Positions 1 through 64,000 of a stretch of DNA of 64,000 nucleotides are shown here, one piece after another (position 1 is the stretch's first letter; the number at the start of each line of letters is the position of its first letter). The notes under the pieces are model-generated. The model had not been told where the DNA came from. It saw only the letters and a program-made list of their open reading frames with translations, and searched no databases. Source of the DNA: Chryseobacterium sp. JV274 (GTDB lineage: Bacteria; Bacteroidota; Bacteroidia; Flavobacteriales; Weeksellaceae); contig NZ_LR824569.1 in assembly GCF_903969135.1 (NCBI RefSeq), forward strand, positions 3,803,001-3,867,000, in the 5' to 3' direction. Position numbers and translations under genes: made by a program.

Positions 1-324
1 AAAGTTATTGTAATAAGCAACAGATCCTTCCGGAAGGACACCTTCGATCTGCTTTTCAAAATCTTCCGGATTTTTAAGAGCCTGGAAAACGATTATATGG
101 CTGCTGTCCAGAATTTTTTCCTTATTAAAATAGGATTTGTCTGCCAGTTGTTTCTTGATTTCAGGATCTTTTATAAAGATAAAATTCCATGGCTGGCTGT
201 TAATAGATGAGGGACTGAGATGTAAAATCTCTTGTAAAATTGCGATCTGTTCTTCACTGATTTTTCCCTGTGGGTTATACTTTTTTACAGTATACCTGTT
301 TTTCATTTTGTCTAAAAAGTTCAT
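1..324 (-). CDS. Nitroreductase family protein (partial, C-terminus beyond left edge)
   Basis: FMN-dependent NAD(P)H oxidoreductase of the nitroreductase fold, probably cytoplasmic. The first 108 codons are visible. They start with a basic N-terminus containing NRYTVKKYNP, followed by the family hallmark SPSSINSQPWNF, which contributes to flavin binding, and a KEKILDSSHIIVF strand. The ATG at 324 is the only good start and lies next to an operator shared with the divergent HxlR gene. HxlR regulators commonly control such neighbouring oxidoreductases, so the pair is probably a sensor plus detoxification or redox enzyme. Substrate unknown. The C-terminal half is outside the window. Confidence 0.88.
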   Translation of the reverse strand, partial: MNFLDKMKNRYTVKKYNPQGKISEEQIAILQEILHLSPSSINSQPWNFIFIKDPEIKKQLADKSYFNKEKILDSSHIIVFQALKNPEDFEKQIEGVLPEGSVAYYNNF

Positions 325-326
325 AA

Positions 327-408
327 TTTTATACTATCATTTTTATAGTTACAAAATTAATTTAAGTTTATTAACTTTGCAATAACGGTAAAAAAGGATA
401 GTATAAAA
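327..408. promoter_or_regulatory. Divergent HxlR operator/promoter region
   Basis: A perfect 12-bp inverted repeat lies with TTTTATACTATC at 327-338 and its complement GATAGTATAAAA at 397-408, directly before each of the two divergent start codons. An inner ACTAT/ATAGT pair at 333-337/345-349 repeats the same core. TAACTTTG at 372-379 fits the Bacteroidota -7 motif for the hxlR gene. The layout fits two half-operators bound by the HxlR protein, controlling itself and the nitroreductase. Binding is inferred. Confidence 0.6.
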
Positions 409-756
409 ATGTATACAATAGATGATAAAGCATACCCATGCTGCACCAGTGTAACCATGAGGTTTATAGGCGGAAAATGGAAGGCTGTGATTTTATTTCA
501 CCTGATTGATGGTGCTAAAAGATATAATGAACTAAGAAAAATAATCCCTACCATTACGGAAAGGACACTCAGCCTTCAGCTTAAGCAGCTGGAGGAAGAT
601 GATATTATTGACAGAAAAGTGTTTACAGAAAAACCTCCGTTAATGGTTGAATATACCTTGACAGATTTTGGAAGGACTCTTCTTCCCGTATTGGAAGCAA
701 TTACAGACTGGGGAAAAACAGCTCCGGAAAGATCAAAAAAAATAATCAGGAATTAA
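409..756 (+). CDS. HxlR-family winged-helix transcriptional regulator
   Basis: A 115-aa single-domain regulator. The N-terminus has the HxlR-type cysteine (YPCCTS) followed by the signature GGKWKAVILFHL, then RYNELRKIIP and the recognition region ITERTLSLQLKQLEEDDII, and a wing ending VEYTLTDFGRTLLPVL. Proteins of this family dimerise and often sense electrophiles or oxidants through the N-terminal Cys. It is divergent from a nitroreductase, with an inverted repeat between them, so that enzyme is the likely target. Its end overlaps the convergent rsmD end by 4 nt. Confidence 0.92.
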   Translation: MYTIDDKAYPCCTSVTMRFIGGKWKAVILFHLIDGAKRYNELRKIIPTITERTLSLQLKQLEEDDIIDRKVFTEKPPLMVEYTLTDFGRTLLPVLEAITDWGKTAPERSKKIIRN

Positions 757-1325
757 AGTTCCTGATTATCTTCTTTATTCGGTTCAAAAAAACTGAAACT
801 CACGTTTCCGTATTTTCGGGTATCTATTAGGTTGGGATGTTCAAGCTTCATACGGCTTTGGTGCTCCACGATGAGAACTCCGTTTTCTTTCAGGTATTTA
901 TTGTTTAAAACCAGAGAAATCAATTCATAATACTTCTTTTCTTCCATTTCAAAAGGAGCATCAGAGAAAACAATCTCAAAAGATTTTTTATTTCTGAATT
1001 TTTTAAGCCAGTCAAATACATCACCTCTCTGTACATTGATCTGAAGTGCCATGTCAAGCTCAGAAGCGGTAGTGTTGATAAATGCCGTATGCTTTGGATT
1101 CATTTCTACAGAGGTAACACTTTGGCATCCTCTGGAAGCAAATTCAAAGGTAATAGAGCCAATTCCTGCAAAAAGATCAAGCACGGAGATCGACTGCATA
1201 TCGTATTTGTTTTCCAGAATGCTGAATAAAGCCTCTTTCGCAAAATCGGTGGTAGGCCTTACATCAAAGTTTTTAGGGGCGGCAATTTTTTTGGCTTTCC
1301 ATTTGCCTGATATTATTCTGAACAT
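753..1325 (-). CDS. rsmD: 16S rRNA (guanine(966)-N(2))-methyltransferase RsmD
   Basis: A SAM-dependent rRNA methyltransferase of 190 aa, the usual length for RsmD. It starts FRIISGKWKAKKI and has PTTDFAKEALFSIL, SAM-binding motif I VLDLFAGIGSITFEFASRG and acidic loop VEMNPKH. The motif IV stretch is FSDAPFE instead of the common DPPY/DPPF, so the first proline of the catalytic turn is Ala here. This may be a lineage variant. It lies upstream of, and on the same strand as, no close partner except DUF3822, which precedes it in transcription; the pairing is common in Bacteroidota. Confidence 0.92.
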   Translation of the reverse strand: MFRIISGKWKAKKIAAPKNFDVRPTTDFAKEALFSILENKYDMQSISVLDLFAGIGSITFEFASRGCQSVTSVEMNPKHTAFINTTASELDMALQINVQRGDVFDWLKKFRNKKSFEIVFSDAPFEMEEKKYYELISLVLNNKYLKENGVLIVEHQSRMKLEHPNLIDTRKYGNVSFSFFEPNKEDNQEL

Positions 1326-1408
1326 ATTGTTGTTAGGGTTTAGGTAATAGATTATAGGTGGCAGGTGGTTGTGTTTGGGCTTTAACCCTATTCCCTGCGG
1401 CCTGCAAC

Positions 1409-2125
1409 CTAGTTAAGTATAAAATTCTTGTTTGGAATATTGTCAAAAACAATTTTCAGATTTTTAACAAATTTCTGAAGTTCGGAAATGAATGTTTCAT
1501 TTTCCGTAGTTTCTCCATAAGCATAAAAGCTGGTTTCATTGATTCCAAAACCTATCTTACTCAATGTGAACATAATGAAGTAAAGGAAATCTACTTCTGA
1601 GTTGACATCAAGGTTATTATAAAGGATTATTTTTTTATTGTCAATCGCAAAAAACTCACATTGGTTATGATAAAGATTGATATGAATTTCCTTGTTGGTT
1701 TTATTATTAATTGAACTTAGAAACTTTTCTCCGGAGAAATTAAAATGAACCGGTATCGCAAGCTCTTTTATTTTTTTATAATAATTTTTCGGGAAAGTAT
1801 AATAAAACTGGATATTGAATTTTTTGTTGATAGAAAGCATCAGTTCTTCCCGTTCTTTATCTGCAGGAGCATTGAAGGCTATAAGATCAAATCCGGCCTC
1901 ATGCTCAGAAAAACCTTCAGGCATCAGAGTAAAATGATTAAATGCTGAAATCACCTGGATCTCATCATAGCGCTGCTTAATAAGAACTTCGTCCAGCTTT
2001 TGCTCAATAAGATTGGCTGGGGTCTCTTCAGTAACGAAATAAGATTTTTCCTCCAGAATGTTTTTGTTTTTAACAATCTGGCAGATCAATCCGTCTTTGG
2101 TAAAAAGTAAATTAAGTACGTTCAT
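1409..2125 (-). CDS. DUF3822 family protein
   Basis: A 238-aa protein with no signal peptide that matches the flavobacterial DUF3822 family by overall pattern, including FNHFTLMPEGF near residue 65 and a late FYAYGETTENETFISELQKF segment. Members look like an ASKHA-type (actin/Hsp70-like) fold and are almost always encoded next to rsmD. Function unknown. It is on the same strand as rsmD and 83 bp before it, so probably co-transcribed. ATG at 2125. Confidence 0.8.
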   Translation of the reverse strand: MNVLNLLFTKDGLICQIVKNKNILEEKSYFVTEETPANLIEQKLDEVLIKQRYDEIQVISAFNHFTLMPEGFSEHEAGFDLIAFNAPADKEREELMLSINKKFNIQFYYTFPKNYYKKIKELAIPVHFNFSGEKFLSSINNKTNKEIHINLYHNQCEFFAIDNKKIILYNNLDVNSEVDFLYFIMFTLSKIGFGINETSFYAYGETTENETFISELQKFVKNLKIVFDNIPNKNFILN

Positions 2126-2143
2126 ATTTCAATTGCTGCAAAT

Positions 2144-2638
2144 TTAGTGAAATTCTACCATTACCGCACCCGATTGATGGTGAAGTATTTCCTTATTATA
2201 AAAATCAATATTGACCTGGCTTTCCAATACATCCCAAACCATCCTCTGCAAAGTCCCGTCACCAATGCCATGAACAATTTCCAGTCTCTTCAGGTTGTTC
2301 TTTCTGCAAAACCCGATCACTTCAATCAGTTTTTCCTTTTGTATAAACAATCTTTCAAAGCTGTCATAGTCATTGGGATTCTTTACCAAATTATGAAAAT
2401 GAAGGTCTAAAACCAAATGATTTTTCTGATGTTTCTTAGAAATGATTTTTTTAGGTTCTGCTTTTCTTATTACTCTGATATTTTCATAAAGATCAGAATC
2501 CTTAGGAACCAGTTTTTCTTTAGGATATTGGTGGGTAAAGCCATATTCATCTTTAAAAACGACAATATTTCCCTTCACGGAAGTTACCACTCCGTTTAAA
2601 TCTTCATCTACTACCGAAACCTTGTCGCCGATTTTCAT
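2144..2638 (-). CDS. Smr-domain protein (DUF2027-like N-terminus)
   Basis: The N-terminus MKIGDKVSVVDEDLNG is a small beta-rich, KOW/SH3-like region, followed by a basic linker. The C-terminus is an Smr domain: LDLHFHNL, then LEIVHGIGDGTLQRMVWDVL, which carries the HGxGxG nuclease/nucleic-acid signature. A TTG at 2662 would add eight residues, but the ATG at 2638 fits the conserved family start and is preferred, giving 164 aa. It lies 18 bp before the DUF3822 gene on the same strand. Smr domains act on nucleic acids; the target here is unknown. Confidence 0.85.
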   Translation of the reverse strand: MKIGDKVSVVDEDLNGVVTSVKGNIVVFKDEYGFTHQYPKEKLVPKDSDLYENIRVIRKAEPKKIISKKHQKNHLVLDLHFHNLVKNPNDYDSFERLFIQKEKLIEVIGFCRKNNLKRLEIVHGIGDGTLQRMVWDVLESQVNIDFYNKEILHHQSGAVMVEFH

Positions 2639-2721
2639 ATTTTTAAGACTTGTCTGAACCAATTATTGTACAAAGGTAGAAAGTAAAATGTATGAAATCA
2701 AACTCCTCTACACTTAAACAC

Positions 2722-3219
2722 TCAAACTCTCGGTCCAAGTTCAATAATTTCCAGATCTTTGATTTCCTCACCGTCTACCACAAAGCGCATCATCGTCCTT
2801 ACTTTATGCCAGCCCTGTTTTCCACAGGCACCGGGATTAAGATGCAGCAGGTTGTTTTTCTCATCATACATCGCTTTCAAAATATGCGAATGTCCCGAGA
2901 TAAATAATTTAGGCGCTTTTTCTGCTATTTCTTTTTTAGTAAGTGGAGTATATTTTCCGGGATAACCTCCGATATGAATCATCAAAACCTCCAGCTTTTC
3001 ACAAAAGAAACGGTTGACCTCCGGAAATTCAGCCTGGATTTTAGCATCATCAATGTTGCCGTACACTCCTTTCAGAGGTTTTATCTTTTCCAGCTGCTCA
3101 ATGACGTCAAGATTTCCAAAATCTCCACAATGCCATACTTCGTCAGCCTGAGAAGCGTATTCCAGGATCCGGTCATCAATATAAGAATGCGAGTCGGAAA
3201 GGAGAAGGATCTTTGTCAT
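2722..3219 (-). CDS. YfcE/MJ0936-type metallophosphoesterase
   Basis: A compact 165-aa phosphodiesterase of the calcineurin superfamily. Two-metal motifs in order are LSDSHS at the N-terminus, HCGDFG, GNIDD, MIHIGG and SGHSH, ending with LNPGACG, which is typical of the YfcE family. Such enzymes hydrolyse phosphodiesters, often tested with artificial substrates; the natural substrate is unclear. The start codon overlaps the stop of the upstream secreted-protein gene by one base (TAATG), implying translational coupling. Confidence 0.92.
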   Translation of the reverse strand: MTKILLLSDSHSYIDDRILEYASQADEVWHCGDFGNLDVIEQLEKIKPLKGVYGNIDDAKIQAEFPEVNRFFCEKLEVLMIHIGGYPGKYTPLTKKEIAEKAPKLFISGHSHILKAMYDEKNNLLHLNPGACGKQGWHKVRTMMRFVVDGEEIKDLEIIELGPRV

Positions 3220-3668
3220 TATCTAAGGGTTCTTTCTGTAATATTTTCGTGGTATTTATCTTTGAATATCGCTACACGTTCAGGATTCAGTTCTCCGTCA
3301 TGATTGATTACTCGTTCTTTTAATAACCATTTTACCAGTTTTTCCATTCCTTTTTTAGAATTCATAAAATTGGCAATTTTGGCTATATCTGTTGATTCTA
3401 CTTTTGTTTTTTCAGGCAGAAAATTCAGGATAAAATAATCATCACTTACATAGCTTGGTGTTTCATTGTCCATATATTGGTAAAGAAGAATCTCTTCATC
3501 ATTCTTCATAGAAAAAAATGAATACTGGGCCACATTAATTTTTTCAGCTTTCAGAATCTGCTTTCCATCTAATAAAACTTTATCATCTTTGATGGTGACG
3601 TCCTGAGAAAAATATAAATTACAGCTTATCATCAGGAAGAAGAAAGTCAATAATCTGTTTACTGCCAT
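3219..3668 (-). CDS. Secreted hypothetical protein
   Basis: A 149-aa protein with an N-terminal signal peptide (RLLTFFFLMISCNLYFSQ) and a mature part of mixed charge. The sequence gives no recognised domain. A motif FMNSKKGMEKLVKWLLKERV near residues 100-120 looks helical. Probably exported to the periplasm. It is coupled to the downstream phosphoesterase by a one-base stop/start overlap, so the two are likely expressed together; whether they share a role cannot be told. Confidence 0.75.
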   Translation of the reverse strand: MAVNRLLTFFFLMISCNLYFSQDVTIKDDKVLLDGKQILKAEKINVAQYSFFSMKNDEEILLYQYMDNETPSYVSDDYFILNFLPEKTKVESTDIAKIANFMNSKKGMEKLVKWLLKERVINHDGELNPERVAIFKDKYHENITERTLR

Positions 3669-3755
3669 TTTTTGATTTTTTTTTAAGACTGCAAATATAA
3701 GAAGCTTTAATAAACTTATAAGATCTGATTCCTTTCAGAGAATAATGTAAGGATA

Positions 3756-4220
3756 TCAGTCAGTAATATTTTTTGTTCTTCGGATAGAATCCAGTTTCTT
3801 TTCTATATCCGCACTGAAAACCTTTTTTAGTTTCAGTTGATTTTCCGTAAGCTTTGAAATAACAAAAGTACCGGTCATATTCGTATTGGAAGGAAATACT
3901 AAAGTTACTGTAGAATCTGAGGCTTTTTTCCAGCTCCCGATGTAACGGTCTGGTTTTTCATTTTTAGTAACCGGTTCTTCCAGAGTATCATATCTTAATG
4001 AAGATTTAATCAGGTTTCCTGTGACTTTTCCATTTTTCTGAAATCTGATTCCTTCTCTTCTTGCCTCAAAACCATCCTGCTTTTCGTAGGTATAAATATA
4101 AGTATCCATTTTACTGAGATTCCAGGTTTGTAAAAGTAAAGGATTGGAAGTTCTGTTCTGGGCTTTGATACCACTGACTGCGAAAAGAGAGAAAATACAG
4201 ATACAAATAGTCTTTTTCAT
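3756..4220 (-). CDS. Secreted lipocalin-like hypothetical protein
   Basis: A 154-aa protein with a clear signal peptide (MKKTICICIFSLFAVSGIKAQ). The mature part begins with LLLQTWNLSKMDTY and has several beta-strand stretches (GIRFQKNGKVTGNL, IGSWKKASDSTVTLVFP, GTFVISKLTENQLKLKK). This is the pattern of small lipocalin-like domains, where the first segment reads as a W near the strand start. The assignment is by pattern only. It is divergent from the serine hydrolase gene that follows. Confidence 0.65.
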   Translation of the reverse strand: MKKTICICIFSLFAVSGIKAQNRTSNPLLLQTWNLSKMDTYIYTYEKQDGFEARREGIRFQKNGKVTGNLIKSSLRYDTLEEPVTKNEKPDRYIGSWKKASDSTVTLVFPSNTNMTGTFVISKLTENQLKLKKVFSADIEKKLDSIRRTKNITD

Positions 4221-4262
4221 GAATACAACGGGTTTATCAGTAAAATATGTAAACTTTTAACC

Positions 4263-4300
4263 ATGCTAAAATTAGCATCACTTAATATTTAGTAAATTTG
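4263..4300 (+). promoter_or_regulatory. Promoter of the class C serine hydrolase with a palindrome at the -33 region
   Basis: TAAATTTG at 4293-4300 matches the flavobacterial -7 motif, 18 bp before the ATG at 4319. Just upstream is a 16-bp inverted repeat, ATGCTA-AAAT-TAGCAT (4263-4278), where the -33 region would lie. The position suggests an operator, but no regulator is identified. Confidence 0.45.
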
Positions 4301-4318
4301 GGAAAATTAAAATAAACA

Positions 4319-5863
4319 ATGAAACAGAAACTTTCTTTTTTCATTTTTCTTTTGACCGTAGGACTGGCCAATGCGCAGGTTGAAGAAAAAAAACTGGACG
4401 AGCTGATCCAAAATACCCTGAAAACCTTTGATGTGCCTGGAATGTCCGTGGGAATTGTAAAAGATGGAAAAATGATTTATTCCAAAGGTTTTGGAGTACG
4501 TTCTCTTACGAGCAAACAGCCTATGGATGATAATACATTGGTGGGAATTGCTTCCAATTCTAAAGGTTTTACATGTACAGCATTAGCAATCTTAGCAGAT
4601 GAAGGAAAACTGAACTGGGATGATAAAGTTTCAAAATATATTCCTGAGTTTCAAATGTATGATCCTTACGTTTCTCAAAATGTAACGATAAAAGATCTTA
4701 TTACGCACAGAGCCGGATTGGGCCTTGGACAGGGAGATCTTATGTTTTTTCCGGAAGGAGGGAACTTAACGGTGAATGATATTGTTCATAATGTGAGATA
4801 CCTGAAACCTGAGAATCCTTTCAGAACAAAATTAGATTACAATAACATCATGTTTATTGTTGCCGGAGAAGTAATTCACAGAGTTTCAGGATTAAGCTGG
4901 GCAGAATTTATCGAACAGAGAATCATGAAACCTGTAGGGATGACTTCAAGCTTTGGGAGCTATAACAGAGCAAAGTCTGTAACGAATAAAATTGATGCAC
5001 ATGCTCCTGTAGACGGAAAAGCAATTGCCGTTCCCCACGACTGGAACGAAACAGCAAATGCCGCAGGGGGAATTATGAGTAATATTAAGGATATGACAGT
5101 TTGGGCAGAATGTCTGTTGAATAATTTCACCACCAAGGATGGGAAAAAATTAGTTTCAGATAAAAATGCTCAGCAGCTGTGGAATCTTCAGATCCCTGAT
5201 AGAGTAGCGGCAAAAAATCCATATGATACAAGCTTCTACGGATATGGTTTAGGCTGGTTCCTGAGCGATGTTAAAGGACATAAGCAGGTACAGCATACCG
5301 GTGGATTAATCGGAACTGTTACCCAGTTTACTTTAATTCCGGATATGAAGCTGGGCATTGTAGTATTGACGAACCAGCAGTCCGGAGCTGCTTTCAATAC
5401 CATTACTAATACTGTGAAAGATTCTTATCTTGGCGTAGCAGACAGAAACTGGCTGAAAACATATGGGGACAGAATGTCTAAGATGGAAGCAGATTTTAAT
5501 AAACAAAAGAAAGATGCTTTTGTAAAATCAGAAACATTTAAAAAAGAGAAATCTTTTCAGCCAAAAGCAGAGCAGTTTACAGGAACTTATAATGACGTAT
5601 GGTTTGGTGATGTGGAAATTGCGCAACAGGGAAATACTTACAGAATTTCATGCAAAAACTCTCCAAGATTAAAAGGAGAATTGCTTCCTTATTCTAACAA
5701 TTCTTTTATTATCAAATGGGATGACAGAAGCTATGATGCAGATGCTTATATTATTTTCAGTTATGATGAAAACGGAAAGGCAGAATCTGCAAAATTAAAA
5801 GCGATTTCTGATGTGACAGATTTCAGTTTTGATTTTGATGATCTGGATTTGAAGAAAAAATAA
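4319..5863 (+). CDS. Class C beta-lactamase-family serine hydrolase with C-terminal DUF3471-like domain
   Basis: An exported 514-aa serine hydrolase of the penicillin-binding-protein-like/beta-lactamase family. It has a signal peptide to about residue 19 (ANAQ). The catalytic SxxK is S79-N-S-K82, the YxN motif is Y174-N-N176, and the third motif is H326-T-G-G. Residues ~1-380 form the hydrolase; ~400-514 look like the beta-rich DUF3471 tail often attached to such enzymes. Family members act as D-Ala-D-Ala peptidases, esterases or amidases. Nothing here supports calling it a resistance beta-lactamase. Monocistronic with its own promoter. Confidence 0.88.
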   Translation: MKQKLSFFIFLLTVGLANAQVEEKKLDELIQNTLKTFDVPGMSVGIVKDGKMIYSKGFGVRSLTSKQPMDDNTLVGIASNSKGFTCTALAILADEGKLNWDDKVSKYIPEFQMYDPYVSQNVTIKDLITHRAGLGLGQGDLMFFPEGGNLTVNDIVHNVRYLKPENPFRTKLDYNNIMFIVAGEVIHRVSGLSWAEFIEQRIMKPVGMTSSFGSYNRAKSVTNKIDAHAPVDGKAIAVPHDWNETANAAGGIMSNIKDMTVWAECLLNNFTTKDGKKLVSDKNAQQLWNLQIPDRVAAKNPYDTSFYGYGLGWFLSDVKGHKQVQHTGGLIGTVTQFTLIPDMKLGIVVLTNQQSGAAFNTITNTVKDSYLGVADRNWLKTYGDRMSKMEADFNKQKKDAFVKSETFKKEKSFQPKAEQFTGTYNDVWFGDVEIAQQGNTYRISCKNSPRLKGELLPYSNNSFIIKWDDRSYDADAYIIFSYDENGKAESAKLKAISDVTDFSFDFDDLDLKKK

Positions 5864-5924
5864 AAGATAAAAACATAGAAAAATATTCAAAAGATCGGGC
5901 TTTGGTTCGTTCTTTTTTGTTTGT

Positions 5925-6030
5925 TAACCACGAATACCACTAATATATTCACGGATGACACTAATTTTAATAATAATTGAAAATTAGAACTTATATAATT
6001 CAATAGGAACAGGCTAAAGCCCGTTTTTCT
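5925..6030. repeat. Intergenic repeat-type sequences (direct motif and GGCT-AA-AGCC hairpin)
   Basis: The 268-bp gap after the serine hydrolase holds no gene. It contains CCACGAATACCACTAATATA followed by CACGGATGACACTAATTTTA, two partly similar halves, and then a small hairpin GGCTAAAGCC at 6012-6021. Both look like the dispersed noncoding repeats common in Bacteroidota genomes. That identification is from memory of such sequences, not from other copies here. Confidence 0.4.
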
Positions 6031-6053
6031 TATATACAATGTAGCCAAAACTT

Positions 6054-6105
6054 AACCACCCCGTCAAAAAATAATTTTTTTGCCACCCCTCCAGAGGAGG
6101 GGAAT
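6054..6105 (+). repeat. REP-like palindromic dispersed repeat, copy 1
   Basis: The element starts AACCACCCCGTCAAAA, has an AT spacer, then TTTTGCCACCCCTCC and a short GGAGGGG hairpin ending in GGAAT. The same element occurs in reverse orientation at 59282-59335, differing mainly in the spacer and hairpin loop. Two copies 53 kb apart, both in intergenic DNA, show it is a dispersed repeat, probably a REP/MITE-like element. Confidence 0.75.
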
Positions 6106-6131
6106 ATGAAGTCTGTAAAAGGAATGGTAGT

Positions 6132-7025
6132 TTACTGTACAAGATTCAGATCCTGATTTGCTAAAGTAAGCTCTGTATTAAGGTGTTGTTTTTCAAAGAA
6201 ATTTTTTAGTTCAAGAAGTCTTTTCTTATTGTCATAATGAATGCTTGAATTCAGTTTCCTTTGACACAATGAGCAAGCTCTTGCAAGGTGATAATCTGTT
6301 TCTGTAAGTGAATTGGTTCCATTCATCACACAGTTGGCATTCAGACAATGGCTGATTCCGAACATATGCCCGATCTCGTGGGAACTGATCTTTATTAATC
6401 TTAAAAAAGTTTCATTGAAATTGGAATCGGTTAAATGACCATTTGCAAATCTGTACATAGAGGTTACCCCTACACCTTCTTCATAAGAAGCCAGCCCAAA
6501 AACGTAATTCCATTCTGGTTTCGGGAAAAGATCTTTCTCTGTAATTCCCATCAGTACTACAGCATCTTTAGGTTTTCTTTTGATCAGAATGCTGTCCAGT
6601 ACATAACCTGCCAGAACTTGTTCGTGTCCTTCCTTTGAAATTCTTTTGACTTTTTCAGGAAAGATCGTATTGGGTAAAACGGGAAGGATTTTTATTTCCA
6701 GCTGGAAATATATTTTTAAATATTCTTTGGTGAGTGCTATTTCTCTTTTCTGAAGTTCATCAAAAGTTCCAATGGGTTGAAGATAAATAGTATTTTTTCC
6801 AGGTTCAGGTTTTATTTTTTTTAATTTCTGAAAATCTTCAAATGTCTGGAAATGCTCATCATGGTTATACCGCCAGCTTCCGGGTTTTGGAGAAGCCGGG
6901 AGTTTTATATCATTCAGTGCAGTCGATTCAAAATAAGATTTCTTCTGTTTCTGACATGAAAAAAGAAAGATGAATAGAGCTGCATAAAAAAAGAGAGATG
7001 TAACGTTATATTTTCCCTGGTTCAT
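6132..7025 (-). CDS. Archaemetzincin-type zinc metalloprotease, lipoprotein
   Basis: A predicted secreted zinc peptidase. With the ATG at 7025 it has 297 aa and a lipoprotein signal ending LFSC (C24). The catalytic zinc site is H216-E-I-G-H220 extended to H226. Then follow C227, C232, the Met at 234 and the C251/C254 pair, the full archaemetzincin pattern with its structural zinc site. A GTG at 7076 would add 17 residues and lose the signal, so it is not chosen. The first 20 nt overlap the end of sixA, so the two are probably translated together. Substrate unknown. Confidence 0.85.
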   Translation of the reverse strand: MNQGKYNVTSLFFYAALFIFLFSCQKQKKSYFESTALNDIKLPASPKPGSWRYNHDEHFQTFEDFQKLKKIKPEPGKNTIYLQPIGTFDELQKREIALTKEYLKIYFQLEIKILPVLPNTIFPEKVKRISKEGHEQVLAGYVLDSILIKRKPKDAVVLMGITEKDLFPKPEWNYVFGLASYEEGVGVTSMYRFANGHLTDSNFNETFLRLIKISSHEIGHMFGISHCLNANCVMNGTNSLTETDYHLARACSLCQRKLNSSIHYDNKKRLLELKNFFEKQHLNTELTLANQDLNLVQ

Positions 7026-7482
7026 AAAAGAACAGAAGTTTCTTTTTGGCACCGTCAAATTCTGACCACGATTCACAGTCTACTTCAAAACCAGCGACTC
7101 CGCATGTGGGAAAATGAAAAATATCTTCAGAAATGGAATTGGCAAAATTTGAAATTCCATTATTGTGAGAGAAAAAAGCAACTGAATTCAGGGTGTCATC
7201 CAGGTCATAAATTACAGATTCAAAACTTCTTTCCGAAGGATTGTACAATTTTTCATCAGTAGAACAGTTAAGTTGATAAGCCTGATTAAAAATTTTACAC
7301 GTATTCAGTGCACGCACCGCGGGGCTTGACACAAAGTGATCGATGGAAATATTATTGTTTTTAAGGAATCTGGACATGTGCATAGCGTCTGTCAAACCTT
7401 TGTCTGCCAATGGTCTGTCAAAGTCCTCCGTTTCCTCCGGCCAGTCGCTTTTTGCATGTCTTACGAGGATGAGTTTCTTCAT
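7006..7482 (-). CDS. sixA: SixA-type histidine phosphatase
   Basis: A 158-aa histidine phosphatase. The N-terminal LILVRHAKSDWP supplies the catalytic RH, FVSSPAVRALNTC the second arginine, and VAFFSHNNGISNFAN the second histidine region. Short length and the RHAKS motif fit the SixA subgroup, which removes phosphate from phosphohistidine. It is divergent from ruvX and overlaps the archaemetzincin start by 20 nt. Confidence 0.85.
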   Translation of the reverse strand: MKKLILVRHAKSDWPEETEDFDRPLADKGLTDAMHMSRFLKNNNISIDHFVSSPAVRALNTCKIFNQAYQLNCSTDEKLYNPSERSFESVIYDLDDTLNSVAFFSHNNGISNFANSISEDIFHFPTCGVAGFEVDCESWSEFDGAKKKLLFFYEPGKI

Positions 7483-7582
7483 ATAATTGTTTTTTGGAAG
7501 ATTAAAATTATAAAAAAAATAATGGAATAAAACATGATTTATATAAAAAAACTGCGTTATGAATAAAATCAGTAAATTTTAC

Positions 7583-7590
7583 TAAATTTG
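7583..7590 (+). promoter_or_regulatory. -7 promoter element of ruvX-def
   Basis: TAAATTTG fits TAnnTTTG and ends only 7 nt before the ruvX ATG at 7598. The transcript would therefore be leaderless or nearly so. Confidence 0.5.
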
Positions 7591-7597
7591 CAGACTT

Positions 7598-8014
7598 ATG
7601 GGACAAATCCTTGCAATTGACTACGGAAAGGCTCGTTGTGGTATCGCTGCAACAGATGATATGCAGATTATAGCCAGTGGGCTGGAGACTGTAGAGAACC
7701 GTTTTTTAATGGAATTTTTGAAAAAATATTTCAATGAAAATAAGGTAGATGAAGTGGTAATTGGGCTTCCCATAGATTTGAAAGGAAACGTTTCGGAAAT
7801 CGAAACTGATATTTTAAAATTCATTGAAGAATTTAAAAAAGAATTTTCGGATATTGCGGTCCATCGTTTTGATGAAAGGTTTACTTCCAAAATGGCTTCG
7901 TTTTTTATTTCTCAAAGTGGAAAAAACAAAAAAAAGAGGCAGGAAAAAGGATTAATAGATAAAGTAAGTGCAACCATCATATTGCAGAATTTTTTAGAAC
8001 AAAAATTAAGATGA
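7598..8014 (+). CDS. ruvX: Holliday junction resolvase-like RuvX/YqgF
   Basis: A 138-aa RNase H-fold protein. It begins ILAIDYGKARCGIAATD, where the first catalytic Asp sits in AIDYG, has VVIGLPIDLKGN and ends with RFDERFTS plus KGLIDKVSATIILQNFL, which carries the last acidic residue. Members act in pre-16S rRNA 5' maturation and possibly junction processing. Stop and start overlap def by 4 nt (ATGA). Confidence 0.93.
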   Translation: MGQILAIDYGKARCGIAATDDMQIIASGLETVENRFLMEFLKKYFNENKVDEVVIGLPIDLKGNVSEIETDILKFIEEFKKEFSDIAVHRFDERFTSKMASFFISQSGKNKKKRQEKGLIDKVSATIILQNFLEQKLR

Positions 8015-8583
8015 TTTTACCGATAAGAGCTTTTGGGGATCCTGTTTTGAGAAAAGTGGGAAAAGATATAGACAAAGATTATCCCGAATTACAAGAATTG
8101 ATAGATAACATGTTTGAAACGATGTACAGCGCAAATGGCATAGGTCTTGCAGCGCCTCAGATCGGTTTGGATATCCGTGTATTTATAATAGATGTGACTC
8201 CTCTTGCTGAAGATGAGGATTATGAAGATATTAAAGATGAGTTGGCAGAGTTCAAAAAAGTATTCATTAATGCCAGAATTCTTGAAGAATCAGGTGAAGA
8301 ATGGAAGTTTAATGAAGGCTGTCTTTCTATTCCGGATATAAGAGAAGATGTAAAAAGAAAAGGGACAATCGTTATTGAATATTATGACGAAAATTTTGTG
8401 AAACATACAGAAACTTTTTCCGATATTAGAGCCCGCGTAATTCAGCATGAATATGACCACATTGAAGGGGTACTGTTTACTGATCACCTGAGTGCTCTGA
8501 AAAAGAAACTGGTAAAAGGTAAACTGACAAAAATCTCTCAGGGTGACGTAAGCATTGGTTACAAAATGAGATTTCCAAAATAA
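8011..8583 (+). CDS. def: Peptide deformylase
   Basis: Removes the formyl group from the initiator Met of new proteins. The three hallmark motifs are intact: GIGLAAPQIG, EGCLSIPD (metal Cys) and QHEYDHIEG (metal His pair and catalytic Glu). Length is 190 aa. An acidic insert, EDEDYEDIKDELAEF, lies between motifs 1 and 2, as in many Bacteroidota enzymes. Coupled to ruvX by a 4-nt overlap. Confidence 0.96.
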   Translation: MILPIRAFGDPVLRKVGKDIDKDYPELQELIDNMFETMYSANGIGLAAPQIGLDIRVFIIDVTPLAEDEDYEDIKDELAEFKKVFINARILEESGEEWKFNEGCLSIPDIREDVKRKGTIVIEYYDENFVKHTETFSDIRARVIQHEYDHIEGVLFTDHLSALKKKLVKGKLTKISQGDVSIGYKMRFPK

Positions 8584-8658
8584 TTTAAACAAGGATAAAA
8601 GAAATAATATAAAGCAAAAAGCTTAGAGCTGATTGCAGAATTTACAAAAAATAAAATT

Positions 8659-9213
8659 ATGCTGTTAGAAAAAATAATTTCAATTTCTGGAAAGCCAGGA
8701 CTTTACAAATTAGTTTCTCAATTAAGAAACGGATTCATCATTGAAGATGTTACCACTAAGAAAAAAGTAAGTATTGGAAACTCAAGCCAGGTAAGTTTGT
8801 TGGATAATATTGCCATGTTTACATTTGAAAAAGAAGTTCCTTTGTTCGAAGTTTTTGAAAATATTGCTAAAAACAATGATTATAAAGAAACAATTTCTCA
8901 CAAATCTTCTGATGCAGATTTAAAAGAATTTATGGTGTCTTCTTTACCTAACTATGATACAGAAAGAGTATATGCTTCTGATATCAAGAAATTGGCTCAG
9001 TGGTACAATGTTCTTCATAAAGCGGGATATATTACTCCTGAAAGTTTTGTAAAGGCAGAGCCTGAAACTTTGGATGGAGAGCCTGCAGAAGAATTAAACA
9101 TTGAAAAAGAAGCTAAAAAAGCTCCAAAAGCAGAAAAACCTGCTGCACCAAAAGTAAAAGCTACTTCAGCTGCAAAATCAGCTCCAAAAAGTACGCACAG
9201 AAAACAAGGATAA
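8659..9213 (+). CDS. DUF5606 family protein
   Basis: A 184-aa Bacteroidota-specific protein. The conserved first ~140 residues start LLEKIISISGKPGLYKLVSQLRNG and include DLKEFMVSSLPNYDTERVYASDIKKLAQWYN, split here by its variable middle. The tail (~141-184) is low-complexity Lys/Ala/Pro (KAPKAEKPAAPKVKA), likely disordered. Function is unknown; the steady link with def suggests a housekeeping role, which is inference. A strong terminator follows. Confidence 0.85.
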   Translation: MLLEKIISISGKPGLYKLVSQLRNGFIIEDVTTKKKVSIGNSSQVSLLDNIAMFTFEKEVPLFEVFENIAKNNDYKETISHKSSDADLKEFMVSSLPNYDTERVYASDIKKLAQWYNVLHKAGYITPESFVKAEPETLDGEPAEELNIEKEAKKAPKAEKPAAPKVKATSAAKSAPKSTHRKQG

Positions 9214-9238
9214 TTCATTCAATTTGAATTAAAAATAC

Positions 9239-9277
9239 AAAGTCTTGTCAGGAAATTTCTGACAAGACTTTTTGTTT
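9239..9277 (+). terminator. Rho-independent terminator after ruvX-def-DUF5606
   Basis: A 13-bp perfect stem AAAGTCTTGTCAG / CTGACAAGACTTT with a 7-nt loop, followed by a T-rich run. From about 9280 to the mazG promoter the spacer contains no gene, only a short TAAACAT tandem repeat near 9352. Confidence 0.9.
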
Positions 9278-9461
9278 TTTTATGATGTAGCAGATGACAG
9301 ATAATAGGGATTAGTGAATTTTCTGCTAAGTTCAAATTTCGTCTGTATCTTTAAACATTAAACATTAAACATTAAACCCTAAACCTGTAACCTCTTGCAT
9401 TCCATATCCACAAACTCTTAACTTTCACTCCAAACCACTACCACAGACCCAAAATATCCCT

Positions 9462-9469
9462 TACATTTG
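9462..9469 (+). promoter_or_regulatory. -7 promoter element of mazG
   Basis: TACATTTG fits TAnnTTTG. Transcription would begin near 9475, which rules against the possible TTG start at 9477 and supports the ATG at 9495. Confidence 0.5.
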
Positions 9470-9494
9470 TACAAGATTGAATTTTTCATTACTT

Positions 9495-10262
9495 ATGAAT
9501 GCGAAACAGGAGAAACTAGAGGCCTTCGGAAGATTACTGGATATCATGGATGATCTGCGTGAAAAATGTCCGTGGGACCAGAAACAGACTTTAGAGTCAC
9601 TTCGTCATCTTACCCTTGAAGAAACCTATGAACTTTCAGATGCTATCTTACAGAATGATCTGCAGGAAATAAAAAAAGAGCTGGGAGATGTTCTGCTTCA
9701 CCTGGTTTTTTATGCTAAAATTGGTTCAGAAAAAGAAAGTTTTGATATAGCAGATGTGATCAATTCCCTTAATGAAAAGCTGATTTTCCGCCATCCTCAT
9801 ATCTATGGAGATGTTGAAGTGAAAGATGAGGAAGAGGTGAAACAGAACTGGGAAAAATTAAAACTAAAAGAAGGAAATAAATCTATTTTGGGTGGAGTAC
9901 CGAAAAGTTTGCCGAGTTTGGTAAAAGCTTACAGAATCCAGGATAAGGTAAAAGGAATCGGTTTTGAATTCCATGATGCTGAAGATGCCTGGAAAAAAGT
10001 AGATGAAGAGATTCAGGAGTTTCATGCTGAGACTGATCTCAATAAAAAGGAACAGGAACTTGGGGATGTATTTTTCTCACTGATCAATTATGCAAGAATT
10101 TCAGGAATTAATCCCGATTCTGCTTTGGAAAGAACCAATCTTAAGTTTATTTCAAGATTTCAAAAAATGGAAGGACTTGCTGAGGAACAGGATTTAAAAT
10201 TGGCAGATATGTCTCTTGAAGAAATGGATGTTCTGTGGGAAAAGGCAAAAAAACTTTCATAG
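9495..10262 (+). CDS. mazG: Nucleoside triphosphate pyrophosphohydrolase MazG
   Basis: A house-cleaning NTP pyrophosphatase of 255 aa from the ATG at 9495, with two MazG repeats. The first has LREKCPWDQKQTLESLRHLTLEETYEL and KKELGDVLLHLVF with the metal-binding ExxE...ExxD pattern. The second has KVDEEIQEFHAE and KEQELGDVFFSLINYAR. The length fits the double-domain E. coli-type enzyme. Followed after 56 bp by a lipoprotein gene on the same strand. Confidence 0.93.
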   Translation: MNAKQEKLEAFGRLLDIMDDLREKCPWDQKQTLESLRHLTLEETYELSDAILQNDLQEIKKELGDVLLHLVFYAKIGSEKESFDIADVINSLNEKLIFRHPHIYGDVEVKDEEEVKQNWEKLKLKEGNKSILGGVPKSLPSLVKAYRIQDKVKGIGFEFHDAEDAWKKVDEEIQEFHAETDLNKKEQELGDVFFSLINYARISGINPDSALERTNLKFISRFQKMEGLAEEQDLKLADMSLEEMDVLWEKAKKLS

Positions 10263-10318
10263 CTCTTTATTGGAACAATTAATGCTTCTTACATTCAATT
10301 AAAAAAATAAAAATAAAT

Positions 10319-11194
10319 ATGTTACGTTTTCTTATTTTACCTGCTTTGCTTCTATTGAGCTGTAATCCAAAAGCTCAGAATTCTCCCACTAACGAGGATG
10401 AATTGAAAGTCCAGTTTTCCCTACCTAAGAAGTTGAAGGAAGTCTCCGGAATTGCTTTATCAAAAGATAAGAAGACCATTTGGGTGATAGAAGACAGAGG
10501 GAATAAAAATGCAGTATACGGCATCAATGATAAAGGTGAAATGTTGGCAAAAGTACCTGTAGAAAATACAGAAAATACAGATTGGGAAGACATTATATCA
10601 GATGCTCAGGGAAATATTTATATCGGAGATTTTGGTAACAATGATAATAACCGTACCGATCTTGCTATTTTAAAAACTGATCTTACCATCAGTACACAGA
10701 CAACAACAAAAGTTGTTCAAACCACAAAATTTCATTATCAGGGTCAAACGGAATTTCCACCCAAAAAATCAAACCTGTTGTACGATTGTGAAGCTTTTGT
10801 AGAAATGGATGGTAGCTTCTACTTATTCACAAAAAACAGAAGTAAGGGTTTTGACGGAACTTTCCTTGTATTCCAGGTGCCCAATAAAGAAGGTGATTTT
10901 GAAGCAAAATTAATCGGAAAACTAAAACTTCAGGGTGGTTATAATGATGCAGCCATTACTTCAGCTACGATCAACAGTACAAAAGATAAAATTGTATTGC
11001 TGACGCATAAAAATGTACACGTTCTTACAGGCTTTACGGCCAACGATTTCAGTGGTGCAAAAATTCAGAAAATTTCATTGAATCATAATTCCCAGAAAGA
11101 AGCCATTGTTTTTCTTGATGATAAAACAGTTATGATTGCAGACGAGAAAGGGAAAAATGAAGGGGGGAATGTATATACGTTTTCTTTAAACTAA
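10319..11194 (+). CDS. Lipoprotein with beta-propeller-like repeats, unknown function
   Basis: A 291-aa protein with a lipoprotein signal (LPALLLLSCNPKAQ, Cys at about 15). The mature region has repeated blade-like segments such as GIALSKDKKTIWVIEDRGN, NTDWEDIISDAQGNIYIGDFG and DCEAFVEMDGSFYLFTKNR. These resemble the SdiA-regulated/phytase-like beta-propellers of Bacteroidota. The family call is by pattern. Likely on the outer membrane. It is downstream of mazG but may have its own promoter. Confidence 0.65.
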   Translation: MLRFLILPALLLLSCNPKAQNSPTNEDELKVQFSLPKKLKEVSGIALSKDKKTIWVIEDRGNKNAVYGINDKGEMLAKVPVENTENTDWEDIISDAQGNIYIGDFGNNDNNRTDLAILKTDLTISTQTTTKVVQTTKFHYQGQTEFPPKKSNLLYDCEAFVEMDGSFYLFTKNRSKGFDGTFLVFQVPNKEGDFEAKLIGKLKLQGGYNDAAITSATINSTKDKIVLLTHKNVHVLTGFTANDFSGAKIQKISLNHNSQKEAIVFLDDKTVMIADEKGKNEGGNVYTFSLN

Positions 11195-11233
11195 ATTTTA
11201 TATTTTTATAATAAATATACTAACTAATTAACC

Positions 11234-12052
11234 ATGAAAAAATTGTTTTACATTTCACTTGCATTAAGCCTGTTCTCATGCAGCAGCAGTGATGATACCC
11301 CAGCGGATACTCCACCGCCGCCTCCGGTTATACAGACTGAAAAAGCTTATGTTAATGGGGTAGATGGTATCGGAACACCTAATCCTAAAGAATTTTATGA
11401 ATTTACTTATGAAAATGGAAATTTAACGAATGTTAAAGGAAGGTTTTATAAAATATTTATGCAAATGGAGGATATGTTTTTTGCCGATAAGATTACTACA
11501 CTGTCTTACAGTAATAATAAAGTAATCTTAAGTGAATTGGAAGGAGCAAATTTTCAAGGCTATCAGGAATATCGTTTTACCATGGATAATAACAAGCCTG
11601 TAAAACAGGAACATTATTATGTAAATAATGTAACCGGCCCTGGTTCTGTAGCTGACACCAAAACTTATACTTATGAACAGGATAAATTAAAAAAGATTTA
11701 TTGGAAATTTGAAGGTCCTGGTGGTTATGAATATTTCACAACCTATTATTATAGCAATAATAACCTTACTAAAAGTGAGGTCATAGAAAAAATAAGTGGA
11801 ATAGATAATAAGTTAACTACGATTACATATTCTGATTTTGATAACGCTGCAAATCCATTTAAAAAACTTTATCTGCTGAATAATGAGTTGTATGAGAAAA
11901 GCTTATCTGCTAATAATTTCAGAAAAAAAGTATCTGTCACGGAAAATTTAAATCCGGCTAATGGCAATATTCCTCCAAAGACAACAACAAAAATATGGAA
12001 CTATAAATACGATGCTAACGGACAGGTATTATTATTCTTTCCAATACTATAA
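11234..12052 (+). CDS. Lipoprotein with YD-like repeat character
   Basis: A 272-aa lipoprotein (signal ends LFSCSSSDD, Cys 16) with a Pro-rich linker TPPPPP. The mature part is dense in Tyr/Asn/Asp with short motifs such as YEFTYENGNLTNVKG, TKTYTYEQDKLKKI and TTYYYSNNNLTKSEV. This spacing resembles RHS/YD-like repeats seen in flavobacterial surface lipoproteins. No enzymatic motif. Function unknown. Confidence 0.7.
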   Translation: MKKLFYISLALSLFSCSSSDDTPADTPPPPPVIQTEKAYVNGVDGIGTPNPKEFYEFTYENGNLTNVKGRFYKIFMQMEDMFFADKITTLSYSNNKVILSELEGANFQGYQEYRFTMDNNKPVKQEHYYVNNVTGPGSVADTKTYTYEQDKLKKIYWKFEGPGGYEYFTTYYYSNNNLTKSEVIEKISGIDNKLTTITYSDFDNAANPFKKLYLLNNELYEKSLSANNFRKKVSVTENLNPANGNIPPKTTTKIWNYKYDANGQVLLFFPIL

Positions 12053-12062
12053 AAAATCAAAT

Positions 12063-12094
12063 AAAACCCCACAGAGAAATCTGTGGGGTTTTTG
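12063..12094 (+). terminator. Rho-independent terminator
   Basis: A 13-bp stem AAAACCCCACAGA / TCTGTGGGGTTTT with a GAAA loop and further Ts. It ends the lipoprotein transcript and faces the convergent gene at 12134. Confidence 0.9.
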
Positions 12095-12133
12095 AATATA
12101 TGAATGTATTGAAGTGATTGACATTTTTACGTC

Positions 12134-12856
12134 TTATGGAGTAAGGTAAGAGATATGGATATTTCCACTTGATAGCCTAAAATCCTGAGTATATCGGCAG
12201 CGTATTCTGAAGGTTTCTCCTGTATTGAAAAAGTTAATGGATGAAAGATTATGGTTCAATCCTGTAGTGCGTTCTCCATGGCCTGTAGATATGCCTGCAA
12301 GCGTTGTAAGTGCCGGCGTAACCTTTTGGATATAAGAATTTGCTGTTCCTGCAGTTTGTCCTGACGGATTTAGATTAAGATCATAGGTTGCATAAGGAAC
12401 AATATTATAAAACCCGGGTTTTACCACTGTGAAAAGTCCTGTTGCTGAGTTATAAGTTAAATAAGCTGTATCAATCTTATTACTCACATTGAAGACGTAG
12501 GTTTGTGAATAACTTTCATGAATGGTGATTGGAGTAGAGTGTGTTCCTGTATAACTGCCGCTGGATGGGCTGATATCTGTTTTGTTCCCTACATACACAA
12601 CTTTTAAGAAATTTTCAGATTCAATTGTTTTCCATACCGGAGTATTTCCGGCTCCGTTTGACATTAGGACCTCACCTTTGTTTCCTGAATTACCTTTAGT
12701 TCTGTCATCGCCGCCTACATTCAGGTCTTTAACAACCTGTAGTGAACCGTTGACATGTAAAGTATGTTGAGGTGTTGATGTTTTAATCCCTATCTGTGCA
12801 TTTAAATGTATAAACAGGGTAAATAATGCCATATACAATAGCTTCTTTTTCATCAT
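12134..12856 (-). CDS. Secreted protein with tail-fibre/C1q-like layout
   Basis: A 240-aa exported protein (signal MMKKKLLYMALFTLFIHLNAQ). The mature N-terminus IGIKTSTPQHTLHVNGSLQV is a signature found at the head of many flavobacterial surface proteins. Next comes a KGEVLMSNGAGNTPVWKT linker. The C-terminal ~130 residues are beta-rich, with GLFTVVKPGFYNIVPYATY and FFNTGETFRIRC, resembling the trimeric C1q/TNF-like heads. Function unknown. CAAATATA at 12878-12885 reads as a TATATTTG -7 element on this strand. Confidence 0.65.
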   Translation of the reverse strand: MMKKKLLYMALFTLFIHLNAQIGIKTSTPQHTLHVNGSLQVVKDLNVGGDDRTKGNSGNKGEVLMSNGAGNTPVWKTIESENFLKVVYVGNKTDISPSSGSYTGTHSTPITIHESYSQTYVFNVSNKIDTAYLTYNSATGLFTVVKPGFYNIVPYATYDLNLNPSGQTAGTANSYIQKVTPALTTLAGISTGHGERTTGLNHNLSSINFFNTGETFRIRCRYTQDFRLSSGNIHISYLTP

Positions 12857-12963
12857 TTGTTGATTTTTTTATTGCTACAAATATAAAATGTTTTTAAAAT
12901 GTCTGTTTTTTAAAGAATTGATAAACATATAAAGCTATGTGTGGTGTTGACCTATATAGCTGA

Positions 12964-12993
12964 AAATATGGCTTTTATTTAAAAGCCATATTT
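12964..12993. terminator. Long perfect hairpin between two minus-strand genes
   Basis: AAATATGGCTTTT and AAAAGCCATATTT form a 13-bp stem around a 4-nt loop in a 296-bp gap with no gene. It lies downstream of the phosphoesterase-barrel gene on the minus strand, so a terminator is likely; the flanking T run is weak on that strand. The rest of the gap is AT-rich without recognised features apart from the promoter at 12878-12885. Confidence 0.55.
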
Positions 12994-13152
12994 GTTTTAT
13001 TAATGAAAAATGTAAGCTGAAAATTAGGATTATTAAATTTAATTAAAATTGGATTTTTTTTGAATATTCAACTGTAATTAGTTTTAATAGGTTTTAAAGA
13101 ATGTTTTGTATCTGTCTTAAAATTGTAATACTGATGATGAAAATTTGATTAT

Positions 13153-16100
13153 TTAAAATTTCATTCCTATCCCTGCGGAAAGTCTTCCACCATCTGAACC
13201 ATAGAAATAATTCAGTCTTGCAGACATCATTTCTACAATGCTCAGCCATACACCGGCACCGGCAGATTGGTGCCATTTTCTGGAATTTTCACTGTCATTC
13301 CATACACGGCCGATATCATATCCGATAAGAATTCCCATATTCGCAGGAATAATATTGTTTCTTACTCTCCCGAAATCCCATCGTATCTCTGAATTATTGG
13401 TAAAATATGATCTTCCTGAGAATCTTTCGTTTCTGAAAGCCCTCATCCCATTGTTACCTCCAATTGCAGCCGCCTGATAGAATTCAAAATTGTTATTATT
13501 GATCCACATTACGTTACTGGAATTGGCAAAAACAAATTTTCCTTTCTTATCAATTCTATGATCAATGGCAAGCTTTCCTTTTACAGTCAGGAAGTTTTTA
13601 TTAAAGTCGGAAAGAGTTGCTTTCCAATCGGCATTAAGCATAAATTCCAGTCCAAGAGTAGGGAATGCTGTATTATCTGCATTTTTATAGCCAAATGTAT
13701 AATTGGCTCCTACAAACTGTTGGCTGTTAAATACACCTGGTCTTACGTCCGGTGACTGGTTGATGAAGCGGTCAGCCTTTCTCTGGACTTTATTATCTTC
13801 AAAGGTTAATTGAAACTGATGACTCAGATTCATCCAGCTTTTCTGAGAGATAGAAGGTGCAAAGTTGAATTTTGAAATTCTGGCTCTGTTGTATTCTCTT
13901 TCTGTATCTTCCTTATCATATTCACTTTCATTGGAAAGGCCAAAGAAGTTTTGAGAAAACCTTGGAGTCGTATAAAATGCATCCAGATTGAAATCCCAAC
14001 CTGAGATAGCCTTTTTAAATACTCCTTTATAGGTAAGGCTGAATCCTGCAGTAGCAGTATAAAAATTAGCTTTTAAGCTATGTCTTTGGGTATAAGGATC
14101 ACGGATGAAGTTATTGACTGTATAATTGGCCAGAACGCCTACAATGACACCGTCATCCGGGTTATAGTCCAGGTTTGGATATCCTGCAAAGGAATTGTAT
14201 TTCGGGTGTTTATAATTATAGCTGTTGATGTCATAATCATCAGTGATGTTTTTGGTTGCATTGCCAGCGTTATAAGTATTCTTCTGAGATTTAAAATCAT
14301 AAATCTTCACTTTTCTTCCATCAGCAACATTATAAGTATCATGATTATATCCACCAATCAGCCGGATGTTCATTTTAGGGTTTCCGGTTCCTGCCACTTC
14401 ATAGATATCATCATCTTCAAGTCCGTAGATCCACAATTCTTTTGTTTTTGAATCATGATAGGTCTTTTCAAAAACCAGCTCATTCTGATCTTTGTTCTTG
14501 CCCAGTTTATATTGCTGTACAAGTACTGAATGTCCGTTTTTGGTGATGACAAACTTATCAGGATTTACAGTTCCTGCCAGAGATACTTTTTTCTGTAATA
14601 CATCATAATACTGAGCAGCGTAGCTCTGAAGTTTTGTTTTTCTTACTTTCAGCTTTCTCTGAATTTCAGCAATGGTATTGTCCTGTACCTCTTTCGGAAG
14701 ATTATGGAAAGCATCATCAATATCCGCATCAGTAAGATGTTCCTGAATATATTTTGCCTGAGTCTCCCATTCTGTCTGATCAGCTCCTTTTAAAAAGACC
14801 AGATCCATCGGGTAGGGTTCCATAGCAAGCCACTTGACACTGCTGATATCTTCAGTAAAGGTTTTCATATGGCGAATTGCCGGAACATTCATAATAAGCT
14901 TAAATGCAGCTCCGTCATATTTGCTGAATGCCTGATCTCTGTCTTTAGGGATAGGCTTATACACTACTTTGTCACCCGCTTCATATTCTGCCCATTTCCA
15001 CTGATCCGAGTGTCTGTCCCAGTCACCAATAAGCATGTCAAATAATCTGGCTCTGATGTAAGATTCTCGGTCGACAGAATATTTATTGCTTTTGCTGAGG
15101 TTCTTCAATACATCATCCGTGGAAACGATATCTTTTGCATTACCGAGATAAGCCAATGTTTTAGGGTCAGAAGAAAAACGTTCTTCAATCATGTACATTT
15201 CATCTCCATAATTCTCGTTATATCTCCCTAAAGCTTGTTGTTTAGGAATATAATAGAGTTTTGGATTACTGTGCAAAATATTCAGTTTCTCTGACATATT
15301 TCCAATCGTAAACGGAGTAAATGGGTGATTGGTCGTATAAAAATCCAACAAGAATTTTTCAGGGAAAGTATCGGTGAGCTCTTCACCCAATGTACTTTTT
15401 GTGAAAGCCATATTGTTGAGAAAACGGATGGCGCTTTTTTTCACTCCACGCATCACAAATTCCTGTCCGTCCGCTGATTTCAGTCGCAAGCTGTTGGACT
15501 GGTTTCCTCCACCTTCTCTGAAAGGGATATATCCGCCGTTTAATTCTGAAAGATTGGCAGTTGGAGCTTCAATCGGAATTCCATAATAATATCTGTAATG
15601 ATCTCCCCAAAGCCAGCGGTAAAATTTTCTTTTTTGAGTAAGCTGTACCGGGTAGATGGTTGAGGAAAATGTCTGCGGAAAAGAATTGGGAAAATTATTG
15701 ATAAATACATCCGGCTTGGAAATTACTGAAATATGAGTCAGTTTTTGAAGCTGTGCATCTTTTGTAGAAAAATATTCAACATCTGTACTTTCATCTTTTC
15801 TGAAATTTAAAACAGCAAAACCACTTCCTCCGTAAGAAAAATCAGTTTTTTCTATAATGGTAGACGGGTCTGTTTTGGAACCTGCTCCACTGATGATTTG
15901 TCTAAGGTTTCCGTCTTCGTGGTACTGTAGATTATGATCATGCCCGGAAACGAAAATAATATTTTCCTTATCCTGAACGATGCTTTTCAATCTGTTGGCC
16001 AGATCAGCATAATGCTGGTTATTGATATCTTCAGGACTGGCTCCTGAAGAACTTCTTAAAATATTGATTATACTTGCAACACCGGGAACAGGAATCTTAC

Positions 16101-16869
16101 TTTTTAAAGGAAAAAGATGGGATTTTGCAGAATTAAAACCTGCATGGGTCCCACTGCTGATAATAGGGTGGTGTAAAGCAACAATGATTTTTTTACCCTG
16201 ATTTTTAATGATCAGATCTTTAAATTCTGTGAAAAAATCCTCGCGGGTTTTGATATTACAGTTTTTATTGATTCCCGGGTAATTGTCCCAGTTGGCAATA
16301 ACCCATTCTGTATCAACAGCTATGAGCTTAATGTCTTTAGAAACGTTGATATCATCAATAGGACATCCGTTTTTAGGCAGAAAAGCTTTTTTGTCGTCGA
16401 GGTATTTTTTTACCAGTCCTTCCTGAGCGTTCAATCCTTCCAGTCCGTTATACCAATCGTGATTTCCGGGAATTACAAATGTTTTACCTTTGAAATTCTT
16501 CGTTATGGCAAGCTGATTTTCCAGTTTATCTTTAGCTGAAGCATATTCTTTATCTGTTTCTTTAGGCATCCCGTTAGGATAGATATTATCTCCCAAAAAG
16601 ATCAGCATAGAGTTGCTGTCGGCAGAATCCAGTTTGCTTTTCAGTAAACTCAGTGTTTTTTGTGCATGAGGTTCATCTGCGTTTCCTGCATCTCCAATCA
16701 GAAAAAGTTTAAAATCATTCTCGGATTTTATCTCAGAATCTTTTACTTCAAATAAGTTTTTGCCCTTTTGTACGTTATATGTAGCACAGGAATAAAGGGC
16801 TCCTGCGGACATTACAGTTCGAAGAACAATAGAAGTATTTTTTAGATGAGTTTTAAAGGATAAATTCAT
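13153..16869 (-). CDS. Metallophosphoesterase - kinase-like domain - Omp85-type barrel fusion lipoprotein
   Basis: A 1238-aa protein. The signal has a lipobox-like LYSC (C28). Residues ~53-370 are a calcineurin-like phosphoesterase: GDAGN (D60), GDN (D94), GNHD (136-138), HH (233-234) and GHDH (309-312). The middle ~455-700 is not named in routine annotation as far as I know. It has LRLKSADGQEFVMRGVKKS, a strand MYMIEERF, the loop LIGDWDRHSDQW (D616-D622) and PIPKDRDQAF (D643/D645), together reminiscent of HipA/FAM20/CotH-like kinases. The C-terminal ~850-1238 is a beta-barrel with Omp85 features, ending SAGIGMKF. Likely in the outer membrane. Divergent from the HD-effector gene by 26 bp. Confidence 0.85.
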   Translation of the reverse strand: MNLSFKTHLKNTSIVLRTVMSAGALYSCATYNVQKGKNLFEVKDSEIKSENDFKLFLIGDAGNADEPHAQKTLSLLKSKLDSADSNSMLIFLGDNIYPNGMPKETDKEYASAKDKLENQLAITKNFKGKTFVIPGNHDWYNGLEGLNAQEGLVKKYLDDKKAFLPKNGCPIDDINVSKDIKLIAVDTEWVIANWDNYPGINKNCNIKTREDFFTEFKDLIIKNQGKKIIVALHHPIISSGTHAGFNSAKSHLFPLKSKIPVPGVASIINILRSSSGASPEDINNQHYADLANRLKSIVQDKENIIFVSGHDHNLQYHEDGNLRQIISGAGSKTDPSTIIEKTDFSYGGSGFAVLNFRKDESTDVEYFSTKDAQLQKLTHISVISKPDVFINNFPNSFPQTFSSTIYPVQLTQKRKFYRWLWGDHYRYYYGIPIEAPTANLSELNGGYIPFREGGGNQSNSLRLKSADGQEFVMRGVKKSAIRFLNNMAFTKSTLGEELTDTFPEKFLLDFYTTNHPFTPFTIGNMSEKLNILHSNPKLYYIPKQQALGRYNENYGDEMYMIEERFSSDPKTLAYLGNAKDIVSTDDVLKNLSKSNKYSVDRESYIRARLFDMLIGDWDRHSDQWKWAEYEAGDKVVYKPIPKDRDQAFSKYDGAAFKLIMNVPAIRHMKTFTEDISSVKWLAMEPYPMDLVFLKGADQTEWETQAKYIQEHLTDADIDDAFHNLPKEVQDNTIAEIQRKLKVRKTKLQSYAAQYYDVLQKKVSLAGTVNPDKFVITKNGHSVLVQQYKLGKNKDQNELVFEKTYHDSKTKELWIYGLEDDDIYEVAGTGNPKMNIRLIGGYNHDTYNVADGRKVKIYDFKSQKNTYNAGNATKNITDDYDINSYNYKHPKYNSFAGYPNLDYNPDDGVIVGVLANYTVNNFIRDPYTQRHSLKANFYTATAGFSLTYKGVFKKAISGWDFNLDAFYTTPRFSQNFFGLSNESEYDKEDTEREYNRARISKFNFAPSISQKSWMNLSHQFQLTFEDNKVQRKADRFINQSPDVRPGVFNSQQFVGANYTFGYKNADNTAFPTLGLEFMLNADWKATLSDFNKNFLTVKGKLAIDHRIDKKGKFVFANSSNVMWINNNNFEFYQAAAIGGNNGMRAFRNERFSGRSYFTNNSEIRWDFGRVRNNIIPANMGILIGYDIGRVWNDSENSRKWHQSAGAGVWLSIVEMMSARLNYFYGSDGGRLSAGIGMKF

Positions 16870-16895
16870 AAATTTACATTAACAAAATTTCAGGA

Positions 16896-18077
16896 ATGAG
16901 CATTCTACAAAAAGCTAAAAATTATGTTGAAATCTTATTCAAAGATAAGTTATCTTCAGTATATTTTTATCATAATTTTATCCATACTGCCTATACGGTC
17001 AATAAGGCTGAGGAAATCATGAAAAATACTCCTGTCTCTCAAGAGGATCAGGAGAAAGTACTCGTAGCATTATGGTTTCATGATACCGGGTATATAGAAT
17101 GTGCACTGAACCATGAAGAGAGGAGTGTGGAAGTAATGAAAGCCTTTTTACAGGAGGAAAATTATCCAGAAAATTATATCGCGGATGTTGAAAAACTGAT
17201 TCTGGCTACGAAAATACATTATGAACCTCAGAATTTACTGGAAAAAATTGTAAAAGATGCGGATTTCAGTCATTTTGCAGGTCATGATTATAACGATATT
17301 TCTGATGCTTTGAGAAAAGAATGGGAGCTGACGAATGTAAGATGTTTCTCTAATGAAGAATGGAATGCCGGAAATCTGGATATGCTGAAAAATAAGCATA
17401 CTTTTTATACAGATTATGCAAAAGAAAACTGGGAACCTCTAAAAAAGAAGAACATTAAAAAGATCGAAAAGAAGCTGGAAAAAGAAGAAGAGAAGAAAGA
17501 GGAAAAAAAGGAGAAGGAAAATTCAGAAGGTAAAAAGGATAAAGAAAAATCTGACAGAAGTGTAGATACGTTGTTCAGAGTAACGCTTAATAACCACACA
17601 AGACTGAGTGATATTGCAGACAGCAAAGCCAATATCCTTTTATCTGTAAATGCCGTGATTATTTCGGTTTGTCTTTCTGTACTGGTTCCCAAGCTGGATA
17701 CCCCAAAGAATGCCCATCTGATCCTTCCGAGTTTCATTTTGTTGCTATCTAGTGTGCTAACGATTGTTTTTGCGATATTATCTACCAAACCTAATGTTAC
17801 CAAAACAACCTTCACTGCTAACGATATTATCAATAGAAAAGTAAATCTGCTTTTCTTTGGAAATTTTCACCAAATGCAATTTGATGATTACCACAATGCC
17901 ATGAAAGATCTGATCAAAGACAGAGATTATATTTATGATTCTATGGTAAAAGACCTGTATTATCTTGGAAAGGTTCTTGATCGGAAATATAAGCTTTTAT
18001 CTATCACTTATAAGGTCTTTATGGCGGGGATTATTATTTCTGTTCTGTCTTTTGGAGTAGCATTTCTTAGTCTTTAA
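16896..18077 (+). CDS. HD phosphohydrolase fused to Pycsar-type membrane effector domain (DUF5706)
   Basis: A two-domain protein of 393 aa. The N-terminal ~170 residues are an HD domain: H30 in FIHTAY, H62-D63 in WFHDTGY, NHEERS and a later Asp in KDADFSHF. A highly charged Lys/Glu linker spans ~180-220. The C-terminus, from RVTLNNHTRLSDIADSKANI onward, has two transmembrane segments (~245-265, ~277-297) and a third at the end (~374-392), the layout of the PycTM/DUF5706 effector. In Pycsar such effectors respond to cCMP or cUMP made by a nearby cyclase; none is encoded here. It is 19 bp before the bestrophin gene, so the two form an operon. Confidence 0.85.
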   Translation: MSILQKAKNYVEILFKDKLSSVYFYHNFIHTAYTVNKAEEIMKNTPVSQEDQEKVLVALWFHDTGYIECALNHEERSVEVMKAFLQEENYPENYIADVEKLILATKIHYEPQNLLEKIVKDADFSHFAGHDYNDISDALRKEWELTNVRCFSNEEWNAGNLDMLKNKHTFYTDYAKENWEPLKKKNIKKIEKKLEKEEEKKEEKKEKENSEGKKDKEKSDRSVDTLFRVTLNNHTRLSDIADSKANILLSVNAVIISVCLSVLVPKLDTPKNAHLILPSFILLLSSVLTIVFAILSTKPNVTKTTFTANDIINRKVNLLFFGNFHQMQFDDYHNAMKDLIKDRDYIYDSMVKDLYYLGKVLDRKYKLLSITYKVFMAGIIISVLSFGVAFLSL

Positions 18078-18096
18078 TTAAACAACAAATACACAA

Positions 18097-19020
18097 ATGA
18101 TAGTAAGACAGCGTACAAATTGGCTGAAAATGTTATTTATATGGAGAGGCTCTGTATTAAAGAAAATTGTTGTTCAGCTAAGCATTATCACGCTGTTTTC
18201 CCTGGCTATCTATATTTTCAAAGGAAGAATCTTTGATTATAAAGTACATCTGAATCCTACGATTTTTACATTGATAGGGCTGGCTCTTGCTATATTTATG
18301 GGGTTCTGTAATTCTGCGAGCTATGATCGTTTCTGGGAAGGGCGGAAGCTTTGGGGACTTCTTGTTATTGAAACCAGATCTTTGACGAGACAGATTTTAT
18401 CGTTAGTGAACGATTCTTCTCCCGAAGCTAAAGATGAAAAAGAGAAAATCATTAAGCTTATCTCCGCATTTTCCTGGTCGCTGAATTTTCAACTGAGAGA
18501 TAAATCCGGAACAGAACATCTTGAAGGGCTTCTTTCTCCTGAACAACTGGAAGAGGTGAAGGATAAAAAATTTATTCCAAGTATTATTCTGGGATTTATT
18601 GCAGACTGGCTGAACGAACAGAATAAAAAAGGAAATATTGATACCATTGTAATGACTGCCATGGATCATCAGTTGAATCAGTTTTCTAATATTTCCGGTG
18701 GTTGTGAGAGAATTTACAATACTCCGTTACCCTTTGCTTACAGTGTTCTTCTGCATCGTACTGTATATCTGTACTGCTTCTGGCTTCCTTTCGGACTGGT
18801 AGATTCCCTGGGGTGGATGATGCCTATGATTGTTCTGTTAATCAGTTATACCTTTATTGCTCTTGATGCCATTATTCAGGAGATTGGTGAGCCTTTTGGT
18901 GAGGAAGAAAATGACCTTGCGCTGAACAGTATCTGCCGTACGATTGAATTTTCTATTTTTGAACAGGCGGGAATTCCTCAAGGTGAATTGAAGAAGCCGG
19001 ATACTTACTTTATAGATTAA
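18097..19020 (+). CDS. Bestrophin-family (UPF0187) ion channel protein
   Basis: A 307-aa membrane protein. It starts VRQRTNWLKMLFIWRGSVLKKI, has membrane segments near residues 25-45 and 50-65, the conserved FCNSASYDRFWEGRKLWG motif, a second pair near 205-250, and PFGEEENDLALNSICRTIE near the end. Bacterial bestrophins form pentameric ion channels, mostly cation-selective, in the inner membrane. Operon with the HD/PycTM protein. It ends 7 bp from the convergent GAF gene. Confidence 0.9.
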   Translation: MIVRQRTNWLKMLFIWRGSVLKKIVVQLSIITLFSLAIYIFKGRIFDYKVHLNPTIFTLIGLALAIFMGFCNSASYDRFWEGRKLWGLLVIETRSLTRQILSLVNDSSPEAKDEKEKIIKLISAFSWSLNFQLRDKSGTEHLEGLLSPEQLEEVKDKKFIPSIILGFIADWLNEQNKKGNIDTIVMTAMDHQLNQFSNISGGCERIYNTPLPFAYSVLLHRTVYLYCFWLPFGLVDSLGWMMPMIVLLISYTFIALDAIIQEIGEPFGEEENDLALNSICRTIEFSIFEQAGIPQGELKKPDTYFID

Positions 19021-19027
19021 ATAACTT

Positions 19028-21340
19028 CTATTCCTGTGGAAGTGTAAAAGAAACTCTCAGTGCCAGCAATCCTGTAATTCCCTGAAGATCTTCAACCCTT
19101 AAGAATTCTATATCATTTTGTAGTACTCCTTTCTTCTGGAGTTTGGAAATGTAGTCGAGGTATTCTTTCTGATTTTCCATTCCGAAATAGACGATGGTGA
19201 TCTTTCCAGGAGCGGTGATGCGTTCTGAAGAATCTTTCACATGGGCTTTATCCAAGCGTTTTTTGATAATTTCGTAATAGGAATTGTAAGCTCCGTCTAC
19301 ATCAAAACGTTTTTCATCCATTCTGAAACGGATGTCTATTTTTTCATTATAGACAAAGATCAGTGAGGCGATATCCAGCTGTACGGGAAGATATTTTTTG
19401 AATGAGTGAAATTCAAGTTCCATTTTACAGATAGTTTTCAGCTGCCAGTATCTCAGTTTGTGAACAACTTTTGAAGTATAATGAAGCTCAGGTGCGATGG
19501 TGGTGCCAATGTAAAGGTTATGCTCTACACCATCAGACTTAAATCTTTCATAGTAGTGTGGGAAAATTTCCTGTGCTTTTATCTGAGTTTCGTCCAGCAT
19601 ATCTGCCAGTTTTCGGTTCACCAGAGTGATAGAATCATCCAGATTTTTTCTGTGGTGATAAAAAAGGTCAGTTGGCGTAAAGATGTGTGAAAAATAGTCT
19701 TTGATCTTCGCCTTTATTTCCCTTGAGGTTCTTATTTCCAGCTTCCCTTGTAAAAAAGGATGAATTTCTTCCCTTAATAATCGTTGAAAGCGTTGTTCTG
19801 TATCAGCTTTGATCTCATTGTTGAGTTCATTTTCAAATACATCCAGTGCCAGCAAAAATTTTTCTGAATCGGAATTGGTGAGTATAAAAATCTCATTCAA
19901 CCATTCAATCTGCTGATTAAGATCCTGAAGCATCAGGTTATAACGCTTTTCCGAAGAAGAACGGATATCCGAAACACCAAACAGCGGAGTAAGGTTTTTG
20001 AAAGCAATCTGCTTTAAGGTGTATATTTTCTTACCGAGCGATGCGGTGAAATATTTTTCGGCTTCATTTCTGAATTTCCACACCACACTGTCGTGGATGG
20101 TTGTATATTCACGCTGGATAATAGCTTCTATCTGATAGTTTTTCTCAAAGTAGAATCTGTTCAGAGAGAAAAGAACCATATCAGTGAAAAACTCCAGTTT
20201 TTTAAGTTTTAAACCATTAAAACTTCCGGCAATAGGAGAGGTAAACTCCATAATCGCAAGGAGTTCACCGTCTTTCATGATAGGAATTACCATGAAACTG
20301 TTGACATTATTGTCCTTTAAAATACTGAAGGAAGGGAGTTGTTTTACACTTTCCTCCAGGTTGTTTACATTGGAAACAACTACAGGCTTTGAATTATGAT
20401 TTAAATTATTAAATGTACTCTTACGGGTATCTTCATCAAAAGCATTAATCCAGAAATCCAGAATATGATTTGTAAGAAGACTCTCATAAATTGGGAGTTT
20501 ATCCAGTTTCTGTTCTTTTTTATTAAAAGTCATCAGCCCGAAACTCAATTCCGAAACATCAAAATAGGATTTGAAAATTTCAGTCAGATTTTCATTAGGA
20601 TTCAAATTTTCAGGATCAATCTCTATCATGCTTGATTTCAGATCAGAAAGTGCCACTTCCGAGGTACAGTCTACTAATGAAATGATAGTGAAACCTTTTA
20701 ATATCCATGATTCTGAAGGGAAATACTTTTTCCACAACTTAAAATCATCCAGGTTTTCCAAAAGCATATCCAGCACATCATCAGATGGGATTTTAGCATC
20801 TTCTGTGGGGATAATTTCGGTAAAATCTGAATTGACCGTAATCTTATAATGTTTCATGATTCCCTGTTTATTGGGAATATCATAATAGAACGGAATAGTG
20901 CTTTTAATATCTTTTTTGAAGTAGCTCTGAAGAATCAGGCAGCAGCAGAATACATAGAACTCATTGTCTGTAATGTTTCTGAGCTCTATTTCAAAGTCTT
21001 GTCCGGCATCTTTAAGAATATCTTTAAACCTTTCGGTATAATTGAATGTGATATTGGAAAGAGGAATACTCGCTGCTTTTATTTCATTTCTGGTAAGACC
21101 TGTTGGGAAAAGATCTGCAAGAAGCAGTCTGATGAGGTCTTCATGCTGTTCGAGAAAAGCGGTGTCCTGAAAACCTTCTCTAAGCTCTTTATAATTTCTG
21201 GTGCTCTCGATCAATGATTCTGCATAGTTGACTCTATACTCTAATCTGTCATTATACCGGATATGTTCCAGAACATCCAAATATTTTTTGAATGATATAT
21301 AAACCTGAAAAGGAGAGTCTTTTTTATAGAGATTAGCCAA
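19028..21340 (-). CDS. GAF-domain protein, large cytoplasmic
   Basis: A 770-aa soluble protein without signal or membrane segments. A GAF-like domain lies around 300-420 (PVVVSNVNNLEE, SFMVIPIMKDGELLAIMEFTS). Long helical stretches flank it, and the C-terminus (~620-770) is a separate mixed domain. No kinase, cyclase or DNA-binding motif is evident. The start is TTG; no in-frame ATG is near and the N-terminus MANLYKKDSPFQVYISF reads well. It is convergent with bestrophin. A signalling role is inferred from the GAF domain only. Confidence 0.75.
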   Translation of the reverse strand: MANLYKKDSPFQVYISFKKYLDVLEHIRYNDRLEYRVNYAESLIESTRNYKELREGFQDTAFLEQHEDLIRLLLADLFPTGLTRNEIKAASIPLSNITFNYTERFKDILKDAGQDFEIELRNITDNEFYVFCCCLILQSYFKKDIKSTIPFYYDIPNKQGIMKHYKITVNSDFTEIIPTEDAKIPSDDVLDMLLENLDDFKLWKKYFPSESWILKGFTIISLVDCTSEVALSDLKSSMIEIDPENLNPNENLTEIFKSYFDVSELSFGLMTFNKKEQKLDKLPIYESLLTNHILDFWINAFDEDTRKSTFNNLNHNSKPVVVSNVNNLEESVKQLPSFSILKDNNVNSFMVIPIMKDGELLAIMEFTSPIAGSFNGLKLKKLEFFTDMVLFSLNRFYFEKNYQIEAIIQREYTTIHDSVVWKFRNEAEKYFTASLGKKIYTLKQIAFKNLTPLFGVSDIRSSSEKRYNLMLQDLNQQIEWLNEIFILTNSDSEKFLLALDVFENELNNEIKADTEQRFQRLLREEIHPFLQGKLEIRTSREIKAKIKDYFSHIFTPTDLFYHHRKNLDDSITLVNRKLADMLDETQIKAQEIFPHYYERFKSDGVEHNLYIGTTIAPELHYTSKVVHKLRYWQLKTICKMELEFHSFKKYLPVQLDIASLIFVYNEKIDIRFRMDEKRFDVDGAYNSYYEIIKKRLDKAHVKDSSERITAPGKITIVYFGMENQKEYLDYISKLQKKGVLQNDIEFLRVEDLQGITGLLALRVSFTLPQE

Positions 21341-21501
21341 GAGCTGAAATTTAAAGTAAAGTTATGAAAAAAACACTATTTACAAATGTGTTTTGAATGG
21401 GTATAAATGATGATTCCCTTCTTTTTTGTTTAGGTTTCTGTAAATGTTTTTATTTTGAGTCATTTAGAAAGCGCAGATAGATGTTTTTTTAGAATTTGAA
21501 A

Positions 21502-21531
21502 AAAGTTGTCCTAATTATTCAGGACAACTTT
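21502..21531 (-). terminator. Rho-independent terminator of the TonB receptor gene
   Basis: An 11-bp stem AAAGTTGTCCT / AGGACAACTTT with an 8-nt loop. On the minus strand it is followed by a T run, 22 bp after the receptor stop codon. Confidence 0.85.
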
Positions 21532-21553
21532 AGTATTTAAAAATATATGAATG

Positions 21554-24019
21554 TTAGAATTTAATATTATATCCCATTATAAACTGTGTTCCAAAAATGC
21601 TGAAATGCTGGGCATCATAGCTGGACTGCTGATATCTTCCGTTGAAGGTAACGGTATTATAAACTTCATCATACGCTGTATTTGCCGGTAGATTCCGCAG
21701 TTCCCATTTAGGCAGAACATTAAAGACATTCAGAATACCGAAGTTAATGGTATTTTTGCTGTTGATATTGTAGTTGATGGTAATATCCGTAGTAATTCTT
21801 GGTCTGAATCCCAGATAGGATTGTGATTCGGCATTAGGATCATTCCAGGCCAGATTAGCTCCCGGCATACCGCTGTTCGCATAAGTAGCTTTTCCAAACA
21901 AAGTATTGTTGAGTGATATATTCCATTTTTGAATGGTATAATCTATACCGAGAACAGCTTTTAAAGCTGGTCTGGAAGTGGTGGCTAATGCTTCCTCGGT
22001 TCTGTTAAAAGGAGCAGAAAGGTTAAGCCCGTTCAGCTTGTCTGAATTCTCCGTTATTTTAGAATGATTCATATTCAGGGCAAGATTAAAGGCAAGTTTG
22101 CCTTTGGCCAGATCTATATTTCTATAATTGGCGACAAGGTCCAGACCTATAGTTCTTGTGTCTACACCATTGATGAAAAAACTTGCGGCGTTCACATTGG
22201 TAATTCCTATATTGTTTAAAGGATCTAAAATTGTAGTTTTATCACTCATTCTGGAGCTTAGTAAGATTCTGTCATACACATTGATCAGATATCCGTCGAT
22301 GGTAATAGAAAAATTTTTATTGGGCTGGATTCCCAGTCCTAAGGTAAAATTAAGGGATTTTTCAGCATCTAAATTGGGGATTCCTACTGCTTTAGCTTCT
22401 TTACCTACATTATTAAACAGACCCTCTGTAACGATATTACCGTTAGCAAAAACATTCTGAATAGTAGAAAGATATACCTGTTGAAGAGTAGGAGCGCGGA
22501 ACCCTGTAGAAACAGATCCTCTGGCGATCAGTTTTTTTCCCATGATGTTTTGTCTTGCACTGAGTTTCCAAACCAATGAGTTTCCAAAATCGCTGTAATT
22601 TTCAAAACGTGCAGTGGCATTAAATGTTGTGGCCTCGGAAATATCAAAGGCTGCATCTGCATAGACGCCAATATTATACCTTGAAAAAATTCCGGAATTT
22701 TCTGGTGATGATCCCGGAAAAGAAATGGATCCTGTTTGATAATAAGAAGCAGGATCTCCAGTGTAGATTTCATATTCCTCTTTTCTTGCTTCAGAACCGA
22801 ATGCCAATGCAATATGTTCTGATAATCTTTTGGAAACATCAATATTCCCGATAATATTATTAAATCTGAAACCACCGGGCCTAAAATTAATAGGACTGGA
22901 TGCTCCTAATGCTGCATTAAAGGTATTTCCTACTGTATATAAAATTTTATTTCCCCCAAAAGTTGCGCTCAGGTCTATATTCCATTCGCTTTCTGTTTTG
23001 GTTTTGTATCCCAGTGTGGCTCCGTAATCGGTAAGGTCTCCAATAAATGTAGGCGTAAAGCCGTCGGGTGAATTCAGAACATTGGCGGGATTTACCCAAT
23101 AAGGTGTTCTGTGATTGGCAAAACTGCTTACCTTTTTGGTGGCAAATGAAGCATTTGCATACAGGCTGGAGCGGTCAGATACCGGTATGGAAGTATTTAT
23201 CAAAAAACTTATGCTGTTCTTTTTGGGGTATGCATTTTTATTTTGAGCATCAGGATATTTGGCTAAATAAGCATCCACATCACTTTGACTGGCTCCAAAT
23301 GTTTGTGCATCCCAGTAAGCATTTACCTTTCCGTTTCTGTAGGCATAATCATTATTCTGGAGATTGGTGGAAAATGTAAGAAAGCCTCCGTTCTTAAATG
23401 TAGAGCCAGTGATCAAATTAAAATTTTGAGAAAAGCCGTCTCCTTTTGAGTACAGCCCCAGATTTGCACTGGCTTCTGTAAAGTTTATTTTATCTTTTAA
23501 TATGATATTGATAACTCCGGCAATTGCGTCAGAACCATATTGGGCAGAAGCTCCGTCTCTCAGGATTTCTATTTTTTTGATGGCAATAGACGGAATAGAT
23601 GATAAATCAGCTCCCGTTTCTCCTTTTCCAATTGTATTCTGAGTGAAGATGAGAGAAGACTGATTCTTTCTTTTTCCATTAATCAAAACTAATGTTCTTG
23701 ATGATCCCATATTCCTGATTTCAAAAGGATCCAGCAATGAAGTAGCATCCTGCACTGCGGCGCTGGTAGAATTAAAGGATGGAATCCTGTACTGTAGTGC
23801 TTGTCCTACAGAACTATGGCCGGACGATTGAATGATAGCTGCATCTATATTATCAATAGGTAGAGGAGTGGAGATACTCGATCTTGGAGCAGTTCTGGTG
23901 CCGACCATCACTACTTCGTCCAGCTTTTTCGCGGTTACTGAATCTTTTTCCTGTGCTTGTGCCAAGCCTATTGAGCATAATAGAAATGCGGCAGCGGCAT
24001 TGTTGTTGATCTTCATCAT
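21554..24019 (-). CDS. TonB-dependent receptor
   Basis: An outer-membrane active transporter of 821 aa from the ATG at 24019; a TTG at 24055 is less likely. The signal peptide ends LAQAQ. The TonB box region reads KKLDEVVMVGTR, followed by a plug domain with FEIRNMGSSRTLVLINGKR and VEILRDGASAQYGSDAIAGVINI (written here in two parts of the plug: KKIEILRDGA and QYGSDAIAGVIN). A 22-strand barrel follows with GTQFIMGYNIKF at the end. No SusD partner or Fur-type box is seen, so the substrate is unknown. Confidence 0.92.
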   Translation of the reverse strand: MMKINNNAAAAFLLCSIGLAQAQEKDSVTAKKLDEVVMVGTRTAPRSSISTPLPIDNIDAAIIQSSGHSSVGQALQYRIPSFNSTSAAVQDATSLLDPFEIRNMGSSRTLVLINGKRKNQSSLIFTQNTIGKGETGADLSSIPSIAIKKIEILRDGASAQYGSDAIAGVINIILKDKINFTEASANLGLYSKGDGFSQNFNLITGSTFKNGGFLTFSTNLQNNDYAYRNGKVNAYWDAQTFGASQSDVDAYLAKYPDAQNKNAYPKKNSISFLINTSIPVSDRSSLYANASFATKKVSSFANHRTPYWVNPANVLNSPDGFTPTFIGDLTDYGATLGYKTKTESEWNIDLSATFGGNKILYTVGNTFNAALGASSPINFRPGGFRFNNIIGNIDVSKRLSEHIALAFGSEARKEEYEIYTGDPASYYQTGSISFPGSSPENSGIFSRYNIGVYADAAFDISEATTFNATARFENYSDFGNSLVWKLSARQNIMGKKLIARGSVSTGFRAPTLQQVYLSTIQNVFANGNIVTEGLFNNVGKEAKAVGIPNLDAEKSLNFTLGLGIQPNKNFSITIDGYLINVYDRILLSSRMSDKTTILDPLNNIGITNVNAASFFINGVDTRTIGLDLVANYRNIDLAKGKLAFNLALNMNHSKITENSDKLNGLNLSAPFNRTEEALATTSRPALKAVLGIDYTIQKWNISLNNTLFGKATYANSGMPGANLAWNDPNAESQSYLGFRPRITTDITINYNINSKNTINFGILNVFNVLPKWELRNLPANTAYDEVYNTVTFNGRYQQSSYDAQHFSIFGTQFIMGYNIKF

Positions 24020-24057
24020 TTCAAGTTTTTTAATTGTATTTTGTTGTAAATTCAAAA

Positions 24058-24065
24058 CAAATGTA
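24058..24065 (-). promoter_or_regulatory. -7 promoter element of the TonB receptor
   Basis: The plus strand reads CAAATGTA, that is TACATTTG on the coding strand, about 38 bp before the ATG. It fits the Bacteroidota -7 motif and supports the ATG start. Confidence 0.45.
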
Positions 24066-24330
24066 TTGATTGTAGTATTGTTTTTTATGTTTTGTTTTAA
24101 CTTTTTTTAATACAATATTTTTATTGAAATTTAATAATTGTTATTTTATTTTAAATGTAAATGAAATAAAAATATATAATTGATAATTTTTATATTTTTA
24201 GTGTTCATTGCTTAATTTTTTTTACAATGCGTAGCATAGTAATTTTTTTGAAATATATTGAAATAGTTAATGTATTGGATAGTTAAAATGCATGTTTTGC
24301 ATACAATAAAGATATAGGTACCAAATAAAT
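24066..24330. other. AT-rich spacer without a recognised gene
   Basis: About 265 bp of very AT-rich DNA upstream of the receptor promoter. I see no open reading frame, RNA or repeat in it. It may hold further regulatory sites for the receptor. Confidence 0.6.
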
Positions 24331-24360
24331 AAAACCTTCCAGAGTCAGCTGGAAGGTTTT
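24331..24360 (-). terminator. Hairpin terminator beyond the nuoN relic
   Basis: A 12-bp stem AAAACCTTCCAG / CTGGAAGGTTTT with a 6-nt loop, 22 bp downstream of the relic's stop codon. The nuoN gene proper also has a hairpin in the same relative position (26001-26030), though with a different stem sequence. Confidence 0.8.
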
Positions 24361-24382
24361 ATATTGATTCCTTATAAATTGT

Positions 24383-24490
24383 TTACAATCCGAACATATT
24401 CGCAAAGAAATCAGGGAAGATTTCCAGAATGATAATCAAAGTAATGACAACTACTGTAATGACGTCGTAAGTAAGGGTTACCTCTTCTCA
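24383..24490 (-). pseudogene. Decayed duplicate of the nuoN 3' end
   Basis: Reading the minus strand, this stretch encodes EEVTLTYDVITVVVITL followed by IIILEIFPDFFANMFGL and a stop codon. It aligns without gaps to the last ~34 residues of NuoN at 26051-26155 (EKVTLTYNIIAV... FPDLFARMFGL); I count 23 identical of 34. A stop codon lies just upstream, so it is not part of a larger frame. It is a relic left by duplication or by insertion of foreign DNA at the nuoN end. Confidence 0.85.
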
Positions 24491-24499
24491 TAATTTATA

Positions 24500-25874
24500 T
24501 TACCTATTAATAAACGTTATAGCTTTTTGAATAAGAGGATCATCTCCTTTACGGATCGACTGTAAGGTTGGTTTGACCTGAATATCAATAGAAATACCTG
24601 TTCTCTGGGTACCTTTTCCATTCGGGTAATATATTCCCAATCCACTTATGGCGGTCATTATTCCGCCTGGAAGAGGTATCTCACAAAGATCTCCGTCTGT
24701 GCCGGCTGTTTGTGAACCAATTACAGCAGATTTGAGAGCTGTTCGTAAAACCAACGTAAGAAATTCTGATGCACTTTGTATGGTTTCATCCACTAAAATA
24801 GCTATTTTACCTTTGTAATAATTGCTGTTTGCTTTTCCAATTTTTGCGTTTCCGCTCATCTCAAATTTTCCCAGATGCTGCAATGATGTTGCTGTAAATT
24901 TTGCAAATTCTTTGGAGGTAGGAAAAAAATAATCAGAAATTATGGAGGTTGAAAATTCTTTAGGATAGCATCGGAGATCAATGATAATTCCTTTTTTATT
25001 CATAAATTTTTTCATGACCGTCTGGATCTCATCTTTCGTGATAACAGCAGGATAAATATAACCGATATTCTGATCAAATTCTTTATAAATAGGAAGTTCA
25101 TCCTTGGTATGGACTAGCTTTGGAATATAGTTTTTTAAAACACTGTCCCAATTCTTTCCTATGATGTCTTTGTAGGGGAAAAAGTAATTGATACTTCTGA
25201 ACTGTGATACTTCAGATATCCCCAGTTTTTTCCAAGCTGATACAGATTATTGATTTGTTGGTTATTGAGACTGTCTATTCTGAACTGAGAATCCAGAAAG
25301 AATTCATCAGGTGATTGGGAGAGATTCTGGGAGGATAAGTCTCCAACATTTTTTCCATCTATATAAAGTTTAAAACTGTCAAACCAGACTTTTCCTTTCC
25401 CTTTAAGGAATCCTCCAATTATAATTTTATCTGTGTCTTTAGGAATTACAACGTTGATTGTATATTTTTTCCAATCTGCTGCCCCTTGAATGTTTTCTGT
25501 TTTTACGTTTTTAGATTCAAGTTGAATTTCCTGTTGATCTTCAAAAGTTATAAACAAGCCTGCAGAGTTTTCCACATTTTCTGTTTTGATATAGCCTGCC
25601 AGCGTTACTTCTTTTCCTCGGTAGCTGTTGACAAGAATGTATGCGATTCCTCCTGTACGTTCTGTCGTGTCAGATTGAACGCTTACAGATTTTTCCCTGA
25701 ATGAGATAGGATTGATTCTATTTTTACCTTGTTGTTTCCCCTGCTGAACCAGCCGTCGGGTAACGGATTATTTCCTGTTCTTGATTCAAATCCGAAATTA
25801 TAATCTTTACTATTTTGAGAGTAACCGCTGATTGATAATAGCGCAAAAAATATGATGCAAAAAATGTTTTTCAT
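24500..25874 (-). pseudogene. S41-family peptidase pseudogene, two frameshifts
   Basis: Three consecutive open frames encode one secreted S41 (C-terminal-processing-like) peptidase. The first has a signal peptide (CIIFFALLSISGYSQ) and NPLPDGWFSRGN. The frame breaks at about 25690 in a short A run (GGGAAAAATCTG). The second continues with a beta-rich region to about 25190, where it breaks again, just before INYFFPYKDIIGKNW, typical of S41. The last frame carries GIIIDLRCYP, the catalytic-Ser region QSASEFLTLVLR and GSQTAGTDGD. A TATATTTG -7 element reads on this strand at 25952-25959. The gene sits between nuoN and the nuoN relic. Sequencing error is possible but two breaks make decay more likely. 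Confidence 0.82.
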
Positions 25875-26000
25875 ATTCAATTAAAAGAGGGAGGATAAAT
25901 TTGACAGAGGTAAAAGTTAAAAGTATGCGGAGTTTCCTGGTTTTGTTTTTTCAAATATAAGCTTTTGTTTTTATCCGGATATGACCACTGTTTTATAATA

Positions 26001-26030
26001 AAAAAGCACAACTGAATAGCTGTGCTTTTT
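26001..26030 (-). terminator. Terminator of the nuo operon
   Basis: A 10-bp stem AAAAAGCACA / TGTGCTTTTT with a 10-nt loop, 21 bp after the nuoN stop. A T-rich run follows on the minus strand. Confidence 0.85.
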
Positions 26031-26050
26031 TATATTGTATAATTCAGATT

Positions 26051-27430
26051 TTATAATCCGAACATTCTTGCAAATAGATCCGGGAAAACCCCAAGGATAA
26101 TAATTAAAACAATTATTATTACTGCAATGATATTGTAAGTAAGTGTTACTTTTTCTGATGATTTGAATGTAGATTCTTTAAAGAAGAACATTGCGATGAT
26201 CAGCCTTAAATAGTAAGCAATAGACAAGGCAGAACCCAATACCGCTACCAATACTAAGAAAGCTGCACCGTTCATAGCCTGGGAGAATAAAGCAAATTTA
26301 CCCATAAACCCAGCTGTTAACGGAACCCCTGCCATTGAAAGCATAGAGATTGCTGCTGCTGTTGCTAATAAAGGTTCTGTTTTCGCCAATCCTTTAAATG
26401 CTCCGAAAGAAGTTTCTCTTTTTAATTTCTCTACCCAGATCAGACACATGAAAACTCCTACTGTAGATAAAGAATAAGCAAATAAATAGAATGCTAAGTT
26501 ATAAGTAGAAAGGCTTGTCATTCCGAAGAATACCAATCCGATATATCCTGCATGAGATACTGAAGAGTATGCCAGCATTCTTTTTGCATTTGTCTGAGCA
26601 AGACCCATAACGTTTGCTAAAAGTAATGTAATGATTAAGAATACTCCTAAAACGTTGATCCACTCATGAGTCACTCCAGTGAAACCAAGCGTCATCAATC
26701 TGAATAGGGCAAAGAATCCTGAGATTTTTACCACACTCGCCATGAAAGCTGTGATCAGTGAAGGAGAGCCTGCATATACATCAGGACTCCACATGTGGAA
26801 AGGTGCTAAAGCTACCTTGAATGCCAATGCACAAAGAATAAGTAATACTCCTAGGATAAACATTACATTCCCTGAATTAGCTACTCCAAAATCATGAATC
26901 TTGTACAGATCAAAACTTCCTGCACTTCCATAGATGAACGCAATCCCGAACAGTAAGAAACCTGTTGCAAATGCACCCATAAGGAAATATTTAATAGAAG
27001 CTTCATTGGATCTAAGATCAGTTTTGTTAGCTCCAGCCATTACATATAATGGAATAGAAAGGATCTCAATTCCTAAGAACATCGTTACCAGGTTCTGGTA
27101 TCCGAAAAGGATGATCCCTCCACATAATGCAAATAGCATCAATGCATATAATTCTGACTGGTGGCTTCTATGGTTGCTGAACGCAAAACCTCCCAGAAAG
27201 AATAATAATAATGTTGTTACGATTGATATTTTAGTGAATAATGCGGTATTGCCACTGTACTCATACATATGCTTGTAATGGTCGAAGAACGAACATTCCG
27301 GCATAAAACTTACGTACAATGCGATGATTAATCCCAAAATCCCAATGTATCTTGCGAATTTTCCTTGTTCAAAAACTCCTGAAAATAACGCAATAACTGC
27401 CGTTAGGAAAACAATAATTAAAACACTCAT
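26051..27430 (-). CDS. nuoN: NADH-quinone oxidoreductase subunit N
   Basis: An inner-membrane proton-channel subunit of complex I, 459 aa, with about 14 hydrophobic segments. The antiporter-like core shows GIEILSIPLYVMAG, SIKYFLMGAFATGFLLFG, KVALAPFHMWSPDVYAGSP (conserved Lys in TM7) and KRMLAYSSVSHAGYIGL. Last gene of the nuo operon, 152 bp after nuoM. The C-terminal 34 codons recur as a relic at 24383-24490. Confidence 0.95.
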   Translation of the reverse strand: MSVLIIVFLTAVIALFSGVFEQGKFARYIGILGLIIALYVSFMPECSFFDHYKHMYEYSGNTALFTKISIVTTLLLFFLGGFAFSNHRSHQSELYALMLFALCGGIILFGYQNLVTMFLGIEILSIPLYVMAGANKTDLRSNEASIKYFLMGAFATGFLLFGIAFIYGSAGSFDLYKIHDFGVANSGNVMFILGVLLILCALAFKVALAPFHMWSPDVYAGSPSLITAFMASVVKISGFFALFRLMTLGFTGVTHEWINVLGVFLIITLLLANVMGLAQTNAKRMLAYSSVSHAGYIGLVFFGMTSLSTYNLAFYLFAYSLSTVGVFMCLIWVEKLKRETSFGAFKGLAKTEPLLATAAAISMLSMAGVPLTAGFMGKFALFSQAMNGAAFLVLVAVLGSALSIAYYLRLIIAMFFFKESTFKSSEKVTLTYNIIAVIIIVLIIILGVFPDLFARMFGL

Positions 27431-27582
27431 AATATAGATTTGAGGTGCGAGATCTGAAGTTTAAAGTTTAAGGTTTTGAGTTTAAAGTTCCGGGTTCAAA
27501 AGTTCCCATCCCTAATCTCTTCGTCTTTTATCTTTATGCTCTCTAATCTCTTAATTTTTTAATTTTTAAATCTTTTAATTTT

Positions 27583-29076
27583 TTAGTTAGCCATCGCCAT
27601 GTAGATAAACTTCACTGAACTACTCACCATGTCGATTACCGGTTGTGGGAAAATACCTAGTAAGATCACAAAAACCGCTAAACTTGCCAATACAGAAAAT
27701 TCTACTCCTGACAAATCTTTTGCTGTACTTAAAACGGCTTCATCTCCTTCTCCAAACATTGCTTTTCCGTAGAATCTCAATAAATACACCGCACAAAGAA
27801 TTACCGTAAGACCAGCAATTACTGCTGCTGTCCCATTAAAATCATAAACAGATTTCAACAAAATAAATTCTCCAATGAATCCATTAGTTAATGGAACTCC
27901 CATTGAACCTAATATAATGATCAAGAACAATACAGCAAACTTAGGCGCTACTTTAGCTAAACCACCCATTTGTCTGATGTCTCTTGATTTAAATCTCTTG
28001 TATAAAATATCACAACAGTAGAATAATCCTACCACGTTGATACCGTGAGCGAAAGTCTGTACCAATGCTCCTTCAGTTCCTTCTACATTGAAAGTTCCTC
28101 TTAGCGTAACTACTGCAGAAGCGAAGATCCCTGCCACCATCAATCCTACGTGAGAGAAAGATGAATACGCAATGATTCTCTTCATGTCCGTCTGGATAAT
28201 GGCAATCAATGCTCCGTGAACAATACCTACAATTGCAAGAATGATCACAATCTGCCCTGAAATTCCTGCTATCGGAAGCGGAGTGATTGGAAGTAAATAA
28301 CGCAATACACCATATACTGCCATTTTAAGCATGATCCCTGATAACAACATTGATCCTTGAGTAGGAGAGTAGGTATAGGTATCAGGCTGCCATGTATGGA
28401 AAGGGAATACCGGTAATTTCACTGCAAATGCAAAGAAAATAAACCAGAATACCACAGTCTGTTGTACTTCGTTCAGTTGTGCATTGTATAGATCTGTTAA
28501 AGCGAATGATGCTGAGTGGTTGTACACATAGATCAATCCGGCTAACATAAATAATGATCCAACGAATGTATATACGAAGAATTTCGTAGTGAATTCGAAC
28601 CTCTTATTCTCTTGTCCCCAAAGTCCGGCAATGAACCAAATTGGAATCAAAGTTACTTCCCAGAAAATGTAGAACAGCAATCCGTCTAAAGAAGTGAACA
28701 CTCCTACAAGCCCGAACTGCATCAGCAGAATCAATCCGTAGAATGTATTTCTGTAGTTTACATTTTCGTTGAAAGATGATAAAATAATAATTGGAGCCAG
28801 AATATTGGTCAATAATAAAAGAAGCATACTCATCCCATCGATACCGAAGTGAAGAGAACTCTTCATAAATTGTGACCAAGGATAATTGATCTCATGCTGC
28901 AATACACTATCTACCGTCGGAGTAAAATCGAAATCCGAAAGTATATAAAATGTAAGAAGCATTTGTACCAATGCAATTCCCAGTGCCAAATATTTGCTGG
29001 AATTACTCTTCCACGCAAAAACTAATCCCGAACCTACTAGAGGTAATAGTAATAATGTTAATAATAAACAAGACAT
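27583..29076 (-). CDS. nuoM: NADH-quinone oxidoreductase subunit M
   Basis: A proton-pumping membrane subunit, 497 aa. It has the conserved FYIFWEVTLIPIWFIAG (Glu in TM5), FAVKLPVFPFHTWQPDTYTYSP (Lys in TM7) and MKRIIAYSSFSHVGLMVAG. Starts 2 bp after the nuoL stop. The 152-bp spacer to nuoN is AT-rich with short repeats of AAGTTTAAAG/TCTAATCTCTT type and no gene. Confidence 0.95.
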   Translation of the reverse strand: MSCLLLTLLLLPLVGSGLVFAWKSNSSKYLALGIALVQMLLTFYILSDFDFTPTVDSVLQHEINYPWSQFMKSSLHFGIDGMSMLLLLLTNILAPIIILSSFNENVNYRNTFYGLILLMQFGLVGVFTSLDGLLFYIFWEVTLIPIWFIAGLWGQENKRFEFTTKFFVYTFVGSLFMLAGLIYVYNHSASFALTDLYNAQLNEVQQTVVFWFIFFAFAVKLPVFPFHTWQPDTYTYSPTQGSMLLSGIMLKMAVYGVLRYLLPITPLPIAGISGQIVIILAIVGIVHGALIAIIQTDMKRIIAYSSFSHVGLMVAGIFASAVVTLRGTFNVEGTEGALVQTFAHGINVVGLFYCCDILYKRFKSRDIRQMGGLAKVAPKFAVLFLIIILGSMGVPLTNGFIGEFILLKSVYDFNGTAAVIAGLTVILCAVYLLRFYGKAMFGEGDEAVLSTAKDLSGVEFSVLASLAVFVILLGIFPQPVIDMVSSSVKFIYMAMAN

Positions 29077-29078
29077 TA

Positions 29079-30992
29079 TTATTGTAATAAAAAGTTAACA
29101 ATTAATATAATTCCCACAGCTAAAGACATGATAAGAATATACGTCTCTACATTTCCGTTTTGAACACGCTTCATAGCTTTTCCGCTGTCTTCAGCACCAT
29201 CACCTACAAAGTTTACAAAACGGTCTAAGATACCCTTATCAAACATCTTTCCTCCGCGTCCTAATCCTTCAACAGTTTTTACAATCAATGCGTTGTAAAG
29301 TTCGTCAACGTATAATTTTTTAGCAGAAAGCTTTTCCCATCCGGTATAGCTTTCTTCTGCAACAGCCATTTTTTTCTTCTTCACGTAGGTGTTTCTAACG
29401 ATAAACCATACAGAGAAGAACATAAGGATTGTTGCTGCTAATAAGATCATTTCAGTATTGAAATCTACTCCTGAAAGAGTAGCTTCCATCTGGCTGTAGC
29501 TTTGTTCCGTAAGAACTGGCTTTAACCATTCCATCAGTTTGGCATAATGTCCGTGACCGATGAAGTGTGGCAGATTGATGAAACCTCCGATTACAGAAAG
29601 AATAGCCAATACGATCAATGGTAATGTCATATTTGACGGGCTTTCATGTAAGTGGTGTTTCTGCTCTTCAGTACCTCTGAACTCTCCGTGGAATGTCAAA
29701 TAATACAGTCTGAACATATAGGTTGCAGTCATTGCCGCTAATGCAAATAATATTACCCAGTAAAGAGGGTTTTTAGCGAAAGCTGCGACTAAAATTTCGT
29801 CTTTAGAGATCATCCCTGATAGTAAAGGGAAACCTGAGATGGCTAATGTTCCGATAAGGAATGTAGCGTGGGTAAGAGGAATATATTTTTTAAGACCTCC
29901 CATGAAACGCATATCCTGTTCGTTGCTCATTGCATGGATTACAGAACCTGCACCCAGGAATAATAAAGCCTTAAAGAATGCGTGTGTCATTACGTGGAAC
30001 ATCGCTGTTGTATACGCTCCTAGACCTAAAGCAATGAACATAAATCCAAGCTGTGAAACGGTAGAGTAAGCTAATACTTTTTTGATGTCGTTCTGACGAA
30101 GTGCATAGAATCCTGCCAAAGCAGCCGTTAAGAATCCGATGAATAAAATTCCTCCCTGTACTGTAGGTGCCAAAGTAAATAAGAAGTTTGATCTTACTAC
30201 CAAATAGATCCCTGCCGTTACCATCGTTGCCGCGTGGATCAACGCTGATACAGGAGTAGGCCCGGCCATCGCATCCGGTAACCATGTATATAATGGAACC
30301 TGAGCAGATTTACCGGTAGCACCGATGAATAAACTCGCTGTGATAAAGATAATCACTGTTCCGTCCAATTCAAATTTTGAAGCGTTTTCTGCTACAGAAA
30401 GATAATCTACAGCATTGGTCTGAGAAGCAATCATGAAAATACCAATCAATAACGCAAGGTCACCAATTCTGTTCATAATGAAAGCTTTTCTTGCTGCTTT
30501 ACCGTATTCTTCGTTAGTGTACCAGAATCCGATCAACAGGTAAGAACAAAGACCTACACCTTCCCATCCGATGAATAAGATAAGGTAGTTGCTTCCCATT
30601 ACCAAAAGTAACATGGAAAAGATGAAAAGGTTCAGATAAGTAAAGAACTTATAGAATCCTTTGTCATGACTCATATATCCGATAGAGTATAAGTGGATCA
30701 GTGAACCGATACCCGTAATGATCATCACCATCATTAAAGAAAGCTGATCAATCTGGAATCCAAAATTGATTTGAACTCCATTGACTCTAAACCATTCAAA
30801 AGCTTTTACGATTACAGGCTGGCTTTCAGAATTGAAATTCATAAAAAGACTTACAGCGATACAGAATGATCCGAAAACCATTGCCGTAGCCAAAGATCCA
30901 ACCAATATTTTTGGAAGATTTTTCCCGAATAAACCGTTAATAAGAAACCCTAAAAGTGGTAAAAGTACTATTGCATATACTAGATTCTCCAT
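29079..30992 (-). CDS. nuoL: NADH-quinone oxidoreductase subunit L
   Basis: The distal proton-pumping subunit, 637 aa. Core motifs are LFIGWEGVGLCSYLLIGFWY, GATGKSAQVPLYTWLPDAMAGPTPVSALIHAATMV (seen as KSAQVPLYTWLPDAM plus PVSALIHAATMV) and KKVLAYSTVSQLGFMF. The C-terminal extension includes the long lateral-helix region and ends with a membrane anchor. Packed between nuoK and nuoM with 2-bp gaps. Confidence 0.96.
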   Translation of the reverse strand: MENLVYAIVLLPLLGFLINGLFGKNLPKILVGSLATAMVFGSFCIAVSLFMNFNSESQPVIVKAFEWFRVNGVQINFGFQIDQLSLMMVMIITGIGSLIHLYSIGYMSHDKGFYKFFTYLNLFIFSMLLLVMGSNYLILFIGWEGVGLCSYLLIGFWYTNEEYGKAARKAFIMNRIGDLALLIGIFMIASQTNAVDYLSVAENASKFELDGTVIIFITASLFIGATGKSAQVPLYTWLPDAMAGPTPVSALIHAATMVTAGIYLVVRSNFLFTLAPTVQGGILFIGFLTAALAGFYALRQNDIKKVLAYSTVSQLGFMFIALGLGAYTTAMFHVMTHAFFKALLFLGAGSVIHAMSNEQDMRFMGGLKKYIPLTHATFLIGTLAISGFPLLSGMISKDEILVAAFAKNPLYWVILFALAAMTATYMFRLYYLTFHGEFRGTEEQKHHLHESPSNMTLPLIVLAILSVIGGFINLPHFIGHGHYAKLMEWLKPVLTEQSYSQMEATLSGVDFNTEMILLAATILMFFSVWFIVRNTYVKKKKMAVAEESYTGWEKLSAKKLYVDELYNALIVKTVEGLGRGGKMFDKGILDRFVNFVGDGAEDSGKAMKRVQNGNVETYILIMSLAVGIILIVNFLLQ

Positions 30993-30994
30993 TC

Positions 30995-31324
30995 TTATCC
31001 TCTTAATTTATTAAATATACTCACATCTACAGAACGGGTATTTCTATACAGCATAGCAATAATTGCCAGACCTACTGCTACTTCAGCAGCAGCCACAACC
31101 ATAATGAAGAAAACTAAAAGCTGTCCGTCGCCGTTGCCTTTATACGCTGAAAAAGCTGCCAATAAAAGGTTTACAGAATTCAGCATAAGCTCTACACAGC
31201 CCAGAATCACAATAGCATTTTTTCTAAGCAATACTCCCATTACTCCCAAACAGAACAATACTGATGAAAGAATGATGAAGTAGTCCAAAGGGATGCTTTG
31301 TATAAATGTATTTACTTCTCCCAT
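30995..31324 (-). CDS. nuoK: NADH-quinone oxidoreductase subunit K
   Basis: A 109-aa subunit with three transmembrane helices. It contains the family signatures GVLLRKNAIVILGCVELMLNSVNLLL (Glu in TM2, here within LGCVELMLNSVNL) and FFIMVVAAAEVAVGLAIIAMLYR (second conserved Glu, in VAAAEVAVGLAI). Lies 4 bp after nuoJ. Confidence 0.96.
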   Translation of the reverse strand: MGEVNTFIQSIPLDYFIILSSVLFCLGVMGVLLRKNAIVILGCVELMLNSVNLLLAAFSAYKGNGDGQLLVFFIMVVAAAEVAVGLAIIAMLYRNTRSVDVSIFNKLRG

Positions 31325-31328
31325 AATT

Positions 31329-31826
31329 TTATAAATCTTTTTTACCGATTAATACCGCGCCTACAATACCTGCCAAAATTAGGATGGAAGCAAGCTCAAA
31401 CGGTAAAACATATTCATTAAACAAAAGTCTACCCAGATTTTTTGTAAGACCAATACCTCTGTCTACATTTTCAACAACAATGTGTTTGTCCTGTACACCT
31501 CTGAAAACTCCTAGTACACCTACTAAAAGAAGACCTGCTGTAAAAACTCCAACAAACTTTAAAGTATTGTTCTTCTTACTTTCGTCTCCTTTATTAAGAT
31601 TAAGCATCATCAGGATGTAAAGGAAAAGTACCATGATGGCACCTGCGTACACTATAATCTGGATAATTGCCAGGAACTGTGCATTTAAAAGAATGTACAT
31701 TCCTGCAATTGAAAACATTGTAACAATCAATGACAAAATAGCATAGAGAGGATTTCTTGCAAATACAAAATAAACTGCACTTGCCACTGCTAAAAACGCC
31801 ACCAAGAAAAATAAAAACTGATCCAT
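31329..31826 (-). CDS. nuoJ: NADH-quinone oxidoreductase subunit J
   Basis: A 165-aa membrane subunit with five hydrophobic segments, including NPLYAILSLIVTMFSIAGMY and the conserved IIQIIVYAGAIMVLFLYILMML (TM3 pi-bulge region, IVYAGAIMVLFLY). Start codon overlaps the nuoI stop by one base (TAATG). Confidence 0.95.
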   Translation of the reverse strand: MDQFLFFLVAFLAVASAVYFVFARNPLYAILSLIVTMFSIAGMYILLNAQFLAIIQIIVYAGAIMVLFLYILMMLNLNKGDESKKNNTLKFVGVFTAGLLLVGVLGVFRGVQDKHIVVENVDRGIGLTKNLGRLLFNEYVLPFELASILILAGIVGAVLIGKKDL

Positions 31827-32383
31827 TATTTTACCGCATTTTTTTGTTTCTCGGATTGTCTTGTCGTGATATCAATCCTTTCATTTATTTTTTCAACTAG
31901 TTTATCTTTTCCGTAAATGAAAGAACCTCTGTTCGTTTCCACATCTACTAGTCTATCAGTAAGATAGATGGCAGATTTAGGACAGGCTTCTTCACACATT
32001 CCGCAGAAAATACATCTTAGCATATTAATTTCATATACTGAAGCGTACTTTTCTTCTCTGTAAAGACCTTTTTCCTCTTTTGTTCTTTCAGCAGCAGTCA
32101 TCGTAATGGCTTCTGCAGGACAAGCTACCGCACAAAGTCCGCAAGCTGTACATCTTTCTCTGCCTTCTTCGTCTCTTTTCAGAACGTGCTGGCCTCTCCA
32201 GATGGTTGTTCTTGGCTTCTGTACTTCCGGATACGAATATACTGCGGGAGCACCCTTTATCACGGTTCTTACAGCATGCTTAAATGTAATCCCCATCCCT
32301 GTAAAGATAGCAGGAAGGTAGATTTTTTCAGCAAGGGTCATTTCTTTATTGGAAACAACTTTTGATCTGTTTGTAAGTTTCAT
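31826..32383 (-). CDS. nuoI: NADH-quinone oxidoreductase subunit I (2x[4Fe-4S] ferredoxin)
   Basis: The 185-aa peripheral-arm ferredoxin subunit that carries clusters N6a and N6b. Two CxxCxxCxxxCP motifs are intact: CTACGLCAVACPAEAI and CIFCGMCEEACPKSAI. The N-terminus is amphipathic. The 152-bp spacer to nuoH is AT-rich and holds no gene. Confidence 0.96.
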   Translation of the reverse strand: MKLTNRSKVVSNKEMTLAEKIYLPAIFTGMGITFKHAVRTVIKGAPAVYSYPEVQKPRTTIWRGQHVLKRDEEGRERCTACGLCAVACPAEAITMTAAERTKEEKGLYREEKYASVYEINMLRCIFCGMCEEACPKSAIYLTDRLVDVETNRGSFIYGKDKLVEKINERIDITTRQSEKQKNAVK

Positions 32384-32535
32384 TTAATTATAGATATTAG
32401 ATGTTAGACACCAGATTTTAGACTAATCTTGTCTGTTATCTTAATTATTTAATATTGATTATTGAATATGATAGGCTAAAGATAAAGCTTTGATTTCATA
32501 ATCAAATTTTCAAATCAGCTCATTTTCAAATTTTC

Positions 32536-33600
32536 TTAGTTTGCAAATGCTAAAATTACAGCTCCTGTAATTAATAGGTTTACCAATGCCATCGGGATTA
32601 ATGTTTTCCATCCCAAGTGCATTAACTGGTCGTATCTGAATCTTGGAAGTGTCCATCTGATCCACATGAAGATCAGAATTCCGATTACAGTCTTCGTTAA
32701 GAATGCTACGATACTTAAGATTCCTGCAGTGTTCTCACCCCAGTTCTGAGTTACCCATTCAATACCAGGATAGTTGTAACCTCCGAAGAAAAGAACTACC
32801 ATGAAAGCGTTAGAGATAAACATGTTCACATATTCCCCGAACATATATAAACCTAATTTCATGGAAGAGTATTCTGTAGAGTATCCTGTTACCAATTCAG
32901 ATTCACACTCAGGTAAATCGAATGGGTGTCTGTTGGTTTCAGCCAATGCTGCTACGAAGAAAACAAGGAAAGCGATCGGCTGGTAGAAAATATTCCAGTT
33001 CAACCCGGAAACCCAAGGAATTACACCCCATAATTTCCCAGCAGTCTGGCTTTCTGTGATTTCTTTTAAGTCTAAACTTCCTGTCATCATAATGATAGAA
33101 AGAAGTGCTAATCCCATTGCCAATTCGTAAGAAATCATCTGAGAAGAAGCACGGATAGCACCTAGTAATGAATATTTGTTGTTTGAAGCCCAACCTCCGA
33201 TCATAATTCCGTAAACCCCAATTGAAGCCATTCCGATGATGAAAAGTACACCAACATCAATGTTAGCTACCTGAAGATCAAAAGAAGTACCTGCAATATT
33301 TAAACTTTTACCCCAAGGAATAACAGCTCCTGTAATCAATGAAATAAACATTACCAAAGCAGGTCCTAATACGAAAAGGAATCTTTCTGCATTGGCCGGC
33401 GTAAAGTCTTCTTTGAAGAAAAACTTTCCACCATCAGCAAGAGGCTGCAGTAATCCGAAAGGTCCGGCTCTGTTGGGACCAATTCTATCCTGCATGATAG
33501 AGGCTACTTTTCTTTCTGCCCAGGTAGAGTAGGCTGCAATCGTCAGTGATAGCAGGAAAAGTGCTAGTACAAGTATAAGTTTAAATGTAAGTAAATCCAT
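32536..33600 (-). CDS. nuoH: NADH-quinone oxidoreductase subunit H
   Basis: The 354-aa membrane subunit forming part of the quinone site. Signatures are WAERKVASIMQDRIGPNRAG, LQPLADGGKFFFKED, SSQMISYELAMGL and AETNRHPFDLPECESELVTGY (the last two carry functional Glu residues). Eight transmembrane segments expected. Confidence 0.96.
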   Translation of the reverse strand: MDLLTFKLILVLALFLLSLTIAAYSTWAERKVASIMQDRIGPNRAGPFGLLQPLADGGKFFFKEDFTPANAERFLFVLGPALVMFISLITGAVIPWGKSLNIAGTSFDLQVANIDVGVLFIIGMASIGVYGIMIGGWASNNKYSLLGAIRASSQMISYELAMGLALLSIIMMTGSLDLKEITESQTAGKLWGVIPWVSGLNWNIFYQPIAFLVFFVAALAETNRHPFDLPECESELVTGYSTEYSSMKLGLYMFGEYVNMFISNAFMVVLFFGGYNYPGIEWVTQNWGENTAGILSIVAFLTKTVIGILIFMWIRWTLPRFRYDQLMHLGWKTLIPMALVNLLITGAVILAFAN

Positions 33601-33620
33601 TTTTTATTTTAAATGTTTGA

Positions 33621-33770
33621 AGATGGGAGCTGGAAGCTGGAAGTTTATCACCTCGCGGCATCAACTCTTCATCACATTACCAAATTTTTTATATTTTTTA
33701 AAACGATTGAAGTTAAAAGTGGATTGTAGGTTTATTATTAAAACTTCCAGCTTCCGGCTTCTAGATCCAA
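33621..33770. repeat. Imperfect inverted repeat in the nuoG-nuoH spacer
   Basis: GCTGGAAGCTGGAAGTTT (33629-33646) faces AAACTTCCAGCTTCCGGCTTC (33741-33761) across ~95 bp. The GGAAGCTGGAAG units resemble repeat sequences seen between flavobacterial genes. The transcript could fold into a long hairpin inside the operon. Confidence 0.65.
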
Positions 33771-33775
33771 CTATT

Positions 33776-34774
33776 TTATTTTTCGTCTTTTTCACTGATT
33801 TCTTTAGCCATAGGATTGTCTAAAACTCTTAGCTCATCCTTAGGTTTTTCGTAGTGGTTCAATGAAATTACAGAGTGTCTGTCGATATGTCTAGGACCTT
33901 CGATGTTCCAGTCTGATAATGCTTTTCTTTCGAAACGGCATGTATCACAGATGAATTCTTCCACTTCACCCCATTGGTCTTTTCTTGCAGTTACTCTTAC
34001 GATTTCGTCACCTTTCATCCATACTACAGCTTTTCCTGAACACTTATCACATTTACAAGAAGCGTTCATTGGTTTTGTAAACCATACTCTGCTTGCAAAA
34101 CGAGCTGTTCTGTCTGTTAATGCTCCTACCGGACAAACGTCGATAACATTTCCGATGAAGTCATTGTCTAAAGCTTTATTTAAATAGGTTGAAATTTCAG
34201 CGTGATCTCCTCTGAAAAGAATACCGTGTTCTCTTGTTTCTGTAAGCTGGTTTGCTGTCAATACACATCTTGCACAAAGAATACAACGGTTCATATTCAA
34301 TTTGATGTTCGGTCCAAGATCATCAGCTTCGTAAGTATTTCTTTCAAATTCTGTTCTTGTACTGTCTACACCATGCTCATATCCTAAGTCCTGAAGATGA
34401 CATTCTCCTGCCTGGTCACAGATAGGGCAGTCCAGCGGGTGGTTTACCAATAAGAACTCGGTAACCGCTTTTCTTCCCTCCTGAGCTTTCTCAGAAGTAA
34501 GGTTTTTTACTTCCATCCCATCCATTACATTCGTTCTGCAGCTTGCTACCAATTTCGGCATAGGACGAGGATCTGCTTCAGACCCTTTAGAAACTTCTAC
34601 AAGACATGTTCTACATCTCCCTCCACTGGTCTCTAGCTTGCTGTAGTAGCACATAGCGGGAGGTACAGATTTTCCACCGATTTGTCTTGCTGCTTCCAGA
34701 ATGGAAGTACCAGGCATCACTTCAGTAGTCTGTCCGTCTATAGTTATTTTGAATTTTTTAACTTCTTCGCTCAT
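33776..34774 (-). CDS. nuoG: NADH-quinone oxidoreductase subunit G, short form
   Basis: A 332-aa iron-sulfur subunit. It has an N-terminal [2Fe-2S] domain (CYYSKLETSGGRCRTCLVEV, with later VASCR), the N3 motif LDCPICDQAGECHLQD, and [4Fe-4S] motifs NRCILCARCV and IDVCPVGALT. After this comes a CKCDKCSGK cluster-like site. The molybdopterin-oxidoreductase-like domain of the long NuoG is absent; this short form is usual in flavobacteria. Confidence 0.93.
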   Translation of the reverse strand: MSEEVKKFKITIDGQTTEVMPGTSILEAARQIGGKSVPPAMCYYSKLETSGGRCRTCLVEVSKGSEADPRPMPKLVASCRTNVMDGMEVKNLTSEKAQEGRKAVTEFLLVNHPLDCPICDQAGECHLQDLGYEHGVDSTRTEFERNTYEADDLGPNIKLNMNRCILCARCVLTANQLTETREHGILFRGDHAEISTYLNKALDNDFIGNVIDVCPVGALTDRTARFASRVWFTKPMNASCKCDKCSGKAVVWMKGDEIVRVTARKDQWGEVEEFICDTCRFERKALSDWNIEGPRHIDRHSVISLNHYEKPKDELRVLDNPMAKEISEKDEK

Positions 34775-34815
34775 ATGATATGCTTTAAGCTTTATGCGTT
34801 AAGCAATAGGCTTTG

Positions 34816-35727
34816 TTATTTATATTTCTTAGTATTAAATGTATATCCAATTCCTCCTAGAACCTGTCCGAAAACAAAGTCCTGGCGTGCTTTATCAGGT
34901 TTGTTATTCAATGTAGTTTTAATATCCCACATATTAATATAACCTGCTTTTCCTTCTAGTCTCAGCATCCAGTTTTTCCAGAAAACTAAGTTAAGACTGG
35001 ATCTGATATCGGTTCCCATACCTGCAACGTGAAAACGGTCACTTCTTTCATTTCCAAAAAGTTTTACATTACTTTTCGGAAACATAAATCCGATTCCAGC
35101 TCCATAAGACCATACTAAATCTATATTCTTCTTATGAACAAGGTTTTTGTATTTCTCAAGACCTAAGTTTTCATAATTAAGTCCATCTGTATGTTCGAAA
35201 GTAAGGAACTTCTCATCTGCAAGATTTACCTGTCCGTTTTGAACCATTGCTGCATATTCAGGATCTGAAATATGTCCTTTGAAGCCCACAGTCTGGTTCT
35301 GGTCCATTACATATTTCATATGGTCTATCCCAAGTACCAGCGCTAAATTGTCTTTAATAAAATATCCTATTCTGAAATTATACTGTGTTACAGTAAACCA
35401 GCTTGGATCAAAATAGACAATTCCAAATTTTGTAGGTCTGTCTTGTGCCCTTACATTATTCAGTTGAAAATCGTATCCGTTTCCGGTAAAATGAATATCA
35501 GAATTGCTATAAGCCGCTCTGTTCCATCCATAAAATACGAAAACCTGACCTTTTTTGCTTAATGGTAATGGCTTTTCTTTTTTTTCAGCTTTAATTTGCT
35601 GTTTCTCACTCGCTACATATGACAAATCCTCTTCAACGGATCTGTTATAACTTGCAGTATCTGTTTTCTTATTCTGTGCAAATACAAAATTCGACATCAT
35701 TAAGCCGACAACCAATAATTTTTTCAT
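34816..35727 (-). CDS. Outer-membrane beta-barrel protein inside the nuo operon
   Basis: A 303-aa exported protein (signal LLVVGLMMSNFVFAQ). After a charged linker it has repeated beta-strand segments such as GQVFVFYGWNRAAYSNSDIHF, SWFTVTQYNFRIGYFIKDNL, DLVWSYGAGIGFMF and GQVLGGIGYTFN at the end, a pattern of a small OM barrel. No relation to complex I chemistry is visible. It lies 5 bp after nuoF and 41 bp before nuoG on the same strand, so it must be co-transcribed with them. Function unknown. Confidence 0.8.
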   Translation of the reverse strand: MKKLLVVGLMMSNFVFAQNKKTDTASYNRSVEEDLSYVASEKQQIKAEKKEKPLPLSKKGQVFVFYGWNRAAYSNSDIHFTGNGYDFQLNNVRAQDRPTKFGIVYFDPSWFTVTQYNFRIGYFIKDNLALVLGIDHMKYVMDQNQTVGFKGHISDPEYAAMVQNGQVNLADEKFLTFEHTDGLNYENLGLEKYKNLVHKKNIDLVWSYGAGIGFMFPKSNVKLFGNERSDRFHVAGMGTDIRSSLNLVFWKNWMLRLEGKAGYINMWDIKTTLNNKPDKARQDFVFGQVLGGIGYTFNTKKYK

Positions 35728-35732
35728 TTTAC

Positions 35733-37091
35733 CTATGCATTCTTTTCAACAGCCGGAATAGGATCTGCATAATGTGCTAATCCATAATTTTGTGTCTGAG
35801 ACAATTCTGGGTTTTTCACATGCCACTCAAATTCATCTCTGAAATGACGGATTGCTGCTGCAACCGGCCAAGCTGCTGCATCACCCAATGGGCAAATCGT
35901 GTTTCCTTCGATTTTTCTCTGGATATCCCAAAGTAGATCGATATCCTCCATCTTTCCTTCTCCTTTCTCGATTTTCTTTAAAATCTTGTACATCCATCCC
36001 GTTCCTTCACGGCAAGGAGTACATTGTCCGCAGCTTTCGTGATTGTAGAATCTTGCTAAAGTCATCGTGTGGTCTACAATACACTGGTCTTCATCCAATA
36101 CGATGAAACCTCCTGAACCCATCATTGTTCCGGTAGCGAAACCACCATCTGCCAATGATTCATAGTTCATATATCTTGGCTCTCCATTCACTGTTCTCAG
36201 CAACAAATTAGCAGGAACGATAGGAACAGAACTTCCGCCGGGAATACAAGCCTTTAATTTTTTTCCGTCTTTAATACCGCCGCAATATTCATCAGAATAG
36301 ATGAATTCTTCTACGGTAATAGTCATATCGATTTCGTATACCCCCGGTTTGTTGATGTTTCCACAAGCAGAAATTAATTTCGTACCTGTAGATCTTCCCA
36401 CTCCGATTTTAGCATACTCAGCACCTGTTATATCAATGATTGGAACAATTGCTGCAATAGATTCAACGTTATTTACTACTGTTGGTCTTTCCCAAAGTCC
36501 TTTTACAGCCGGGAATGGCGGTTTTAATCTTGGGTTACCTCTTTTTCCTTCAAGGGATTCAAGCAATGCAGTTTCTTCACCACAGATGTATGCTCCACCA
36601 CCTCTCTGAACATAAATTTCACAATCGAAACCTGTTCCCAGGATGTTTTTACCTAAAAATCCTGCTGCTTTGGCTTCTTCAATAGCTTCTTCAAGGATAT
36701 CAGGAATCCATGAATATTCTCCACGGATGTAGATATAAGAAACATTAGAACCTAAACAGTAAGAAGAAATTAGCATTCCCTCGATCAATAAATGAGGAAG
36801 GAACTCCATCAGATATCTGTCCTTGAATGTTCCAGGCTCAGATTCATCCGCATTGACAACAAGGTGTCTTGGAACGCCTTCAGGCTTTGCCAAAAAGCTC
36901 CATTTCATTCCTGTTGGGAATCCAGCTCCACCACGTCCTCTTAATCCTGAAGCTTTTACTTCTTCAAGAATTTCGTCAGGAGTCATCTTCAAGGCTTTTT
37001 CAGCTGCTGTATAACCTCCCTGTTTACGGTACGTTTCAAAGTAGCGAATACCTTCTATATGTGCGTCTTTAAGTAAAAGTTTTTTACTCAT
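35733..37091 (-). CDS. nuoF: NADH-quinone oxidoreductase subunit F
   Basis: The FMN- and NADH-binding subunit, 452 aa. It has SGLRGRGGAGFPTGMKW (NADH/FMN loop), VVNADESEPGTFKDR, RGGGAYICGEETALLESLEG and the [4Fe-4S] N3-type motif ESCGQCTPCREGTGW with a later Cys in NTICPLGD. 96 bp after nuoE in a spacer without genes. Confidence 0.96.
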   Translation of the reverse strand: MSKKLLLKDAHIEGIRYFETYRKQGGYTAAEKALKMTPDEILEEVKASGLRGRGGAGFPTGMKWSFLAKPEGVPRHLVVNADESEPGTFKDRYLMEFLPHLLIEGMLISSYCLGSNVSYIYIRGEYSWIPDILEEAIEEAKAAGFLGKNILGTGFDCEIYVQRGGGAYICGEETALLESLEGKRGNPRLKPPFPAVKGLWERPTVVNNVESIAAIVPIIDITGAEYAKIGVGRSTGTKLISACGNINKPGVYEIDMTITVEEFIYSDEYCGGIKDGKKLKACIPGGSSVPIVPANLLLRTVNGEPRYMNYESLADGGFATGTMMGSGGFIVLDEDQCIVDHTMTLARFYNHESCGQCTPCREGTGWMYKILKKIEKGEGKMEDIDLLWDIQRKIEGNTICPLGDAAAWPVAAAIRHFRDEFEWHVKNPELSQTQNYGLAHYADPIPAVEKNA

Positions 37092-37187
37092 TGTTTATTA
37101 TGCTTTTAGCTATTGGTTTGTGGCCGTTAGCTTTTTATAATTATTTTAAAAATTAACTGATTTTAAATCCGGGATTCAAAATCTTTA

Positions 37188-37697
37188 TTAGTCTAAAGCA
37201 AGTTGTCCCTGTCTGCAAAGTTCAAGGATTTCGTCTACTTTCTCTATTGTTAAATTTTCATGAAAGAATTTTCCTAACTGCAGCATTGGTGCATATCCGC
37301 ATGCTCCAAGACATTCAGCAGGCTTTAATGTAAACATACCGTCTTCAGTAGTTTCTCCATCCTTAATATTCAGTTTTGTTCTGATATGGTCAAGGATTTT
37401 TTCACTTCCACAAACCATACAAGGCCCTGTTCTGCAAACTTCCAAAACATATTTACCTACCGGCTTCATATTAAACATGGTATAGAAAGTAGCCACCTCA
37501 TATACTTCAATCGGCTGGATACTTAATAGTTCGGCAACATAATCCATCACAGGAACATCTAACCATCCTCCGAATTCTTTCTGTGCTAAGTGAAGTACAG
37601 GAAGAAGAGCTGATTTTTGTCTTCCTTCAGGATATCTTGCGATAATTTTATGTACCTGTGCTAAACTTTCCGGTTTAAAAGCTATTGTTTCGCTCAT
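37188..37697 (-). CDS. nuoE: NADH-quinone oxidoreductase subunit E
   Basis: The 169-aa thioredoxin-like [2Fe-2S] subunit carrying cluster N1a. The four cluster cysteines are in CRTGPC and ECLGAC. The N-terminal helical part includes GRQKSALLPVLHLAQKEFGGWL. The 91-bp spacer to nuoD is AT-rich with TTTATAATT-type repeats. Confidence 0.95.
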   Translation of the reverse strand: MSETIAFKPESLAQVHKIIARYPEGRQKSALLPVLHLAQKEFGGWLDVPVMDYVAELLSIQPIEVYEVATFYTMFNMKPVGKYVLEVCRTGPCMVCGSEKILDHIRTKLNIKDGETTEDGMFTLKPAECLGACGYAPMLQLGKFFHENLTIEKVDEILELCRQGQLALD

Positions 37698-37788
37698 TTT
37701 TGAAATTTTAGATTTTAGATTTTAAATTCTAAATGAATAACGGTCTAAAATCAATTTATAATTTATAATTCAAAATTTATAATTCCAG

Positions 37789-39012
37789 TTATGCGTCTAA
37801 TTCTCCCGCAATAATATTCATACTACACATCGTTACAATGGCATCTGAAATTACAGAACCTGTAATCATTTCAGGATATGCCTGATAGTAGATGAAACAT
37901 GGTCTTCTGAAGTGAAGTCTGTAAGGGCTTCTTCCTCCATCACTTACAAGATAAAATCCTAATTCTCCGTTTCCACCTTCTACAGCGTGGTAAACTTCTC
38001 CTTTCGGTACATCAGTTTCTCCCATTACAATTTTAAAATGGTAGATCAATGCTTCCATTTTCTGATATACATCTGCCTTTTCAGGAAGATAGAAGTCAGG
38101 AACATCCGCGTGGAATGGTCCTTCCGGAAGATTTTCGTATGCTTGTTTGATGATTTTTAATGATTCCCAGATTTCCTGTTGACGAACCATGAAACGGTCG
38201 TAAGTATCTCCTGAAGTTCCTACAGGAATAATGAAGTCGAAATCTTCATAGGAAGAATAAGGCTGTGCAACTCTTACATCATAATCTACTCCTGCTGCAC
38301 GTAAATTTGGACCTGTGAAACCATAGCTTAATGCTCTTTCGGCAGAAATAGCTCCTGTACCGATGGTTCTGTCCATAAAAATTCTGTTTCTTTCTAATAA
38401 AGTACCGAATTCTTTGAATCTTGCCGGGAAAGTCTTTAAGAAATCCTGTAATAACTCATGAAACTTAGGCGTGAAATCTCTTTCAAAACCTCCGATTCTT
38501 CCCATATTGGTTGTCATCCTTGCTCCACAGATCTGCTCGTACATATCATAAATACGCTCTCTTTCGATGAACATGTAAGTAAGCCCTGTAATCGCTCCTG
38601 AGTCCATTCCGGTTACTCCGTTACAGATCAGGTGGTCACCGATTCTTGCTAATTCCATTAAGATAACACGCATATAGTCTACACGTTTTGGAACTTCAAC
38701 GCCAATCAGTTTCTCTACTGTCATGTGCCAACCTAAGTTGTTGATGGGTGCAGAACAGTAATTCATACGGTCAGTAAGGGTAGTGATCTGAGAGTAGTTT
38801 CTTCTTTCAGAAATTTTCTCAAATGCTCTGTGGATGTATCCTACCGTTTGCTCAGCGTGAAGAATTCTCTCCCCGTCCATCGTTAAGATATTCTGGAAAA
38901 TCCCGTGAGTAGCAGGGTGGGTAGGTCCTAAATTGAGGGTATACAATTGTCCGTCAATCTGTTCCTTACTTTCGTACTGGTTTAGTATATTAGATAATGA
39001 GTTATCTTTCAT
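37789..39012 (-). CDS. nuoD: NADH-quinone oxidoreductase subunit D
   Basis: The 49-kDa-type quinone-site subunit, 407 aa from the ATG at 39012. An upstream in-frame extension to 39057 reads through AT-rich repeats and is rejected. Motifs are LNLGPTHPATHG, the quinone-site loop, HAEQTVGYIHRAFEK, ERIYDMYEQICGARMTTN, and the C-terminal FRRPCFIYYQAYPEMITG. Follows nuoC. Confidence 0.95.
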   Translation of the reverse strand: MKDNSLSNILNQYESKEQIDGQLYTLNLGPTHPATHGIFQNILTMDGERILHAEQTVGYIHRAFEKISERRNYSQITTLTDRMNYCSAPINNLGWHMTVEKLIGVEVPKRVDYMRVILMELARIGDHLICNGVTGMDSGAITGLTYMFIERERIYDMYEQICGARMTTNMGRIGGFERDFTPKFHELLQDFLKTFPARFKEFGTLLERNRIFMDRTIGTGAISAERALSYGFTGPNLRAAGVDYDVRVAQPYSSYEDFDFIIPVGTSGDTYDRFMVRQQEIWESLKIIKQAYENLPEGPFHADVPDFYLPEKADVYQKMEALIYHFKIVMGETDVPKGEVYHAVEGGNGELGFYLVSDGGRSPYRLHFRRPCFIYYQAYPEMITGSVISDAIVTMCSMNIIAGELDA

Positions 39013-39080
39013 AATATATAATTGATAATTGATAAAGGATAATTGATAATGAATCAACCATCAGTAATCATTTATATTTT

Positions 39081-39575
39081 TTATCTTCCGAACATATTAT
39101 CGTCCTTATCGGTTCTCGTACCGTCTTCAAGGCGATATTCTTTCAACATTGGGTGGTATCCAAGATCTTCCATATTCAAAATAGGTCTAAGATCCGGGTG
39201 TCCTTTAAATTTAATCCCATAGAAATCATATGTTTCTCTTTCCATCCAGTTAGCTCCGGCATAGAGCTCAGTAAGAGAATCTACTTCGATATTTTCTCTG
39301 GACATGAATATTTTCAGACGTAATCTGAAATTGGCCATCATATTATGCAAATGGTATACAACGCCTATTTCCTTTTCAGGGAATTCAGGGTAATGAATAC
39401 CACAGATATCCGTAAGGAAATTAAATTCCAAAGACGAATCTTTAAGGTAGTGAATGATTTTCTTACTATCTTCTTTCTTCACCTCAATCGTCAGCATTCC
39501 GTAAGGTTCTGAGCTTGAAATGACAGATTCCGGAAATTCTCTTGTGATTGCTTCTAATACAAATTCGTTCGTCAT
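39081..39575 (-). CDS. nuoC: NADH-quinone oxidoreductase subunit C
   Basis: The 30-kDa-type peripheral subunit, 164 aa, separate from NuoD. Signatures are FLTDICGIHYPE, GVVYHLHNMMANFRLRLK and NWMERETYDFYGIKFKGHPDLRPIL (DFYGIKFKGHPDLRPIL is the classic C-terminal motif). Stop of nuoB lies 6 bp upstream of its start. Confidence 0.95.
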   Translation of the reverse strand: MTNEFVLEAITREFPESVISSSEPYGMLTIEVKKEDSKKIIHYLKDSSLEFNFLTDICGIHYPEFPEKEIGVVYHLHNMMANFRLRLKIFMSRENIEVDSLTELYAGANWMERETYDFYGIKFKGHPDLRPILNMEDLGYHPMLKEYRLEDGTRTDKDDNMFGR

Positions 39576-39581
39576 TTCCGT

Positions 39582-40142
39582 TTAGTTGCTTATGTTGTAA
39601 GAATCTAATAATTTCTGATATTCAGGCATATCTCTTCTTCTGATGCTTTCACTTTCTGCAAGAGCCTGTACCTGCATTACTCCTTCAATGATCTGTTCAG
39701 GTCTTGGAGGGCATCCAGGAACATAAACATCCACCGGAATAATCTTATCGATCCCCTGAAGTACAGAATATGTATCAAAAATACCACCGCTGGAAGCACA
39801 AGCTCCAACTGCTACTACCCATTTCGGCTCTGCCATCTGGGTATAAACTTCTTTCAGGACTGGTCCTAATTTCTTTGATATAGTTCCACAAACCATCAGC
39901 ATATCTGCTTGTCTTGGAGAGAAAGAGTTTCTTTCCATACCAAATCTTGACGCATCATACGTTGGGTTTAGGGTAGCCATAAACTCAATACCGCAACAAG
40001 AGGTAGCAAAAGGTAACGGCCAAAGTGAAAACTTTCTTGCCATCCCGATTACACTGCTCAGTTTTGTTGCGAAAAACCCTTCTCCTTCATATCCTTCGGG
40101 AGCAGGTGCATCTGTTCTTATTACTGGTTTTTTATCTGACAT
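39582..40142 (-). CDS. nuoB: NADH-quinone oxidoreductase subunit B
   Basis: The PSST-type subunit carrying terminal cluster N2, 186 aa. The tandem cysteines are in ATSCCGIEFMA; the other two ligands are in VGACASSGGIF and PGCPPRPEQIIEG. The 117-bp spacer to nuoA contains a 16-bp tandem repeat. Confidence 0.96.
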   Translation of the reverse strand: MSDKKPVIRTDAPAPEGYEGEGFFATKLSSVIGMARKFSLWPLPFATSCCGIEFMATLNPTYDASRFGMERNSFSPRQADMLMVCGTISKKLGPVLKEVYTQMAEPKWVVAVGACASSGGIFDTYSVLQGIDKIIPVDVYVPGCPPRPEQIIEGVMQVQALAESESIRRRDMPEYQKLLDSYNISN

Positions 40143-40150
40143 TTTTAGTA

Positions 40151-40198
40151 AATATTTAAAGATTAAAATATTTAAAGATTAAAATATTTAAAGATTAA
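40151..40198. repeat. Three perfect copies of a 16-bp tandem repeat
   Basis: AATATTTAAAGATTAA occurs three times head to tail between nuoA and nuoB. The unit is entirely AT-rich except one G per copy. Such arrays vary by slippage and could affect spacing or RNA stability in the operon. Confidence 0.85.
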
Positions 40199-40259
40199 AA
40201 AATAAGACCTTCACAATCTTTAAATTACTTAAATAAATTCAATCTTTTAATGTTAAAAT

Positions 40260-40631
40260 TTATTTATCCCAATCCAGCGCACCGCGTTTCCAAACATAGA
40301 AAAACGCTACGAAGAATATCGCAACGAACGTAAGTACAGCAAGGAATCCCTCCATGCCGAATTCTCTAAAGTTTACTGCGTAAGGATAAAAGAATACGAT
40401 TTCAATATCGAATAGTACGAACAATACCGCGGTCAGGAAGTACTTGATAGAAAACGGTGTTCTAGCATTTCCTTCTGCAGGAACTCCACATTCCCAGCTT
40501 TGGTTTTTTACAGAGTTTCCTTTTTTCTGCTGTGGTCCCAAGAAATGTGCCCCAAGCAAAGAAACAGCTACAAATCCTACTGCTACACCAGCCTGGATAA
40601 GGATTGGAATATAACTTTCAGGTAAATTCAT
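40260..40631 (-). CDS. nuoA: NADH-quinone oxidoreductase subunit A
   Basis: A 123-aa membrane subunit with three transmembrane helices and the conserved loop NQSWECGVPAEGNARTPFSIKYFLTAVLFVLFDIEIVF (key parts ECGVPAEGNAR and FDIEIVFFYPYA). First gene of the operon. Confidence 0.95.
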   Translation of the reverse strand: MNLPESYIPILIQAGVAVGFVAVSLLGAHFLGPQQKKGNSVKNQSWECGVPAEGNARTPFSIKYFLTAVLFVLFDIEIVFFYPYAVNFREFGMEGFLAVLTFVAIFFVAFFYVWKRGALDWDK

Positions 40632-40654
40632 TTTTGCATTATTATCTCAATTTG

Positions 40655-40662
40655 CAAATTTA
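40655..40662 (-). promoter_or_regulatory. -7 promoter element of the nuo operon
   Basis: Plus strand CAAATTTA, i.e. TAAATTTG on the coding strand, 23 bp before the nuoA ATG. It is the only good -7 match upstream of the operon. The remaining ~220 bp to the next gene show nothing else. Confidence 0.5.
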
Positions 40663-40884
40663 GCGAATAAACAAGAAAGCATGAAATTTATCAGCTTAAA
40701 TGTCGTATGAAAATGAGTTAAATCGGTAATTTAGAATCAATAAAAATTAGCTTTTGGTGATTGTTTTTCTTAATGTGTTTTTCCCCTTTTTTTGTAGCAG
40801 CTCCCCAAAAATATAGCTCATCCTACGTATTGGATATATTTTAACTGAATGAAATGCAGATTTAATAAAAATTGGCTTTATATT

Positions 40885-41061
40885 TTATTTCTTCATTTTT
40901 CTTAGAACAGAATATGCCATAAAAGAGATGTATCCAAAAAGAATACTGGCAAAAAGGATATTGATGACGGTATTCGTCCTATCATCCTGCGATTGAAAAA
41001 AGAAGTTATAACTGATAAATCCGGCAATTAAAATAGCGAAAATGATAAGTTGTGGTTTCAT
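40885..41061 (-). CDS. Small two-helix membrane protein
   Basis: A 58-aa protein from the ATG at 41061; a TTG three codons upstream is less likely. Two hydrophobic helices (QLIIFAILIAGFISYNFFF and NILFASILFGYISFMAYSV) are joined by SQDDRTNT, and the tail is basic (LRKMKK). No named family. Possibly in an operon with the upstream acetyltransferase-like gene, 52 bp away. Confidence 0.6.
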   Translation of the reverse strand: MKPQLIIFAILIAGFISYNFFFQSQDDRTNTVINILFASILFGYISFMAYSVLRKMKK

Positions 41062-41113
41062 AAAGTTCAAAGTTTAGAGTTTAAAGTACTTTTTACATTC
41101 TATAAATACAGTA

Positions 41114-42244
41114 TCATTTATTCACTTCCATTGAATAGGTTCTTCTTCTCTTATGGTTTACCGGATTATAATCCTGCCATAGGAGCTGCACACTTTTATT
41201 TTCTTCAAGTTCAGGATTAGTTTCTGCGAAATTGATTCCCATACTGGTAAATCGTACAAAAATTTCTTTGAAGATAATTGCCGTTACGCCACGTCTTTGA
41301 TATTCAGGGTGAATCCCGATAAGGTAAAAATTGGCTCTGTCATTCTTTTTGCCTGCTTGTAGGAAATGCCACCATCCGAAAGGAAATAATTTTCCTTTTG
41401 ACTTTTGTAAAGCTTTAGAATAAGAAGGCATCGTAATCGCGAAAGAAACCAGCTGCTGATTTTCATCCACTACGCAGATCACATAATTTTTATCAATGAA
41501 CGGGAAATATTTCTCTTTGTATGTTTTGATCTGTTCCTCAGAAATTGGAGTATAAGTAGAAAGATGCTTATAAGTTTCATCCAGCAGCTTAAACATAGGT
41601 TCTACATACGGGAGGATTTCTTCCTTTGATTTGAATTTAAGAACGCTGAGTTTGTATTTCTGAGCAATCAGTCCACTGAATTTTTCTACTTTTTCAGGAA
41701 GTATTTTCGGGAAATTCATCTCATATTCTACCCATTCTTTTTCTTTGGTTAATCCAAGATTTTCAAGATGTTTAGGGTAATAGGCATGATTGTAAATTCC
41801 AATCATTGTTGCCAGTTTATCAAATCCCATTGTCAGCATACCGGCTTTGTCAAGATTGGTGAATCCCATAGGCCCTTCAATCTTATTGATGTTATGTTCT
41901 TTGGCATAATCAATGGCAGTCTGAATCAATGCTTTAGAAACCTCAGTGTCATCAATGAAATCTATCCAGCCAAAGCGTACTTTTTTGATGTCTAATTCTT
42001 TTTCCTCCTTGTGGTTTATAATTACTGCGATTCTTCCCACTACTTTACTGTTTTTTACAGCCAGAAATTGCTTGGATTCGGAATAGAGGAATGCCGGATT
42101 TTCATTTGCATCCCATATTTTTATTTCGTCTTTGATAAAGGATGGAACATAGTACGGATTATTTTTGTACAGATCCATCGGAAATTTTACGAATTGCTTT
42201 AGTTGACCGGCTGTTTTTACTTCAATAATTGAAACCTTAGACAT
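41114..42244 (-). CDS. GNAT-like acetyltransferase-family protein
   Basis: 376 aa from the ATG at 42244; the longer frame to 42337 has no support. The N-terminus has the pattern of a degenerate GNAT half (KQFVKFPMDLYKNNPYYVPSFIKDE, FLAVKNSKVVGRIAVIINH). The C-terminal half has a fuller one with FYLIGIHPEYQRRGVTAIIF, where the R/Q-x-x-G acetyl-CoA loop is QRRGVT. This family is often annotated as acetyltransferase or, wrongly, GTP cyclohydrolase. Substrate unknown. TATATTTG at 42268-42275 on this strand is a likely -7 element. Confidence 0.75.
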   Translation of the reverse strand: MSKVSIIEVKTAGQLKQFVKFPMDLYKNNPYYVPSFIKDEIKIWDANENPAFLYSESKQFLAVKNSKVVGRIAVIINHKEEKELDIKKVRFGWIDFIDDTEVSKALIQTAIDYAKEHNINKIEGPMGFTNLDKAGMLTMGFDKLATMIGIYNHAYYPKHLENLGLTKEKEWVEYEMNFPKILPEKVEKFSGLIAQKYKLSVLKFKSKEEILPYVEPMFKLLDETYKHLSTYTPISEEQIKTYKEKYFPFIDKNYVICVVDENQQLVSFAITMPSYSKALQKSKGKLFPFGWWHFLQAGKKNDRANFYLIGIHPEYQRRGVTAIIFKEIFVRFTSMGINFAETNPELEENKSVQLLWQDYNPVNHKRRRTYSMEVNK

Positions 42245-42349
42245 AACTTTTGATGGTAATTTAAGGACAAATATAAATAATAATATCTTATACTTTGGCA
42301 CAGTTTTTACATCATTATGGATAAAAATTAAACACAAAATCTATATAAA

Positions 42350-43060
42350 ATGGCGGGTTATTATATCATTATTGGTATTTCAATGTTGGTGAGCTGGTGG
42401 GTTTCTTCCAGGTTGAAATCAAAATTTGAATATTATTCCAATGTGCACCTTCGAAACGGCCTTTCGGGGAAAGAAGTAGCGGAAAAAATGTTGAGGGATA
42501 ACGGGATCAATGATGTTCAGGTAATATCTGTTCCCGGGCAGTTGACGGACCACTATAATCCGGCAGATAAAACAGTGAACCTTTCTGAAGGGGTTTACAT
42601 GCAGAGAAACGCAGCCGCAGCCGCAGTAGCAGCTCATGAATGCGGACACGCAGTACAGCATGCCGTAGGATATTCTATGTTGAATTTACGTTCAAAACTG
42701 GTTCCTATTGTTAATATAAGTTCCAATCTGATGCAATTTGTCCTTATAGCGGGTATCGCGGTAATGGCAGCATCAAGAACGATGGAAAATCCCAATGGAA
42801 ATACAACAGTTCTTGCCATTGGAGTTGCTATGTTTGCTGTGACAACACTTTTTGCTTTTGTAACACTTCCTGTGGAGTATGATGCAAGTAACAGAGCTAT
42901 GAAATGGCTTAAAGATACAGGAACTGTAACTGCAGAGGAATTTGTAGGAGTGCAGGACAGCCTGAAATGGGCAGCAAGAACTTATGTGGTAGCAGCCTTA
43001 GGATCTCTGGCACAACTTCTTTACTGGGGATCATTACTTCTTGGTGGAAGAAGGGATTAA
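42350..43060 (+). CDS. YugP-type membrane zinc metallopeptidase
   Basis: A 236-aa membrane protein of the neutral zinc metallopeptidase family. The zinc motif is HECGH in AAHECGHAVQHAVGY, with DHYNPADKTVNLSEGVY before it and further membrane segments near 125-145, 155-180 and 205-225. Its peptidase activity in vivo is not well known. End overlaps the convergent yigZ end by 4 nt. Confidence 0.9.
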   Translation: MAGYYIIIGISMLVSWWVSSRLKSKFEYYSNVHLRNGLSGKEVAEKMLRDNGINDVQVISVPGQLTDHYNPADKTVNLSEGVYMQRNAAAAAVAAHECGHAVQHAVGYSMLNLRSKLVPIVNISSNLMQFVLIAGIAVMAASRTMENPNGNTTVLAIGVAMFAVTTLFAFVTLPVEYDASNRAMKWLKDTGTVTAEEFVGVQDSLKWAARTYVVAALGSLAQLLYWGSLLLGGRRD

Positions 43061-43662
43061 TCATTAAATTCAAATGAAACATATTGCATCTCGGAGAGTT
43101 TTTTCGAGATGTTTTCTTTTTGTGCAAGCTTCAGTGAGGCAGTAAGAATACAGTTTTCGTTGGCGTCAAAATTCAAAACCTTGGCATCAAATTTTGAAAG
43201 CAGAGTGAATATTGTATTCTGCTGATTAAAATTAAACAGAATCTCTATTTCCGTTTCCAGTTCACGGGTAATGATTTTAGCTTCTTCCAATGTAATCTTT
43301 GCAGATTCCTTATAAGCTTTTACCAATCCCGAAACCCCTAGTTTGGTTCCTCCATAATAACGGACTACAATTACGAGAATATTGGTGACCTCATTTGCCA
43401 GCAGCTGATTGTAAATAGGTAATCCGGCACTTCCGGAAGGCTCGCCATCATCATTGGCACGGTAGTTATCACCATTTAATCCCATTCTGAAAGCATAACA
43501 GTGGTGAGTAGCTTTCGGATGTTCTTCCCTTATTTTTTCCAGCGCATTCTTCAATTCCTTTTCATTGGTTACCGGGAACGCAAATCCTATAAACTTGCTT
43601 CCTTTTTCCTTTAAAAGAGTATTTTCTATGGGTTTTTCTATGGTTTTGTATTCAAACGTCAT
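43057..43662 (-). CDS. YigZ/IMPACT family protein
   Basis: A 201-aa two-domain protein. The N-terminal UPF0029 domain has KGSKFIGFAFPV, HPKATHHCYAFR, NDDGEPSGSAGLPI and VVRYYGGTKLGVSGLVKAY, the family signature. The C-terminal domain (~135-201) is DUF1949-like. Bacterial members may interact with ribosomes or nucleic acids; function uncertain. Confidence 0.92.
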   Translation of the reverse strand: MTFEYKTIEKPIENTLLKEKGSKFIGFAFPVTNEKELKNALEKIREEHPKATHHCYAFRMGLNGDNYRANDDGEPSGSAGLPIYNQLLANEVTNILVIVVRYYGGTKLGVSGLVKAYKESAKITLEEAKIITRELETEIEILFNFNQQNTIFTLLSKFDAKVLNFDANENCILTASLKLAQKENISKKLSEMQYVSFEFND

Positions 43663-43730
43663 TGTGTATTCCGGCTTTAATTATGCAAAAATATTAAATG
43701 CTTTAGTATTCTGCATCATGATCATAAATT

Positions 43731-43753
43731 AAGCCGTCAGAATTTGACGGCTT
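43731..43753. terminator. Hairpin after the double-glycine peptide genes
   Basis: A 9-bp stem AAGCCGTCA / TGACGGCTT with a 5-nt loop, 29 bp after the stop of the first peptide gene on the minus strand; T-rich on the plus side too. It likely terminates both directions. Confidence 0.65.
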
Positions 43754-43781
43754 ATATATTTTTGAATGTAAAATTATACTG

Positions 43782-43964
43782 TTACATCACATCTCCACAA
43801 AGGTCCATTGGAATCAGACACATATAACTTGTTGGACCGCAAAAATCCTGAGGGCATTTGTCTCTGCATCTTGTAGGTTGTCCATTAGGGAGTATACATG
43901 TTACAAAAACCCCTCCTTTAATGGTTTTCATACTGGCTCTGGATACTTTTTTCAGGTTATTCAT
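43782..43964 (-). CDS. Double-glycine leader peptide A, six-Cys core (bacteriocin-like)
   Basis: A 60-aa peptide. The leader MNNLKKVSRASMKTIKGG has the flavobacterial bacteriocin-like pattern NLKKxSRxxxKxIxGG. Cleavage after GG would release a 42-residue core with six Cys (in VTCILP, TRCRDKCPQ, DFCGP, YMCLIP and DLCGDVM). The function is not known: bacteriocin, signal peptide or other RiPP are possible. No C39-peptidase transporter or modifying enzyme lies nearby. Pairs with the adjacent peptide B. Confidence 0.8.
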   Translation of the reverse strand: MNNLKKVSRASMKTIKGGVFVTCILPNGQPTRCRDKCPQDFCGPTSYMCLIPMDLCGDVM

Positions 43965-44005
43965 GATAATATTTTTGTTGGATTAATTGATATAATTTAA
44001 CAATA

Positions 44006-44170
44006 TTAGCATTGGAATGTTCCATCTGCCCAAGGCGGTGGGCAGCTCATACTTGAAGGCGTTGCACAGCAATGCTGTAATGAAGACGGATAGAATGAGC
44101 AGCATTCAGGAGCGTTTCCTCCGTTTACTTTCTTTAAACTCTGTCTTGAAACTTTCTTTAAATTTTTCAT
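44006..44170 (-). CDS. Double-glycine leader peptide B, six-Cys core (bacteriocin-like)
   Basis: A 54-aa peptide found by direct translation of the minus strand from ATG 44170; it is too short for common length cut-offs. The leader MKNLKKVSRQSLKKVNGG is nearly the same as in peptide A. The 36-residue core is different but also has six Cys (two CC pairs in APECCSF and QHCCATP, then MSCPPP and a terminal FQC). Two homologous leaders with unlike cores are typical of duplicated, fast-evolving peptide genes. It lies 42 bp upstream of A and 61 bp after ribD. Confidence 0.82.
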   Translation of the reverse strand: MKNLKKVSRQSLKKVNGGNAPECCSFYPSSLQHCCATPSSMSCPPPWADGTFQC

Positions 44171-44231
44171 AGTAATTTTTTTGTGTAACTAATGTAAAGA
44201 AATTATTTCATTCGATGGTGATAAAGTGCTT

Positions 44232-45257
44232 TTATTTTAGTCTGAAGAAAGAAACTGTATTGTCTCTGAAATTTTCAATTGCAGTGGGTGTATGATTGAA
44301 TTCAGGTGCTTTTGTCCCGTTTTCAAGGTTCAGATTTTCATTTTTGATGACAATGGCTTCGTCCCAAAGACCAGCATTGATGAACTGCTGTAGCGTAAAA
44401 CGGCCCCCTTCTATAATCACAGACTGTATCTGTTCTTTATACAATGCTTCCATAAGTTCAGGCAGGAAATTATTCCTGTTGATTTTAATAAATTGAATAG
44501 ATCCTTCGGTGTCTTCTTTTACTGAATTTAAAACCAATGTCCTTGCTTCATTATTATAAATGTTGAAATTGGACGGAACTTTTAAATCAAAATCGATCAG
44601 AATTCTTACCGGGTTTGTTCCTTCCACATTCCTTACAGTAAGACTTGGGTTGTCGTTTAAGGCAGTTTGGGTGCCTACCAGAATAGCATGTTCGTCAGCT
44701 CTTAACTGATGAACAAACTGATTCACCAAGGTGTTGGAAACAGCTGTTGGTTTAAAGTCTTTATCCAAAAAGCCATCACCGGATTCTGCCCATTTTAGGA
44801 TAATGTAAGGTCTTTTCTTTTCATGGTAAGTGAAAAACCTTTTATTAAGTTCAATACATTCTTGTTCAAGAATTCCTGAAACGGCTTCAATTCCAGCATC
44901 CAGGATAATTTTCTTTCCTTTACCATTGACTTTATCATGAGAATCCATCGCACCAATAACCACTTTTTTAAATCCTAATTCTTTAATCTTTAAAGCACAA
45001 GGTGGAGTTTTTCCGTAGTGTGCACAGGGCTCCAGGGATACATAGATGGTAGATTCCGGAATAAGATCTTTATTTTTAACAGAGTTGATGGCGTTGATCT
45101 CAGCATGGTTTTCTCCAGCTTTATGATGGTAGCCTTCACCAATGATCTCTCCGTTGTGTACGATTACACTTCCTACAAGAGGGTTGGGATAGGTGCTGCC
45201 AAGAGCTTTCTGAGCCAGCTCAATACATCTTTTGATATACAGTTCGTCGTTGTTCAT
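44232..45257 (-). CDS. ribD: Bifunctional diaminohydroxyphosphoribosylaminopyrimidine deaminase / reductase
   Basis: A riboflavin-pathway enzyme of 341 aa from the ATG at 45257. The N-terminal deaminase has GENHAEINAI (zinc His and catalytic Glu) and SLEPCAHYGKTPPC (zinc cysteines). The C-terminal reductase (~145-341) has KWAESGDGFLDKDF, VGTQTALNDNPSLTVR and IIEGGRFTLQQFINAGLWDE. It appears complete. The rest of the riboflavin pathway is not in the window. Confidence 0.95.
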   Translation of the reverse strand: MNNDELYIKRCIELAQKALGSTYPNPLVGSVIVHNGEIIGEGYHHKAGENHAEINAINSVKNKDLIPESTIYVSLEPCAHYGKTPPCALKIKELGFKKVVIGAMDSHDKVNGKGKKIILDAGIEAVSGILEQECIELNKRFFTYHEKKRPYIILKWAESGDGFLDKDFKPTAVSNTLVNQFVHQLRADEHAILVGTQTALNDNPSLTVRNVEGTNPVRILIDFDLKVPSNFNIYNNEARTLVLNSVKEDTEGSIQFIKINRNNFLPELMEALYKEQIQSVIIEGGRFTLQQFINAGLWDEAIVIKNENLNLENGTKAPEFNHTPTAIENFRDNTVSFFRLK

Positions 45258-45320
45258 ATTTATAAAAAGAAAAAGCGAAGACAAATTGCTTTGCTCCGCC
45301 TTTATTTATTTTGTTATCTG

Positions 45321-47123
45321 TTAATCTCCGCTGATGATGCTGTGGAGATTCTGCTTTAATGTTTCCAGATGAGCTTTTTTCTCATCAATGGTGTTGTAAG
45401 TATCTCTTAAAAGAGGATTTTCCCTTGATGGTTTGTTGAAGAAAGAAAGGTTGTTTTCCAGTTTTACAATTTCACCTTCAAGATCAGAAATCTGGTTTTT
45501 GATCTTTCTTGCTTTGTCAGTAAGCTGGTTTTCAGATAGACCTTCTTCTTTCAGTTCAAGTTCGTTGATTTTGTTTATTTTCAATTTCTCTCTTAATGTC
45601 TTGTTGAATTCAGAGTTGATTGAAATTTTATCTCTCGGAACTTTACCGATGTTGTTCCATGATGTTTTGATCTGCTCAATTTTTTCGATACTACCTTCTT
45701 CATTGGAAACCAATTTCAATTCATCAAGAAGCACTTTTTTGTTTTTATAATTTTCTTTCCAGTTGTCGGTGGAAGTATTGCTTTTCTCTCTGTAGTTATT
45801 GAAGAACGCATTACATGCATCACGGAATTCATCCCAGATTTTGTTGGTCATGCTCTTTGGAACGTGGCCTACTTTTTTCCAGTCTTCCTGTAGTTTTTTG
45901 AATAATGGAACTGAAATATCCCATTCTTCATTGTTCATATTGTCCTGTGCCGTCTGGATCAGTTTTAATTTCTCTTCAAGATTCGCTTGCTGTGAACCTT
46001 TCAACGATTTGTAATAGTTATTTTTCGTTGTATTAAAACCTCTCAGCGTTGTTTTGAAATCATTCCAGTTTTGATTGGATAATTTTCTTGGAACGCTTCC
46101 GGTTTTTAAGAATTCAGAACGCAGATCTTCAACTCTTTTGATGGCATTTTGCCAGTAGTTGTGATTAGGAGTTTCTGATGGCTCAGACAGTTTCTTGATT
46201 TCAGCGATGATTTCGTTTTTCTTTTCAAGATTTACGGTCTGTTCCTTTTCAATAGAAGCAGAAAGCTCAGATTTTCTCTCGTGAATTTTGTTAGAAATTT
46301 CTTTGAATTCTTCCCATGTTTTTTCACGGAATTCCTCTGCAACAGGCTCAGCTTCTTCCTTCCAAAGCTTATGAAGATACTGAAGTTCATTTAAAGCCTT
46401 TTGGATCACCGGTTCATTTTCCAGCTCTTTGGCACGGGCAATAATATGTTCTCTCTTTTCCAGATTGTGGCTGTATTCCTGCTCCAGAAATTCTTTATTC
46501 AGATCCAGCATCTGATAAAATTGGTTCAGGTGGTGGAAGTAGTTGTTGTTAAGAATTTTGAATTCAGATTTTGCAACCTGTCCGGCTTTTGACCATTCTT
46601 CTTTAATTTCACGGATGGATTTAAAAAGATTGATTCCCGGTTCAGAACTGGTATATAGATTTTTAAGTCTTTCGATAATGCTTTGACGGTGTTCAAGGTT
46701 TTTCTTCTGCTCTTCTTCCTGTCCTTTCTGGAAGCTGTCATGTTTTTCCCTGAAAATATTAACCAATGCAGAATATTTATTCTGAGAAGGATGTTCATAG
46801 CTGAAATTTTCAGCAGGATTTCCGGCTTCTACATATTCGTGCTTTTTATCTTCCACTTCATCATGGATATAGTGACTTGCTTTTTCTCTCAACAGGTTGA
46901 ATCTTTTGAAATTCTCACCGGCGTTGGGAGTGTTGATGATTTTTTCCATTTCCTTTAAAGCATCAGTAAGGGAAATTTCTACCTCTTCATGTTCTTCCAG
47001 GTGCTCTGCATCCTCTTCATGTCGGTTTGCATCATGAGAAACTGTGTTTTCTGATGTTTCCTGAGATACTTCGTTAGGATTGTTCTTTTCTTCGTTTTCA
47101 GAAAGATTGTTTTCTGTAGTCAT
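45321..47123 (-). CDS. DUF349 repeat protein
   Basis: A 600-aa highly charged, helical protein. The first ~60 residues are very acidic (EEDAEHLEEHEEVE). The rest has about five DUF349 repeats marked by W-x-x-A/V-G-x-V-P spacing, for example EEWSKAGQVAKSEF, FLKTGSVPRKLSNQNWNDF, DWKKVGHVPKSMTNKIWDEF and SWNNIGKVPRDK. The end is coiled-coil (DLEGEIVKLENNLSFF). Function unknown in bacteria. No signal peptide. Confidence 0.88.
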   Translation of the reverse strand: MTTENNLSENEEKNNPNEVSQETSENTVSHDANRHEEDAEHLEEHEEVEISLTDALKEMEKIINTPNAGENFKRFNLLREKASHYIHDEVEDKKHEYVEAGNPAENFSYEHPSQNKYSALVNIFREKHDSFQKGQEEEQKKNLEHRQSIIERLKNLYTSSEPGINLFKSIREIKEEWSKAGQVAKSEFKILNNNYFHHLNQFYQMLDLNKEFLEQEYSHNLEKREHIIARAKELENEPVIQKALNELQYLHKLWKEEAEPVAEEFREKTWEEFKEISNKIHERKSELSASIEKEQTVNLEKKNEIIAEIKKLSEPSETPNHNYWQNAIKRVEDLRSEFLKTGSVPRKLSNQNWNDFKTTLRGFNTTKNNYYKSLKGSQQANLEEKLKLIQTAQDNMNNEEWDISVPLFKKLQEDWKKVGHVPKSMTNKIWDEFRDACNAFFNNYREKSNTSTDNWKENYKNKKVLLDELKLVSNEEGSIEKIEQIKTSWNNIGKVPRDKISINSEFNKTLREKLKINKINELELKEEGLSENQLTDKARKIKNQISDLEGEIVKLENNLSFFNKPSRENPLLRDTYNTIDEKKAHLETLKQNLHSIISGD

Positions 47124-47197
47124 AGCAAATCTTTTATGTGAGTGGCGTTTATATCCTTTAAATATAGCTTTAAGGCCAATTAAAGCACTAATTTATG

Positions 47198-47935
47198 TTA
47201 TTTTTTTTGAAAATTCCAAATTTCCCAAGCTTTTTCTGCTTGCTGTTCAAGCATATAATATCCATTCACTGTCTTTGCTCCTTTTTCAGAGGCATTGATG
47301 ATGAATTGAGTGTAGTTGGGATTGTAAATCAGATCGATGATCAGGTGTTCAGAAGAAAGCCCGTCAAAAGGAAAATTCAGGCAGTCTGTAACGTTCGGGA
47401 AAGTGCCTACCGGGGTACACTGAATGATTATTTTGTGTTCCGCAACGGTTTCTTTATCAAGGTTTTCAAAATTGATTTCCGTCCTTCTGGAAATAGTTAC
47501 AGAAGGAATATTTTGTTTATCTAAAGCATATTTTACAGCTTTTGCAGCACCGCCGTTTCCTAAGATCAGTGCTTTGTCCTGTGAAGGGGTTTTGTGTAAA
47601 AGAAGAGTTTTTTCAAATCCGTAAGCATCCGTATTATAACCTGTTTTTTTGCCATCCTGGATAAGAACGCAGTTTACGGCACCTATTTTCTCCGCTTCAT
47701 CGCTTAATTCATCAAGATAATCAATGATTTTTTCTTTGTAGGGAATGGTAACATTGAATCCTAAAAGGTCCGGAGAAGCAAAAAGGTTTTCCACTTCATT
47801 GATTTCGTTCAGATCAAAAATATCATAGGAGAAGTTCTTTAGCATGAGCTTTTGGAACTTATTTTCGAAGAATTTTTTAGAAAAAGAATAGGAAATATTT
47901 TTTCCTATCAATCCTAATTTTTTATTGGAATCCAT
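47198..47935 (-). CDS. aroE: Shikimate dehydrogenase
   Basis: Reduces 3-dehydroshikimate with NADPH; 245 aa, typical for the short flavobacterial form. N-terminal substrate domain: LGLIGKNISYSFSKKFF, GFNVTIPYKEKIIDYL (catalytic Lys) and GAVNCVL. C-terminal NADPH domain: NTDAYGFEKTL, ALILGNGGAAKAVKYAL and IDLIYNPNYTQFI. Ends YYMLEQQAEKAWEIW. Confidence 0.94.
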   Translation of the reverse strand: MDSNKKLGLIGKNISYSFSKKFFENKFQKLMLKNFSYDIFDLNEINEVENLFASPDLLGFNVTIPYKEKIIDYLDELSDEAEKIGAVNCVLIQDGKKTGYNTDAYGFEKTLLLHKTPSQDKALILGNGGAAKAVKYALDKQNIPSVTISRRTEINFENLDKETVAEHKIIIQCTPVGTFPNVTDCLNFPFDGLSSEHLIIDLIYNPNYTQFIINASEKGAKTVNGYYMLEQQAEKAWEIWNFQKK

Positions 47936-47947
47936 ATATCAAAAATA

Positions 47948-47975
47948 AAAAAAAGACCGGATAAATCCGGCCTTG
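47948..47975 (-). terminator. Terminator of the secreted nuclease gene
   Basis: GGCCGGATTTATCCGGTCTT on the minus strand forms a CCGGAT hairpin followed by a run of eight Ts, 22 bp after the nuclease stop codon. Confidence 0.85.
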
Positions 47976-47996
47976 GTTTGAAATATTTTTTAAGAA

Positions 47997-49787
47997 TTAA
48001 TCTACGATAAATTTAGTAGAGAAATTATCTGTTTTCAGGATGTAAGTTCCTTTTACAACACCTTTAAGGTTAATTTTATTTGAATGTTTGAAAGGATTAA
48101 CGATTGTTTCAATTAATTTTCCGGAAAGGTCATAGATATCGGCTTTTGAAATTTTGCTAAGATTTTCTCCTTTTACAAATAATTCATTGTTTTTTACCGG
48201 GTTAGGGTAGATAGTGAATTCTGATTTGCTTTTTTGAGTTTCAGCAGTTCCTAATGTACCGAAACATGCCCAGCTAAGGTCATCCAGAGCAACTCTGTTG
48301 GAAGTAGAAGAATTGGTCAGCTTAATGACAACGTTTCCGCTTACGTTGATATTGTTAATGGTAGTTGTAGTGACAACAGTACTGTAAGGAATAGTTCCTA
48401 CATTAACATCGTTTACAAAAACATTGAAATATCCTGCACTTCCTGAGAATTTTAACTGTGTTGTTAAAGTTAAATTCTGGATTCCGCTTGAAAGTGTTGA
48501 ACTTGTTAAAGTACCGTTTCTGATGGTAATGGCTTTATTATTAATGGTCTGGTCAACTCTTGCGTCTGTAGCAGTCCATGAAATTCCGTTGTTCGTCCAG
48601 TTGGCTGTCAGATAAGTATTCGCTGCACCGGTGATCATTTCAAAATCTTCTGTTCCACAGCTTCCACCTCCTGCAGGCGTGTCAAGAGTAGTTTCTATAG
48701 CTGTTGTACTTTGTGGAGATGAGTTTCCGAAAGCATCTTTAGCAATTACATAGAAAGTATATTGAGTAAGTGGAGCTAATCCTGATACGACAGTAGATGT
48801 TGTTGTACCGGAAACATTAGCTTTTAATGCACCGTTAGCGTAAACCTGATAAGAAGTTACTCCTACATTATCTGTAGCGGCTGTCCAGCTTACAGCAATA
48901 GAGTTTGAAGTTGGATTGTTGGCAACAACGTTAGTTGCTGCTGTAGGTGCTTGGTTATCAATTACCGGAGATCCCCAGATTTGAGTAACATATTCAGGGT
49001 GATCAATGAAAGGGTTTCTGTTTCCCTGATAAGTATAAGAAGCATTGTTTCTTGCAATTTCTTCCGCAGATACAGGATCCATTGCATTCCATGCTAAATA
49101 TTGATTCAATGCCCAAGGCTGTAGTCCCGGGAATGCCGTGTTTCCAAGCATATCACCGGTAGTGAAATTAGAAAGTTTGTCTTCGTATCTTGTCACAAAA
49201 TAAAGGAACATTCTGGCAATATCTCCTTTGAAAGCATCAATAGGCTCAAATACAGTACCTGAGTATCCTGGTGATACGGATGTACCTAGTTTTGATCCGT
49301 TTTTAGAGATGAAAGAAGTAGCACCAACAACTCCGAAAGGGTAGTTGGATCTCATTCCGTTTACTTTTCCATCGGTAGCACGGATAAAATGAATATCAGC
49401 GACCATAGGAGAAGCACTGTTGAATAAACTCTGAGGTATTACGTGCTCTCTGTTGTAGCAGTCACCTTCATTAGCATAGCCGTTAGATCCGCATTGATTG
49501 GTTCCCAGGATGAAATTATACTGATCCGGTCCATTTGGATTTTCAGAATAAATATCAAGAATAGTTCCGTCATTTTCATAAAAATAATCACGGTCTGTAG
49601 TGGCATAGCCTGTCCATAAACCGCCATATCCATGATCAACATGTCCATTGGTGATAATATTTTTAAGAGCTGTTTTAAGAGCTGCACCTGTTAATCCTGC
49701 TGGTTGATTATAATATCCTGCGGGAGCTTGTGCAAAACCGCCGATAAATGTTATACTTAACAGTAAAAAAGATAAAATTCGTTTCAT
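47997..49787 (-). CDS. T9SS-secreted endonuclease I-family nuclease with FnIII and sorting domains
   Basis: A 596-aa secreted protein (signal LLLSITFIGGFAQ). Residues ~20-270 form the endonuclease I domain, with CYNREHVIPQSLF as the catalytic NREHxxPQS motif and ADIHFIRATDGKVNGMRSNYPFG. Then a fibronectin III domain (~275-365), a beta-sandwich (~375-510), and the C-terminal type A sorting domain (TIYPNPVKNNELFVKG ... GTYILKTDN), which directs export by the type IX system. The product would degrade extracellular DNA, likely for nutrition. Confidence 0.9.
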   Translation of the reverse strand: MKRILSFLLLSITFIGGFAQAPAGYYNQPAGLTGAALKTALKNIITNGHVDHGYGGLWTGYATTDRDYFYENDGTILDIYSENPNGPDQYNFILGTNQCGSNGYANEGDCYNREHVIPQSLFNSASPMVADIHFIRATDGKVNGMRSNYPFGVVGATSFISKNGSKLGTSVSPGYSGTVFEPIDAFKGDIARMFLYFVTRYEDKLSNFTTGDMLGNTAFPGLQPWALNQYLAWNAMDPVSAEEIARNNASYTYQGNRNPFIDHPEYVTQIWGSPVIDNQAPTAATNVVANNPTSNSIAVSWTAATDNVGVTSYQVYANGALKANVSGTTTSTVVSGLAPLTQYTFYVIAKDAFGNSSPQSTTAIETTLDTPAGGGSCGTEDFEMITGAANTYLTANWTNNGISWTATDARVDQTINNKAITIRNGTLTSSTLSSGIQNLTLTTQLKFSGSAGYFNVFVNDVNVGTIPYSTVVTTTTINNINVSGNVVIKLTNSSTSNRVALDDLSWACFGTLGTAETQKSKSEFTIYPNPVKNNELFVKGENLSKISKADIYDLSGKLIETIVNPFKHSNKINLKGVVKGTYILKTDNFSTKFIVD

Positions 49788-49867
49788 TTATTTAAAATTG
49801 GGGCGTAAAGGTACAAAAAAATGAAACCGAAGTATATTAACTTAATGTAATATATAAACTTAGTAGA

Positions 49868-51073
49868 TTAGTTTTTAGTAATATATTCTTTGCTGATTTT
49901 TGAGAAAAACCATGAAATAGTGATTCCGAACAAGGAAGCTGTAAGGGCTACAATAAGATAATTTTTTCCTACAATTTTTACCGGGAACGGCAGAACTTCA
50001 TTAGCTCTGAAGAATCCTGTGTAAAGCTGGAAGTAGCAAAGTGCTGTTCCAAGAATCAATCCGGTAATCACCCCCGAAACAACAATCAGGAGACCGGTGT
50101 AGAAATAGGTTAATCTCAAATGGCTTAAAGGAAAGCCTAGTGAAATAAGTGATTTTGCCTGTTCTTTTTTATCAAGCTGAAGGATAATGATTGCTCCGGC
50201 AAGATTAAAGGTGGTAATGAAGATAACCAGGGCAAAAATCAGGTAGATAAAAAGTTTTTCGGTGTTGATCATTTTCCAGAAAGCAGCATTTTCTTCTTCC
50301 TTGGTTTTGATCTCAATATTTTTGCCGAGAGAAGAAAGCAGGCTTTGTTTTACAGCATCTGCATTTTCTGGATTTTTTAGTTTAATGACAATCTGGTATG
50401 CTGACTTTTTGGGAAGGTTAAGTAACTCTTCCGCAAGCTCAATAGGAGAGATAATATAATTGTCCAGCTGATCTTTTCCAGGGAAAACACCGGTTACTGA
50501 AATATCTCTTTTGTTATAGATGTCTTCTTCTTTATTGATAATCCCTGTTCCCGGTTTGGGCATAAAGACTGTCGCATAATGGTTGGAAGAATCCACAGGA
50601 ATTGAAAGTCTGTTATCCAGACTGTTTTCCATCAATACTTCATTGGAATATTTGAAGCTCGGATAAGTTCCGTAGAAAACATCTTTATTGATCGGGTTTA
50701 CTTTGACGTAAGCAGAATCAACGCCTCTTAAATAAGCAATATCTCCTTTTCCGTTGAAGCTGATGTATACTTTTTCTTCAATAACACGGGAGAAGCTGCT
50801 CACTTCTTTATGGGTGCCTAATACTTTATTGACGGTATCCAGATTCTTAATAGTTTTTCCGGAAACGCTTTTTAAAGTAAGGTCAGCATGAAGATTGGAA
50901 ATAAGGTCTTTATTCAGATCCTCAAGACCTGAAAAAACAGAAATAATGACGAACATTGCAGTCACAGCAACCGTCATGGCACCCACAGACAGCCACGTAA
51001 TAAACGTAACCGCGGTACTGCCTTTTTTAGCTAAAAGGTATCTGGATGCTATGTAAAATGCAATATTCTTCAA
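49868..51073 (-). CDS. LolC/LolE-type ABC transporter permease (FtsX family)
   Basis: A 401-aa inner-membrane protein. The N-terminus IASRYLLAKKGSTAVTFITWLSVGAMTVAVTAMFV and FSGLEDLNKDLI match lipoprotein-release permeases. A periplasmic domain follows (~55-260), then three C-terminal segments (~270-295, ~315-345, ~370-390). The start is TTG at 51073; no near ATG exists, and the stop of rbfA is 3 bp away. No ATPase partner is in the window. The exact lipoprotein role is inferred. Confidence 0.88.
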   Translation of the reverse strand: MKNIAFYIASRYLLAKKGSTAVTFITWLSVGAMTVAVTAMFVIISVFSGLEDLNKDLISNLHADLTLKSVSGKTIKNLDTVNKVLGTHKEVSSFSRVIEEKVYISFNGKGDIAYLRGVDSAYVKVNPINKDVFYGTYPSFKYSNEVLMENSLDNRLSIPVDSSNHYATVFMPKPGTGIINKEEDIYNKRDISVTGVFPGKDQLDNYIISPIELAEELLNLPKKSAYQIVIKLKNPENADAVKQSLLSSLGKNIEIKTKEEENAAFWKMINTEKLFIYLIFALVIFITTFNLAGAIIILQLDKKEQAKSLISLGFPLSHLRLTYFYTGLLIVVSGVITGLILGTALCYFQLYTGFFRANEVLPFPVKIVGKNYLIVALTASLFGITISWFFSKISKEYITKN

Positions 51074-51076
51074 GAT

Positions 51077-51436
51077 TTATAAAACAGGATTGTCGCCTTC
51101 ACCTCTTAATTCTCTTTCCAGTTTTTCAACATCATCCAGAGCGGTGTCAAGATAGAAGTTAAGCTGGGGAATGATACGTACCTGTTTTGACATTTTCTGT
51201 CCGATGAAGTTTCTGTATTGAGCTTTGTTTTCTTCAATCTCCTTCATCACAGCGGTACGGAATTCCTGTGGGAAAATGCTTAAATAAATCTTAGCAATTC
51301 CTAAGTCAGCAGTTACTTTTACATCTGAAACAGATACTAAAATACTCTGTTTGCTTTCTGAAGCCTGTTTGCGGAAAAGCTCTGCGAAGTCTTCCTGAAT
51401 AATCTGTGCTACTTTTCTTTGTCTGTTACTTTCCAT
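51077..51436 (-). CDS. rbfA: 30S ribosome-binding factor RbfA
   Basis: Late 30S maturation factor of 119 aa with the KH-type fold. It starts NRQRKVAQIIQEDFAELF and has VSVSDVKVTADLGIAKIYLSIF and LNFYLDTALDDVEKLERELR, the family C-terminal motif. Divergent from the epimerase gene. Confidence 0.94.
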   Translation of the reverse strand: MESNRQRKVAQIIQEDFAELFRKQASESKQSILVSVSDVKVTADLGIAKIYLSIFPQEFRTAVMKEIEENKAQYRNFIGQKMSKQVRIIPQLNFYLDTALDDVEKLERELRGEGDNPVL

Positions 51437-51444
51437 AATTTCTG

Positions 51445-51498
51445 CAAATTTAGTACTTTTGTTTGAATTGATACTTTGAAATTCAACTGGAGTATCAA
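51445..51498. promoter_or_regulatory. Back-to-back promoters of rbfA and the epimerase, with an 8-bp inverted repeat
   Basis: CAAATTTA at 51445-51452 is a TAAATTTG -7 element for rbfA. TACTTTTG at 51454-51461 fits the -7 motif on the plus strand. TTGATACT (51468-51475) and AGTATCAA (51491-51498) form a perfect inverted repeat in what would be the epimerase leader, an operator or RNA hairpin. Confidence 0.5.
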
Positions 51499-51529
51499 AT
51501 TTACGATTTAATTATATTTATTAGTATTT

Positions 51530-51928
51530 ATGAAGCTAGAACATATTGGTATTGCCGTAAAGTCTTTAGGAGTTTCTGATGAGCTTTTTGCCAAATTATT
51601 GGGAAAAGAATCCTATAAAAAAGAATCCGTAGAAAGGGAAGGGGTTGTAACTTCTTTCTATGAAACAGGAGAAAGTAAAATTGAGCTGTTGGAAGCCAGT
51701 AATCCTGAAAGTCCGATCTCAAAATTTATCGATAAAAAGGGCGAAGGCATCCATCATCTGGCATTTGGGGTTGAAAATATTCTGGAAGAAGTGAAAAGAC
51801 TGAAAAAAGAAGGATTTCAGTTTATCTCCGAAGAACCCAAAGAAGGTGCTGATAATAAATTAGTTGTCTTCCTGCATCCAAAGTCTACAAACGGCGTACT
51901 GGTAGAACTTTGCCAAGAAAAGCAATAA
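51530..51928 (+). CDS. mce: Methylmalonyl-CoA epimerase
   Basis: A glyoxalase/VOC-fold enzyme of 132 aa that interconverts (S)- and (R)-methylmalonyl-CoA. Metal ligands and signatures: KLEHIGIAVKSL (first His), FYETGESKIELLE, GEGIHHLAFGVENI (second His) and TNGVLVELCQE (Glu). Appears complete. The mutase is not in the window. Confidence 0.92.
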   Translation: MKLEHIGIAVKSLGVSDELFAKLLGKESYKKESVEREGVVTSFYETGESKIELLEASNPESPISKFIDKKGEGIHHLAFGVENILEEVKRLKKEGFQFISEEPKEGADNKLVVFLHPKSTNGVLVELCQEKQ

Positions 51929-51933
51929 AAAAT

Positions 51934-51963
51934 TTTGTAGTGAAAGAAATTTTACTATTTTTG
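51934..51963 (+). promoter_or_regulatory. Promoter of the CAU tRNA
   Basis: TTTG at 51934-51937 and TATTTTTG at 51956-51963, 18 bp apart, match both the -33 and -7 motifs of Bacteroidota promoters. This is the best full promoter in the window. Confidence 0.7.
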
Positions 51964-51990
51964 CAAACACAAAATTTAACCAAGTTTTGA

Positions 51991-52064
51991 GGTCCTATAG
52001 CTCAGTTGGTTAGAGCACCTGACTCATAATCAGGTGGTCCCTGGTTCGAGCCCAGGTGGGACCA
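51991..52064 (+). tRNA. tRNA with CAU anticodon, probably tRNA-Ile2 (lysidine)
   Basis: A complete cloverleaf: acceptor GGTCCTA / TGGGACC, D-arm GCTCAGTTGGTTAGAGC, anticodon arm CCTGA-CTCATAA-TCAGG with CAT, and T-arm CCTGG-TTCGAGC-CCAGG. The discriminator is A and CCA is not encoded. Positions C4-G69 and C5-G68 match the known TilS recognition pairs of tRNA-Ile2, while elongator tRNA-Met usually lacks them. Hence Ile2 is favoured over Met; this is inference. Confidence 0.93.
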
Positions 52065-52073
52065 CAGAAAATC

Positions 52074-52101
52074 AACCGCTTACGTCATGTGAGCGGTTTT
52101 T
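52074..52101 (+). terminator. Terminator of the tRNA gene
   Basis: AACCGCTTA / TGAGCGGTT stem with a 7-nt loop, then a run of Ts, 10 bp after the tRNA. Confidence 0.85.
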
Positions 52102-52116
52102 TTATTCTTAAAATGT

Positions 52117-52620
52117 TTATTTAATAATCAAAACCGGGAGATTATACCTGTCAAATTGACTTATAATATTTAGAAATTTATTATGATCAACAGGAGTTGC
52201 CCAGCCTGTGACTTTATTTTGAAGTCCTGGGTTTTTATCGAGGGAAATCTCACTTTCAAAAACTAATGTATTGTTTGAGTAGACATACATCTTACTTTGT
52301 ATTGTTGAAACATCCGCACTGTTATATTTGAATTCACAATTAAGCAGATTTTCTATTAATGATGAATTACTAGATTGTAAAACTCTCCATTTCGGGATTG
52401 TGGAATCTATATTTTTTCTGTCTTCATGGGCTAAGACAATATATACAACTACATTTTGAGAATTTTTTAATTCAGGAATATCCTTTAATTTAAATATTTG
52501 ATCGGGTTTAAAATTAATAGATTCTGGATCTTTTATAGCTGCTAAGGATATTATCATTGGGGTATAGAAAAAATATCCTATGACTAGAAGAAATAGTGAA
52601 AGAACAATTTTTTTTGTCAT
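52117..52620 (-). CDS. Membrane-anchored or secreted hypothetical protein
   Basis: A 167-aa protein with one N-terminal hydrophobic segment (IVLSLFLLVIGYFFYTPMIISL), then a soluble mixed domain with no recognised motif (DQIFKLKDIPELKNSQNVVV, TGWATPVDHNKFLNIISQF). AT-rich. It lies just beyond the tRNA, a frequent position for acquired genes, but nothing else marks it as mobile. Function unknown. Confidence 0.65.
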   Translation of the reverse strand: MTKKIVLSLFLLVIGYFFYTPMIISLAAIKDPESINFKPDQIFKLKDIPELKNSQNVVVYIVLAHEDRKNIDSTIPKWRVLQSSNSSLIENLLNCEFKYNSADVSTIQSKMYVYSNNTLVFESEISLDKNPGLQNKVTGWATPVDHNKFLNIISQFDRYNLPVLIIK

Positions 52621-52841
52621 GCAATTTTATCATAGTTATTAGTATCGTGAATGTAATAAACAGCAGAACAGCTTTAGAAAATATTTGAACAAATTCTATT
52701 TTTCTTTTCTGAAAAGAGATATTTTACAGCTTTAAATTTCCTATGCATAACATTAAACATTTGTTTAAAAAACGATAAAGGATAGTTAAAACTCAGTTAA
52801 CAGCCTTCTTCTACAGATACCGTTGCTTTGCAAAAAAAGTA

Positions 52842-54593
52842 ATGATGGAAAACAACAACCAATTCAACAGAAGAAGATTTCTTAAAAATTCACTATTAGC
52901 AGCCGGAGGAATTTTTATTGCTCCTTTGATTGAAAGCTGCAGCGACGATTTTACTGAAAATGGAAATGCTCCTGACGATCTTAAAAACGGAGGCTTTGAA
53001 TCCGGAGTAGCAAGCTTTGATCCAAGTGCAACAGGTATTATCATTTGGACAAGGTATTCTAAGGGAACTGATGCGGAAATTACATGGGAGATCAGTAAAA
53101 ACAGCAACTTTTCAGAAGTGGTAAGAAGAGGTCAGGCCAATGCAACAGTAGTCAATGACTTTACGGTAGCGGTGGATGTACAGAATATCTCTTCCAATAC
53201 CAAATATTACTACAGATTCTATAATATCAAAACGAAAGAAGTGAGTGTAACAGGGGAAACCCTTACTCTACCTTCGAAATCAGATGCTGTAAACGAAGTG
53301 AAAATGGCAGTGGTATCCTGTTCAAACTTTCCTGCAGGACTTTTCAATGTATATGGAGCGATTGCAAAGTCTGAAGCTGACGTAGTGGTACACCTTGGAG
53401 ATTACATCTACGAATATGCCCCGGGGCAATATGGAACAAATCCTTATACCAATCAGCTAGGAAGGGTTCATCAGCCGGCTAAGGAAATTCTTAACCTCAG
53501 TGATTACAGAGAACGATACAGGCAGTACAGAGGTGATAAAAATCTTCAGCTTCTTCACCAGAAGAAACCATTCATCTGTGTTTGGGACGATCACGAGTTT
53601 GCCAATGATACCTATAAAACAGGGGCAGAAAATCATCAGCCTAATGAAGGAGATTTTCAAGCAAGAAAAATGGCTGCTTTTCAGGCGTACAGCGAATATA
53701 TTCCTCTTAAAACCGGGAAAGATATGAGAATTTACAGAAGCTTCAATTTCGGAAATATCGTTTCCCTTTATATGATGGATACAAGGGTAATCGCAAGGGA
53801 TAAGCAGATGGAATATTCCGATTATCTTGATAGTACGGGGAATTTTAATCAGGTACAGTTTAAAACAGATTTCCTGAGTACCAGTAGAAAACTGATCGGA
53901 AGCGAACAGATGTCATGGCTGAGTTCCCAGATCAATGGAGATACTGCAAAATGGAAAGTACTTGGACAGCAGATTTTAATGACTAAAATGATGGTTCCGG
54001 CAGAACTTCTGATGTTACTGAATCAGATTTTGGCAGAAATAGCACAACACGGAAGCGCACAGCCGGCTACCATGCAGGCACTTCAGAATACGATCACTCA
54101 ATTAATTATTCTTAAGACAAGATACCAACAGCAGGATCCGACATTGACTCCTCAGGATATTGCCAGAATCACAACTACTTTACCCTATAATTTAGATGCC
54201 TGGGATGGATATTTCATGGAAAGAGAACAGCTGTATTCCGTTCTTGCAGGAAAAAATGTAGTGGTATTGGCAGGAGATACCCATAATGCATGGTTAGGAA
54301 AATTAACCGATGCTCAGGGAAAATTTATCGGAACCGAACTGGCTTGCAGCTCTGTTTCTTCTCCGGGATTAGAAGGATATCTGGGAATCACATCTGATCC
54401 TGCAAAAGCAATAGAACTGGCTCAGGCATTTTCATTACTGATTGATGATCTTGATTATGCCAATCTCTATAAAAGAGGGTATCTGCATGTGAAATTTACT
54501 ACCGGAAGTTCCGTGGCAGAATGGAGATTTGTAGATAACGTCATTTCCGATACGTACAATACAACGACAGAAAAAACATATACAATCTCATAG
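52842..54593 (+). CDS. PhoD-type alkaline phosphatase, Tat-exported
   Basis: A 583-aa phosphatase/phosphodiesterase of the PhoD family. The Tat signal is NRRRFLKNSLLAAGGIFIAPL followed by a lipobox-like IESCSDD. An N-terminal Fn3-like domain (~55-145) precedes the catalytic domain with VSCSNFPAG, VVHLGDYIYEY, CVWDDHEFANDTYKTGAENH and VLAGDTHNAWLG, the metal-binding residues of PhoD. Likely a periplasmic or outer-membrane enzyme that scavenges phosphate. The 221-bp region upstream has a TAAACATTTGTTTA palindrome but no clear promoter. Confidence 0.92.
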   Translation: MMENNNQFNRRRFLKNSLLAAGGIFIAPLIESCSDDFTENGNAPDDLKNGGFESGVASFDPSATGIIIWTRYSKGTDAEITWEISKNSNFSEVVRRGQANATVVNDFTVAVDVQNISSNTKYYYRFYNIKTKEVSVTGETLTLPSKSDAVNEVKMAVVSCSNFPAGLFNVYGAIAKSEADVVVHLGDYIYEYAPGQYGTNPYTNQLGRVHQPAKEILNLSDYRERYRQYRGDKNLQLLHQKKPFICVWDDHEFANDTYKTGAENHQPNEGDFQARKMAAFQAYSEYIPLKTGKDMRIYRSFNFGNIVSLYMMDTRVIARDKQMEYSDYLDSTGNFNQVQFKTDFLSTSRKLIGSEQMSWLSSQINGDTAKWKVLGQQILMTKMMVPAELLMLLNQILAEIAQHGSAQPATMQALQNTITQLIILKTRYQQQDPTLTPQDIARITTTLPYNLDAWDGYFMEREQLYSVLAGKNVVVLAGDTHNAWLGKLTDAQGKFIGTELACSSVSSPGLEGYLGITSDPAKAIELAQAFSLLIDDLDYANLYKRGYLHVKFTTGSSVAEWRFVDNVISDTYNTTTEKTYTIS

Positions 54594-54630
54594 TTTCAAT
54601 TTAATTATATCTTATTTTCAATTTGGTAGA

Positions 54631-54663
54631 AAGAGTCACGGTGTGCCACCGTGGCTCTTTTAT
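54631..54663 (+). terminator. Rho-independent terminator after phoD-like gene
   Basis: AAGAGTCACGGTG / CACCGTGGCTCTT, a 13-bp stem with one G-T pair and a 3-nt loop, followed by TTTATATT. Confidence 0.88.
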
Positions 54664-54692
54664 ATTATTAACTTTTTTCGTATCTTGAACAG

Positions 54693-55409
54693 ATGCAAGA
54701 GGATGTAAGAAAAGATTTTTTGCCGTTAGTCTCTAAGCCATGGTGGTTCATGACCTGGTTAACCAGAACATTGGCTGTACTTTTATTATTGGTGATGTTT
54801 TTAGTGTTATTAGTATTACCGGTTATTATTTGTAAAAATATTGTAATGCTTGTTATAGTATCAATATTGTACTATCCGGCCTTAGGTTTTGGTTTATATC
54901 GTTTTATTCTTTATCAGAAGACGGTCACAAAAAGAGTAGTTAAAAGGATTGTGGTTGATGATAAAGGAGTTCATTATGAAAGAAAAAATGGAACGACAGA
55001 TCATATTCTTTACCATAATCTGGAAAAATATCACCTTGCCGATGAATATGATGTAGATCTTAGCCCCCGAAATAAAATCTATGTATTAAAAGTAAAACAC
55101 AATGGCTCTGTAACAGAGGTAGATTTTGATGGAGTGGATGCAGGTTACAGCTGCTATATTGTAAATCTCAGAGCTTTGCGGAGAAGATATATTCAGGGAA
55201 TCATTTATTTCAGACCAGACCTGCGCATCAATCCTTCTGTTTATACTGCATATAATATCAATCCAGTAGATTTTACATTCGATAAAAAAAAGTATGGGAC
55301 AGCGTTTGCGAAGACTTTAGCTGTATTGATCCTGTTAGGTTCAATATTGGGATGTATTATGCTGGGACTGGTTAAATGGCTTTCTAAAGATCAGATTTAT
55401 TTACACTAA
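54693..55409 (+). CDS. Membrane protein of unknown family
   Basis: A 238-aa protein with two adjacent transmembrane helices near residues 27-48 and 51-72, a soluble region ~75-205 containing IVVDDKGVHYERKNGTTDHI and DYVDLS-like beta strands, and a last helix ~210-230. The layout resembles PH-like membrane proteins but no family is certain. It precedes the antiporter by 133 bp without an obvious link. Confidence 0.65.
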   Translation: MQEDVRKDFLPLVSKPWWFMTWLTRTLAVLLLLVMFLVLLVLPVIICKNIVMLVIVSILYYPALGFGLYRFILYQKTVTKRVVKRIVVDDKGVHYERKNGTTDHILYHNLEKYHLADEYDVDLSPRNKIYVLKVKHNGSVTEVDFDGVDAGYSCYIVNLRALRRRYIQGIIYFRPDLRINPSVYTAYNINPVDFTFDKKKYGTAFAKTLAVLILLGSILGCIMLGLVKWLSKDQIYLH

Positions 55410-55542
55410 GAATCATCCGGTAAGAATTTTACAGCCGATTAAATTTATTTTCACTTCTCAAAATCTTATGCTTATATTTATTTTTCTTTTAAATTTTGTT
55501 ATTCGATAACAGAGACTTGATTTAAAATTAATTGAAAAAGCA

Positions 55543-57123
55543 ATGGTGGAAAATTTTATTTATTATTTAGGATTGGTCCTTGTCATTATCGGGGCCATTA
55601 TGCTGGCCAATCGATTGAAAGTAGCCTATCCTATCATACTGGTTATTGCCGGACTTCTTATTAGTTTTATCCCTGGATTGCCGGTGTTAAAAATAGATCC
55701 TGAACTGATTTTTATTATTTTCCTGCCTCCGCTTTTATACGAAGCAGCCTTTGCCGTATCCTGGAAGGAAATATGGAAAATGAGGCGGATCATTACCAGT
55801 TTTGCATTCATTGTAGTTTTCCTTACAGCAATCACTGTTGCTTTTGTAGCGAACTCATATATTCCCGGCTTTTCACTGGCATTAGGTTTTGTGTTGGGTG
55901 GAATAGTATCACCACCGGATGCGGTAAGTGCCGGAGCCATTTTAAAATTTGTAAAAGTTCCTAAAAATCTATCTACTGTTCTCGAGGGTGAAAGTTTGTT
56001 CAATGATGCCTCCTCACTAATCATCTTCAGGTTTGCAATGTTGGCGGTGGCTACAGGGCAGTTTATATGGCAGGATGCAGCCATTAGCTTTGGATGGATG
56101 GTTTTCGGAGGGTTGGGAATAGGAGTTGTATTGGCTTTTGTATTTCTTGAAATTGAAAAGATATTCCCTACTGATGTCAATATGGATGCTATACTAAGTC
56201 TGGTTGCTCCCTATGTGATGTACATTGCTGCAGAAGAAGTTCACTCTTCAGGAGTACTTGCAGTAGTAAGTGGTGGATTATTTCTTTCCGTAAGAAGACA
56301 TGAGATTTTCAGAACTTCACAATCCAGATTAAGAGGTTCCAATGTCTGGGAAAGTTTTGTATTTCTGATCAACGGAATTGTATTCTTACTCATAGGACTG
56401 GATCTGCCGGAAATTATGGTAGGTTTAAGCAAAGAAGGAATAAGTCTGTCTGATGCTGTCGGTTACGGATTGTTGATTACAGCGGTACTGATTATTGTGC
56501 GTTTGCTTTCTTCTTTTGGTGCCGTTTTCGTAACATTGATTATGAAGAATTTTATTAATGTAGCCGATAGAAACCCCGGAATGAAAGCTCCATTATTGAT
56601 GGGCTGGACGGGAATGCGCGGGGTAGTTTCTCTTGCAGCAGCGTTATCTATTCCTGTAGTGATGGAAAACGGACAGCCTTTCCCACATCGTGATCTTATT
56701 CTCTTCATTACTTTCATTGTAATTCTTGCCACTTTGATTATCCAGGGACTTACCTTACCTGCTTTAATCAAAAAACTCAATTTATCTGATGCCGGAGGAG
56801 GATATTTGTCTGAGGAAGAATCTGAACATTTCTTAAGAAGAGAAATGCGCAAGGTAGCCTTCAGGTATCTGGATGAAAATTATAAAGAAAGAAGAAGCGA
56901 AAATGAATATTTTAGCAAACTGATGGACCGCTGGGAACAGGAAGATAAAGAAGACTCTATTCATAAGCTATCTGAAGAAGCGAAAGCCATTTATTTTGAA
57001 ACCCTTGAACAGCAAAGAATCTGGCTTCGGGAAGAAAACAGACGCAACCCGAATATTGACGAAGAATATATAAGACATTATCTAACAAGACTGGACCTTG
57101 AAGAAGAAAGGCTCAGAATGTAA
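55543..57123 (+). CDS. CPA1-family Na+/H+ antiporter
   Basis: A 526-aa inner-membrane cation/proton antiporter with ~12 helices up to residue ~410 and a cytoplasmic tail (~415-526) rich in charged residues (EEESEHFLRREMRKVAFRYL). Hallmarks are FLPPLLYEAAF, GGIVSPPDAVSAGAIL, LEGESLFNDASSLI (the ND ion-binding pair) and GWTGMRGVVSLAAAL. Role: pH and sodium balance. Followed 11 bp later by the MBL hydrolase gene, probably one transcript. Confidence 0.92.
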   Translation: MVENFIYYLGLVLVIIGAIMLANRLKVAYPIILVIAGLLISFIPGLPVLKIDPELIFIIFLPPLLYEAAFAVSWKEIWKMRRIITSFAFIVVFLTAITVAFVANSYIPGFSLALGFVLGGIVSPPDAVSAGAILKFVKVPKNLSTVLEGESLFNDASSLIIFRFAMLAVATGQFIWQDAAISFGWMVFGGLGIGVVLAFVFLEIEKIFPTDVNMDAILSLVAPYVMYIAAEEVHSSGVLAVVSGGLFLSVRRHEIFRTSQSRLRGSNVWESFVFLINGIVFLLIGLDLPEIMVGLSKEGISLSDAVGYGLLITAVLIIVRLLSSFGAVFVTLIMKNFINVADRNPGMKAPLLMGWTGMRGVVSLAAALSIPVVMENGQPFPHRDLILFITFIVILATLIIQGLTLPALIKKLNLSDAGGGYLSEEESEHFLRREMRKVAFRYLDENYKERRSENEYFSKLMDRWEQEDKEDSIHKLSEEAKAIYFETLEQQRIWLREENRRNPNIDEEYIRHYLTRLDLEEERLRM

Positions 57124-57134
57124 AAAATAAGGGA

Positions 57135-58181
57135 ATGAATTTAAAAAAGCAGCTCGGGCAGTTTCCCGATGAAAAAAGAAAAGAATATTTCAATACACTT
57201 CCCAATTATCTTAATGGGAGGTTTCAGAATATATTGACAACACCTTCCTTATTAGAAGGAGAAAGCATGACCAAAGTACTTTTCCACACCCTATGTAAAG
57301 TGGAAAATACTTCACCCAAAACTGCACTTCCATTTGTAGTAACGGATCTAGAGAACCTTCAACCCGAAGAAAATGTTTTGATATGGTTCGGGCACAGTTC
57401 CTATTTCATACAGGTAGATGGTAAAAAATTTCTGATAGATCCCGTTTTCAGTGGAAATGCTTCCCCAATGCCGGGTTCCATAAAAGCTTTTCAGGGAGCT
57501 GATTATTACAAGCCGGAACATATGCCGGATATTGACTTTCTGCTTATTTCCCATGACCATTGGGATCATCTCGATTATACAACCGTTCAGGATTTAAAGA
57601 ATAAAGTAGGAAAAGTCATTTGTGGTTTGGGTACGGGTCAGCATTTTGAATACTGGGGCTGGAGTTTTGACAAAATCATCGAAAAAAACTGGTGGGAAAG
57701 CATAGACATTGCAGAAGGTTTTAGAATCACGCTCACTCCGGCAAGACACTTTTCCGGAAGATTGCTGAACCGTAATATTTCACTCTGGACTTCTTTTGTT
57801 TTAAAAACACCTACGAAAAAATTGTTTTTGGGTGGTGACAGCGGTTATGGAAATCATTTTACAGAAATTGGAGACAAATACGGACCGTTTGATCTGGCCA
57901 TCATGGAAAACGGACAGTACAACGAAAAATGGCCATATATTCACACGTTGCCGGATCAGCTTATCACAGAAATTAAAGAATTGAAAGCTAAAAACTTCAT
58001 TCCTGTCCATAATTCCAAATTTAAGCTGGCACAGCACATTTGGTATGAACCTTTGGAACTGGCCTCAAAACATGCAGAAGAAAACAATATACCGATTACA
58101 CTTCCTATGATCGGAGAAAAAGTAAATTTAGATCAGTTGGGAACAATCTCCTGGAAAAAATGGTGGGAAGATTATATGTAA
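57135..58181 (+). CDS. MBL-fold metallo-hydrolase, NAPE-PLD/UlaG-like
   Basis: A 348-aa metallo-beta-lactamase-fold protein. The core has IWFGHSSYFIQVDGKKFLIDPVF, the zinc motif LISHDHWDHLDY (HxHxDH), a later His in PARHFSGR, LGGDSGYGNHF and a final VHNSKF. This order matches the NAPE-phospholipase-D-like subgroup. Substrate unknown. Cytoplasmic by lack of a signal. The start ATG has a good GGGA ribosome site. Confidence 0.9.
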   Translation: MNLKKQLGQFPDEKRKEYFNTLPNYLNGRFQNILTTPSLLEGESMTKVLFHTLCKVENTSPKTALPFVVTDLENLQPEENVLIWFGHSSYFIQVDGKKFLIDPVFSGNASPMPGSIKAFQGADYYKPEHMPDIDFLLISHDHWDHLDYTTVQDLKNKVGKVICGLGTGQHFEYWGWSFDKIIEKNWWESIDIAEGFRITLTPARHFSGRLLNRNISLWTSFVLKTPTKKLFLGGDSGYGNHFTEIGDKYGPFDLAIMENGQYNEKWPYIHTLPDQLITEIKELKAKNFIPVHNSKFKLAQHIWYEPLELASKHAEENNIPITLPMIGEKVNLDQLGTISWKKWWEDYM

Positions 58182-58203
58182 TATTCTTTCTCATTTTAAA
58201 ATA

Positions 58204-58236
58204 AGAAACCTGCCCATTACTGAGCAGGTTTCTTCC
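58204..58236 (+). terminator. Rho-independent terminator
   Basis: AGAAACCTGC / GCAGGTTTCT stem, 10-nt loop, T-rich tail. Also faces the convergent DUF4822 gene. Confidence 0.85.
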
Positions 58237-58257
58237 TTCTTATCAAAAAAATAATCA

Positions 58258-59097
58258 CTACAAAGGCTCCTTATGGTTGACCTTAGTATGAATAATATCG
58301 TAAAATACAGATGGATTAGCTACATCTGGGGTAATTCTGTACGTAAATGTAGTTTCATTCAGAAGCAGAATATCCACAACACGTGTAAAAGTAGGCGTGG
58401 TAAGCGTTCTCTTCTTCCCATCCGGAGAAATAGACCATGTACCTTCAGATCTCAATACATCATTTAATCCGAAAATTTTAAAAGTTCCGTTAGCTTTGAA
58501 GTAAGAATATCCTACATATCCGGCAACACTGGCATCATTTAATGCAACATTATTTCCGCTTTTATCCTTAGCACCAGTCGTTTCCCATGGCGTGGAAGCT
58601 AATGTAAGCTGTCCATTAGTTGGTTCTGCATGAGAAGTTCTCGTATGGATGATGTCATAATATACAGACGGATCGCTGGAGTTAGGACGGATTCTGTACG
58701 TAAATTCATTTCTGTTTAAAACAAGAATTTCAACATCACGGGTGAAAATAGTCGTCCCATCCGGGTTCAATGCGGCAATAGTTCTTGTTTTTCCCTGTGC
58801 ATCTACAGACCATGTTCCCATTGATCTCAGCACATCCGTAAGATTGTAAATAGCAAACTTTCCGTCTGTTTTGAAATAAGCAAAACCTACATATCCGGCA
58901 ACACTGGCGTCTGTAAGTGCTACACTATTTCCACTTTTATCCTTAGCTCCGGTAGTTTCCCATGGAGTAGATGATAGTACCTGTGAGGGAGTCTGCTGTT
59001 CAATAATAATCTCATTATCATCACTTGAACATGCAGTGAAAGATGCTGATAACAGCACAGCTGCAGACAGATAACATAATTTTTTCAGTGTATTCAT
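58258..59097 (-). CDS. Lipoprotein with two tandem DUF4822 domains
   Basis: A 279-aa lipoprotein (signal LLSASFTACSSDD, Cys 23). Two homologous repeats follow, ~45-160 and ~165-279. Each starts STPWETTGAKDKSGN, has DASVAGYVG, a F/Y-YFK segment, LNDVLRS/LTDVLRS-GTWS, a TFTYRI strand and ends Y/FYDIIHTK/R. The repeats are closely similar, so the duplication is recent or constrained. Function unknown, likely on the outer membrane. Confidence 0.85.
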   Translation of the reverse strand: MNTLKKLCYLSAAVLLSASFTACSSDDNEIIIEQQTPSQVLSSTPWETTGAKDKSGNSVALTDASVAGYVGFAYFKTDGKFAIYNLTDVLRSMGTWSVDAQGKTRTIAALNPDGTTIFTRDVEILVLNRNEFTYRIRPNSSDPSVYYDIIHTRTSHAEPTNGQLTLASTPWETTGAKDKSGNNVALNDASVAGYVGYSYFKANGTFKIFGLNDVLRSEGTWSISPDGKKRTLTTPTFTRVVDILLLNETTFTYRITPDVANPSVFYDIIHTKVNHKEPL

Positions 59098-59281
59098 AAG
59101 GGTATTTTTTAAGTCTTTGCAAACTTATTCCTAATGAATATCAAAACTTTGTACAAAATATCTCTTTTGTTGTAGAAAACATAACAGATCAGGAAATAGA
59201 ATGAAAGAAAGTGGTATTCACATGTATTTCTATTTAATAATCTCCATATTGATGTCAAAATAGGACTTTTGAATCGGCATA

Positions 59282-59335
59282 ATTCCCCTCTTTTGGAGGG
59301 GTGGCGAAAATTCAAAGAATTTTGACGGGGTGGTT
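59282..59335 (-). repeat. REP-like palindromic dispersed repeat, copy 2
   Basis: Reverse-orientation copy of the element at 6054-6105. Read on the minus strand it runs AACCACCCCGTCAAAA, spacer, TTTTCGCCACCCCTCC, then GGAGGGG hairpin arms with an AAAAGA loop. The 302-bp gap 59098-59399 holds nothing else recognised; an open frame over it is a by-product of the repeat. Confidence 0.75.
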
Positions 59336-59399
59336 TTAATATCCCGAATAAAAATATATTTCTTACCATAAAAATTCATCAAAAATTCTATTTTTGAGT

Positions 59400-60113
59400 A
59401 TGAGTAACAGAAACCGCGGAAAAAATACGGGTGATGATCCCCTGTTCGGTTCAGAGAAGCAGATCAGTAAACTAAAATTGGCTGTTGAGGATATGCGGTA
59501 TCTTCTCACCAGAGAGTACCCGGAAAAAGCAGCTTCTGAACTGGTTGGAAACAGATATAGATTGAAAACCCGTCAGATACAAGCTTTGCGGGGAGCTTCA
59601 GCATCAGATTTACAACTTTACAACAGAAGGTTGAAACACGTGGAAGCTTTAGATTTAAAAGGAAAAACGGTTTACCTTGACGGTTTTAATGTCCTGATCC
59701 TGCTGGAAAGTCTGCTTTCCGAAGCTTATATTTTCGAAGGACTGGATGGCTGCATCCGTGATCTTTCCGGTGTTCATGGAACCTATAAAAGAGTTAATCA
59801 AACCCAGAGAGCAGTGGAATTGGTGGCTGCTTTTCACCAAAAAAATAAGATTCAGAAACTGGTATGGATTTTTGACAAACCGGTTTCTAACAGCGGAAGA
59901 ATAAAACAGATTATTCTTGAATTTGCAGAACAGCATCAGCTCAATTGGGAGGGTGATCTGCAGTACAATCCCGATAAATTCCTGGCGGAAAGTTCAGAAA
60001 TCGTTATTTCTTCAGATGCCTGGATTCTGGATCACTGTAAAGAATGGTTTAATTTGATTGGATATTTGATCACAGAAGAAAGCCTTTCTGTTAATCTCAT
60101 CAAAACGAAGTAA
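59400..60113 (+). CDS. DUF434 / DUF5616 family protein
   Basis: 237 aa from the ATG at 59400; a TTG six bases upstream adds two residues. The N-terminal DUF434 region has QISKLKLAVEDMRYLLTREYP and VGNRYRLKTRQIQALRGASAS. The C-terminal part has VYLDGFNVLILLESLL and FEGLDGCIRDLSGVHGTYKR, then VWIFDKPVSNSGRIK and VISSDAWILDHC. The spaced Asp residues resemble a PIN/NYN-like nuclease fold, which is inference. The family's function is not established. It is 2 bp before the next gene, so an operon. Confidence 0.82.
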   Translation: MSNRNRGKNTGDDPLFGSEKQISKLKLAVEDMRYLLTREYPEKAASELVGNRYRLKTRQIQALRGASASDLQLYNRRLKHVEALDLKGKTVYLDGFNVLILLESLLSEAYIFEGLDGCIRDLSGVHGTYKRVNQTQRAVELVAAFHQKNKIQKLVWIFDKPVSNSGRIKQIILEFAEQHQLNWEGDLQYNPDKFLAESSEIVISSDAWILDHCKEWFNLIGYLITEESLSVNLIKTK

Positions 60114-60115
60114 AT

Positions 60116-60766
60116 ATGAATCTGTTTCAACCTTATATTTCTCTGTTTTCAGAAACATGGAAAAGCAAGTATAAAGCTATTTTAGCAGAAGAACATCTGG
60201 AAACTCTGGAGAAAAATATTCATAAGTTTAAGGAAAATATTTTAGAACTTCACCTGCCTTATTTTAATGAAGAAATAATCATTAACAGAAAAGAAAGCTT
60301 TGAAAAATTCATTGATATTCTTGAAAGTAATGATGCAGATGAGGTGAAAACAAAACTTCTGGAAGCAATTTCGTTTGAACATTGGCTGAATATTTTAGGC
60401 CAAAGATTAACCTCCGCAAGCATCCGCGATGAAAGTGCGATCCCATCTTTAAATACAATACTGATCAATGCTTGTCAGGAACCTTTCAATAGTGAAATTA
60501 CCATTGCACAGAGAGCCTGGGAAAAACATATCGGAAGAATGGATGATGATTTCTGGGGCGAAATCAAAGGAAGCAATCAGCAGAAACAGGAGAAAGTAAT
60601 GACGAAAATTCATGATATCCTTGACAACAGAACCTGGTGGAATGTTTTTTTTCATTACAAACATAAACTGGTTTTTGAAATCAGGGAAAAAGAAGGCCAC
60701 GGCATCCGTTGGAGTCATGGAGGAACAAAATTAATTGGGTTTCTCGAAAAATTTATCAACGAATAA
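60116..60766 (+). CDS. Unknown 216-aa protein in operon with the DUF434 gene
   Basis: No family recognised. It appears all-helical: SETWKSKYKAILAEEHLETLEKN, a Glu-rich middle, TKLLEAISFEHWLNILGQRL, and a C-terminal half with RAWEKHIGRMDDDFWGEIKG and the distinct DNRTWWNVFFHYKHKLVFEIREKEGHGIRWSHGGTKLIGFL stretch, notable for its Trp/His content. The ATG follows the DUF434 stop by 2 bp, so the two are co-translated and may act together. Confidence 0.7.
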   Translation: MNLFQPYISLFSETWKSKYKAILAEEHLETLEKNIHKFKENILELHLPYFNEEIIINRKESFEKFIDILESNDADEVKTKLLEAISFEHWLNILGQRLTSASIRDESAIPSLNTILINACQEPFNSEITIAQRAWEKHIGRMDDDFWGEIKGSNQQKQEKVMTKIHDILDNRTWWNVFFHYKHKLVFEIREKEGHGIRWSHGGTKLIGFLEKFINE

Positions 60767-60778
60767 ATACAACATAAA

Positions 60779-60805
60779 CATCTGTGTCATCTGCGAAATC
60801 TGTGG
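60779..60805 (+). repeat. Imperfect 9-bp tandem repeat (xATCTGYGx)
   Basis: CATCTGTGT, CATCTGCGA and AATCTGTGG lie head to tail. The same kind of sequence is common between genes in Bacteroidota. It ends the DUF434 operon. Confidence 0.55.
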
Positions 60806-60866
60806 AAAAATAAAAACTATTTTTCATCCTCTTTTAACTGCGTAAAAACATTGCGCATTATACTTC

Positions 60867-60874
60867 TAGTTTTG
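60867..60874 (+). promoter_or_regulatory. -7 promoter element of the zinc-ribbon SDR gene
   Basis: TAGTTTTG fits TAnnTTTG, 20 bp before the ATG at 60894. The SDR and the tRNA-like elements after it may share this promoter; none is visible directly before those elements. Confidence 0.5.
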
Positions 60875-60893
60875 CAGATATAAAACGGAAGCT

Positions 60894-62258
60894 ATGAACA
60901 AATCAGATCAACAATTTTCAGCCGAAGAATGGGAAACATGTCTCAAGGTTTTGAATGCTCTGAAGGAAGATCCTTTCATGAACCCTGATAACAAAATATT
61001 TTCAGGACTGATTACTAAGATTCATAAGAACGCCAAAAAACAAAGCCGTTATGAAAACTACTCTGAGATGAAGTTTCATGATCTGGCTGTAAATTCCAAC
61101 TCTGTATTGATGCAGAAGGCTTTGGCGGGAATTTCTGCTTATTATGATAATGAAAAAGAAGAAGTACAGCTCACAAAACTTCAGATTCCGAAAAACTGTT
61201 ACTGTTGTAACGAGAGCTATCAATATGCGCACTCTTTTTATTCCAGATTATGCCCTGTTTGTGCCACAGAAAACTATGAAAAACGTTTTGAAACGGCAGA
61301 TCTTACAGGAAGAAACGTAATTCTGACAGGAGGAAGAGTGAAGGTAGGTTTTGCCACCGCATTGAAGATGTTGAGAAATGGGGCCAATTTGTTTTTGACA
61401 ACCCGTTTTCCGGCACTGGCAATGGAATTGATGCAGCAGGAGGCAGATTATGATAACTGGAAAGACAGACTATGGATCTATGGTCTGGATTTAAGAAATC
61501 TGAAGGCGATTCAGGATTTTATAGACTTCTATAAATTTAATTTTGATACACTGGATATTCTGATCAATAATGCAGCTCAAACCATAAAATATCCTGATGA
61601 ATACTATCTTCCGATTATAAAACGTGAGAAAGAAAAACTGATAGAATTTAAAGATATTCAAACCCTGATTCCTAATCAGACGGAAATTTCAAGTGAAACA
61701 GCAAAACTGGAATATGCCCATAATGAAGAAACTCAGATTGCGCTTACCCGTTTTGGACAACCGGTGGATAACAGAGAAAAAACTAGCTGGAATTCTACTT
61801 TGGAGGAAGTTTCTATGTATGAACTGGTAGAGGTAAACCTCATCAATCATATAGCTCCTTATTTTCTGATCAAAGAACTGAAGCCAATGATGAAAAACTC
61901 TGCGTTTAAAGAGAAATTTATCATTAATGTTACTTCATCAGAAGGAATTTTCAGCTACGAGAATAAAACGGTTTTTCACCCGCATACCAATATGACAAAA
62001 GCAGCTTTGAATATGATGACTCTGACGTCTGCAAAAGAATTTGAAAATGATCAGATCTATATGAGTGCCGTAGACGTAGGATGGATTTCTACAGGAGCTA
62101 AGGAAAGTCTTAGAAAGAAACAGTTTGAGATGGGATACATTCCGCCGCTGGATTCAGTGGATGGTGCAGCGAGAATTCTGCATCCTGTCATAGAAGGAAT
62201 AAAAGGGAATTACCTGAGTGGAGTTTTATTGAAAAATTATAAAGTTAATCCCTGGTAA
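60894..62258 (+). CDS. Short-chain dehydrogenase-like protein with zinc ribbon, catalytic Tyr replaced
   Basis: 454 aa. The N-terminal ~95 residues are unassigned. A zinc ribbon follows (C102-x-x-C105 and C120-PV-C123), then a Rossmann SDR domain from ~138: cofactor loop TGGRVKVG (145-152), NNAAQT (225-230), INVTSS (344-349). The SDR YxxxK site reads T365-N-M-T-K369: the Lys is kept and the Tyr is Thr. It may be a pseudoenzyme that binds a nucleotide or cofactor, or have altered chemistry. About 60 residues inserted at ~240-300 are unusual. Three tRNA-like elements lie directly downstream, suggesting an RNA-linked role; that is inference. Confidence 0.82.
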   Translation: MNKSDQQFSAEEWETCLKVLNALKEDPFMNPDNKIFSGLITKIHKNAKKQSRYENYSEMKFHDLAVNSNSVLMQKALAGISAYYDNEKEEVQLTKLQIPKNCYCCNESYQYAHSFYSRLCPVCATENYEKRFETADLTGRNVILTGGRVKVGFATALKMLRNGANLFLTTRFPALAMELMQQEADYDNWKDRLWIYGLDLRNLKAIQDFIDFYKFNFDTLDILINNAAQTIKYPDEYYLPIIKREKEKLIEFKDIQTLIPNQTEISSETAKLEYAHNEETQIALTRFGQPVDNREKTSWNSTLEEVSMYELVEVNLINHIAPYFLIKELKPMMKNSAFKEKFIINVTSSEGIFSYENKTVFHPHTNMTKAALNMMTLTSAKEFENDQIYMSAVDVGWISTGAKESLRKKQFEMGYIPPLDSVDGAARILHPVIEGIKGNYLSGVLLKNYKVNPW

Positions 62259-62267
62259 AATCCATAC

Positions 62268-62338
62268 GGAGATAATAGTAATAATGGAAAAATACATTTT
62301 GCTAAAATGAGTTGCAGGTTCGATTCCTGCTTATCTCC
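62268..62338 (+). ncRNA. tRNA-like RNA 1, D-armless, anticodon-like loop GCU
   Basis: 71 nt. An 8-bp acceptor-like stem, GGAGATAA / TTATCTCC, and a perfect T-arm, GCAGG-TTCGATT-CCTGC, stack exactly as in a tRNA. Between them is TAGTAATAATGGAAAAATA in place of a D-arm (a GG as in a D-loop but no stem), then the hairpin CATT-TTGCTAA-AATG. The 7-nt loop looks like an anticodon loop with GCT. Element 3 shares this design with compensatory changes. No 3' CCA. Function unknown; a Y-RNA-like tRNA mimic or damaged-tRNA decoy are options. Confidence 0.72.
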
Positions 62339-62346
62339 CAACTATT

Positions 62347-62394
62347 GAAACGGTAGCTCAACGGAGGTTGCGTGTTCGATTCCCGTCCGTTTCA
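62347..62394 (+). ncRNA. tRNA-like RNA 2, minimal, no anticodon arm
   Basis: About 48 nt. A perfect 7-bp acceptor-like stem GAAACGG / CCGTTTC with discriminator A. TAGCTCAACGGAGG resembles the start of a canonical D-arm, and it is followed directly by a T-arm with the loop TTCGATT (stem GCGTG/CCCGT, one mismatch and one G-U). There is no anticodon arm. It could be a deleted tRNA remnant or a functional mini-tRNA. Confidence 0.55.
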
Positions 62395-62441
62395 CAAAAG
62401 TACACAGTTTACAATGAGAAGCTGTACTCCCAAAGTAAATT

Positions 62442-62512
62442 GGAGATAATAGTTTAAATGGAAAAATAATTCCTGTACAGAATGGTTGCGTGTTCGAATC
62501 ACGCTTATCTCC
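62442..62512 (+). ncRNA. tRNA-like RNA 3, D-armless, anticodon-like loop GUA
   Basis: 71 nt, the same length as element 1. Acceptor stem GGAGATAA / TTATCTCC is identical. TAGTTTAAATGGAAAAATA matches element 1 at 16 of 19 positions. The middle hairpin is ATTC-CTGTACA-GAAT and the T-arm GCGTG-TTCGAAT-CACGC: every changed pair keeps pairing (C-G to A-T, T-A to C-G, A-T to G-C, G-C to T-A). This covariation argues that both hairpins are selected. The spacer 62395-62441 has a GTACA/TGTAC hairpin. Confidence 0.72.
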
Positions 62513-62546
62513 CTAAGAAAATAGTGTATAATAAAAATTAAAAACA

Positions 62547-63332
62547 ATGAACACATACATTGATATTGGCATTAATCTGACCAATAAACAGTTCTATAAT
62601 GAACACGAAGAAATTATCAACCGCGCGTTGGACGATGGTGTAGAACATATGATTCTTACAGGAACCAGCGTAAGAGGAAGCAAAGAATCTGCTGAGATTG
62701 TAGAAGAATATCCGGAAATTCTATTTTCGACAGCGGGAATTCATCCTCACGATGCCCAATCTTTTAACGGCGAAAGTATCGGGGAACTCAGGAAATTATT
62801 AAAACAAGATCATGTGATTTCAGTAGGAGAGTGCGGATTGGATTTTGACCGTGATTTTTCTCCGAGACCCATTCAGGAAAAATGTTACAAAGCCCAGCTG
62901 GAACTTGCTATAGATGTGAATAAACCCCTTTTTCTTCATGAAAGATCAGCGTTTAAAAGGTTTAATGAGATCACAGATGAATATCTTTCCCAATTACCTG
63001 AAGCTGTTGTACATTGCTTTACGGGGACATTGGATGAAGCGAAGCTCTATCTGGAAAAAGGATTTTATTTAGGATTCACAGGCGCAGTCAGTGATGAAAA
63101 AAGATTTAAACACCTGGAAGATGTTATAAAATATGTTCCTCTCGACAGGATGATGATTGAGACAGATGCTCCTTTTATGCTTCCGAAAAATATGCCCAGA
63201 ATGCAGAACAGGCGCAATGAACCCTCTTTTTTACCTTATGTAGCACAAACGATTGCCCATCTGAAGAAGATAAGCATTTCCGAAGTCGCAGACGAGACCA
63301 CAGAAACGGCCAGAAATTTTTTCAGACTATAA
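62547..63332 (+). CDS. tatD: TatD-family metal-dependent hydrolase
   Basis: A 261-aa TIM-barrel hydrolase. Like E. coli TatD it starts YIDIGINLTNKQF rather than with the HxH of YcfH. It has FSTAGIHPHDAQSF, SVGECGLDFDRDF (metal Glu), PLFLHERSAFKRF, EAVVHCFTGTLDEAK and MIETDAPFMLPKNMP (metal Asp). Family members are 3'-5' exonucleases acting on DNA and RNA. It sits next to the tRNA-like elements, which may or may not be meaningful. Confidence 0.92.
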   Translation: MNTYIDIGINLTNKQFYNEHEEIINRALDDGVEHMILTGTSVRGSKESAEIVEEYPEILFSTAGIHPHDAQSFNGESIGELRKLLKQDHVISVGECGLDFDRDFSPRPIQEKCYKAQLELAIDVNKPLFLHERSAFKRFNEITDEYLSQLPEAVVHCFTGTLDEAKLYLEKGFYLGFTGAVSDEKRFKHLEDVIKYVPLDRMMIETDAPFMLPKNMPRMQNRRNEPSFLPYVAQTIAHLKKISISEVADETTETARNFFRL

Positions 63333-63333
63333 A

Positions 63334-63367
63334 AAAGAGCTCTACTGATAAAGTAAAGCTCTTTTTT
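63334..63367 (+). terminator. Terminator after tatD
   Basis: AAAGAGCT / AGCTCTTT stem with a 15-nt loop and a T run. Also near the end of the convergent phosphorylase gene. Confidence 0.8.
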
Positions 63368-63388
63368 TATAAGCAAAATTGTCTTTTC

Positions 63389-64000
63389 TTACAAATTCTT
63401 TATTGCTGATTCCAAAGCCAGTTCCATCATTGGATTCAAAGCTTTTTCTCTTTCGTCAGCAGAGATTTTTTCGTGTGTCGGAATGATATCCGTTACTGTA
63501 AGAATAGTCGCTGCATTTTTTCCTAAGTGTTGAGCATTGGCAAATAAACCGAAGGCTTCCATTTCTACTGCAGGACAGTTATATTTTGTAGCAATTTCCG
63601 GAGTCGCAGGATCTTTTCTGTAGAAAATATCACTACTGTGGATATTGATTGCTTTAGCATTTAAAGATAAATCTTTAGCTGTTTCATTGATGGTAGTAAA
63701 GATATTCCCCTGGTGAGAAAGGATTTCATCTTCAATTCCCCATGCATATTTGGCATAAGTACTTTCGCTGGCTGCTTTATCAATATTTAAAATATCAAAA
63801 AGTTTAAGATCTGTATTGTAAGCACCACAAGTCCCGATTCTGATGATCGTATCTACTTCATATTCTGTATACAGCTCAAAAGAATAGATTCCGATACTTG
63901 GGAAACCCATTCCACTGGCTCCTACAGTGATCTCTTTGCCTTTATAAAGACCTGTATAATAAAAAATTCCTCTGGTTTTGCTTACCAGTTTAGCATTTTC
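63389..64000 (-). CDS. deoD: DeoD-type purine-nucleoside phosphorylase (partial, N-terminus beyond right edge)
   Basis: The frame is open from the right edge; the visible part is 203 aa. It has the family motifs ITVGASGMGFPSIGIYSFEL (phosphate site GMG), IIRIGTCGAYN (Arg), CPAVEMEAFGLFANA (ribose-site MEA) and ILTVTDIIPTHEKISADERE (catalytic Asp in TD). Cleaves purine nucleosides with phosphate. The ATG at 63910 is internal (the M of GMGF), not the start. Confidence 0.9.
   Translation of the reverse strand, partial: ENAKLVSKTRGIFYYTGLYKGKEITVGASGMGFPSIGIYSFELYTEYEVDTIIRIGTCGAYNTDLKLFDILNIDKAASESTYAKYAWGIEDEILSHQGNIFTTINETAKDLSLNAKAINIHSSDIFYRKDPATPEIATKYNCPAVEMEAFGLFANAQHLGKNAATILTVTDIIPTHEKISADEREKALNPMMELALESAIKNL

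Follow-up and report, generated by a model that had tools for sequence, protein, structure and literature searches.

Salmonella encodes Y RNAs (YrlA) together with Rsr/Ro60 and RtcB in its rsr-yrlBA-rtcBA operon, and passages of the paper on this system suggest that the tRNA-like domain of Y RNA might inhibit an anticodon nuclease (PMC7790460). In jumbo phages, according to passages of another paper, sets of tRNAs stand in for cleaved host tRNAs (PMC7824862). Here we analysed a 64,000-nt stretch of the Chryseobacterium sp. JV274 genome (the window) and found an array of tRNA-like elements beside a gene for an SDR protein. The elements are real and not tRNA debris. Literature searches, covering listings and passages of papers, returned no description of such RNAs beside an SDR gene, which is no proof of absence in print.

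Alignment with four related loci (L024, L030, L032 and L033) divided the array into four slots between the SDR/zinc-ribbon gene and tatD, of which slots 1 and 4 are intact and slots 2 and 3 are remnants of internal deletions. All features of the locus lie on the forward strand. The SDR/zinc-ribbon gene (60894-62258; Pfam adh_short, 8.3e-18), which encodes an SDR fold joined to a helical N-terminal portion and to a zinc-ribbon-like portion with four cysteines, is the gene with which the array is linked. Upstream of it are the genes for a DUF434/DUF5616 protein (59394-60113; Pfam PF18481, 5.8e-53, and PF04256, 1.1e-15) and for a 216-aa protein with no Pfam match and no assigned family (60116-60766). 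Both families also occur without an array: in the genus sample described below, the first occurs at 35 of 41 SDR-positive and 41 of 52 SDR-negative loci, and the second at 34 of 41 and 49 of 52, respectively. On its other side the array borders the gene for a TatD-type nuclease (62547-63332; Pfam PF01026, 4.7e-69), and additional module genes between SDR and tatD, seen in relatives, are absent from the window. The tatD product weakly resembles the phage-defence protein QatD (PADLOC, 1.4e-19; NCBIfam, 2.5e-19, below cut-off); this was the only PADLOC match.

The two intact elements are 71 nt long and span positions -1 to 73. An earlier note made from the letters of this DNA had placed them exactly, at 62268-62338 (slot 1) and 62442-62512 (slot 4). 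ARAGORN called them as 'Ser(GCT)' at 62269-62339, with the loop TTGCTAA, and 'Tyr(GTA)' at 62443-62513, with the loop CTGTACA and a GGAAA D-loop. The 8-bp acceptor, the 5-bp T-stem with a TTCGA loop and the 4-bp hairpin with a 7-nt loop that the note described are all visible in the sequence, as are compensatory T-stem differences between the copies. Both elements have a G-1:C73 pair. Scores with the Rfam tRNA model were 38.5 bits for the first and 43.6 bits for the second in a permissive regional scan (gathering score 29); the Rfam scan of the whole 64-kb window listed the second, and the first was absent. The lack of a D-stem, taken by the note as a feature, held only in part and is wrong for slot 4, where ARAGORN pairs GTTT with AAAT (4 bp, one of them G-U). 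A cloverleaf with acceptor, D-, anticodon and T-arms was recovered by ARAGORN, by the Rfam tRNA model and by covariation, with 2 bp of the D-stem left in slot 1 according to ARAGORN. Folding z-scores were -4.54 for slot 1 and -2.69 for slot 4, and the minimum-energy folds contained the acceptor, the T-arm and one more hairpin, not the cloverleaf. Both elements end in C73 C74; most sampled canonical tRNA genes of the same genome encode base 73 and the first C of CCA alone.

What the note had counted as a third element (62346-62394) is an internal-deletion copy of the slot-2 element that is complete in relatives; it has lost the 3' half of the D-stem and the anticodon arm, and its fold was no better than chance (z -1.37). 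Of slot 3 (about 62398-62431, limits approximate), which the note overlooked, only the ends of the acceptor and a portion of the D region survive. That two of the four slots are internal-deletion remnants would suit an array of decayed tRNAs, a reading we take up with the covariation below.

Our genus sample comprised the tatD orthologue, found with or without an array, and its upstream flank (8 kb except at L111) from 93 genomes. The SDR gene was placed upstream of tatD by tblastn, as a full gene in 39 loci, and all 39 had two to seven ARAGORN elements between SDR and tatD, 166 in total and 151 distinct. The array DNA itself was matched by blastn in 33 of 118 genus genomes. ORF clustering gave 41 SDR-positive loci, the two beyond the 39 holding SDR fragments only, one of 192 aa with one element (L108) and one of 90 aa with none (L041). 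Of the 52 SDR-negative loci, six have module genes (the 640-aa, 150-aa or Sir2 gene), with an adjoining element at four and, by ARAGORN, none at two (L044 and L062). At the 46 SDR-negative loci free of module genes, ARAGORN found no element, and tRNA-Met alone in six.

The usual gene order at array-free loci is the DUF434 gene, the 216-aa gene and tatD. Many SDR-positive loci have extra genes after the array, encoding proteins of about 150 aa and about 640 aa, a Sir2 protein (PF02146, 3.3e-39) and a 347-aa protein; the 150-aa product and the 640-aa repeat protein had no Pfam match above cut-off. Among genus loci L024 to L112, these module genes (150-aa, 640-aa repeat and Sir2) alternate with further tRNA-like elements. 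Elements that start a few nucleotides past the SDR gene and sit between module genes, on the same strand, could be operon punctuation, that is, tRNA-like RNase P/RNase Z processing sites or regulatory sites that separate messages and have no later function. We consider this improbable: it leaves the serial elements, the -1:73 pair and the variable loop unexplained, and SDR paralogues usually have the element upstream of the gene.

We then extended the comparison to public genomes with an SDR alignment and kept the best 80 of 150 loci, the Chryseobacterium part of which overlaps the genus set. Elements were present at all 80 of these best 80 of 150 Bacteroidota loci, and within 500 nt downstream of SDR in 76. 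They lay just upstream of it in three (Sphingobacterium, a Chitinophagales MAG and a Mucilaginibacter MAG) and were separated from it by one gene at the last (L252). Forty-five of the best 80 of 150 loci lie outside Chryseobacterium and its MAG relatives, in Flavobacterium, Kordia, Tenacibaculum, Lacinutrix, Aquimarina, Aureivirga, Dysgonomonas, Sphingobacterium and several MAGs, one of them labelled Thalassovita. The elements are conserved both in the genus and across Bacteroidota SDR loci (the best 80 of 150); the condition that the note had set for refutation in favour of decay, absence from related genomes, did not apply.

SDR paralogues (51-55% identity) had one element each, upstream, at 10 of 10 loci, with a spacing of 21-24 nt in nine and of 491 nt in G086, where the alignment used for the count begins at residue 157. 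This single element (L140-L149) carries the anticodons CTA, GCT, ATA or GAT in different genomes. On a Deinococcus plasmid (NZ_CP092194.1), a GGAAA element lies 57 nt upstream of an SDR homologue with 36% identity. Two hairpins with a long outer stem stand beside it (L287:7775-7811 and L287:7934-7968), with anticodon-like 7-nt loops (CTGCTAA and CTCCAAC) and fold z-scores of -4.75 and -4.42; in this one case they resemble miniature tRNA mimics, or else terminators. No elements were found within the roughly 1.5-kb flanks of 15 remoter SDR homologues (34-40% identity over part of the protein), nor at three actinobacterial homologues. Neither the array DNA nor the SDR protein had a match in the phage records, and no sign of a phage origin was seen. 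One viral contig with an SDR relative (41-51% identity) gave no ARAGORN hit on the part covered, which excludes the upstream side.

The elements form one family, recognisable by a GGAA D-loop, an acceptor pair at -1:73, covarying helices and odd anticodon loops. The D-loop motif GGAA(A/G) occurs in 136 of 151 distinct genus elements versus 0 of 38 distinct canonical tRNAs of the window's own genome. This canonical set is a sample, drawn from 61 genes in 35 stretches and the tRNA-Met of the window, whereas Rfam marks 94 places in the whole genome. The motif recurs in 118 of 124 elements of the 45 other loci (among the best 80 of 150); elsewhere it was found in one of the 16 genes of a tRNA array downstream of the window and in 8 of 92 other tRNA genes at the same loci. 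Pairing of -1 with 73 (G-C, A-T, T-A or C-G) is possible in 137 of 166 genus elements, where 98 would be expected under independence, and in 91 of 124 elements of the 45 other loci among the best 80 of 150 (57 expected), compared with 13 of 37 canonical tRNAs and 4 of 16 genes of the downstream array. The elements do not have the canonical 7-bp acceptor with an unpaired base 73. An A2-U71 pair, present in 142 of 151 genus elements versus 3 of 38 canonical tRNAs, is not general, as it occurs in 44 of 124 elements of the 45 other loci (among the best 80 of 150). A scan of 395 genomes of the phylum with the D-arm pattern gave mostly scattered single hits, similar in number to those of a reversed control, so that away from SDR loci the pattern by itself lacks specificity. 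Many of the hits within the genus are clustered at SDR loci, with single hits in SDR-free genomes too, and in the window's own genome slot 4 is the sole site.

In the two large clusters of relatives (56 distinct sequences), 98.0% of the cells in the helices were paired, versus a mean of 82.6% and a maximum of 84.7% in shuffled controls and 42-54% in slid versions, and 14 of 21 pairs showed changes on both sides. The window's own cluster (27 distinct sequences) was paired at 93.7%, with both-side changes in 9 of 21 pairs. The shuffles ignore relatedness and also yield 11.6 and 5.2 pairs with both-side changes, respectively; the share of paired cells is for this reason the stronger number. Counted over the 56 distinct relatives, the four pairs of the D-stem are present in 56, 48, 56 and 56 sequences. 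This covariation, together with the constant SDR linkage across Bacteroidota (best 80 of 150 loci) and a signature absent from canonical tRNAs, makes it hardly credible that the elements are decayed tRNA remnants, and the linkage and covariation led us to reject that reading despite the two remnants in the window.

The SDR partner was modelled with AlphaFold (pLDDT 82.5; good overall, with weak stretches N-terminally and near residues 268-278 and 351-361). The model and its structural matches indicate an NAD(P)-binding Rossmann fold; the best Foldseek matches were NADP-binding SDRs, all of them generic SDRs. In 30 aligned SDR sequences, Cys102, Cys105, Cys120 and Cys123 are invariant, and so is the stretch HPHTNMTK (30 of 30), which contains Thr365-x3-Lys369. 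The classical SDR catalytic motif is Tyr-x3-Lys. In our protein Thr takes the expected place of the catalytic Tyr, so the protein may bind nucleotide without having classical SDR activity.

Past the end of the window, the same genome continues with bpX4, bpMoxR, bpX0/bpX1, bpX3, 16 tRNA genes, an RNase H-like protein, an Rnl2-type RNA ligase and a TROVE/Ro60 protein. The TROVE/Ro60 gene lies about 24.9 kb beyond the window end, with the ligase in between, and so does not adjoin the RNAs. In other genera, SDR units adjoin genes for RtcB, PNKP, T4 Rnl1- and Rnl2-type ligases, RlaP nucleotidyltransferases, Band-7 and RNase T-like proteins (Pfam confirmation on one representative each). At least one repair-type family lies within 6 kb at 26 of the 45 loci outside Chryseobacterium (among the best 80 of 150), and none was recognised at 19; Band-7 genes occur at five of these 45 loci, and a TROVE-like fragment, assigned by clustering, within 6 kb at two. 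The note's guess about Ro60 and RNA repair was nearer the mark than the window alone could show. Plain identity with Y RNA was not supported: no Y-RNA family appeared among the Rfam matches, with gathering scans of the window and nine loci giving tRNA alone and the permissive regional scan giving no Y RNA, and two genomes with SDR and elements (G062 and G095) have no TROVE match. Of the 118 genus genomes, 85 have TROVE and 117 have RtcB, so that their mere presence is not specific.

The 16 tRNA genes (C1:3877323-3879691; L156:11323-13691) begin about 10 kb past the window end and cover 14 amino-acid types. U33 and purine-37 are present in 13 of 16, and base 73, compared by eye, is as in the canonical tRNA of the same type in 15 of 16; this array looks like a spare tRNA set. 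At three Kordia loci (L219, L224 and L226), the SDR unit is closely followed by 10-20 tRNA genes.

The anticodon loops of the elements often depart from decoding rules. U33 and purine-37 are both present in 70 of 134 distinct 7-nt genus loops versus 35 of 35 canonical loops, and in 48 of 112 loops outside the genus (45 loci among the best 80 of 150); in the window the loop of slot 1 keeps this rule and that of slot 4, with C37, breaks it. Seventeen of the 151 distinct genus elements have a loop that is not 7 nt long, and 18 of the 134 distinct 7-nt loops carry A34. On these grounds the elements are probably non-decoding. Spare working tRNAs that replace those destroyed by toxins or phage defence would likewise have a tRNA-type fold and, in part, ordinary loops, and the separate 16-gene set in the same island resembles such a spare set. 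We nevertheless find it very improbable that the elements serve this purpose, with U33 or purine-37 lost in about half of them, loops of 6 or 8 nt, A34 at the frequency just given, the extra -1:73 pair, and 'Ser' elements without a long variable arm. Ordinary tRNAs were rejected as a candidate, contradicted by that same extra pair and by the loss of U33/purine-37.

Anticodons vary even inside clusters of otherwise similar elements. Among 188 near-identical pairs from different loci, which are not independent of one another, the anticodon differs in 54; per-site differences in these non-independent pairs are 10.1, 11.2 and 13.8% at positions 34-36, 20.7% at 32, 12.2% at 37 and 3.7% at 38, versus 3.9% in the body, 5.1% in the D-loop and 4.7% in the T-loop. 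Within one genome, several RNAs that differ in their loops are maintained together. Twenty of 134 loops are identical to a canonical loop of the window's own genome (shuffled mean 7.9, maximum 16 in 1000 shuffles), and 114 match none; in 14 elements the anticodon arm resembles a canonical arm by 80% or more, and two of these 14 share base 73 with the canonical tRNA. Loops that break the rules and vary to this unusual degree suggest tRNA mimics. They could also simply drift, if the RNAs were Y-RNA-like scaffolds whose body is what matters, lending structure to an RNP of the SDR protein (or of Ro60 or Band-7) in RNA quality control. A constant body signature linked to one protein, the RNA-repair setting and the fact that the most variable position, 32, is not in the anticodon would all fit. 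Such a scaffold accounts less well for the retention of several RNAs with distinct loops in one genome, for D- and T-loops that vary little more than the body when the anticodon loop varies well above it, and for the two genomes that carry the RNAs and lack Ro60. On balance we regard it as unlikely, though a serious contender.

The note's central proposal, tRNA mimics under structural selection that are tied to the SDR gene in a repair setting, agrees with the linkage, the covariation and the neighbouring genes. Linkage, structure and signature give good support to the view that the elements are tRNA mimics associated with the SDR protein, with no part in translation. Our preferred explanation goes further: a non-decoding family of tRNA-like RNAs beside a dedicated SDR/zinc-ribbon protein, with anticodon loops that would act as nuclease bait. 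We hold it tentatively, with somewhat less than even confidence. In this explanation, one to about seven RNAs per set beside the SDR gene, often inside Bacteroidota RNA-repair islands, would be co-transcribed with that gene and excised from the transcript by tRNA-processing enzymes. The SDR protein would grip the common elbow and acceptor, and the variable anticodon loops would be the working face, as bait for anticodon nucleases. The RNAs might be sacrificial decoys, or tripwires whose cut ends switch on the adjoining repair genes.

We count the 20 loops identical to canonical ones, a number above all 1000 shuffles, as mimicry in favour of this explanation. The use of the loops as bait is nonetheless our inference. 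Its main alternative is that an unused loop drifts freely, as a loop without function would vary as well; many loops (6 nt, no U33) are also unlike natural nuclease targets, and we identified no opposing anticodon nuclease. The three loci without elements (L041, L044 and L062) and the decay of half of the window's array count against the explanation as a whole, and so do the 114 loops that match no canonical one, the 19 loci with no repair family recognised within 6 kb, the commonness of TROVE and RtcB in the genus and the non-independence of the near-identical pairs. A stronger version, in which the SDR protein binds the RNAs by a common handle and their diverse loops form a repertoire that catches or reports tRNA-cutting enzymes and triggers repair, strikes us as possible and rather doubtful; if true, it would parallel, at the level of RNA, a diversified immune repertoire.

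Gene finders score such RNAs as ordinary tRNAs with odd anticodons. With its GGAA D-loop, -1:73 pair and SDR neighbour, the family can readily be recognised and put to the test. If the elements are indeed SDR-tied, repair-linked tRNA mimics, they would offer a handle, in cultivable strains, on how tRNA cleavage is sensed and survived, and also on the role of Ro60-type RNA-repair islands.

Burroughs and Aravind reportedly described, in 2016, a novel tRNA-like molecule in SPFH/Band-7 RNA-repair systems. Given the Band-7 genes at five of the 45 loci among the best 80 of 150, this is possibly the same or a related RNA; the SDR linkage, the GGAA signature and the loop variation of our family are not known to be described there. 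The MoxR-vWA-beta-propeller ternary conflict systems resemble our island in that bpMoxR, bpX0, bpX1, bpX3 and bpX4 lie just downstream in it; they differ in that, in the part of Kaur et al. (2020) covered, 'tRNA' and 'RNA repair' appear once each, in the reference list only (PMC7159879). Jumbo-phage sets, as presented in passages on them, likewise group tRNA-type genes with RNA repair and compare best with the downstream 16-gene set, but they substitute for cleaved tRNAs, whereas our elements break decoding rules (PMC7824862). The YrlA system, as far as passages of its description go, shares with our locus a tRNA-like RNA partner encoded with RNA-repair genes (PMC7790460). In our family, by contrast, Ro60 is 25 kb away or missing, and the constant partner of the several RNAs at each locus is the SDR/zinc-ribbon protein.
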